Assembly (NCBI GenBank): GCA_021324365.1
Contig: JAJPJE010000102.1
Coordinates: forward strand, 1-34,495
From: Terriglobia bacterium
Lineage (GTDB): Bacteria > Acidobacteriota > Terriglobia > Terriglobales > Acidobacteriaceae
DNA: 34,495 bases
Direction of reading: 5' to 3'
Shown here: positions 1 to 34,495 of the stretch, piece by piece
How positions within the stretch are numbered: position 1 is the first letter of the stretch
Layout of the letters: the number at the start of each line of letters is the position of its first letter
The notes under the pieces: generated by a model
The model's database searches: none
What the model was told of the DNA's origin: nothing
The model's input: the letters and a program-made list of their open reading frames with translations, nothing else
Made by a program: the position numbers and the translations under genes

Positions 1-336
1 ACCAAGAAAGGACGCGCCGAGTTAGAAGCGTTAAAGCTGGATGTTTGGGCAAGCCGGCGGCGGCAAGAGTTGCTGCGCATGCTCGATCAGGTCGATGCTT
101 CGCTGAAGCAGTTCGACGAGGCAGTGAACGAGCAAGCCGCCCAGAGCAGCGAAGCCACGTTGCTGATGACGCATCCGGGAGTGGGTCCGGTCACGTCTGT
201 GGGGTTTGTGCTGATGGTCGGCCCGGTAACTCGGTTCCAGCGCAGCAAGCAAGTGGTGAGCTATCTGGGACTGAATCCGCGCGAGCACTCTTCGGGCGGG
301 AAACAGAAACCCAAAACTCATCGCGCGCCCGAGTAA
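1..336 (+). pseudogene. IS110-family transposase, C-terminal remnant
   Basis: The reading frame is open from the first base, so the 5' part lies outside the window. The visible ~110 residues match the C-terminal transposase_20 region of IS110/IS1111 elements: a helical stretch, then THPGVGPVTSVGF (helix-hairpin-helix-like), then YLGLNPREHSSGGK. In intact members this is followed by a G-x-I-x-K-x-GN-x-x-LR segment of tens of residues. Here the frame instead ends in KPKTHRAPE and a stop, so the gene looks truncated or frameshifted just after the GGK motif. No terminal inverted repeat was recognised downstream. IS110 elements often lack clear ones. The family call is firm; the pseudogene status is inferred from the missing end. 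Confidence 0.75.
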
Positions 337-379
337 CAAGCCGCTTGTGTGCCGGCCTGCTGAAACAGACTGTTGCTCG

Positions 380-1522
380 TTAATCTTTCAATATCTGTCG
401 CGCGATCACCATGCGCTGAATTTCGCTTGTCCCTTCGCCAATGGTGCATAGCTTCACGTCACGATAGAACTTCTCGGCCGGATAATCTTTGATAAAGCCA
501 TAGCCGCCGTGAATCTGCACGCCTTCATTGGCGCATTTCACCGCCACTTCGCTGGTGTAAAGCTTTGCCATTGAGGATTCCAGCGTGGTCTTCATGCCCT
601 CATCTTTCATCCACGCCGCCCGCATCGTAAGCAGTCGAGCCGCATCGATTTCCGTAGCCATATCCGCCAGTTTCCACTGGATTGCCTGGAATTCGCTGAT
701 GGCCTTCCCGAACTGCCGCCGCTGTTTCGAGTAGTTCAGCGCCGCCTCGTAGGCGCCCTGCGCCATTCCCAGGCCGAGCGCGGCAATGGAAATGCGCCCG
801 CCGTCGAGAATGCGCATCGCATCGATGAAGCCGTCACCCTCTTTGCCGACCAGGTTTTCCAGCGGAATTTCGCAGTCTTCGAACACGAGTTCAGCCGTGT
901 CACTGGCGCGCAGTCCTAGCTTGTTCTCTTTCTTACCTGCCTTGAATCCCTTGGTACCTTTTTCGACGATGAACGCCGATAGTCCATGCGTGTGCGCCGT
1001 CTTGTCCGTCACGGCGATCACCACCACGACGTCCGCATAGTGCCCGTTCGTGCAGAACGTCTTTGTTCCATTCAGAATCCACTTGTTGCCTTTGCGCACG
1101 GCCGAACAGCGCGCGCCGCCCGCATCGGAACCTGAACCCGGTTCCGTGAGTCCCCAGGCCCCGATGAACTCGCCACTCGCCAGCTTCGGGATGTACTTGC
1201 GCTTCTGCTCCTCGCTTCCGGCCACGAAGATGTGGTTCGAGCACAGGGAAGTATGGGCCGCCACGATGATCCCCACCGACCCGTCGACCCGTGAAAGCTC
1301 CTCAATCGCCAGCACATACTCGATATAACCCATCCCGGCGCCGCCATATTCAATCGGGAAGATGATCCCCGTTAAGCCCAATTGCCCGAGTTGCTTGATC
1401 GTCTCGCACGGGAAATGGGACTCCTCGTCCCACTTCATCACGTTCGGCAGAATCTCGCGCGTGGCGAAATCGCGTATGGTTTTGCGCAAATGCTGCTGCT
1501 CGTCAGAAAGCTGGAAGTCCAA
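380..1522 (-). CDS. Acyl-CoA dehydrogenase (short/medium-chain type)
   Basis: A 380-residue FAD enzyme that would oxidise an acyl-CoA to the trans-2-enoyl-CoA and pass electrons to an electron-transfer flavoprotein, in the cytoplasm. The length is typical of the family. The N-terminal helical domain leads to the flavin/substrate segment [14 protein letters not shown]. The C-terminal helical domain carries [18 protein letters not shown] and ends in [18 protein letters not shown], where Glu363 is in the position of the catalytic base of short- and medium-chain enzymes. The start is TTG at 1522, preceded by AGGGGA seven bases upstream; no ATG fits better. It is the last gene of the minus-strand group and ends 40 bp from the IS110 remnant. 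The chain-length preference cannot be read from sequence; butyryl-CoA-like is a reasonable guess. Confidence 0.93.
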
Positions 1523-1664
1523 TGCTTTGTCCCCTTTACGCGGAAAAACTAGTCCACATCCCCCACCAGTACGGAACCGCTATGTATAACATAAACTTTC
1601 AGGCTCGGAAAGGCAGGCTTATAGCACGATGGGAGCGGGATTTCGGTAATCCGCTGCTGGGAGT

Positions 1665-1679
1665 GCCGGTTTCTCCGGC
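1665..1679 (-). other. Small hairpin between selW-like gene and acyl-CoA dehydrogenase
   Basis: GCCGG and CCGGC form a perfect 5-bp stem around a 5-base loop, about 40 bp past the stop of the SelW-like gene. No T-run follows on the minus strand, so it is not a convincing intrinsic terminator. Its role is unknown. Confidence 0.3.
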
Positions 1680-1719
1680 GCGTTGGGTGTAAGCGGGAGG
1701 CTGCGGCTGTACCCTTGTC

Positions 1720-1956
1720 TTAAGTCGCAGTTGCGAGCTGCCGCAATTTGGCAATCAGTTCCGCGGATGTGGGCATGCGACCACTCTGGGATTTCGAGTA
1801 CACCGTCTTGCCGTCCGCGATCACGTTCAACGATCCCGGCATTCCCATCCGTATCCGTACCGGGAGCCTCAGTTCGCGTTCGATGTCCTGTTTCAGGCTC
1901 ACGGCCTGTTCTTTGATGTCGTGTCAGTAAAAGCAACGCTTGATCTCGATATTCAT
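1720..1956 (-). CDS. SelW-like selenoprotein (Rdx family), UGA at codon 11
   Basis: Reading from ATG at 1956 gives MNIEIKRCFY, then in-frame TGA (1924-1926), then an open frame to TAA at 1720: 78 residues if TGA encodes selenocysteine. Cys8-Phe-Tyr-Sec11 is the CxxU redox motif at the N-terminal beta-alpha junction of the SelW/SelT/SelH (Rdx) family. The rest fits the fold, with a helix (QAVSLKQDIERELRL), the GSLNVIADGKTVYSK strand pair, GRMPTSAEL and a last helix. Family members without selenium have Cys in this place. AAGGG lies eight bases before the ATG. The gene follows threonine aldolase by 83 bp on the same strand. Rdx proteins are thought to be thioredoxin-fold oxidoreductases; the substrate is unknown. 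Automated calling would give only a 60-residue fragment from GTG at 1902. Decoding needs selA, selB, selC and selD elsewhere in the genome. Confidence 0.85.
1894..1908 (-). promoter_or_regulatory. Putative bacterial SECIS hairpin
   Basis: On the minus strand, CAGGC-CGTGA-GCCTG forms a perfect 5-bp stem with a five-base loop containing GU. It starts 16 bases after the UGA, and the loop G is about 22 bases after it. Bacterial SECIS elements sit inside the coding region just downstream of UGA and have a short stem with a G/GU in the apical loop, which SelB recognises. The geometry fits. No folding energy was computed. Confidence 0.65.
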
Positions 1957-2039
1957 GTTTTGCCCTTGAAGTTGTTGTCTCGGGTGTCCCACTCATGCGA
2001 AGCAGCGAGTAGGAATTGCTAACGTCTAATGACCAACCA

Positions 2040-3122
2040 CTAATCATTAACTACTTGCTTCACCGCTTCCAGCGCTCTTTCACAAGCCTCGCGATTCACA
2101 TCCATGTGCGTCACGAAGCGTACTCGTTGTGTATCGGCGGTCCCGGCGAGCAGATTCTTTTCCGCGAGCTTGTGTGTGAACTCGCTCGCGCTCATGCCAG
2201 TGCCGCTGACATCGAAGATCACAATGTTGGTCTGCACGCGCGCCGGATCGATGTCGATTCCCGGTAGTCCCGCCAAGCCCTTCGCAAGAAATTTTGCGTT
2301 AGCATGATCTTCATGCAGGCGCGCCGGCATCTTCTCGAGGGCAATCAACCCCGCAGCCGCAAGGATTCCTGCCTGCCGCATACCGCCGCCGAGCGCCTTG
2401 CGGACGGAGCGTGCCTGCTCGATGAAAGTCTTGTTACCCACGAGCAGAGATCCCACCGGTGCACCCAATCCTTTAGACAGGCAGAACATGACTGAATCAA
2501 ACTTCCGCGTAATTTCTGCCACGGGTTTGCCCAGCGCCACTGCCGCATTGAAAATTCGAGCGCCATCAAGATGTACTGGCAGTCCCGCTTCATGCGCACG
2601 GTCGCAGATGTCATCAGCGATCTTCTGCGGATATACCGTGCCACCCGCCATATTGTGTGTGTTTTCCAGTTCTACAAGCCCGGTTTGCTGCCGGTAATAG
2701 ATCCGCGCAGAGATCTGTTTGCGAACCATCTCCCATGTCAGGATGCCATCTTCCGAATAGATCGGCCGCACCGTACATCCGGAAAACCACGCCAACATGG
2801 CCATTTCCCAGTTGAAGATGTGACCGCGTTCTTCGCAAATGATCTCCTGTCCCGGCTTGGTGTGCAGCTTGATCGCGATCTGATTGCCCATCGTCCCCGT
2901 CGGTACGAAGATCGCGGCCTCCCGTCCGAAGATTTCGGCAGCGCGCTGCTCGAGCCGGTTGATAGTAGGATCCTCGCCGTAAACATCGTCGCCGACCTCG
3001 GCCTCTGCCATCGCAATGCGCATCTCCGGCGTGGGCTTAGTCACGGTATCGGAGCGCAGATCGACAATCGTGGGACGAGAGGTTTGGAGTTCGTCGGCGG
3101 CGTGGGTGGCAGGTGACGACAT
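2040..3122 (-). CDS. ltaE: Low-specificity L-threonine aldolase
   Basis: A 360-residue PLP enzyme of fold type I that would cleave L-threonine or L-allo-threonine to glycine and acetaldehyde in the cytoplasm. Recognisable family segments in order: [15 protein letters not shown] near the N-terminus, [51 protein letters not shown] (Asp186, Arg189) and [14 protein letters not shown], in which Lys217 is the PLP-binding lysine. ATG at 3122 gives the family length, though with a 14-residue N-terminal leader before the conserved region and no good ribosome site. The SelW-like gene lies 83 bp downstream on the same strand and may be co-transcribed; no functional tie is known. Confidence 0.93.
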
Positions 3123-3346
3123 GGAACAAGTCTAATCCATCGCGGAGTTCAGATTGAAGGTTTGCGTGGCGCAGCCGCCCTTGGCTGTGCTTCCGAAAAG
3201 AAGACGAGTCGCAAAGACTTTGCTTCCGCAACCATACGCGATGCATCGGGGCAACTTGGCTAGGCGGACCAGGGAATGCACCAACGAGAGTTGGGTAGCG
3301 GCAGTCAGGCGATCTACAATCCTGCATTCTTTGTTTTTAACTGCTT

Positions 3347-3351
3347 AGGAG
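3347..3351 (+). promoter_or_regulatory. Ribosome binding site deciding a TTG start
   Basis: AGGAG lies five bases before TTG at 3357. It selects that codon over the ATG at 3276, which would add 27 residues with no family resemblance. Confidence 0.65.
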
Positions 3352-3356
3352 AACTC

Positions 3357-4814
3357 TTGGCATACATTCAGTTTCTCGGCGCGGCAGGGACGGTCACAGG
3401 ATCGAAGCATCTGATTAACACCAACGATGATGGGAGTAGCCATGGCGGGTTCCAGGTGTTGATCGACTGCGGTCTGTTTCAAGGACAGAAAGAGTGGCGC
3501 GAACGGAACTGGCAGGAGCCGCCACTTCCAGCGCAAGACATCGATGCGGTGATCCTGACTCATGCTCATCTCGATCATTGCGGATGGATTCCACGTCTGG
3601 TGAAGGAAGGTTACGTCGGTCCGATCTACGCGACGCAGGCAACAATTGATTTATGCGGGATACTGCTCCCTGATTCCGGTCATCTGCAGGAAGAGGATGC
3701 GGCGTTCCACAACAAGAAGAAAACGTCGAAGCACGAGCCGGCTTTGCCGCTTTATACGTTTGAAGAGGCGCAGGCGTGTCTGTCGCAGTTTGTCGCGGTG
3801 GATTTCGAGCAGAGTAAGCAGTTGCGGCCCGACTTCTCGTTTCGCTTTGTTCGTGCCGCACACATCATCGGGTCATCCATGGTCGAAGTGAATATCAAGG
3901 GTTCAGGAAAACAGCAGAAGCTGCTGTTCACGGGAGATATTGGCCGCGTTCGCGATTCGCAAATCGCTCCGGGGCGCGTAGCGCACTATGGGCCTGTGGA
4001 AGGCGAATCAGCTGACCTGTTGGTGATGGAATCAACATATGGAAATCGGTTGCATCCGAAAGACGATCCGCGCCCCGAACTGGCGCAACTGATTCGCAAT
4101 ACCGTAAAACGCGGCGGCAGCATCGTGGTTCCCGCCTTCGCCGTCGAACGCACGCAGAAGTTCCTATTCATGCTTAAGGAACTGATGGAGGCTGGAGAAA
4201 TTCCGCGCCTCCCTGTTTTCGCGGACAGTCCTATGGCGATCGAAGCGGTAAAGATCTACCTGAAGCACAGCGAAGAATTCACAGAAGAAGCAAAAGCACT
4301 CATTGCTAGGTACGGCTCACCTCTCGAGTGGCAGGGATTCACGTTTGCGAAGACACAGGAGGAGTCGAAACGGATCAACGATAGCAAGTTCCCCTGCATT
4401 ATTGTTTCGTCCAGTGGAATGGTAACGGGCGGTCGCATCCAGCACCATCTGCTGCAGCGCCTGCCGGACCCGCGCAACCTTATCCTGTTTATCGGCTTTC
4501 AGGCACCTGGCACGCGTGGTGCAACTATCAAGGCTGGTTCGACAGAAGTGAAGATCTTTGGCGAGATTGTTCCCATTCGAGCTCAAGTCGCCGCACTCGA
4601 GCAGTTTAGCGATCACGCCGACACCCCGGAGCTTCTCGAGTGGCTCGGAACGTTCACGGCACCGCCACGGATCACGTATCTGGTACATGGCGAACCGGAT
4701 TCAGCGGAGCAGTTGAGACAGGCGATCACGCGCGAGTTGAGATGGAAAGTAAACATCGCGGAGTGGAAAGAGAGAGTCAGCTTGAACGGTCTGGCAGCGG
4801 CGATATCTCGGTAA
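3357..4814 (+). CDS. MBL-fold/beta-CASP metallo-ribonuclease-like protein
   Basis: Taking the TTG start gives 485 residues beginning MAYIQFLGAAGTVTGSKHL, the usual beginning of bacterial CPSF73/Ysh1-like proteins. Visible motifs: the zinc motif THAHLDHCG (His69-x-His71-x-Asp73-His74), LLFTGDIGR, ESTYGNRLH, the beta-CASP segment PAFAVERTQ, SSSGMVTGGRIQHHL and the late histidine motif SDHADTPELLEWL followed by YLVHGEP. Members of this family are RNA endo- or exonucleases of the cytoplasm. No KH or other RNA-binding extension is present. The gene is divergent from threonine aldolase across 234 bp and convergent with the protease gene. The family is sure; the actual RNA substrate is unknown. Confidence 0.92.
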   Translation: MAYIQFLGAAGTVTGSKHLINTNDDGSSHGGFQVLIDCGLFQGQKEWRERNWQEPPLPAQDIDAVILTHAHLDHCGWIPRLVKEGYVGPIYATQATIDLCGILLPDSGHLQEEDAAFHNKKKTSKHEPALPLYTFEEAQACLSQFVAVDFEQSKQLRPDFSFRFVRAAHIIGSSMVEVNIKGSGKQQKLLFTGDIGRVRDSQIAPGRVAHYGPVEGESADLLVMESTYGNRLHPKDDPRPELAQLIRNTVKRGGSIVVPAFAVERTQKFLFMLKELMEAGEIPRLPVFADSPMAIEAVKIYLKHSEEFTEEAKALIARYGSPLEWQGFTFAKTQEESKRINDSKFPCIIVSSSGMVTGGRIQHHLLQRLPDPRNLILFIGFQAPGTRGATIKAGSTEVKIFGEIVPIRAQVAALEQFSDHADTPELLEWLGTFTAPPRITYLVHGEPDSAEQLRQAITRELRWKVNIAEWKERVSLNGLAAAISR

Positions 4815-4955
4815 TTAGGCATTCCGGCCCTTCCCAGCAGAAGTAAAGAACCGGCCACCCTGACCGAGTCTCACCCGAGAGTCTCAGCGAGATAAACATC
4901 GCCTGACACCCGGAGGTCTTAGGTTGCCTTCACCGGTTTGTAAGCCGACACCGCG

Positions 4956-6344
4956 TTATTCGTTCTTCGCCACCGGCGGGCTTGCCTCTGTCACATTCTG
5001 GTTGTCGGTCACACCATACTTCGGCTCCGATAACGATTGCAGGTTCTCGGCCTTCCACCGCATGGCGGCATAAATGCGGTTTCGTCCGCTGGGATGATCG
5101 TAAAAAACGAATTCCTCGATCGGCTCAGGACTCATCTTCCGGTACTCGCCGAGGTGTATCGCTGCACGAGCAAAGCCATCAGGCTGACGGCTGGCATTCA
5201 AGCCGTACATGTCCGCTTCGGCCTCTGCTGTGCGCGTCCAAGTGTTGAAGACTGGCGTGCTGATGAATCCGAATATAGAGATAATGAGGATCGCGAGGGG
5301 AAGCACGGCGAGATCGCCAACGCCGCGAATTTGCCATTTCTCACCCCAGCGTTTCAGACTCCATTGCAACGACCAGAACAGCAGGGCGAAGAAGATCACA
5401 TAAACCACGGAGAAGAACAGGATGTCCTTGTAGATGTGATTCAGGACATAGTGTCCCATCTCATGGCCCATGACGGCTTGGATCTCCTCGGGCGAAGCGC
5501 GCCGCAGCAGGTTGTCGTTCAACGTGATGCGCATCGTCCTGCCGAATCCGCTGACATTGGCGCTCATGCGGGTGGTCTGTTTCGATGCATCGATCGTCCA
5601 TACATCCCGCGCCGGAATGCCGTTAGCGTGCGCCATTGCGAGGATAGGGGCGGTAATCTTTGGATCATCGAGTCGCTTCGGGGTGTTGAAGATAGGCTGA
5701 ATGAAGATCGGGCCGATGAGGACAAGGAAGATCGTAAAGATAACGGAGACACCCGCGCCCCAAATCCACCAGGTTCTCGGGAGTGAGCGCACTATCCGGA
5801 ACAAGAGCATCATGGCGAGTGCGCCCAGTATCAGGCCGAGGAGCAATCCCTTGAACTGATCGCCCATCCAACCGCCGAAGGTTTGCGTCGCCAAGCCATA
5901 TTTCTTTTCGCGGATGAAGCCCTCGTAGACGGTGAGAGGAAACACCAGAATGCTCGTCAGGATTAGATACTCCGCCCAGTAGATCGCTGTCTATAACGGC
6001 TTGAACCGCGTGATGCGTTCGGCCAGATTTCGCATGCTTGCGGACCATTTCAGATTTAGCAGAAGAAGCGCGACAATGGCTCCGTAAAGAAAGTCCCAGA
6101 GGGTAAGCCAGTAGCTGCCCTCGAAATAAGCGTCGGAGCGTGCGCGCGCAGAGGAGGGTATCTCGGCGAGATAGGCATCTGTTGCGATCACGGCGTCAAA
6201 GTGTGCGGAGGGTTGTGCTGCGACGGGCACTGGAATCGAGTCCGGCATACGTGTGTCGGCCGTCGTCTGTTGCCCAAAACCGGCGGAACACGCGAGGAAG
6301 ATTACGAATGCCACCGGCGCAAGAGTGAGTCGTAGTCGCGACAT
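4956..6344 (-). pseudogene. M48 Ste24-type membrane zinc protease with in-frame TAG
   Basis: Two adjacent minus-strand frames (6344-5991 and 5945-4956) are in the same phase and are separated only by TAG at 5991-5993. Read through, they make one 462-codon protein. It has a signal-like N-terminus, then the M48_N membrane region (WLTLWDFLYGAIVALLLL; ITRFKPL-stop-TAIYWAEYL), several membrane segments, HEMGHYVLNH (HExxH at about 294-298) and the third zinc ligand in EAEADMYGL. Ste24/HtpX-like enzymes cleave membrane proteins or prenyl-type substrates. The TAG replaces codon 118 and is one C-to-T change from CAG (Gln). The second part has only a GTG at 5945 without a ribosome site, so independent translation seems unlikely. 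It is either a recent nonsense mutation or a sequence error. Confidence 0.8.
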
Positions 6345-6411
6345 GAAGTGAACCTTTCTTGACGGGAGATCCTGGGCTGCGAGTATATACGCACGGTGAA
6401 AAGCGGTTGTT

Positions 6412-6430
6412 CCGAAAAGGGCTTTTTCGG
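6412..6430 (-). terminator. Possible terminator after trpD
   Basis: CCGAAAA and TTTTCGG form a 7-bp stem around a five-base loop, about 50 bp past the trpD stop. The U-run after it on the minus strand is poor, so the call is weak. Confidence 0.3.
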
Positions 6431-6478
6431 ATTAGTTCGGGTGTGTTCCAAAAGAGGGAAAGGCCCGGGCACAGTTTC

Positions 6479-7534
6479 TTAAGATCCCGCTGATTTAGTG
6501 AACTCGATGAGCCGATCTAGCTTTGCCTGTGCGGCTCCGGAATCGATCGAATCCGCTGCAATGGGGAGGGCTTCAAGGATGGTATCGGCCCGTCCTGCGG
6601 CAACCAGGGCGGCTGCGGCATTCAGGAGAACCACATCGCGCTTAGGTGATTTCTCGCCCGACAAGATGGCACTGATGATCGCCGCATTTTCGTTGGCATC
6701 ACCGCCGAGTATCGATTCCATTGGCGCGCGTTTCACCCCGAACAGCTCGGGCATCACTTCATATTTTCGGACTGCGCCATCGCGAACCTCGGCAACTTTC
6801 GTGACTCCCGTAATAGTGATCTCATCGAGCCCGTCCAATCCGTGAACTACCAACGCGCGTCGAAGCTCGAGCAGTCGAAGCGCCTCCGCGACTTTATCAA
6901 CAAGTTCGCTGGAGTAGACACCCACAACCTGTGCCGACGCGTGGGCGGGGTTCGTCAGAGGGCCCAGGAGGTTGAACACGGTGCGTAAGCGCAACTCGCG
7001 TCGGGCAGGCTGGACGTATTTCATCGCCGAGTGCATGGAGGGCGCGAAGAGGAACGCAATGCCGACGCGATCGAGACACGCGGCAACCTGCTCCGGAAGG
7101 AGATTGATCCGGATGCCTAGCGCTTCGACGACATCCGCCGAGCCGCATTTCGAAGTCACACTGCGATTGCCGTGCTTGGCAACACGAACGCCGGCACCAG
7201 CTACGGTCAGCGCAGTGGCGGTGGAAATATTGAACGTGCCGCTGGCATCACCGCCGGTGCCACAGGTGTCGACCAGTGCGTCGCGCTCCGTATCGCTAAC
7301 GTCGAGTGCGGAATTTCGTGCCAATTGAATCGGTGTTGCCGCTGCGCGGATGGCTTCGGCAAATCCAACAATTTCTTCAACCGTTTCGCCCTTCATATGT
7401 AAGGCGACAAGCAGCGCGGCGATCTGGGCGTCGGTAGCGCCCCCGCTGAGGATTTCACTCATGACGCTGCGAGCCTCGTCTCGGCTGAGTGAGTGGCGAT
7501 GGTTAGCGACCTGATGGAGGGCTTCGACGATCAC
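6479..7534 (-). CDS. trpD: Anthranilate phosphoribosyltransferase
   Basis: The cytoplasmic enzyme joins anthranilate and PRPP in tryptophan synthesis. From GTG at 7534 it has 351 residues, the normal length. Motifs: the helical N-terminal domain with [20 protein letters not shown] and MKGETVEEI, the glycine-rich PRPP loop DTCGTGGD (91-96), [36 protein letters not shown] (Lys120-Arg124), and [11 protein letters not shown]. The frame stays open upstream to 8152, but that stretch runs antiparallel inside neighbouring sequence, has no trpD similarity and overlaps the MOSC gene. GTG 7534 aligns with usual TrpD starts, though no clear ribosome site precedes it. No other trp biosynthesis gene is near, so the pathway genes seem to be dispersed. 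The start is the uncertain part. Confidence 0.92.
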
Positions 7535-7731
7535 GGAATCAATGGTAATCGGGGAATTTGTAATGCGGTAATTGAAAAATTCTCGCCCTTGGTTGAAGCG
7601 CAAGGAACGCAAACGGTCGTAGTATGGTAGGGCTTTCTGGGACCTCGCATTCGCCCTCGATCGGTAAGACAGTTTCTCGCCGCGCTCGGAACCCGCAGCC
7701 AGAATTGGATCGCGCTCGCATGAGAGCAGAC

Positions 7732-8391
7732 TCAGCGAGCGATGAGTTGGGCTGCGAACTTCTCGCGAAAGCGCTCGCGCCACTTGGGTGATAAGCTCGG
7801 GCTTGCCAGGGCCCGCTCCAATAGTTCTTGAGGAACGGATTTCGCGGTCATCATGTGATTTGCTTCCGCGATGGTGATCTGATCGGTGCCAATCGGATTC
7901 ACACGGATGTCGTCTCCTGCCTGGAGTTCGCCCTCTTCTGTTACGGAGAAGTAAAAGCCGGAGCGGCCGCTTTCCAGGAATTCCGTGATGATCCGATTTG
8001 TTCCGAACTTGATCCCGAGCTTGAAACACGGAGTACGGGGCTGCGTGACGGTGAACCTTGCCGAACCGATACAAACTTGATCTCCGATGTGGAGCGTATC
8101 TTCGGCCAATCCTTCCACCGTGAGATTTTCCCCGAAGGCGCCCCATTGCCAAGGAAAGTGGGGATAGCGCTCACGCCAGAAGTCATAGTGCTCGACCGGG
8201 TACGCATAAACGGCTCTATTCACACCGCCGTGAACGTTAAGGTCGGCCTGGCGGTCGCCTTCCAAGTTGAGCTTCGCCAGGCGCACGGGTCCACTTACCG
8301 GGTCTTTGAAAATGGCGGTGCTCACGGTGTCGCCCTCGTACAGTACCAACCTTGGCCTACCGACATTTACCGAAATTAGTCTCATCTTCAT
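7732..8391 (-). CDS. MOSC domain protein, YiiM-like
   Basis: 219 residues. It begins with [11 protein letters not shown] and carries [21 protein letters not shown], the [13 protein letters not shown] segment and [15 protein letters not shown], where Cys122 is the conserved MOSC cysteine. These features match the YiiM type of MOSC proteins, which bind molybdenum cofactor and in E. coli reduce N-hydroxylated compounds. The C-terminal helical segment (after SVPQEL) is also YiiM-like. It has no signal peptide, so it is cytoplasmic. It lies upstream of trpD on the same strand with a 197-bp gap in which nothing was recognised, and it is divergent from sucC. The substrate cannot be told from sequence. 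Confidence 0.9.
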
Positions 8392-8531
8392 TTACGGGTC
8401 TTCTTTGGATGGTCAAAGATGGCGCAAGGATGAATTTTCCGTATCCGATTGCCCGTGCTCCTGAGCGTCCTATACAATCACAGGTTTCCGTGTCGATAAG
8501 CGAAGTAGCTAGTAATCATCGGATTGAATTC

Positions 8532-9707
8532 ATGAAAATACACGAGTACCAGGCGAAGTCGATACTGGCGAAGTATGGTGTGCCAATTCCGCGTGGCGAG
8601 GTTGCCACGAGCCGCGAAGAGGCAGAGGCAGTTGCCAGGAAGCTGTTCTCCGAAGGCGCCAGTGGCGTCGTCGTAAAAGCGCAGATTCATGCCGGGGGCC
8701 GCGGCAAAGGCGGCGGGGTGAAGATCGCTAAATCGGTTGAAGAAGCCGGCGAACTCGCTTCCAAGATGCTGGGAATGAAGCTGGTTACGCACCAGACCGG
8801 TCCGGAAGGCCGCGTCGTCCGGCGTCTGCTGATTGAAGAGACGCTGCCAATCGCGCGCGAACTCTACCTGGGTATGCTGCTCGATCGCGCCGAAGCCAAG
8901 CTGGTGGTGATGGCATCGGCTGCGGGAGGAATGGAAATCGAGCAGGTAGCAGCCGAAAATCCGGACGCAATTCTGAAGGAGTACATCGATTCCGGCAGTG
9001 GACTTGCTGCTTTTCAGGCCCGCAAGATCGGGTACTTTCTCGGATTGAAGCCCGGCGAAGTGAACCAGTTGGTCATACTTTTGATCGGCCTGTACAAGGC
9101 ATACGTGGAAACTGACGCCTCGCTGGTGGAAATCAATCCACTGATCGTCACCAGCGATGGGCGCATCTTCGCGCTCGACGCGAAGGTCAACTTCGATGAC
9201 AACTCACTGTTCCGCCATAAAGATATTCGCGACTTGCGCGACATCACGGAAGAAGATCCGCTGGAAGTAGAAGCGTCCAAGTACGGCCTGAACTACATCA
9301 AGCTCGACGGCAACGTGGGATGCATGGTGAATGGCGCTGGTCTGGCCATGGCCACCATGGACATCATTCAGTTCGCGGGTGGAATGCCGGCCAACTTTCT
9401 CGACGTGGGCGGTGGTGCTAACGAAGAACAGGTGACGCACGCGTTTGAGATCCTGCTGAGCGATAAGAATGTGCGCGCAGTGCTGATCAATATCTTCGGC
9501 GGGATCCTGCGTGTAGACACCCTGGCAAATGGGGTGGTTGCGGCAGCACGAAAAACAAACATCCAGTTACCGATTGTGTTGCGCCTGGAAGGTACGAATG
9601 TGGAGCAGGGGCGCGAAATCCTCAGAAACTCGGGGTTGAATTTCATCGTGGCGGAGACGATGAAGGATGCCGCCGAAAAAGTTGTCGGAGCCGCAAAGGG
9701 CAGGTAA
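8532..9707 (+). CDS. sucC: Succinyl-CoA synthetase, beta subunit
   Basis: 391 residues from ATG at 8532 (MKIHEYQAKSILAKYGVPIP), the family length. An open frame runs on upstream to 8352 but has no resemblance to SucC. The ATP-grasp part holds KAQIHAGGRGKGGGVK and VEINPLIV. The C-terminal CoA-ligase part holds GNVGCMVNGAGLAMATMD, NFLDVGGGANEEQV and INIFGGILR. With SucD it interconverts succinyl-CoA and succinate while making ATP or GTP in the citric acid cycle. The stop is followed directly by the GTG of a small gene, then sucD, so the three are likely one transcript. It is an unusual arrangement, because sucC and sucD normally adjoin. Confidence 0.96.
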   Translation: MKIHEYQAKSILAKYGVPIPRGEVATSREEAEAVARKLFSEGASGVVVKAQIHAGGRGKGGGVKIAKSVEEAGELASKMLGMKLVTHQTGPEGRVVRRLLIEETLPIARELYLGMLLDRAEAKLVVMASAAGGMEIEQVAAENPDAILKEYIDSGSGLAAFQARKIGYFLGLKPGEVNQLVILLIGLYKAYVETDASLVEINPLIVTSDGRIFALDAKVNFDDNSLFRHKDIRDLRDITEEDPLEVEASKYGLNYIKLDGNVGCMVNGAGLAMATMDIIQFAGGMPANFLDVGGGANEEQVTHAFEILLSDKNVRAVLINIFGGILRVDTLANGVVAAARKTNIQLPIVLRLEGTNVEQGREILRNSGLNFIVAETMKDAAEKVVGAAKGR

Positions 9708-9953
9708 GTGGCGATCTCACAGGAACAGTTTGGCGAGTTGGAAGCGGAACTCGAAATCCTGGGCAAGATTGCGGCTCAGTTTGAAGCGGGCTCGCCTCAG
9801 GAGGTCACGATTCGGCGTGCTGCCGTTGCTCTATTCTTCGTGGTGATGCACCACGGTGACAGTTTTGAAGCGTACCTCGCGAATTTTGATCAGAAGCTGA
9901 CGCCCGAGCAATTGGCGCGGCTGAAAGAAATGGGCTTGGAGACAGATTCATGA
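9708..9953 (+). CDS. Small unknown protein between sucC and sucD
   Basis: 81 residues, not recognised. GTG at 9708 follows the sucC TAA with no gap, and the gene ends in an ATGA overlap with sucD, so translation of the three is probably coupled. AAGGGCAGG just before the sucC stop can serve as ribosome site. The sequence is acidic and predicted mostly helical: a first helix ([20 protein letters not shown]), [15 protein letters not shown], then [20 protein letters not shown]. It has no signal peptide, no cysteines and no membrane segment long enough to be sure of. Its position suggests a partner or regulator of succinyl-CoA synthetase, but that is inference only. Confidence 0.8.
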
Positions 9954-10834
9954 GCATTCTGGTTGATAAGAATACGAAAGTGATCGTGCAGGGACTGACC
10001 GGCAAGGAGGGCACGTTTCACGCGAAGGCGTGCGCCGCGTACGGAACTAAAATTGTCGGCGGCGTAACTCCTGGAAAGGGCGGAACCACCCACGAAGGCT
10101 TTCCGGTGTTCAACACCGTGCAGGAAGCGGTGGACAAGACCGGCGCCGACGCTTCCGTGATCTTTGTGCCTCCTGCGTTCGCAGCGGACGCGGTGATGGA
10201 AGCAGCCGATGCCGAGATCGAGTTGATTGTCTGTATTACCGAAGGCGTTCCGGCAAACGATATGCTCCGGGTATGGGATTACCTGCAGGATCGTCGTGCA
10301 CGCCTTATCGGTCCGAATTGTCCGGGCATCATCTCGCCGGGAAAATGCAAGATCGGCATCATGCCCGGTCACATCCATCGCGAGGGTAACGTCGGGATTG
10401 TGTCGCGCTCAGGGACGCTGACCTATGAAGCCGTCTATCAGCTCTCGAAGCGTGGAATCGGACAGTCGACTGCAATCGGAATTGGCGGCGACCCGATCAT
10501 CGGAACCAACTTCGTCGATGCGTTGGAGCTGTTCAACAAGGATCCGCAAACGGAAGCGATCGTGATGATTGGCGAGATCGGCGGCAATGCTGAGGAGACT
10601 GCCGCAGATTACATCAAGGCGCATGTGAAGAAGCCAGTGGTGTCGTTCATCGCCGGACAGACTGCGCCTCCTGGACGCCGCATGGGCCACGCCGGCGCCA
10701 TCATTTCCGGTGGGCATGGAACGGCAGCCGAGAAGGTCAAGGCATTGGAAGCGGCCGGTATCCGCGTGGCGAAGACGCCAGCAGTGATTGGCGAACTGGT
10801 CGCGCAGGTACTGGGTGCGGCAGCAAAGGCTTAG
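9950..10834 (+). CDS. sucD: Succinyl-CoA synthetase, alpha subunit
   Basis: 294 residues. It has the CoA-binding Rossmann segment ([30 protein letters not shown]), [58 protein letters not shown] and [18 protein letters not shown], in which His247 is the phosphorylated catalytic histidine. It pairs with SucC as the (alpha-beta) enzyme of the citric acid cycle. ATG at 9950 overlaps the small gene's stop by four bases. ndk follows 47 bp later, which suits an enzyme whose product nucleotide may need exchange. Confidence 0.97.
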
Positions 10835-10881
10835 TTGTGGTACGCGGCTTGCCCGCGATCTCATATCAATAGTAAGGACGC

Positions 10882-11307
10882 ATGAAGACTCTCGAACGTA
10901 CGTTGGCCATCATCAAACCAGACGCGGTTGCGCGCCAGGCCACTGGCGACATCATCAGCATGATTGAGAAGAAGGGGTTCCGCATTATCGGCGCAAAGAT
11001 GCTGCACATCACCAAGCCCCAGGCAGAAGGCTTCTACGCCGTTCATGCGGGCAAGGCATTTTTCGATTCGCTGACAGACTTCATGGCAAGTGGCCCGATC
11101 CTCGTCATGGCACTGGAAAAAGACAATGCGATCAAAGAATGGCGCGAACTGATGGGCGCCACGAATCCGGCGAATGCTGCGGAAGGGACGATCCGGAAGA
11201 AGTGGGCGAGCAGTATCGAGAAAAACGCGGTACACGGATCGGATGCGGAAGATACTGCACGGTTTGAGCTGAGTTACTATTTTGCTGGATACGAGCTGGC
11301 GAAGTAG
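10882..11307 (+). CDS. ndk: Nucleoside diphosphate kinase
   Basis: 141 residues, normal length. It transfers the gamma phosphate from ATP to other NDPs through a phosphohistidine. [12 protein letters not shown] begins the fold, and the active-site motif NAVHGSD holds His118. AAGGA lies seven bases before the ATG. The gene follows sucD by 47 bp and probably shares its transcript. The protein is cytoplasmic. Confidence 0.97.
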
Positions 11308-11320
11308 AGCTTTCTAGTCC

Positions 11321-11347
11321 CCACTCGGCCAAAGGCGGGCGGAGTGG
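11321..11347 (+). terminator. Hairpin after ndk, possible terminator or repeat
   Basis: CCACTC and GAGTGG pair, with an inner GCC/GGC pairing, 13 bp past the ndk stop. No T-run follows. It resembles the palindromic repeats found elsewhere in the window, so it may be a repeat and not a terminator. Confidence 0.25.
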
Positions 11348-11388
11348 CGCGCCTGGGCTTGATTCGTTGGGACAGTGAGAAGAATTCC

Positions 11389-11577
11389 ATGCCGCACGTT
11401 CAAATCACTTTGCTGAAGGGTCGCAGCATCGAGGTGAAGCGAAAGATCGCCTCGCGCATCACCGATGTGCTTCATGAGGAAGCTGGCACGGCGAAAGAGG
11501 GCATTTCGATCTCGTTTGTTGAAGTGGATCGCGAGAGCTACGCCCGAGGAGGTGTGCTGATGGCCGATAAGAAGTAA
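11389..11577 (+). CDS. 4-oxalocrotonate tautomerase-like protein
   Basis: 62 residues from ATG at 11389, exactly the size of the 4-OT family. An in-frame start at 11344 would hide the catalytic proline. After Met removal, Pro1 of MPHVQITLLKGRS is the general base of the superfamily. GISISFVEVDRESYARGGV is the matching C-terminal half. GAG/AAG purines upstream give a modest ribosome site. The gene lies 81 bp after ndk on the same strand and is convergent with the monooxygenase gene. The natural substrate is unknown, because small tautomerases are used in aromatic degradation and other roles. Confidence 0.88.
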   Translation: MPHVQITLLKGRSIEVKRKIASRITDVLHEEAGTAKEGISISFVEVDRESYARGGVLMADKK

Positions 11578-11595
11578 CGCGAGCGGAATCGATTT

Positions 11596-11883
11596 TCAAT
11601 CGACTGGCTGGTACAAATCTCCCGCCTGCCGTTCCGCGATCTGCGCCAATTTCTTGGCCGCGAGTTCCTGGAAGTGACGCGAGTCACGATGAGCCTGGAG
11701 GGCGGCATCATCTTCATACTGCTCGTATATAAAGAAGCGGCGCGGGTCGTTCCGATGCGTGTGGACCTGGTAGAAGCGACACCCGGGTTCCTTGCGCGAC
11801 TCACTCTGCAGCTTACGAAAAAGGTCGGCGACCGCTTGTTCCGCGCCAGCTTTGGCAATCCAGGTCACAGCCAAAACAACCAT
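11596..11883 (-). CDS. Antibiotic biosynthesis monooxygenase (ABM) domain protein
   Basis: 95 residues beginning MVVLAVTWIAKAGAEQAV. The ABM fold (dimeric alpha-beta barrel) is shown by the pattern EPGCRFYQVHTHRNDPRRF, FIYEQYEDDAALQAHRDSRHF and a final helix. The start is fixed by AAGGAGG five bases upstream of the ATG. The frame is open further upstream into purA, but that is shadow sequence. It starts 19 bp after the purA stop, so the two are likely co-transcribed. Proteins of this type include quinol monooxygenases and heme-degrading enzymes; the specific reaction cannot be told. Confidence 0.88.
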   Translation of the reverse strand: MVVLAVTWIAKAGAEQAVADLFRKLQSESRKEPGCRFYQVHTHRNDPRRFFIYEQYEDDAALQAHRDSRHFQELAAKKLAQIAERQAGDLYQPVD

Positions 11884-11902
11884 ATCTTCCTCCTTTGCGT
11901 GC

Positions 11903-13261
11903 CTACCGACGCGCGGCTGTTTTCTTTGGACGGGAAGGCTTTTCCGCCTCGACTCCCGGCAGCGCCGATTCAAAGTCGCCGACAAGCATCGTTTGTTCGC
12001 GATCTGGGCCGGTGGAAACCATGCCGATTTTGGCTCCCGTTTCATTCTCAATGAAATCCAGGTAGGTTTTTGCTTTTGCGGGCAGCTTATCGTAGTTACT
12101 GATGCCAGCCGTCGATTTTTGCCAGCCGGGCAGCGTCTTGTAGATCGGCTCAATCTTCTCGTAGCCACAGCCCTGGGCAGGGATATCGGTAATCTTCTTG
12201 CCGTTGATCTTGTAGCCCACGCAGATCGGAATTTCGGCAAGATCGTCGAGAACGTCCATCTTTGTGACCACGAGCCACTCGATGCCGTTGATCATCGCCG
12301 AATAGCGCAGCAGTGGCAGATCGAGCCAGCCGCAACGGCGTGGTCGCCCGGTGACAGCACCGAACTCGTTTCCCTTCTTACGGAGTTCCTCGCCAAGTTT
12401 GTCGTGGAGTTCGGTAGGAAATGGCCCTTCGCCAACGCGCGTGCAATAAGCCTTGGTTACGCCAATCACTGTGTCCATCGATGTGGGCGGAACACCGGTA
12501 CCGGTTGCTGCGCCGCCGGAAGTCGCGCTCGAAGAGGTGACGAAGGGGTAGGTGCCGTGGTCGATGTCAAGCATCGTGCCCTGTGCGCCTTCAAACATCA
12601 CCGACTCACCGGAGGAGAGAGCCTTGTTCAGTAGAGAAGCGGTATCGGCAACAAACGGTTTAATTCCTTCTGCTGCGCGCACGTATTCGCGATAGATTTC
12701 CGCGGCGTCGAGCGGCTCGGAGTTGAACAAAGCGTGCACGATGGTGTTCTTCTCGCGGCAGGCGTTCTCGATGTGCGTCTTCATTAGAGCGTGATCGAGC
12801 AGGTCCGCGACACGGAGGCCGCGGCGCCCCATCTTGTCTTCATACGCAGGACCAATGCCGCGCGATGTGGTGCCGATCTTCACGCGCCCGGGAGCATTTT
12901 CCGATGCGAGTTCGATCATGCGATGGTACGGAAGGATAACCTGTGCGCGGTTACTGACGAATAGATTGCCGTCGACCTGTACTCCCGCATCACGCAGCGC
13001 CTTCACTTCTTTCAGAAGAGCGAATGGATCGAGGACGACGCCGTTACCAATGACAGCACGGCAACCGGGGCGAAGAATGCCACAGGGAACGAGTTGAAGA
13101 ATGAACTTGCGCCCGGCGATGGTGACGGTGTGACCTGCATTGTGACCGCCCGCGTATCGCGCTACGACATCGAAATGCTCGGAAAGATAGTCGACAATCT
13201 TTCCCTTACCTTCATCGCCCCATTGGGCACCGACAACAATGGCGGTTTTGCCCCTGTTCAA
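11903..13261 (-). CDS. purA: Adenylosuccinate synthetase
   Basis: It makes adenylosuccinate from IMP, aspartate and GTP in AMP synthesis. The start TTG at 13261 gives 452 residues (MNRGKTAIVVGAQWGDEGKGK). The ATG at 13282 would add seven residues across the ribosome site. Motifs: the P-loop GDEGKGK, ARYAGGHNAGHTV, GIGPAYEDKMGRRGLR, FEGAQGTMLDIDHGTYPFVTSS, GVTKAYCTRVGEGPFPTE and GRPRRCGWLD. The C-terminus carries a short basic tail (AEKPSRPKKTAARR) beyond the usual family end. It is followed by the ABM gene. A 171-bp region separates it from the divergent mutM. Confidence 0.96.
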   Translation of the reverse strand: MNRGKTAIVVGAQWGDEGKGKIVDYLSEHFDVVARYAGGHNAGHTVTIAGRKFILQLVPCGILRPGCRAVIGNGVVLDPFALLKEVKALRDAGVQVDGNLFVSNRAQVILPYHRMIELASENAPGRVKIGTTSRGIGPAYEDKMGRRGLRVADLLDHALMKTHIENACREKNTIVHALFNSEPLDAAEIYREYVRAAEGIKPFVADTASLLNKALSSGESVMFEGAQGTMLDIDHGTYPFVTSSSATSGGAATGTGVPPTSMDTVIGVTKAYCTRVGEGPFPTELHDKLGEELRKKGNEFGAVTGRPRRCGWLDLPLLRYSAMINGIEWLVVTKMDVLDDLAEIPICVGYKINGKKITDIPAQGCGYEKIEPIYKTLPGWQKSTAGISNYDKLPAKAKTYLDFIENETGAKIGMVSTGPDREQTMLVGDFESALPGVEAEKPSRPKKTAARR

Positions 13262-13265
13262 AGCG

Positions 13266-13272
13266 CCTCCTT
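13266..13272 (-). promoter_or_regulatory. Ribosome binding site deciding the purA TTG start
   Basis: AAGGAGG lies four bases before TTG at 13261 on the minus strand. It is a full anti-Shine-Dalgarno match and excludes the upstream ATG. Confidence 0.75.
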
Positions 13273-13432
13273 CACGGCACACTCCTTGCCCACCTGTGTT
13301 TTAGCGCACCTTTTCAGGGAAATGGCGAACGAGGGGTGTAACAACGAATTTTACATTCCGAAGGGATACAGGGCAATCGAAGCTGTGGTTAGGACCGATA
13401 GGATTTTCCGATCTTCAAGGTAAACTGACATT

Positions 13433-14251
13433 GTGCCGGAACTTCCTGAAGTCGAAACCATCGCGCGCGGACTCGCGAAACGAGTGACGGGGGACGTGAT
13501 CGAATCCGTGTGGATTGGAGAACGCAAGCAGCCGTTACTTTCGCCAGCGCACGAGATTGCGACTACGCTCGAAGGTGCCCGGTTGGCGAAGATTCGGCGC
13601 GTTGGGAAACACATTGCCATTGACCTGGAGCGCAAGGGCAAAAGAGCAAGCGACCATGCGCAATGGATCGTACACTTGGGTATGACCGGGAAAGTGCTGG
13701 TCACTGAGGCAGATCAGCAGGTCGAAAAGCATACGCATTTGATTGCAAAGCTGGCGTCGGGACGCGAGTTGAGGTACGTCGACCCGAGGATGTTCGGGAA
13801 ATTGAAGGTGGTGCGCGAGGTGTTTCGCGCGCCGGGGCAGGAGCCGTTGGAGGTCAGCTTTGAGAACTTCGTGAACTTGTTTCATGGACGTAAAACGCCG
13901 ATCAAGAGCGCGCTGTTGAATCAAAAGTTGCTAAGTGGAGTCGGAAATATTTATGCCGATGAAGCTCTTGCGCGCGCAGGTATTCGTCCGCGAAGGCGTG
14001 CGGTTTCGGTGACCCAGGTTGGGTTGAGGAGGCTATATGAGGCGTTGAAACAAGTACTAGAGGAGGCGATCGCGGCGGGCGGGTCGTCGATCAACGACTA
14101 TGTGGATTCCGACGGGAACGAAGGCCTGTTCCAGATACAGCACCGCGTGTACGGAAGAGAAGGGCAGCAGTGCCTGACGTGCAAGACGGCGATTAAGCGA
14201 ATCGTGATTTCTGGCAGGAGTGCTCATTACTGTCCGAAATGCCAGAAATAA
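13433..14251 (+). CDS. mutM: Formamidopyrimidine-DNA glycosylase
   Basis: 272 residues with GTG start at 13433, giving MPELPEVETIARGL. Pro1 and Glu2 of the mature protein are the catalytic residues for removing oxidised purines such as 8-oxoguanine and nicking the strand. Further motifs: HLGMTGKVLV, YVDPRMFGKL, KSALLNQKLLSGVGNIYADE (helix-two-turn-helix) and the C-terminal zinc finger with two Cys-x2-Cys pairs (CLTC and CPKC). Length and motif order are standard. AAGG lies upstream. It is divergent from purA and convergent with the ROK-like gene. Confidence 0.96.
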   Translation: MPELPEVETIARGLAKRVTGDVIESVWIGERKQPLLSPAHEIATTLEGARLAKIRRVGKHIAIDLERKGKRASDHAQWIVHLGMTGKVLVTEADQQVEKHTHLIAKLASGRELRYVDPRMFGKLKVVREVFRAPGQEPLEVSFENFVNLFHGRKTPIKSALLNQKLLSGVGNIYADEALARAGIRPRRRAVSVTQVGLRRLYEALKQVLEEAIAAGGSSINDYVDSDGNEGLFQIQHRVYGREGQQCLTCKTAIKRIVISGRSAHYCPKCQK

Positions 14252-14257
14252 GAATCG

Positions 14258-14273
14258 GCAATCGTGCGATTGC
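14258..14273. other. Short palindrome between mutM and ROK-like gene
   Basis: GCAATCG and CGATTGC face each other around two bases, six bases past the mutM stop, with an overlapping second hairpin possibility (TGCGAT/ATCGCA). No T-run is present. It may mark the convergent ends of the two transcripts, but this is weak. Confidence 0.25.
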
Positions 14274-14349
14274 GAGATCGCAGAATCGAGCGCGTTAAAT
14301 CCTCGCTATGTTCGGAAAGCGTACCCGAGGGCGACTGCGTCACGCGAAT

Positions 14350-15753
14350 CTATTCTCCTGCAATCGCCGGCAAACTGGCTGCTACGATGGATTGGCCGAC
14401 GCGCCGGCTCTTCTCGTCGGGCAATGCGATCGAAATCGTGGAAGCCAGCTGCGGAAATTCAGTGCGCAGTACTTCCTGAGCCTTGCTGAGGATGACGTCC
14501 CCACCTGGGCCGGTGGTCACGCGACCCAATATGAGTACGTGCTTGAGATCGTAGAAGTCCGCATAGTGCGCAACGCCATAGCCGACGTAAGTGCCAATCG
14601 TCTCGTAGACCTTGACGGCAATGGGATCCCCGGCCGCCATTTTCTTTTGCAAGGCGACCAGCCGCTCCGGCAAACTCATGCTATCCGCAAACTGCATGCC
14701 TGCATTTACCGCTACGCGGTTGGTGGCTTGCTGCGAGAAGTACTGCGCGCCACAACAATCACCTGACCATTCGTCTTCGGGCCCGTTTGCACGGTAGTCG
14801 ACGGGAGCAAAGGCGAGTTCGTTCAGCCAACTTGTAATGTTCCCTTCGCGATTCACATAGCCGACTGCCTCGCTGGATCCGAGCGCCACTCCGAGCACCG
14901 GGTTTTCGCCAAGGGACATCGATCCGGCGAGCGCGGTGACTTCGCCGTCGTTGACTACTTCCATCGGGACACCCAACTCTTTACGAATGCGGAGAAACAG
15001 TGGGGCGATCTTCTCGGCGAAGTTTTTGGGCGAAACTCCACGATAAAGCGACCCCACGCGCACGCGATTGTTGATGTAAACGCCTGCGGCACTACCGCCG
15101 ACCGCATCCAGCCGTGGCAAATGTGAGGCCGCACGGCGGATCGAATCCATAACCCCCTGGTAGTGATATTCAGGGTCGGTCGCGTTCTTCGGGTCCCATA
15201 CGACTTCTTCGCTGAAGACGGGCTCGCCGTCGATGACGGCACTTGCCTTGCGGTCGCTGGCCCCGAGGTCGAATCCAACGCGGCACCCTTTCAGGTGGCG
15301 TCCAAGCGGTACCGTTGCCTCTTGCGAGTGTGGAACGCATTGCGCGTCTGTAATCACGACCTCGAACGGATGTTCGTAGACGGTGCTCATGAAGTGGTGG
15401 TCGAATTTGCGCTCGCCGGTCGCAGAATAAACGGACTTGATGTGCTGGCCGATCTCTGCCGGTCCGCCGATATGAAGCTTCCATCCTCCACGCTGCCATA
15501 GGAGGAACTTCACAATACGCTCCACATAGAGGAGTGTGGCTTCGCAATTACCGCCGCTGCGCGGAATGATGCAGGTATCGAAAGTTGAAATGGAACCATC
15601 AGAGCGTTCGAGCGCCAGACGAAGGGGGACTGGGCCTATCTGTTTTGCAAGTTCGCGATACGAACGGTTGAAGAGAGCGGCAGGTAAGAATTCCGGATCC
15701 AGTGGAGCAATGACTGCGGGATGAACGGTAATGCCTGCAAGTTCTAAGGTCAT
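14350..15753 (-). CDS. ROK-family-like sugar kinase/transcriptional-type protein
   Basis: 467 residues from ATG at 15753, with AGGA seven bases upstream; the open frame continues to 15906 through repeat sequence and is not used. Residues 1 to ~170 form an N-terminal region not typical of plain ROK kinases (PVPLRLALERSDGSISTFDT, then a stretch ending near VPLGRHLKG). The actin-like ATPase core then starts with GFDLGASDRKASAVIDG, followed by DAVGGSAAGVYINN, VVNDGEVTALAGSM, GVALGSSEAVGYVN and SGDCCGAQYFSQQATNR. The CxCGxxGCxE zinc motif of true ROK kinases is not present. Sugar kinase activity is possible but not shown. The gene lies 271 bp downstream of a true ROK kinase gene on the same strand. 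Confidence 0.75.
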   Translation of the reverse strand: MTLELAGITVHPAVIAPLDPEFLPAALFNRSYRELAKQIGPVPLRLALERSDGSISTFDTCIIPRSGGNCEATLLYVERIVKFLLWQRGGWKLHIGGPAEIGQHIKSVYSATGERKFDHHFMSTVYEHPFEVVITDAQCVPHSQEATVPLGRHLKGCRVGFDLGASDRKASAVIDGEPVFSEEVVWDPKNATDPEYHYQGVMDSIRRAASHLPRLDAVGGSAAGVYINNRVRVGSLYRGVSPKNFAEKIAPLFLRIRKELGVPMEVVNDGEVTALAGSMSLGENPVLGVALGSSEAVGYVNREGNITSWLNELAFAPVDYRANGPEDEWSGDCCGAQYFSQQATNRVAVNAGMQFADSMSLPERLVALQKKMAAGDPIAVKVYETIGTYVGYGVAHYADFYDLKHVLILGRVTTGPGGDVILSKAQEVLRTEFPQLASTISIALPDEKSRRVGQSIVAASLPAIAGE

Positions 15754-15790
15754 GCGGTTCCTAGTTATGAGTCGTGAGCGAGGGCCAAAG

Positions 15791-15813
15791 GCCCACGCAC
15801 CAGCCGGCGAGAC
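15791..15813. repeat. Dispersed repeat, copy 1 of GCCCACGCA motif
   Basis: This 23-base stretch is nearly identical to 22797-22820 (three differences). Both copies are intergenic. Confidence 0.5.
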
Positions 15814-15843
15814 GCCAGCACTGCAACGAAGAGAACAAGTTTT

Positions 15844-15885
15844 GGTGCTCCCACCTCTGCCAAGAGAAGACAGAGATGGGGCACC
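15844..15885. repeat. Dispersed palindromic repeat, copy 1
   Basis: The left arm GGTGCTCCCACCTCTG and right arm CAGAGATGGGGCACC pair almost fully. Related sequences lie at 19182-19221 and 24304-24339, always between genes. It resembles the REP-like palindromes common in acidobacterial genomes (from general knowledge, not checked). Confidence 0.55.
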
Positions 15886-16024
15886 GCTATTGTTCTTTTC
15901 CCCCACCCACTAATGTGAAATTTTGCGGGTGGAGAACCCAACTTGAAGACCCAAGGTGCTATAGAGCAGTAGGTCGCTGGAATTGTGCCTGATTTTGAGG
16001 TGAGTTCGCAAACTCGTGCGACAC

Positions 16025-17089
16025 TCAGGCTTGTGAGGTGATGGTACGAGCACGCAGGAAGGGTAATCGAGCGGCGCCGAAGAGCCCGCCGTCGCCGCCC
16101 AGCAGCGCTCGCGTGATGATGGTCTGCCTCGACTTTGGTGAGGGCTGATACGAAACTCCTGCCGACGCTCCCTTTGCTCTCTCGACATCAGCTGGCGCAG
16201 TTGCGGCGTACACCATGGAGCGGCGCCGGACTTCTTCAAACATGGCCGGTGCGAACGCATCCCAGGAATTGGAAACGCCGCCGCCTAGCACGTACATCTG
16301 CAAGTTGAAGGCGTTCACGATGTCCCCGAGAACGATGCCGAGGGCCCAACCCACTTTGCGGAAAATCGTTTTTGAAGGCTCGTCGCCCTGGAGCGCGAGG
16401 TTGTAGATGGTCTTCGCGGTGAACTCGACATTCTTGAACGTGCCGGTGCCGGCGGAAAGTTCGCTCAGTTCCTTTGCATTTCCGGTAGCAATCGCTTCAC
16501 GAGCCATGCGAAGGATGGCGGTTGCTGATGCAAATTGCTCCACACATCCATAATTGCCGCAGTTGCACTTGGGACCATCTGGATGCACGGTGATGTGACC
16601 GAGTTCGCCGGCCATGCCGGTCATGCCTTCCCAAACCTGGTTGTGCAGTACGATGCCACCGCCAACACCGGTCCCGAGAGTGAGAATACACATATCTTCA
16701 ACGTTGCGGGCAGCGCCGAGCCAATGCTCACCGACGGCAGCGGCGTTGGCGTCGTTCTCGAGAATGACGGGCGCGTTGAGGCGTCGTTCGATTTCTTCCT
16801 TCACAGGATAGTCACGCCAATCGGGCAAATTCGGGGATTTGCGGACCATACCGGTATCCTGGTCGATGATGCCGGGGACGCCGATGCCGACGCCCGCGAG
16901 ATCACCTTTGCCACGCAAACGAAGGCTGACACTTTTGATCGCTTCCGTCATCTCCTGTATGACGAAGTCGCGTCCACGGGAAACCTGTGCCCCAGTCTCC
17001 AATTTTTCGAGCAGGTTGCCATCTGCGTCGACTGCGGAAATTCGCAGGTTCGTTCCACCGAGATCCACTCCGATTGCGAATGAAGCCAT
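16025..17089 (-). CDS. ROK-family glucokinase
   Basis: 354 residues. It phosphorylates glucose or a related hexose with ATP in the cytoplasm. The phosphate-binding loop FAIGVDLGGTNLRIS is at the N-terminus. ILENDANAAAVGE holds the catalytic Asp113. LTLGTGVGGGIV is the second phosphate loop. GELGHITV (His165) with CNCGNYGCVEQ (Cys175, 177, 182) is the ROK zinc site. An extra tail of ~35 residues follows the normal end. A purine-rich GAGGAG lies 11 bases before the ATG. No helix-turn-helix domain is present, so it is a kinase and not a ROK repressor. It lies downstream of hisC by 86 bp. Confidence 0.93.
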   Translation of the reverse strand: MASFAIGVDLGGTNLRISAVDADGNLLEKLETGAQVSRGRDFVIQEMTEAIKSVSLRLRGKGDLAGVGIGVPGIIDQDTGMVRKSPNLPDWRDYPVKEEIERRLNAPVILENDANAAAVGEHWLGAARNVEDMCILTLGTGVGGGIVLHNQVWEGMTGMAGELGHITVHPDGPKCNCGNYGCVEQFASATAILRMAREAIATGNAKELSELSAGTGTFKNVEFTAKTIYNLALQGDEPSKTIFRKVGWALGIVLGDIVNAFNLQMYVLGGGVSNSWDAFAPAMFEEVRRRSMVYAATAPADVERAKGASAGVSYQPSPKSRQTIITRALLGGDGGLFGAARLPFLRARTITSQA

Positions 17090-17126
17090 GAAAAAGGGAC
17101 TCCTCTAATGATTGGTAAGTTTTCCG

Positions 17127-17151
17127 CTCTTGCCCTAAAAAGCAGCAAGAG
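17127..17151 (-). terminator. Possible terminator after hisC
   Basis: CTCTTGC and GCAAGAG form a 7-bp stem with an 11-base loop, 24 bp past the hisC stop. The bases after it on the minus strand (CGGAAAACTT) are not a T-run, so termination is doubtful. An alternative TGCCCT/AGGGCA stem overlaps. Confidence 0.25.
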
Positions 17152-17175
17152 GGCACCAAGCCTATTGATTGTAGA

Positions 17176-18306
17176 CTACCGAACTGCGGCGCTGGTCAGC
17201 ACCTTCTTCATCGCACCAAGAAATACCGCGTTCTGCTCGGGAGTTCCGATGGTGACGCGAATGGCTGTCGGGGCGTTCCAGTTGCCGGTCATGGGACGAA
17301 CAATTACGCCTTCTCCCTCGAGCCGCTTGGCAAACGGAGAAGCAGGTTCGCCGAGGTCGACGTACAGGAAGTTCGTCCAGGTTGGTAAAGCAGTCAGGCC
17401 AAGTTCCGCAAGGCTACGTGTCAGATACTCCGCACCTCGCAGGTTGTTTTGTGTCGTTTTCTCCACATGCGCGAAGTCCCCGAGGGCAGCGAGAGCACCT
17501 GCTTCGGCGATGCTTGATACGGAAAAGACGGTTTTCACGCGCATGAAATATTGAATCAATCCGGCAGGTGCCACGGCATAGCCGATACGTGCCGCCGCCA
17601 GCCCCTGAGCCTTGGAAAAGGTGCGGAGCACGACTACGTTGCGCCCCTCGCGAACATAATCGAAGGACCTCGAGTAGCTAACGCCGCGCTGTTGCGCAAA
17701 GGCTTCCGCGAACTCCGCATAGGCTTCGTCGAGAACCACGACCACCTGATCGGGAACCTCATCGAGAAAGCGAGTTATATCAGCGGGCGAAAGCATCGAT
17801 CCGGTGGGATTATTGGGATTCGCAATCAGGATCGCCCGCGTCTCGTGGGTTACGGCGTCAAGAATTGCGCCGAGGTTAAAGGCATTGTCGCGCATGGGAA
17901 CGCGGATGAGATCGGCGCCGACTGCCATGCACACGATGGGATAGACGATGAAAGAGCGGTCTGCAGTGATGGCGTTCAAGCCCGGCGCAAGAATCGTGCG
18001 GGCAACAATGTGCAGCATCTGGCTGGAGCCGCAGGTGACGAGAACGTTTGTCGGATCGATTCCGTGGCGAACGGCGATCGCAGCACGTAGATCAGAGTTA
18101 TCGATTTCGGGATACCAGTTCACGTTTGCGGCCGCGGCTTGCATGGCTTCGACGGCGAGCGGCGAAGGGCCAAACGGATTTTCATTCGACGCCATTTTGA
18201 TGCAGGGGACGCCGCTTTCCGCCTCGGCTTGCCGAGGAGAACGACCTGGAACGTAGGTAGGCATGGCGCGGACGTGATCCAGGATCAGGTGATCGAATCT
18301 GCTCAT
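17176..18306 (-). CDS. hisC: Histidinol-phosphate aminotransferase
   Basis: 376 residues. A fold type I PLP aminotransferase that converts imidazole-acetol phosphate to histidinol phosphate in histidine synthesis. Motifs: KMASNENPFGPSPLAVEAM, WYPEIDNSDLR, TCGSSQMLHIV, NPNNPTGSMLS, VLDEAYAEFAE, and RTFSKAQGLAAARIGYA with the PLP lysine at Lys232. Its ATG overlaps the stop of the pseudouridine synthase gene by four bases (ATGA), so translation is likely coupled. No other his gene is nearby, so aromatic or other amino-acid activity cannot be excluded. Confidence 0.92.
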   Translation of the reverse strand: MSRFDHLILDHVRAMPTYVPGRSPRQAEAESGVPCIKMASNENPFGPSPLAVEAMQAAAANVNWYPEIDNSDLRAAIAVRHGIDPTNVLVTCGSSQMLHIVARTILAPGLNAITADRSFIVYPIVCMAVGADLIRVPMRDNAFNLGAILDAVTHETRAILIANPNNPTGSMLSPADITRFLDEVPDQVVVVLDEAYAEFAEAFAQQRGVSYSRSFDYVREGRNVVVLRTFSKAQGLAAARIGYAVAPAGLIQYFMRVKTVFSVSSIAEAGALAALGDFAHVEKTTQNNLRGAEYLTRSLAELGLTALPTWTNFLYVDLGEPASPFAKRLEGEGVIVRPMTGNWNAPTAIRVTIGTPEQNAVFLGAMKKVLTSAAVR

Positions 18307-19160
18307 GGTTTTTTGCGAGGCCGATTGTGGCCTGGCCTCCTGCGGGTACTTTTTGGGGATGTCGAGGGCGCCTGTGATCTGGAGAAGTCGGGGACTGCAG
18401 GGCGCACGAGCGCTGATGCCCGGAGTTGGGATACTTCTGCGGAGGTGAGCGGCCGGAATTCGCCTGGTTCCACGTCCAATCGAAGTGGGCCGTAAGAAAC
18501 GCGCCGGATTTTTTCGACGTGGTGGCCGATCTCCTCGAACATGCGGCGAATCTGCCGGTTACGACCCTCAATCAGCGTAACTTCGTACCACGGGTTGGCG
18601 CCCTCTTTGATGAGATGAATTTTGGCGGGCGCGGTTGTGACGCTCTCGGAGCGCCGCCGTTCGCCAGGACGCGGTGAAACAGGGGGCAACTTAATGCCAG
18701 CGCGGAGTTTCTGAATGTCCTCTGGCTGGGGCTCGCCGCTGACCTTGACCAAGTACGTTTTGGGCACATGCGAGGAGGCACGCGTAAGCCTTTGGGTAAG
18801 GTCGCCATCGTTCGTCAGTAGCAGCAGGCCTTCGCTGCCGTAGTCGAGGCGGCCGACGGGGTAGACGCGTGTACCGACGTTGCGCAGAAGATCCATGACC
18901 GTGGGCCGTCCTTCCGGATCGCTGGCGGTGGTGACGTAGCCCTTCGGCTTATTCAGGGCGAAGTAGACGTGCTGCTCCGGTATTTTGAGCAGCTTGTTAT
19001 TCACTCGGATGTGATCGTGTCCAGGATCGGCCTTGCTACCCAGTTCGGTGACGATCTGGCCATTCACCGTGACCATGCCGGAGGTGATCAGTTGCTCGGC
19101 GTGGCGGCGCGAGGCGATTCCGGCGGCAGCGATGATTTTTTGCAGTCGTTCGAGCGGCAT
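18303..19160 (-). CDS. 23S rRNA pseudouridine synthase, RluB/RsuA family
   Basis: 285 residues. An S4 RNA-binding domain at 1-50 (LQKIIAAAGIASRRHAEQLI, VTVNG), then the catalytic domain with NKPKGYVTTASDP and PVGRLDYGSEGLLLLTNDG, in which Asp106 is the catalytic aspartate. GRNRQIRRMFE is the conserved late motif of this subfamily. It isomerises a uridine in rRNA; RluB (U2605) is most likely but RsuA or RluE/F types are not excluded. The C-terminal ~40 residues are basic, with RRRPGHNRPRKKP at the end, as is common in bacterial RluB. It overlaps hisC by four bases. Confidence 0.93.
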   Translation of the reverse strand: MPLERLQKIIAAAGIASRRHAEQLITSGMVTVNGQIVTELGSKADPGHDHIRVNNKLLKIPEQHVYFALNKPKGYVTTASDPEGRPTVMDLLRNVGTRVYPVGRLDYGSEGLLLLTNDGDLTQRLTRASSHVPKTYLVKVSGEPQPEDIQKLRAGIKLPPVSPRPGERRRSESVTTAPAKIHLIKEGANPWYEVTLIEGRNRQIRRMFEEIGHHVEKIRRVSYGPLRLDVEPGEFRPLTSAEVSQLRASALVRPAVPDFSRSQAPSTSPKSTRRRPGHNRPRKKP

Positions 19161-19181
19161 GGCGAGAGTTTAGATGTTTAA

Positions 19182-19221
19182 TTTCCCACCCACGCCAAAA
19201 CAGGGCGAGGGCGGGGCACCC
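19182..19221. repeat. Dispersed palindromic repeat, copy 2
   Basis: Shares the pattern CCCACC-n-GCC-A-rich-GGGCG-n-GGGGCACC with copies at 15844-15885 and 24304-24339. It is intergenic between the pseudouridine synthase and scpB. Confidence 0.45.
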
Positions 19222-19301
19222 GCAACCGGGCACCCAGGGCAAACTGCATAGTCTACACGAAGGAACAATAGTGCATGCGGTGATGGGTGACCGTCTTTCA
19301 T

Positions 19302-19363
19302 GTTTCGCGTTTCACGTTTCATAAAAAAAGAATTCGTGAAACGTGAAACTTAACACGCGAAAC
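19302..19363 (-). repeat. Long composite palindrome after scpB
   Basis: Arms GTTTCACGTTTCA (19309-19321) and TGAAACGTGAAAC (19337-19349) form a perfect 13-bp stem around a 15-base A/T-rich loop. Outside it, GTTTCGCG (19302-19309) faces CGCGAAAC (19356-19363). The arms are built from heptamers GTTTCGC/GTTTCAC. It begins five bases after the scpB stop, so it may end or stabilise that mRNA; the run of seven T lies in the loop and not after the stem. Confidence 0.6.
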
Positions 19364-19367
19364 GGCC

Positions 19368-20084
19368 TTAATTGTGTGTGGCTTCGGAAGCTTGTTCTGC
19401 GGGTGCTGATTCTGCGGGCCCTTCAGTATTCTGACCAGTCGAGATTTCAGCTACAGGCTCCTGAGCCTCAGCAGCAGGAACTGCAAACAGTTCTTCCTGG
19501 CCGCTGATGAGCTTTTCAAATTCCTCCATGCTGGGCAGTTCGGTCACGTCTTTCAATCCGAAGCGCATGAGAAATTCTTTCGTGGTTTTGTAAAGGATGG
19601 GACGGCCGATCACCTGCTTGCGGCCTGCAGTAGTGATAAGCTTACGGTCGACGAGGGTGGCGAGTACGCCTTGGGAGTCGACGCCGCGGATCTCGCTGAT
19701 CTCGGGCGCGGTGATGGGCTGTTTGTATGCGATCACTGCGAGGGTTTCAAGCGCCTGCAGAGAGAGCCGAATCGGAGGCTTCAGGCTCTTAGCGAAGCTG
19801 CGGACCACGTCGTGATGCTCGGGCTTAGTCGCCATGCGGTAGCCCCCGGCGACGGCGCGAATCTCCATACCACGGTCGGAGGAGTTGTACTCGGCGGTGA
19901 GCTCTTCGATGGTGGCCCGAATTTTGCTTTTGACTTCAGATTGAACAGCAGCTGGTTCGGCGCCTTCGGCGTTCGTGCCGCCTTCACTTACGACAGAATC
20001 TTTGAGAAGCAGCGCGAGCTGATCGATGGTCACTGGTTCTTCGGCTGCGTAGATGATCGCTTCGAGTTTGCCTTTAATTCCCAT
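19368..20084 (-). CDS. scpB: Segregation and condensation protein B
   Basis: 238 residues. ScpB is a dimer of winged-helix proteins that binds the ScpA-SMC complex for chromosome condensation. The start LEAIIYAAEEPVTIDQLA and the middle RLSLQALETLAVIAYKQPI, TAPEISEIRGVDSQGVLATL and GRPILYKTTKEFLMRFGL are the family signature. The winged-helix regions are at about 1-80 and 100-170; the last ~50 residues are an Ala/Glu/Pro-rich tail of low complexity. It starts 11 bp after scpA. Confidence 0.94.
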   Translation of the reverse strand: MGIKGKLEAIIYAAEEPVTIDQLALLLKDSVVSEGGTNAEGAEPAAVQSEVKSKIRATIEELTAEYNSSDRGMEIRAVAGGYRMATKPEHHDVVRSFAKSLKPPIRLSLQALETLAVIAYKQPITAPEISEIRGVDSQGVLATLVDRKLITTAGRKQVIGRPILYKTTKEFLMRFGLKDVTELPSMEEFEKLISGQEELFAVPAAEAQEPVAEISTGQNTEGPAESAPAEQASEATHN

Positions 20085-20095
20085 TCAGTTTTCGA

Positions 20096-20974
20096 TCAGC
20101 GCCAATCGTCGCGAACGGCGGCGTCTTCGCCGAGCACGTTATCGAACGTGGCGCTCTTTTTGATAATGATCTCTCCAAAAACTCGTTCCTGCCGCAGCAG
20201 GATGGCCTGCAAGCGTACCAGTTCCAGCAGAGCCAGAAATGCGCAGACCAGGGCATTGCGCGTCTGCAACGTGCGCAACAAAAGCTTCAGTTTGAGGGGC
20301 CGGTCTTCCACCACGAGCCGATGGCGGAAGTAGTCGATCATCTGCGTGACCGTAACCGAGTCTTCGTCGACGCTGATGATGGGCCGGTGGCGCGCGCGGT
20401 CGAGAATCTGCTGGAAGGTGCGAACGAGATCGATGACGTCGGCCGCCATCTCCGGCTCCGTGCCTTCCGCGTTTTTGAATTCCTTGAGGGCCGGATTGCT
20501 GAGGACTGCGTCTTCGATCTGCTGGCGTTGGAGCAGCATCTGCGCGGCCATCTTGAACTTTTCGTGCTCGAGGAGCCGGTTCACCAGTTCGGTGCGTGGA
20601 TCTTCCTGCGTATCGGCGGGCAAATCCGGATCACGGGGCAGCAGCATGTGCGATTTGATCTGAATGAGCACCGAAGCCATGTAGATGAAATCGGCGGCAA
20701 TATCGACGTCGAACTCGCGTATGCGCTCGACATAGCCCAGGTATTGCGCCGTAATCTGCGCGATGGGGATATCGTAAATGTCTATATCCTGCTTGCGAAT
20801 CAGATCGAGCAACAGGTCGAGTGGGCCGTCGTAAAGCTGGCCCAGAGTGATGGCGAAGGGGAATTCGGTTTCGCGCTTGGGGCGCTGGGCTTCCTGTTTC
20901 GCGGGCTCCGCAGTCGCCGCAACCGGCGTTGCGGTTTCCGAGGGCGCTGGAGCAGATGTTGGTTGATCAGGCAT
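20096..20974 (-). CDS. scpA: Segregation and condensation protein A
   Basis: ScpA is the kleisin that links the SMC heads. From ATG at 20974 it has 292 residues; a TTG at 20992 would add six. After a low-complexity Pro/Ala/Thr-rich stretch of ~40 residues, the family region starts with LGQLYDGPLDLLLDLIRKQ, then DIYDIPIAQITAQYL, ADFIYMASVLIQIKSHMLLP. The C-terminal winged helix is near FLALLELVRLQAILLRQE. The start is uncertain as neither codon has a clear ribosome site. scpB follows by 11 bp, and trpS lies upstream. Confidence 0.94.
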   Translation of the reverse strand: MPDQPTSAPAPSETATPVAATAEPAKQEAQRPKRETEFPFAITLGQLYDGPLDLLLDLIRKQDIDIYDIPIAQITAQYLGYVERIREFDVDIAADFIYMASVLIQIKSHMLLPRDPDLPADTQEDPRTELVNRLLEHEKFKMAAQMLLQRQQIEDAVLSNPALKEFKNAEGTEPEMAADVIDLVRTFQQILDRARHRPIISVDEDSVTVTQMIDYFRHRLVVEDRPLKLKLLLRTLQTRNALVCAFLALLELVRLQAILLRQERVFGEIIIKKSATFDNVLGEDAAVRDDWR

Positions 20975-21022
20975 CAAAATGCGGTGACTCAATTATGGCA
21001 GCAACAACATAAAGCAGGACAG

Positions 21023-22078
21023 CTATTTTCCTGCGGTGGCTTCATTTCTAGGTGGTTCGTAGTCGCGAGATAAGTTCATCGCCTCACGCGCGTCGTGCAT
21101 GGTAGCCTCTGCTACCTTGCGCGCGCGTCCCGAACCGGCTTCCAGAATATCCCACACCAGTCGGGGATTCTCTTCATATTTGCGACGCCGCTCCTGCAGC
21201 GGATTGAGAATCTGAACCAAAGCATCCGCAGCCCAGCCTTTGCACTCGATGCAGCCGATGCCTGCCGTGGTGCAACCTACCTCGACTCTTTCTATCGTCG
21301 ACTGATCGCTGAAGATTTTGTGCAGCGAGTAGACCGGGCAGACATGCGGATTCCCCGGATCGCTGCGGCGCACGCGCGCGGGGTCAGTGACCATGGTCTT
21401 CAGCTTCTGGCGGACAACAGGCTCGGGATCACTCAAAAGGATGGCGTTGCCGTAGGACTTCGACATCTTCCGACCGTCGGTGCCCGGAAGTTTCGGCATC
21501 GGCGTGAGCAACGGTTGTGGTTCCGGGAACACCGGCTTTCGATTTCCCGAGTAGAACATGTTGAAGCGGCGGGCTATTTCCCGGGTGATCTCGACGTGCG
21601 GTACCTGATCTTCGCCTACGGGGACATAGTCGCCCTTGTACATCATTATGTCAGCGGATTGGAGGACCGGGTAGCCGAGAAAACCGTAGGTGCCGAGATC
21701 CTTCTCCTTGATGTTATCGCGCTGCTCTTTGTACGTGGGAACACGCTCTAACCAGCCCAGAGGAGTGATCATCGAAAGCAGGAGGTGTAGTTCGGCATGC
21801 GCCGGCACGTGCGACTGGATGAAAATAGTCGCGATCTCGGGATCAAGACCGGCAGCGAGCCAATCAAAAAGCATTTCGATGATGTTCGACTTTATGGCGG
21901 CGGTGTCGGCGTAGTCGCTGGTGAGCGCGTGCCAATCGGCGACGAAGAAGAAGCAGTCGTATTGATGTTGCAGACGGACCCAATTATCGAGGGCACCAAC
22001 AAGATGGCCGAGGTGAAGTTTACCGGTGGGACGCATCCCGCTTAGAACGCGGGGTTTTCGGTTGATTTTTTCTGGCAT
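21023..22078 (-). CDS. trpS: Tryptophanyl-tRNA synthetase
   Basis: 351 residues of a class I synthetase charging tRNA-Trp. RPTGKLHLGHLVGAL carries the HIGH-type motif (His22-Leu-Gly-His25) and DGRKMSKSYGN the KMSKS motif at 204-208. GYPVLQSADIMMYKGDYVPVGEDQ is the tryptophan pocket region. Its ATG overlaps the stop of the upstream protease gene by one base (TAATG), so translational coupling is likely. The C-terminal helical part (GIGCIECKGWAADAL) is standard for bacterial TrpS. Confidence 0.96.
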   Translation of the reverse strand: MPEKINRKPRVLSGMRPTGKLHLGHLVGALDNWVRLQHQYDCFFFVADWHALTSDYADTAAIKSNIIEMLFDWLAAGLDPEIATIFIQSHVPAHAELHLLLSMITPLGWLERVPTYKEQRDNIKEKDLGTYGFLGYPVLQSADIMMYKGDYVPVGEDQVPHVEITREIARRFNMFYSGNRKPVFPEPQPLLTPMPKLPGTDGRKMSKSYGNAILLSDPEPVVRQKLKTMVTDPARVRRSDPGNPHVCPVYSLHKIFSDQSTIERVEVGCTTAGIGCIECKGWAADALVQILNPLQERRRKYEENPRLVWDILEAGSGRARKVAEATMHDAREAMNLSRDYEPPRNEATAGK

Positions 22079-22746
22079 TAAATTCTCGCGAGGACAAACT
22101 GGAAAAATTGAAGAACTGGAGCCATCAGAAAGCGGATGACCGGTCCCCCGACCAAGAACAGCAGTACCAAGCCAATCATGCCAGCCATGTCGTAGGCGCG
22201 GCGCATGGATTCAGGTAGAAAATGGCGGAGCACGTGACTGCCATCGAGGGGCGGCACAGGAATGACATTAAAGGCCGCGAGCAACACGTTGATATACATG
22301 AACTCGTAAAGCAGAACAGTAATGGGCACCAGAATAGAGCCAGACTGAGCTGCGAATCCGTGCACAAGGGCTCTGCCGAGAGCGGAGGTATTTGCAATGA
22401 CCGCGAGCCCCACAACCGACGCGCCTGCGACGAGCAAGTTGCTAGCCGGTCCTGCCAATGAAGTCAGAATATCGTCGCGGACGGGGTTCTTGAAATGGCG
22501 CGGGTCTACTGGAGTCGGCTTTGCCCATCCAATCACGGGAAAATGGCTGATCAACGCGATCGCTGGGAGCAGAATGGTTCCCACCGGATCGATGTGCCTG
22601 ATGGGGTTCAGAGTGATTCGGCCCAGCATGCGTGCCGTGGGATCACCACAGCGATTCGCCATCCAGGCATGCGCAGACTCGTGCACGCTGATCGCGAAGA
22701 GGAACGCGATGATTTCAAACAGGATCTGTACGACATCCAGATTCAT
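22078..22746 (-). CDS. Site-2-type membrane metalloprotease, M50 family
   Basis: 222 residues, nearly all membrane segments. HESAHAW at 22-28 is the HExxH zinc motif, and PPLDGSHVL near residue 167 is the second motif (LDG), supplying the third ligand. LGRITLNPIRHIDPVGT, the family's typical loop, follows the first motif. This short form lacks a PDZ domain. Such proteins cut within membranes; the substrate is unknown. It overlaps trpS by one base. 130 bp separate it from the next gene, filled with repeat sequence. Confidence 0.93.
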   Translation of the reverse strand: MNLDVVQILFEIIAFLFAISVHESAHAWMANRCGDPTARMLGRITLNPIRHIDPVGTILLPAIALISHFPVIGWAKPTPVDPRHFKNPVRDDILTSLAGPASNLLVAGASVVGLAVIANTSALGRALVHGFAAQSGSILVPITVLLYEFMYINVLLAAFNVIPVPPLDGSHVLRHFLPESMRRAYDMAGMIGLVLLFLVGGPVIRFLMAPVLQFFQFVLARI

Positions 22747-22796
22747 GCTGGTACTTCGATGGTATCACGCGAGAAGAGGGCAAGGGCTGGGCCAGA

Positions 22797-22820
22797 GCCC
22801 ACGCAACGGCCGGGCGAGAC
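22797..22820. repeat. Dispersed repeat, copy 2 of GCCCACGCA motif
   Basis: Matches 15791-15813 with three differences. It lies in the 130-bp spacer between the M50 protease and a secreted protein, and is followed by a pairing CCTTCGACTTCGCTCAAGG stretch. Confidence 0.45.
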
Positions 22821-22876
22821 CCTTCGACTTCGCTCAAGGCGGGCCGTGGCGCTACTTTCGATTCCTGCTCCACAGT

Positions 22877-24175
22877 TCAGTGGGTTTCCAGCATGCGGGA
22901 AGTGATGGGGTCAACTTCGATCTCGATGCGCGTGTCTTTAGGGAAGAAGACATCGGCGCCGTGCGCAATGAATCGCGAGTAGGCGGTGCGCGCAGTTCCG
23001 TACGCTCCAATCGCTCCGCCGACATAGTTGGATTGGGTGCCGAGCGCGAGAGCGCGGCCTATCAGGGCGAAGCCGTTGCTCGAAGTTGCAGCATGGGCGA
23101 GAGAAGCCTCATCTTCCTGCAAGGCCGCTGCGGAAAGAACGCCCATGGCCAGCGGCAATAGCGCGCTTGGCTTCTGCGCACTTACGCCACCCTCAACATC
23201 CATCTGCATGTTGGAGCGATGATCGACGGCAATGGCGCTGGTCGTTCCGTATACCTCTTGCTTGAATCCGGCAGGGAATTGAAGCTGGTTGAAGGTAAAA
23301 CGGAGTATGCCGTTACGTCCCCAGCGGCCAGCCGGTTTCGATTGGCTTACCTTGCCGATCAGCAGACTGCCTTGTGGAACGATGACGCGGTTCTGGTCGT
23401 CGAAGAACGGCTCGGTGACTTCGGCTTTTACTGGCGTTCCCTGGATTGCGGTTTTCGAGTCGACTGGCGTAGTCAGAAGCGCATGTAGCGTGGCAGTTTT
23501 TTCTAGACCTTTCTTGTCATTCTGTGCGGCTTCTTTCGGAGCAATACCGACTACGCTGAGTTCAAGCGGTTGATTGAGTTCGGCGTTGTATTCCAAGCCA
23601 GAGTCGAGAGTTTCCGGATGATATGGCAGCTGGTTATAGAACATCTTCTTCAGGCGTGAAGCTTTCCCGGGGGCGGTAAAAGTTGCGACTGCATCATTCT
23701 TGCGTCCGTTCAGGTCGTTCCAGACCCTTCGGGCTATTGATTGATGATGTGCAGCAGCGTACGCACTCTGAATGCGAAGCGTCTCCACCCCTTCTGTTGT
23801 GGGATCGGTCGAGAGGGCAATCTCTGTGCCGGCGGGTAACCGGACGTCCTGGAATTGCACGGCTGCGTCATGAAGCGGAGTGAAATCACCCTGCAACTTT
23901 GCGTTCAGACTTCGGTGGTGCGAAGCAGGATGCAAAGCGATGATCTTGCCGTCGACGACGGCACCAGCAGGGATGAGAAGGCGGTCGTGAGAATAAACGG
24001 GCTCGGTGAGATGTCCACGAACCGGGATGCCGACCTTCATCTTTGCATCAGAGTCGATCCGCACAGCGAGAATTGTTCCAGCCGGCAGAGGCTCTTTTTC
24101 AGAGGCTTCCGCATACACGGACGGCAGCATTAGAGCCAGTGCCAAAGCAGCAAAGAGTTTAGATGAAGCCTTCAT
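22877..24175 (-). CDS. Secreted protein with two VirB10-like beta repeats
   Basis: 432 residues from ATG at 24175; a GTG six bases upstream is possible. Residues 1-23 form a signal peptide (hydrophobic core, VYA end). The mature part has a repeated unit. Copy one reads LPAGTILAVRIDSDAKM, GIPVRGHLTEPVYS, LLIPAGAVVDGKI, HRSLNAKLQ. Copy two, near 250, reads GTPVKAEVTEPFFDDQ, VIVPQGSLLIGKVS. This 'iPaG…GkV' pattern is like the TrbI/VirB10 beta-barrel, but no type IV secretion gene is near. A Gly/Ala-rich stretch lies near 385 and FFPKDTRIEIEV near the end. It is probably periplasmic or outer-membrane. The function is unknown. Confidence 0.8.
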   Translation of the reverse strand: MKASSKLFAALALALMLPSVYAEASEKEPLPAGTILAVRIDSDAKMKVGIPVRGHLTEPVYSHDRLLIPAGAVVDGKIIALHPASHHRSLNAKLQGDFTPLHDAAVQFQDVRLPAGTEIALSTDPTTEGVETLRIQSAYAAAHHQSIARRVWNDLNGRKNDAVATFTAPGKASRLKKMFYNQLPYHPETLDSGLEYNAELNQPLELSVVGIAPKEAAQNDKKGLEKTATLHALLTTPVDSKTAIQGTPVKAEVTEPFFDDQNRVIVPQGSLLIGKVSQSKPAGRWGRNGILRFTFNQLQFPAGFKQEVYGTTSAIAVDHRSNMQMDVEGGVSAQKPSALLPLAMGVLSAAALQEDEASLAHAATSSNGFALIGRALALGTQSNYVGGAIGAYGTARTAYSRFIAHGADVFFPKDTRIEIEVDPITSRMLETH

Positions 24176-24303
24176 CCCCACACCTGCACAACAGTTATGA
24201 TGAGTAGTTTACAACGCAAAGCGGCGGGTGTTTTTAGCGGGCCGTGAACTTTTTGTAATTCTGGAAGAGCGGAGTTCCAAGTCACCTTGGGGCACCTTCT
24301 TTT

Positions 24304-24339
24304 ACTCACCTCCGCCAAGAAGGGCGCAGATGGGTACCC
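24304..24339. repeat. Dispersed palindromic repeat, copy 3
   Basis: CTCACCTCCGCCAAGA with GGGCGCAGATGGGTACC matches copy 1 (15844-15885) closely in its core. It is intergenic. Confidence 0.5.
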
Positions 24340-24344
24340 GGGAG

Positions 24345-24932
24345 TTACTTTTGAATGATGGTCACCTGGTGTGAGCCGACCGTTGCTGAATCAATCTTAT
24401 CGGGGAGTTTGAAGGTGCTGTCGATGCCGAGGTTCGGGTACTTGGGATGTATGTAGCGGCTGACGAAATACTCCAAAGCCATCCGTGGAACTGTGACGCC
24501 ATCGATTGACACGGAATCGATGTGGACTTCGCCAGTTCCGCTGTGAGCTTCGGCGTGGGCGTCGGCAATGACATGGTGAACGCCGCTGAACAGCGACATC
24601 AGCGGATTGGCCGAGTACCGTCCGGCGGTTACCTGATCGAAATCAACATCGGCGCTGCCGTGCACTACGCCCGGTTCGGTCCGTAATTGCAGATGGCTGA
24701 TGCCCTTGGGAAGGCCGGCTTCTCCGGAACTGAACCAGGAGTTCACTTCATCCTCCGTGAGGACCGTGGGAGTTGGATCAGGATGAGGACGGCGGCCATT
24801 CTGCTCAATATGAGCAAACTTTTGCTCGGCGGTGCGCGCACCAGTGAAGTTGTTGGACGTCAATTGCCCGAAGAGAGCGACCGACAGGCAACAGATCAAG
24901 AGCGCTCGAATTGTGGTGGCGCGACGAACCAT
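24345..24932 (-). CDS. Secreted protein of unknown function
   Basis: 195 residues. The N-terminus (MVRRATTIRALLICCLSVALF) is a signal peptide or membrane anchor. After it come LTEDEVNSWFSSGE, LQLRTEPGVVHGSADVDFDQ, a Gly-rich middle, VHIDSVSIDGVTVPRMALEYF and a beta-rich end. It contains no known motif and no cysteine except in the signal region. It starts two bases after the AsmA-like stop, so the two are surely coupled, and it repeats themes (integral of a lipid-facing beta sheet?) that suit an AsmA partner. That is inference. Other names such as DUF could fit but are not known to me. Confidence 0.78.
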   Translation of the reverse strand: MVRRATTIRALLICCLSVALFGQLTSNNFTGARTAEQKFAHIEQNGRRPHPDPTPTVLTEDEVNSWFSSGEAGLPKGISHLQLRTEPGVVHGSADVDFDQVTAGRYSANPLMSLFSGVHHVIADAHAEAHSGTGEVHIDSVSIDGVTVPRMALEYFVSRYIHPKYPNLGIDSTFKLPDKIDSATVGSHQVTIIQK

Positions 24933-24934
24933 AT

Positions 24935-27466
24935 TCAGCGGGATGTTCCGCGGAGGCTGGCCTGCTTGGATTCATTCTCAACCGGGGCAACGCGGGGCCG
25001 AGCCAGTGTTCCGCCGATGCTATAAATGCTGGAATCGCCGGTGAGGGTGATGTTCAAGTCTCGTCCAAGGGAGGCATTTCCGCTTACGCGGTAGATGCCG
25101 CTGTGGTTCTGTAATTTGCCTTCCGAGATATTCAGGGATCCTTTCTGGAAAGCAACTTTGCCTGCGAAATGTTGAATGGTAAGTGGTTGACCATCGTTGG
25201 CGAGGATGAGGTGCGGCAACGTTCCGGTGCGCCAATCGAAGTCACCGCTTACGGAAGCGGAACTGAGCAGATCACCAGCCTGCCAGCCAGTTGCCGTTCC
25301 ATCGTAAGAAAGAGAAAGCGTTCCCGTAGCCCAACCATCTTTCATCAGTGCGGCCAGTTCGCTCATGGAAATATGATCGAATTGGCCTTTCGATTCGTAG
25401 AGAGGCTGATCCTTTCCGACTGCGAGCATCAGTTGGCCTTGGTATGTCCCGCCGAGTAGAGTGGCGCGAACATTAAGGATGCCGACAGAATCGGGGCGCA
25501 TCTCGATATCGGCGCTCGCCTTTGTGGCTGGAACGGCCTTGAGGGTCAACCTCTGTGCGGCGATATGGCCGCGCGCGAAGATCCAGTGCCAGGGCGCTCC
25601 GGAATCGCTGTTCCCGCCAACCAGTCGCTCATACCAGGGGCGATCCCAAGCTTTAGGATTCACGATACGATTCAGGTCGTCGACAGAAAGCGAATCAGAC
25701 TTGAAATAGAAGGTGAGTTCGCAATCTGGCGAGGGCTGGCAGTGCCGAGGCAATTCCAGCGATCCGGTGGCCGCCACACGCGGCTTCGCGAAAGCAAGAG
25801 TAAGATTCTGCAGCGCGACGTGATCCGAATCGGCGGTCACATCTGCCGTGGCGATGTGGAGCGGCGCTCCGAAGCCCTTGAGCGTAGCCGTTGCGTTGCG
25901 AAGCTCCGCATGCCCGGTGAGGAGAGGTTGTTCGAAGTGGGCCCATTCGCCGTCGAGTTGGCCATTCAGATGGACATTGCCATCCATCGCTGCGGCCGGA
26001 GAATACAGTCCAAACACCCCGGAGACCTGCAGCGCACGCCTGAGGTCTGCGTCACCCTGGAGCACGAAGTGATAGGAGCTTGCGTTTATCCACCCGCTAA
26101 CGCTGGTGGGAGTGGCCGCGCCAAGGTTCAGCACGAAGGGACGGATGCCCAAGCGGTTTGCGCCTGCAACGGTCGTCTTTGGGGTATTTCGAAGAGAAGC
26201 GTTCTTCAATGAATCGGGAACGCTGAGCTGCATGGCACTAACGACCAACTGTCGGTTCCCAAGTTGCGACGAGCGTATTTCCCATTCAGAGGTGGTGCCG
26301 TTTCCCGCCCAGAGGCGCTGCCCATCTTTGGTCTTCAGAGTGAATTCGCCGTCGAGGGTGCCAACCGCCGTGAGATCGCTTGCCATACCGAGTTTTGAGT
26401 GGCGCGCGAGATTGACGGCAAACTGCGCAGGGATCTTGGTTAGAGAAAAGGAGAGGCCGTAACTTCGAGGAGTGCTCAGATCCGCGGTTCCCTGGACCTG
26501 AATTTGGCCACTTCCGGCGGGGCTTACGCATGAAATATCGCTGAACGAACGAGAGAGGTTGTTGTATTGCGCGGTGCATTTTGCATAAAGGACAAGCGAA
26601 TCGCCGGAAAAGATGTCGTAGCGGCGGAAGTCCTGGATGGTCGATTCGGTTGCAATGTGCAGATTGTGAGGAGTACCCGTCAAGTTCGCGTTGAGCTGAA
26701 CCGTTCCACGCCAGCCGGCATCACTACCGCGGAGCAGCGTCGTGATTTGGCCCAGCTGTCCGCGCTCCCACGTCGCGCGGAGTACGAGTGGCGTTTCGCC
26801 CAATGAAGCAGCGCGGCGGGCGCTGCCTTCAATGCGGATCGTGCCAGTATCGCTCAGATTGGAATCGGTACGCATGGGACGTGCTTCCAGTCGCATGCGC
26901 CATTCGTCTTCTGAGGCAAGCCACAAGGCGAAGTCGGCATCATTCAGCGCGTAAACCGTTTTCTCCAGTCCCAATTTCAGATTGATCCGTCCGCCGGTCG
27001 ATTCAATATAGGGAAAGCGCGAACGCACCTCGGGGCGTGTCTTTGACGTCGGTGCCACCGGAGTTTCCCGTACGCGCTCGAAAAGGCTTTCCACATTCCA
27101 CTGGCCACTAGGGAGGCGCACCAGGTTAAGGCTGGGGTCGCTGAGGCTGAGTTGTGAGATTTCGAGACGTCCTCGCCAGAGGGACGTCAAGCGCAAGGTT
27201 GCGGTCACCTCGTCCGCGCGCAGTATTGGTTCTGCACTGAAACGCGGATCGTCGCCAACGACGAGCCCACTGAGCGTCAACCCTGGCATGGGCAACAGGT
27301 GCATGCTGACCTGGCGTACGGTGACTTCACGTCCCAGAGCGGCGCTCAGGGAACGGGAAACGACCACACGATAGCGGCCGACGTTGATGGCGGGCACGAC
27401 AAAGGCCGCAAGCAGGAAGATAGCGATTGCGGCGAGCAGAAAACGCCTTTGAGATCGGAAAATCAT
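24935..27466 (-). CDS. AsmA-family/DUF748-type large envelope protein
   Basis: 843 residues. One membrane helix near 7-27 (RRFLLAAIAIFLLAAFVVPA), then a long beta-rich periplasmic domain. The AsmA start motif is V-x-x-x-LSAALGREVTVRQVSMHLLPMPGLTLSGLVVGDDPRF. The C-terminal third has the AsmA-like repeat of short strands (GTYQGQLMLAVGK, GTLSLSYDGTATGW, FAGKVAFQKGSLNISEGKLQN, YRVSGNASLGRDLNITL). Proteins of this family are thought to form lipid-transport channels between the membranes or to affect outer-membrane assembly. The gene starts at 27466, immediately beside the lepB1 stop. The exact cargo is unknown. Confidence 0.85.
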   Translation of the reverse strand: MIFRSQRRFLLAAIAIFLLAAFVVPAINVGRYRVVVSRSLSAALGREVTVRQVSMHLLPMPGLTLSGLVVGDDPRFSAEPILRADEVTATLRLTSLWRGRLEISQLSLSDPSLNLVRLPSGQWNVESLFERVRETPVAPTSKTRPEVRSRFPYIESTGGRINLKLGLEKTVYALNDADFALWLASEDEWRMRLEARPMRTDSNLSDTGTIRIEGSARRAASLGETPLVLRATWERGQLGQITTLLRGSDAGWRGTVQLNANLTGTPHNLHIATESTIQDFRRYDIFSGDSLVLYAKCTAQYNNLSRSFSDISCVSPAGSGQIQVQGTADLSTPRSYGLSFSLTKIPAQFAVNLARHSKLGMASDLTAVGTLDGEFTLKTKDGQRLWAGNGTTSEWEIRSSQLGNRQLVVSAMQLSVPDSLKNASLRNTPKTTVAGANRLGIRPFVLNLGAATPTSVSGWINASSYHFVLQGDADLRRALQVSGVFGLYSPAAAMDGNVHLNGQLDGEWAHFEQPLLTGHAELRNATATLKGFGAPLHIATADVTADSDHVALQNLTLAFAKPRVAATGSLELPRHCQPSPDCELTFYFKSDSLSVDDLNRIVNPKAWDRPWYERLVGGNSDSGAPWHWIFARGHIAAQRLTLKAVPATKASADIEMRPDSVGILNVRATLLGGTYQGQLMLAVGKDQPLYESKGQFDHISMSELAALMKDGWATGTLSLSYDGTATGWQAGDLLSSASVSGDFDWRTGTLPHLILANDGQPLTIQHFAGKVAFQKGSLNISEGKLQNHSGIYRVSGNASLGRDLNITLTGDSSIYSIGGTLARPRVAPVENESKQASLRGTSR

Positions 27467-28249
27467 TTAGCGCACGACATGAAACATGCGCCGCCAACGA
27501 GTCTGATCGAAGAAGTGGATGATGACTTTACCGGCGAAGGCAATGCGATCGCCGATGCTGGTCTTCAGATATTGCCCGGGCGGTTCTTCGAACGACCAGT
27601 AGATAAACATCGGGCGTCCGATGATATTTTCCTGCGGAATAAAGCCGAAGTAGCGGCTGTCGTAGCTTACATCGCGGTTGTCACCCATTCCGAAATAGCG
27701 CCCGGGCGGGACCACGAGTTCGCCATTCTGAATGTAAGAACTCATCTCCAGATGCCACTCAGGAGTGATCATTCCCTCGGGAGGTGCAACGTCGGGGAAA
27801 TTGTCGCGATACGGGTTATAGCTGCCGGTGGTGTGAATCACATAAGGTTCCGTTAATGCCTGCCCATTGCGATAAACCACGCCGTCCTTCAACTGAATGT
27901 GATCACCCGGAATACCAATGACGCGCTTGACGACGTAGAGCCCCGGCTCAGCAGGCGAGAGAAAAACGATGATGTCGCCATGCTTCGGAGTGCGATATGG
28001 AGTGATCGGCATCCAGTTGGTTTTAGGCGCCAGCGTGACGCGATCCACGAAGACGTGATCGCCGATCAATAGCGTGTTTTCCATCGAGGAAGACGGAATT
28101 TCGAATGCCTGCAGGTTGAACGTAATAATGAACAATCCCACGACCAGCACAACCGCCATGGAGGCGATGAACTCCATGGTCGTTTCATGTTTCTTTTCGG
28201 GCTTAGGGGAGGGTGCGGTCGCAGCTTTCTTGTTATTTTCCTTTGCCAA
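27467..28249 (-). CDS. lepB: Signal peptidase I (second copy)
   Basis: 260 residues, starting with TTG at 28249 (AGGA ten bases upstream; weak). One transmembrane helix at ~27-47. The catalytic Ser55 is in FEIPSSSMENTLLIGDHV and Lys108 in LYVVKRVIGIPGDHI. The later motif GDNRDVSYDSRYFGFIP completes boxes C-E. It removes signal peptides from exported proteins at the outer face of the inner membrane. Compared with the first copy it is a paralog sharing most motifs. The N-terminal ~20 residues are Lys/Pro-rich and poorly conserved, so a later start is possible. Confidence 0.92.
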   Translation of the reverse strand: MAKENNKKAATAPSPKPEKKHETTMEFIASMAVVLVVGLFIITFNLQAFEIPSSSMENTLLIGDHVFVDRVTLAPKTNWMPITPYRTPKHGDIIVFLSPAEPGLYVVKRVIGIPGDHIQLKDGVVYRNGQALTEPYVIHTTGSYNPYRDNFPDVAPPEGMITPEWHLEMSSYIQNGELVVPPGRYFGMGDNRDVSYDSRYFGFIPQENIIGRPMFIYWSFEEPPGQYLKTSIGDRIAFAGKVIIHFFDQTRWRRMFHVVR

Positions 28250-28278
28250 GCGGTTCGAGTCCTGCCTTCAGGAGAGGG

Positions 28279-29052
28279 CTACTTCACGAGCACGAGCATG
28301 CGATGCCAGCGGAGTTTGCCCCAATGTCTCCGGATGAAGCCTGCTAAACCGTCAAGTTTAGCATCTTGGAGAACATTGGCGGAGTCGCTGCGATTTATCG
28401 ACCAGTAGATGAGCAATGGGCGTCCGACAATATTCTCTTCGGGGACAAAGCCCCAATAACGGCTGTCCAGGCTTTCGTCGCGATTGTCGCCGAGAACGAA
28501 GTAATTTCCTGGAGGGACGACGATCTCGCCATTGTGGATCGCGCTCCTCATCTGGATCCACCAATGCGGGTCTATGTTCTCGGAGAAGTAATCCGTATCC
28601 GGAAAGTCATCGCGATACGGATCCAGGCCATTGGACTTGTAGTACGTGTATTTTTCCTTCAGCAACTGCCCATTTACAAACACGCGTTTGTCGACCAGGT
28701 GGATGTGATCCCCGGGCAAGCCGATCACGCGCTTGACGAAGTGCTGCGAAGGTTGCACAGGATAGCGGAAAACGATGATGTCGCCGCACTGCAGAGGTCT
28801 GTACGGAAGCAGGGCAGTCCAGTGGCCGCCATGCGCGAAGCTGCTCTTGTTCACCAGGAGATAGTCGCCGATCAGCAGCGTGCGTTCCATTGACTCTGAT
28901 GGGATTTCGAAGGCCTGGACGACGAAGGTCATTACAAAGATCGCGATCACGATGACGCCCGCGAGCCATTGCACGAAGCGAAAGCTTCGGGCACGCTTGA
29001 CCGTTGTTTTTGTTGCGATCGTGAGCTCCGGTGCTATGGCTGTTTCGGTCAT
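28279..29052 (-). CDS. lepB: Signal peptidase I (first copy)
   Basis: 257 residues. A transmembrane helix at ~25-47, then FEIPSESMERTLLIGDYL with the catalytic Ser54, HFVKRVIGLPGDHI with Lys107, and GDNRDESLDSRYWGFVP. It sits 29 bp upstream of the second copy. The two copies are closely similar in every box but differ in their N-terminal and substrate-loop segments. It probably cuts a partly different substrate set. The gene lies 134 bp after rnc and is likely in one transcript with it, though a hairpin sits between. Confidence 0.94.
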   Translation of the reverse strand: MTETAIAPELTIATKTTVKRARSFRFVQWLAGVIVIAIFVMTFVVQAFEIPSESMERTLLIGDYLLVNKSSFAHGGHWTALLPYRPLQCGDIIVFRYPVQPSQHFVKRVIGLPGDHIHLVDKRVFVNGQLLKEKYTYYKSNGLDPYRDDFPDTDYFSENIDPHWWIQMRSAIHNGEIVVPPGNYFVLGDNRDESLDSRYWGFVPEENIVGRPLLIYWSINRSDSANVLQDAKLDGLAGFIRRHWGKLRWHRMLVLVK

Positions 29053-29088
29053 CTAGGTGCTACGAAGAAGGCTGACTACAGAAATTGT

Positions 29089-29107
29089 GTCCCCTCCGAA
29101 TGGGGAC
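29089..29107 (-). other. Hairpin in the lepB leader
   Basis: GTCCCC and GGGGAC pair around seven bases in the 134-bp spacer between rnc and lepB, 37 bp before the ATG. No T-run follows on the minus strand, so it is more likely an mRNA structure than a terminator. Confidence 0.3.
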
Positions 29108-29186
29108 CCGGATTTACTCGATACATCGTTCCCGGCACTTACCAGCCAGGCCAGGCTGTGCCAGTGCTGCGCGGCATTCAACAAAT

Positions 29187-29960
29187 TCAAAACAGACTTC
29201 GTGTTCCTGACTTCCAGTGCTCCTTCAGATATTCCAGCGCAAGCTTGGCTGCAGCCTGCTCGCCCTGCTTCTTCGTTGTTCCCTCGGCCTGGCTGGTGAA
29301 GTCCGCCCGACCGTTACCGGAGTGAGGAATGCGAACCTCAATGGTGAACGTCTTATTGTGCTGAGGACCATGCTCGTGAACGACGTTGTAGCGCGGATGC
29401 GGGAGCCCCAGCTGGTGCGCCTTCTCCTGCAATGCTGATTTGTAATCCGTGACCGGGAGCACGGCGTTCTTCTTGCGGGTAAGCTTTCGAATCTCCGGGC
29501 CCAGCACCTTCGCAAAGATGAAGGTGCGCGTCTTCTCCATGCCGCAGTCGAGGTACATAGCCGCCAGCAAGGCTTCCAACGCGTCGACTTGCAGAGTGAC
29601 TTTCTCCCGGCCACCACTCTTCTCTTCACCACGTCCAAGGCGCAGATACTTTCCAATACGAAGCTTTTTTGCCGCTTGAATCAGGTGCTGTTCGCTGACC
29701 AGGTAAGCGCGAAATTTCGACAACTCTCCTTCACGAAACTGAGGGAAGGTTTGAAATAGCTTTTCGCTGGTAACAAGTTCGAGCACGGCGTCGCCGAGGA
29801 ATTCCAATTGCTCGTTGTCGGAAACAATAGTGCCCTCTTCTGATGACTGTTCCATTTCACGCGCATAAGAAGTGTGGGTCAGGGCCTGTTCCAGTAGGTT
29901 CTTGTGCCGGAAGCGATGACCGAGCGCTTGTTCGAGCTTTGCGAATTCTCGGGCTTTCAT
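29187..29960 (-). CDS. rnc: Ribonuclease III
   Basis: 257 residues. The catalytic domain carries QALTHTSYA and the signature NEQLEFLGDAVLELV (Glu53, Asp57), with the later ALLAAMYLDCGMEKT. The double-stranded RNA binding domain runs from about 170 (DYKSALQEKAHQLGL, YNVVHEHGPQHNKTFTIEV, GEGTTKKQGEQAAAKLALE-like end). It cuts double-stranded RNA, processing rRNA and mRNA. It starts 26 bp after the next upstream stop and is divergent from nothing; all neighbours are on the same strand. Length is normal, with a slightly long N-terminal arm. Confidence 0.96.
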   Translation of the reverse strand: MKAREFAKLEQALGHRFRHKNLLEQALTHTSYAREMEQSSEEGTIVSDNEQLEFLGDAVLELVTSEKLFQTFPQFREGELSKFRAYLVSEQHLIQAAKKLRIGKYLRLGRGEEKSGGREKVTLQVDALEALLAAMYLDCGMEKTRTFIFAKVLGPEIRKLTRKKNAVLPVTDYKSALQEKAHQLGLPHPRYNVVHEHGPQHNKTFTIEVRIPHSGNGRADFTSQAEGTTKKQGEQAAAKLALEYLKEHWKSGTRSLF

Positions 29961-29986
29961 GCGAAGGCCTATGGCATGCGGAAAAG

Positions 29987-30931
29987 CTACGGTTTCGGCG
30001 TATCACTAGCAGGCTTTTGCGCGGCTGCTGGGCCGACCAGTTTGACTAGGCGGTCGCGCTCATCGACGCAATAGGTCCCTGCCGGATGATTCTGTGCGAT
30101 CTCGATACATTTATTGGCCGCTTGCAGGGCGTCCCCGTACTTGTTTTCACGGTCCAATGCGAGAGAGAGTTGCAGCCAGGTCACAGGGTCAGGCTGCATG
30201 GCGGCGCTTTCCACCGACTTGCGAAGATAGGTCTCCGCCTGAGGATAATTTTTCTTGTTGAATTCCACTGTGCCCAGGGAAGAGTAGGCCATGGAGCGGA
30301 CCAGTTCTTTGAATAGAGGAATTTTATCTTGCGCCGTTCCGGCCGGAACCCCGGTGCCGTTGTCTATGGTTTCAAGAGCATGATTCGCGTATTTGGTGGC
30401 TTCAGCCATGCGCTCATCATGGTCGAGATCGTTGTCACGCGTTTTATTGGCCATGACAGATGACACGGTCACCAGGGCTGCTGCATTATCGGGATCGATA
30501 GAGATGACTTTCTTCCCCGCCTCAATGGTTTTCTCAGCGTTGTTGGACGCCTGATACATGCTCATCTCGCGTTGGAACAACACCGACCGCAGTTCGCTGG
30601 TCGGATACTTGGCAGCGAAATCGTTGGCCGCCTGTTCGAGAGAAGCAGGATCTGGCTTGGCAGCAGCGTCGAGATATGCCTTGTATTCGTCCTGCGTCTT
30701 CGCCTGAGGCTGTCGCTTGATTACAGGCGCGGGAGTCTGCGCGGGTTCCGTGGATGAGGTGGTTTGGCCTGTGGCGGGCGTTGCTGGTGTGGCGGGAGAC
30801 GGTTGCGGCTCGGTCTGCTTCTGCGGCTCTGCCTGCGGAGTGCTGTTTCCGCTGCTCCCAGTGCCAGTTTGGGCCACGGCCATAACGGCCAGTGCTCCAG
30901 AAAGGAGCGCGGCCTTCAATACGTTGATCAT
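29987..30931 (-). CDS. Secreted TPR-type protein
   Basis: 314 residues from ATG at 30931, fixed by AAGGAG six bases upstream. The frame is open further, to 30994. A signal peptide covers 1-20 (ALAVMAVAQ). Then comes a Thr/Pro/Gln-rich linker to ~60, and after it helical pairs of the TPR type: EAGKKVISIDPDNAAALVTV, MAYSSLGTVEFNKKNYPQAE, LQLSLALDRENKYGDALQAA. It is probably a periplasmic scaffold. The nearest gene (538 residues) upstream is also secreted with TPRs and may act with it. The function is unknown. Confidence 0.82.
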   Translation of the reverse strand: MINVLKAALLSGALAVMAVAQTGTGSSGNSTPQAEPQKQTEPQPSPATPATPATGQTTSSTEPAQTPAPVIKRQPQAKTQDEYKAYLDAAAKPDPASLEQAANDFAAKYPTSELRSVLFQREMSMYQASNNAEKTIEAGKKVISIDPDNAAALVTVSSVMANKTRDNDLDHDERMAEATKYANHALETIDNGTGVPAGTAQDKIPLFKELVRSMAYSSLGTVEFNKKNYPQAETYLRKSVESAAMQPDPVTWLQLSLALDRENKYGDALQAANKCIEIAQNHPAGTYCVDERDRLVKLVGPAAAQKPASDTPKP

Positions 30932-30959
30932 TGCTTCTCCTTGTCGCCCGTACGCATGA

Positions 30960-32576
30960 TTACTGCTCCTGCTTGTTGCCCTGCTGCGGCGCATGGAAGG
31001 GCTGCTTTAATCCGCGCTCTGCAGCAGCTTTCGTCATTGCCCCCTCATCGCCGGCCAGCAAGGCTGCCTTGTACTGCTGGACAGCGGCATCGCGATCGTC
31101 CTGCATGTCATAAATGCGGCCAAGATAAATATGGGACCAGGCAGTGAGGCGCGGCTCTTTTGAAGCTTGTATAGTCTGCTCGAAATAATTCACGGCGCCG
31201 TCCACGTCGCGATTCATCGTTGCTACCTGTCCGAGAATAAAGAAAGCCCTAGCCGGATCGGAAGGTTTCTGATCGAGCACTTCCTGAGCCAACTTTTGAG
31301 CGCCGGGAACATCTCCTTCCCCCAGTTTCTGCTCGGCCTGATCGAGAGGATCTTTTCTCTGCTCGGCGACGGTACTCAATACCTCAGGCGCCGGCCTGGA
31401 GGAGAACGTAATTTGCGAAGCCCGTTTGTGTTCCTTGGAGACGTCGAGACTGTAGAGCCAGTCCGGATAAACGGAGTTGATGCCCGCAGGATCGTTGGCG
31501 AAAGACGAGAGCTGATCGTAGAAATATCGTGTCAGTATGTAACCGGAAGTCATGGAATCGGTTACCAGTTGCTGACGTTGAGGTTCGGCGGCTTTGCCTG
31601 TCACGAGGTGCGCCTCGATGGCTCGAATCAAAGATTCCGTCACCAGGAGACTGATATCGCGTTTGAAGCTGTCGTCCAAAGGCGCGGTTTGCACATCTTT
31701 CAAAAGCGGCGATAAACGCTTCATCGCTTCGCCTCGTTTGAGAGCCAGAGGATCCAGAAGGAAGTGAAGGTAGGTGTGCCGGATTTGCGCGAGGTTGACG
31801 GTGCCGTGTTCCGGCGCCATCACGATGAAGTAGTCGGCGCCATAATTGCGAGCATTGACGTGCGCGGGCGCATCCATGGGTTCAACATAAATGAGGAATT
31901 GCCGGCCCTGGTATCCGCTGATGGGAATTTTGAGGTAGACCTCGGTGGCGAGAATGGTATTGGCGATCGGTTCCTGGAGACTCTCGATGATGCGCTCGTA
32001 CTCCCGCTGATGCTTCATCCAGATGCCGTGCAAACCTGCGTCCTCGTAAAAGTTCCTCAGCAGGGGGACGAAACCGAGGACGTAACTCGCATCCGGCGGC
32101 ATATCGGCTTCGCGCAACTTGGTGGCGAACTTAGGTGGTTCATCAAGATTGAGAGCTAGCGAGACGTATTGCGCAACGTTTTGCGCGGAATCGGGCTGCT
32201 GGTGATCGCGATAAAAGTCGCAAATTTCCTTGGTTGCGCTGGCGGCTTTGGCTGAAGTGTCGATTGCCTGGCGAACTTCGTTACGAATCTCCTGGCGAAC
32301 CGGGTCGGACTCGTTCAAATCGACGTTGTAGCCACAGGCGTTGAGCGCGGCGAAGACGGAAAAGAGGGTTTCCTTATAATCCAGCGTTACCTTAGAGGGC
32401 TGTGATTCGCCAGTTGCCTCTGGTGCAGGAGTCGAGCGGGGAATTGCCGGAGGCGTAGCTGGTTTCGATTTGCCGGATGCGGCATCGGCCGGAGCGCCGG
32501 TTTGAGCGAACGAGAACTGCGCGACGACAATTAAGAGGACAACGAAAAGTGTGTTTCGAATCAAGGAGCCCAGCAC
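30960..32576 (-). CDS. Secreted TPR protein with HxxxH region
   Basis: 538 residues with GTG at 32576 and AGGAGG three bases before it. A signal peptide ends near AQFSFAQ (~25). A Pro-rich linker follows to ~60. The middle (~60-350) is of an unrecognised family and contains IRHTYLHFLLDPLAL, where His267 and His271 have the spacing of a zinc-protease helix but without the Glu of HExxH. The C-terminal ~130 residues are TPR-like (LDQAEQKLGEGDVPGAQKLA, PARAFFILGQVATMNRDVDG, SHIYLGRIYDMQDDRDAAVQ). It is probably periplasmic. Metal or protease function is speculation. It sits 28 bp upstream of the smaller TPR gene, so the two are probably co-transcribed. Confidence 0.82.
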   Translation of the reverse strand: MLGSLIRNTLFVVLLIVVAQFSFAQTGAPADAASGKSKPATPPAIPRSTPAPEATGESQPSKVTLDYKETLFSVFAALNACGYNVDLNESDPVRQEIRNEVRQAIDTSAKAASATKEICDFYRDHQQPDSAQNVAQYVSLALNLDEPPKFATKLREADMPPDASYVLGFVPLLRNFYEDAGLHGIWMKHQREYERIIESLQEPIANTILATEVYLKIPISGYQGRQFLIYVEPMDAPAHVNARNYGADYFIVMAPEHGTVNLAQIRHTYLHFLLDPLALKRGEAMKRLSPLLKDVQTAPLDDSFKRDISLLVTESLIRAIEAHLVTGKAAEPQRQQLVTDSMTSGYILTRYFYDQLSSFANDPAGINSVYPDWLYSLDVSKEHKRASQITFSSRPAPEVLSTVAEQRKDPLDQAEQKLGEGDVPGAQKLAQEVLDQKPSDPARAFFILGQVATMNRDVDGAVNYFEQTIQASKEPRLTAWSHIYLGRIYDMQDDRDAAVQQYKAALLAGDEGAMTKAAAERGLKQPFHAPQQGNKQEQ

Positions 32577-32631
32577 AAACCTCCTGGAATTTGAGGCAGA
32601 AACTCAGAGAAAGTTTACGGGGTTGCAAGGA

Positions 32632-33042
32632 ATGCGGTCAAACGGAGGTGGAAACGGCCGGAGATGCTCGGATGACATTTTTTCTCGACATGTACGCTGG
32701 GGTAAGTTTGCAACGGGCACAATTCCGGTTCGCGGTGAAATCGTATCCGTGAGTTGTCCGAACGATCGCTTCGAGTCAGTAAACGTGACTTCCGGCGGCA
32801 ACCAATATGTGTTCCGCCTGAAGGAAGGTAACAGTTTCAACTTCTCCAGGACCATTGGCATAATCGGCGAGTTCTTCAATGTCTGCTTTCACGCCAACGG
32901 CTACACGATCGTCGTACGGTCGCGAGAAGTACCGGTTGCGGGACGCGTATCGGAAATGGGCGGTTTTGAAATCCGCAACTTCCTGCTCCCTGGCGAAATG
33001 ACGGTTGAAGAGAAAAAGCCGCCGGGGCATCCAGCGGCTTAG
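32632..33042 (+). CDS. Doubtful hypothetical ORF, antisense to the local trend
   Basis: Between the GTG of the secreted TPR gene (32576) and the anti-sigma stop (33063) lie 486 bp without a minus-strand gene. A plus-strand frame runs from 32551 to 33042; ATG at 32632 gives 136 residues. The later part (from GEIVSVSCPNDRFESVNV through YVFRLKEGNSFNFSR to GGFEIRNFLLPGEM) has natural-looking codons (many AAC, TTC, GGC, ATC) and a beta-rich pattern. No family was recognised. The start is weak, with AAGGA touching the ATG. It could equally be a leader region with promoter sequences for the TPR gene. Confidence 0.35.
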   Translation: MRSNGGGNGRRCSDDIFSRHVRWGKFATGTIPVRGEIVSVSCPNDRFESVNVTSGGNQYVFRLKEGNSFNFSRTIGIIGEFFNVCFHANGYTIVVRSREVPVAGRVSEMGGFEIRNFLLPGEMTVEEKKPPGHPAA

Positions 33043-33062
33043 ATTGCTGCTAACGCGCGAGT

Positions 33063-33719
33063 TTAACCGCGCACGTTCACGTTCGAGAAGGTCAGCACGG
33101 CCCGCCCCGTTGTGGGGCGTCCAAACGACGTGGCCGGCTTGAACACGGTGAAGATCAGGATGTTCTTCAGATCGGAATCTACTACGTTCGCGTCGTGCGG
33201 AGCGGAAAGAACGCGGTAGTCCTGTACGCGACCGTTCGCGTCAATGTAAGCCTCCACCACAATGGAACTCGCATTAATATCGTCGGTGAGCCCGAACGGG
33301 GCTACTGCCAGTTCCGGTGGGGTGTAAAGCATGGTCGGGACATCATTCGTCTGCGAAGGCATAACGAAGAAGCCGATCAGCAGGCCGAAGAACACAATTG
33401 CACTGAGGATACCGGCCGTGGCCGGCACCATGAAAGCGCGCATGGCCGTCTGCACACGAAAACACAGATTTTCCAGCGGGCTGGTGCGTACCCTTGCGGC
33501 TTCGCGAGAGATTGCCAGACGAATCTTCAGCGCGAGATCCGGGGGCGCCGGTTGGTGCCCGACGGAATGAACCAGCATCTTCAACTGCTTCAGTTCCAAC
33601 AACGCAGTGTGGCAATCTGTGCAAGACCCCAGATGTTCGGTCAACGCTCGCCGATCCTGAATCTCCAGGTTCCCATCCAGATGCCACGAAAGTAGCGACT
33701 TCACCTTCGTGCACTTCAT
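33063..33719 (-). CDS. Zinc-type membrane anti-sigma factor with TonB-C-like end
   Basis: 218 residues. The N-terminal zinc-finger anti-sigma domain (ZAS/zf-HC2) has Cys3 and the HLGSCTDC motif (His29-x3-Cys33-x2-Cys36), which would bind the sigma factor in the cytoplasm. One transmembrane helix lies near 97-119. The periplasmic part (~150-215) reads IVVEAYIDANGRVQDYRVLS … ILIFTVFKPATSFGRPTTG, like the C-terminal domain of TonB-type proteins. Its ATG overlaps the sigma gene by four bases (ATGA), as expected for a regulated pair. The signal sensed is unknown. Confidence 0.85.
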   Translation of the reverse strand: MKCTKVKSLLSWHLDGNLEIQDRRALTEHLGSCTDCHTALLELKQLKMLVHSVGHQPAPPDLALKIRLAISREAARVRTSPLENLCFRVQTAMRAFMVPATAGILSAIVFFGLLIGFFVMPSQTNDVPTMLYTPPELAVAPFGLTDDINASSIVVEAYIDANGRVQDYRVLSAPHDANVVDSDLKNILIFTVFKPATSFGRPTTGRAVLTFSNVNVRG

Positions 33720-34438
33720 GACGTAACCTCGATTTCGCGTCCACTGCGTCCAACCGCTTCGCGTGCGGAGCGGCTCGGCAGCTTTGAAGGAGAGGTTTGC
33801 AAGAAACGTTCCAGCTTCTTCTTCAAAGCATCTCGACCGCGAGTGAGACGCGATTTCACCGTACCCAGGGAGACTTCCATCACTTCCGCAATCTCTTCGT
33901 ATGACAACTCTTCCATGTCGCGCAGCACCAAAGTGGTGCGATAAGGCTCTGCCACCTGGTGGAGCGCATCTTCAACCCGCGCTCGCATTTCGGTGCGCGC
34001 CAGGTCGTCGAACGGGGAGGTACGTTCGTCGACCAGAATCTCTTTCAGGCAGGAGCCGTGATCGTCACTGTCGCCGGCTGATTCGACTTCCATCGACGTT
34101 TCGCGCGACTGATGACGGAACCACCAGCGGCGCCGGTTTGATGCCTCATGAACAGCGATCCGGTAGATCCAGGTCTTCAGGCTCGAAGCGCCGTTGAAGT
34201 GCTTCATGCCACGAAAAACCTTCAGGAAAACTTCCTGTGTGGTATCGGCCGCATCCGCCGTGTCGTTCAGCATGCGGTAGATGAGGTTGTAGACAGGCGC
34301 CTGATACTGGCTGATGAGCCAGGCATAGGCGTCTTCCGATCCCGCCTTTAGTTCGGCGACGATCGAAGATTCTTCCGCCCGTAGCTCAAGAGCGCCAGCT
34401 AAGTTGCCCAAGGTTGCTGCTCCCGCCATGGATCTCAC
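33716..34438 (-). CDS. ECF-type RNA polymerase sigma factor
   Basis: 240 residues with GTG at 34438 (ATG nine bases later is possible). Region 2 holds YQAPVYNLIYRMLNDTADA, DTTQEVFLKVFRGMKHF and SSLKTWIYRIAVHEASNRRR. Region 4 holds PYRTTLVLRDMEELSYEEIA and GTVKSRLTRGRDALKKKL, a helix-turn-helix for the -35 element. This is the RpoE-like ECF pattern. It recruits RNA polymerase to its own set of promoters when released by the membrane anti-sigma encoded next. A basic C-terminal tail of ~20 residues follows region 4. Autoregulation is usual but no promoter was identified. Confidence 0.94.
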   Translation of the reverse strand: MRSMAGAATLGNLAGALELRAEESSIVAELKAGSEDAYAWLISQYQAPVYNLIYRMLNDTADAADTTQEVFLKVFRGMKHFNGASSLKTWIYRIAVHEASNRRRWWFRHQSRETSMEVESAGDSDDHGSCLKEILVDERTSPFDDLARTEMRARVEDALHQVAEPYRTTLVLRDMEELSYEEIAEVMEVSLGTVKSRLTRGRDALKKKLERFLQTSPSKLPSRSAREAVGRSGREIEVTS

Positions 34439-34495
34439 GGCGTCACCCCCAACATTAGCAGGAACTTATGGCAACAACAACACACCCCGGTAACG

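Follow-up and report, generated by a model that had tools for sequence, protein, structure and literature searches.

A conserved in-frame TGA in a SelW-like gene of a Terriglobia bacterium is very probably read as selenocysteine

Does the TGA codon near the start of a short reading frame in a Terriglobia bacterium end the gene, or does it encode selenocysteine (Sec)? The frame lies on the minus strand of the window, by which we mean the whole stretch of DNA that was analysed (34,495 nucleotides of contig JAJPJE010000102.1, assembly GCA_021324365.1). A sequence-only reading had proposed a hidden selenoprotein of the SelW type at this locus, with an ATG at 1956, a TGA as codon 11 preceded by Cys-Phe-Tyr, and a frame of 78 residues that stays open to 1720. 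All of these elements are present: codons 8–11 are TGC TTT TAC TGA, and TAA at 1722-1720 closes the frame. The intergenic gaps on the two sides of the gene measure 83 and 197 bases. A promoter scan of 1500-2100 gave no match; in the window, Rfam at its gathering scores returned nothing, and ARAGORN called no tRNA. The coordinates of the features are collected in Table 1. At 3276-4814 the window also encodes a β-CASP metallo-hydrolase of the aCPSF1/RNase J type, which scores 350.1 bits against the type VII CRISPR Cas14 model, far under its cut-off of 800.

Table 1. Features at the SelW-like locus, in window coordinates.
Feature	Position	Strand	Basis
Acyl-CoA dehydrogenase, downstream neighbour	380..1522	-	Pfam/NCBIfam
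SelW-like (Rdx family) CDS, 78 residues, Sec predicted at codon 11, TAA stop	1720..1956	-	frame, Pfam, genome search, homologues
SECIS-like hairpin, stem CAGGC/GCCUG, loop CGUGA, loop starts 20 nt after UGA	1894..1908	-	
In-frame TGA, very probably read as selenocysteine (U of CxxU)	1924..1926	-	TGA in 23/24 aligned genes
Codon 8, TGC, Cys of CxxU	1933..1935	-	Cys codon in 23/24 aligned genes
AAGGG, probable ribosome-binding site ahead of ATG 1956	1963..1967	-	inference from sequence
PLP-dependent aldolase, threonine-aldolase/GntG type, upstream neighbour	2040..3122	-	Pfam/NCBIfam

The proposed membership of the Rdx/SelW family was upheld by both the sequence profile and the predicted fold. 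With C substituted for the TGA residue, Pfam Rdx (PF10262) matches the read-through product at 30.5 bits (E 4.4e-7), above the gathering cut-off of 22.6. A six-frame search of the organism's own genome with the same model gave this locus as the sole match at E 0.001 (28.8 bits, above cut-off, one TGA inside). The Rdx model matches 23 of the 24 aligned family members at E 0.01. The NCBIfam model TIGR02174 is covered nearly whole (E 7.7e-6), and the score of 26.1 bits lies below its cut-off of 34.2; by this model the product is thus divergent and stands outside the core membership.

The structure predicted by AlphaFold2 from the family alignment (C for U) has a mean pLDDT of 91.8. Its elements run in the order strand, helix, three strands and two helices, and the CxxU motif lies between strand 1 and helix 1. 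The modelled fold is thioredoxin-like, and the motif sits where helix 1 begins, the place of CxxC/CxxU in such proteins. The best match in the PDB is the SelW-related protein 2p0g (TM 0.86). Six entries (2p0g, 2fa8, 2ojl, 3dex, 2obk and 2oka) contribute all 21 chains matched at E up to 0.001, and several of them carry SelW-related or Se-binding in their titles; the next match is mouse SelW (2npb).

The earlier reading also held that this organism makes selenocysteine, and the genome is consistent with it. The assembly (4.44 Mb in 125 contigs, 95.39% complete) was searched for selC, selA, selB and selD, and all four were found. The tRNA-Sec gene scores 66.1 bits, above the curated cut-off; ARAGORN calls it SeC(tca), with the anticodon UCA, and an encoded G-CCA follows. 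The second match above the Rfam cut-off is a tRNA-Ser. SelB (379.5 bits), SelA (551.4 bits) and SelD (368.2 bits) are each above their curated cut-offs. The selD gene (L018, C7:14120-15067) has an in-frame TGA of its own within AGUASK, at what we take to be the catalytic Cys/Sec position, and SelD is itself probably a selenoprotein. With the TGA in the SelW-like gene, the genome would have at least two selenoproteins as judged by sequence.

UGA could also be translated as cysteine by a tRNA-Cys of the selC* type with a UCA anticodon. Such tRNAs exist in some bacteria, according to the accessible text of PMC7609411. The tRNA found here, however, matches the tRNA-Sec model and is followed by G-CCA, and G73 serves SerRS (same text of PMC7609411); SelA and SelD accompany it in the genome. 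We regard a cysteine readout as very improbable. Recoding of UGA to an ordinary amino acid was rejected: seven of the 25 long open reading frames selected in the window end in TGA, so TGA is also an ordinary stop here.

If the UGA is read as Sec, homologues would be expected to have Cys or Sec at position 11, and it is the TGA codon that the relatives offer. A single-sequence search, which may miss distant homologues, gave 25 matches in 24 of 200 genomes, own genome included; a TGA lies inside 23 of the 25 and is absent in two. The codon alignment comprises 24 genes from 23 genomes, again with the own genome, and leaves out L035 (G132), which matches from residue 16 or 17 on only, has an upstream part that fits no frame, lies near a contig end and stands outside the TGA count. 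In the Sec column there are 23 TGA, one CCC and no Cys codon, and the same 23 rows have TGC or TGT in the Cys column. The TGA is kept in genes down to 28% identity with that of the window. Codons 1–10 are likewise conserved, with ATG at the same place. The single exception belongs to G023 (L036:1501-1734, and L067 near 2174), in which TPLFP replaces RCFxU; both redox residues are lost and the frame is open. This genome has kept SelA, SelB and tRNA-Sec. One further genome, G107, has two RCxxU SelW genes (L027 and L046), which come from different branches. A scan of named genomes with the SelW protein as query found no relative.

The coding character of the region is also seen in its substitutions. 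In every one of the 10 pairs compared, the rate per site after the TGA is higher for synonymous than for nonsynonymous change (for L033/L046, dS is 0.65 and dN 0.05). Before the TGA, at most about ten codons are available and the differences are few; nine pairs again have the higher synonymous rate, and L026/L029 has two nonsynonymous differences and no synonymous one.

A pseudogene, that is, a Cys-type SelW gene with a nonsense mutation or a dying gene, would agree with the patchy distribution (24 of 200 genomes) and with the one relative that lost both redox residues. The same TGA in 23 of 24 genes, the open frames with nonsynonymous change restrained beyond it, and the place of the phylum's eight Cys forms on another branch of the tree argue against it, and we consider this reading hardly credible. 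A decayed frame in close relatives had been named as the observation that would overturn the selenoprotein reading; the TGA lies within a conserved frame in all rows except that of G023, where the motif has changed and the frame remains open. A sequencing error as the origin of the TGA was rejected in view of its conservation.

The presence of SelA matches the Sec reading without testing it strictly. SelA was found in 159 of the 200 genomes at E 0.001 and above the curated cut-off in 142, and it is so widespread that its co-occurrence with SelW is no strong test. A SelA match is present in 22 of the 24 SelW-bearing genomes (in G163 as a fragment that scores under the cut-off); G119 and G191 lack such a match and do have selB and selC. 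Given a homologue in 24 genomes and SelA above cut-off in 142, the SelW-like gene seems dispensable.

In bacteria, a SECIS hairpin is expected just after the UGA. The bacterial model, as given in the accessible text of PMC13188914, has a loop of 3–9 nt, an upper stem of 4–16 bp, a G in the first two places of the loop, a spacing of 16–37 nt, and a minimum free energy (MFE) of −7.5 or lower. The hairpin CAGGC-CGUGA-GCCUG of the window gene fits this model. It resembles a bacterial SECIS in its 5-bp upper stem, in its 5-nt loop with G second and then U, and in the 20 nt between UGA and loop; its MFE of −8.1 kcal/mol is near the model limit of −7.5 kcal/mol. When the window gene was shuffled synonymously 60 times, 22% of the shuffles fit the model and 17% did so with as low an energy. 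Across the family, 21 of 23 genes have a hairpin that fits the model, where synonymous shuffles would give 11.0 (P 2.5e-6 on the assumption, which does not hold, that the genes are independent); two genes have none. In 16 of the 23 genes the best hairpin has the shared spacing of 20–22 nt, and in five it lies elsewhere. Relative to synonymous codons, the mean z falls to −1.24 at codon +4 and to −1.06 at +2, which overlaps it, and ranges from −0.27 to +0.53 in other stretches; the window gene itself has a z of −1.52 at codon +4, where 13% of shuffles are as low.

The comparative evidence for the shared stem is mixed. The five-pair stem is formed in 85.2% of alignment cells, and three of five covariation measures lie above all 500 shuffles while two do not. 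In a control with the stem slid by −1, the count of doubly changed cells is the same (seven) and there is one more such pair, with pairing and covariation far lower. The RNAalifold consensus of the alignment is weak (−2.95 kcal/mol), and when 54-nt stretches are folded the shared stem is missing from some genes (e.g., L025, L026, L029, L038). A hairpin that fits the model (−17.1 kcal/mol) is also present in L036, where there is no Sec codon; thus, the signal may in part be inherited or dictated by the protein. The one terminator-like match in 1500-2100 is this same stem on the other strand. As a whole, these data support the assignment of the hairpin as a putative SECIS element.

An internal GTG at 1902, from which standard gene calling was said to start, is present and in frame. 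Were it the true start, translation would yield a short protein that lacks the redox motif, and the part upstream would be non-coding. This has very little in its favour beyond the frame, since codons 1–10 and the ATG are conserved in relatives, the GTG falls partly within the loop of the SECIS-like hairpin, and several relatives (e.g., L025, L027, L028) have GGG in its place; the chance that it is the start seems negligible. The reading of the gene is hereby corrected, as standard gene calling would cut it at the TGA.

An overlapping frame of 142 residues (1619-2047, minus strand, ATG start) is longer and has weak tblastn matches in relatives (best E 2.8e-10), one of which (L023, E 2.1e-7) also spans the part preceding the stretch shared with SelW, but neither Pfam nor NCBIfam gives a match to it at E 1, and its tblastn matches fall mostly in the shared stretch, as expected of a shadow frame, so that we give it next to no chance of being the true gene.

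Sequence gives the reading frame, the conservation of the TGA, the presence of the machinery, the family assignment and the predicted fold, and together these make it very probable that the gene encodes a SelW-like selenoprotein with UGA read as Sec. For the insertion of Sec and the redox chemistry we draw on established knowledge of the pathway and the family. The ribosome would start at ATG 1956. The tRNA(Sec) would be charged with Ser and converted by SelA, using selenophosphate from SelD. SelB, bound to the hairpin just past the UGA, would then bring Sec-tRNA(Sec), through its UCA anticodon, to codon 11, and translation would continue to the TAA. We expect the product, with an estimated mass of about 8.9 kDa, to be a small oxidoreductase of the thioredoxin type whose Cys8 and Sec11 lie where helix 1 begins. 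The two residues would join reversibly in a selenenylsulfide, and the protein would have thiols or disulfides as its targets.

The neighbouring genes recur in part of the relatives. The dehydrogenase is beside SelW at 15 of 24 loci, the aldolase at 14 and both at 13 (flanks of about 1.5 kb or less; absences unproven). We also used the acyl-CoA dehydrogenase as the query and examined the best 80 of its 519 relatives for an adjoining SelW gene. These 80 are nearly all from MAGs, labelled Acidobacteria(-ota), Acidobacteriales, Acidobacteriaceae, Terriglobales, Terriglobia or genera thereof; judged by this gene, the organism would group with Terriglobia-type Acidobacteriota, and we take it for a soil-type acidobacterium. 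The TGA form of SelW was found at four loci (L054, L055, L059, L071) and the TPLFP form at one (L067). The proteins of L054, L055, L067 and L071 are identical to those of L028, L040, L036 and L030, respectively, so that only L059 is new evidence. The remaining 75 loci have no convincing SelW (three weak matches of at most 13.2 bits were counted as none), and at least seven of them (L057, L065, L101, L102, L124, L125, L132) have under 600 bases upstream of the dehydrogenase and are not countable as absences.

A wider draw from the phylum gave matches in 122 of 396 genomes. Of these matches, 30 were retrieved as loci and all 30 have CxxU; two of them are the own genome and G075 again. Thirteen listed matches lack a stop, and when all were read, eight proved to be YCxxC, two have U, and three show no motif. 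The remaining matches contain TGA, and the motif was read in the 30 loci plus three more. In a tree of 61 rows, all 20 RCxxU rows together with L036 form one branch (support 100/100, length 1.25), and the eight YCxxC rows form a separate one (100/99); the program cautioned that columns were few, rows long and the bootstrap unsettled. The window's own bacterial family supplies 19 of the 20 RCxxU rows. The remaining row, L136 (G312), is from another family and may reflect horizontal transfer. L168 (G256) is a YCxxC form from the window's own family, but it sits on the other branch of the tree. A further Rdx-like gene with TGA was seen in L177, L178 and L179 (G108, G055 and G262), matching the first 50-odd positions only. 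L177 and L178 read HCPTU and L179 reads YCDTU, with an insert before the last helix, and there are many similar partial matches in the phylum.

It is conceivable, if rather unlikely, that the RCxxU lineage is a separate, Sec-only SelW-like branch in Terriglobia with a job of its own, which may be linked to the acyl-CoA dehydrogenase or the aldolase next to it. On loss of selenium chemistry it would have no Cys fallback: the motif would go altogether, as in L036, or the gene would be lost. The strict use of Sec (no Cys in 24 aligned genes) could be useful for understanding why SelW-like proteins rarely swap Sec for Cys, and a well-supported branch of Sec proteins is added for Acidobacteriota, the phylum of the 200 sampled genomes of which 142 have SelA above the cut-off.

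SelW-like bacterial selenoproteins with CxxU have long been known (accessible text of PMC1088965 and PMC1794560). Two marine surveys (accessible text of PMC1088965 and PMC2398784) place them with the most common selenoproteins of bacteria, which makes the window gene less surprising. The part of PMC1794560 available to us tabulates bacterial families with the figure 10 for SelW-like, notes that Cys forms are very scarce in organisms that use Sec, and counts three selenoprotein families with four proteins for Acidobacteria. The 2026 review PMC13188914 contains neither "SelW" nor "Acidobacteri" as the start of a word. The accessible parts of open papers on SelW-like selenoproteins, Acidobacteria and the Rdx family yielded no mention of an RCxxU form, and this faintly suggests that the divergent branch may be novel.

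The SelW-like gene itself is an annotation correction within a known family rather than a new kind of system. It shares with known SelW-like selenoproteins the Pfam family (PF10262), CxxU at the start of helix 1, an in-frame TGA with a SECIS-like hairpin after it, and the scarcity of Cys forms where Sec is used. It differs from them in reading RCxxU, where 32 other rows of the phylum and class read YCxxU, and in a spacing from Sec to the conserved Ala of helix 1 that is longer by one residue. Compared with the six SelW-related structures, the predicted fold is the same (TM 0.78–0.86 by query length), and their sequences match the family profile at E 1.4e-9 to 3.3e-5, yet their identity with the product is 18–22%. 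In 2fa8, the single alignment of the six that was inspected, Cys stands where the protein of the window has its predicted Sec.
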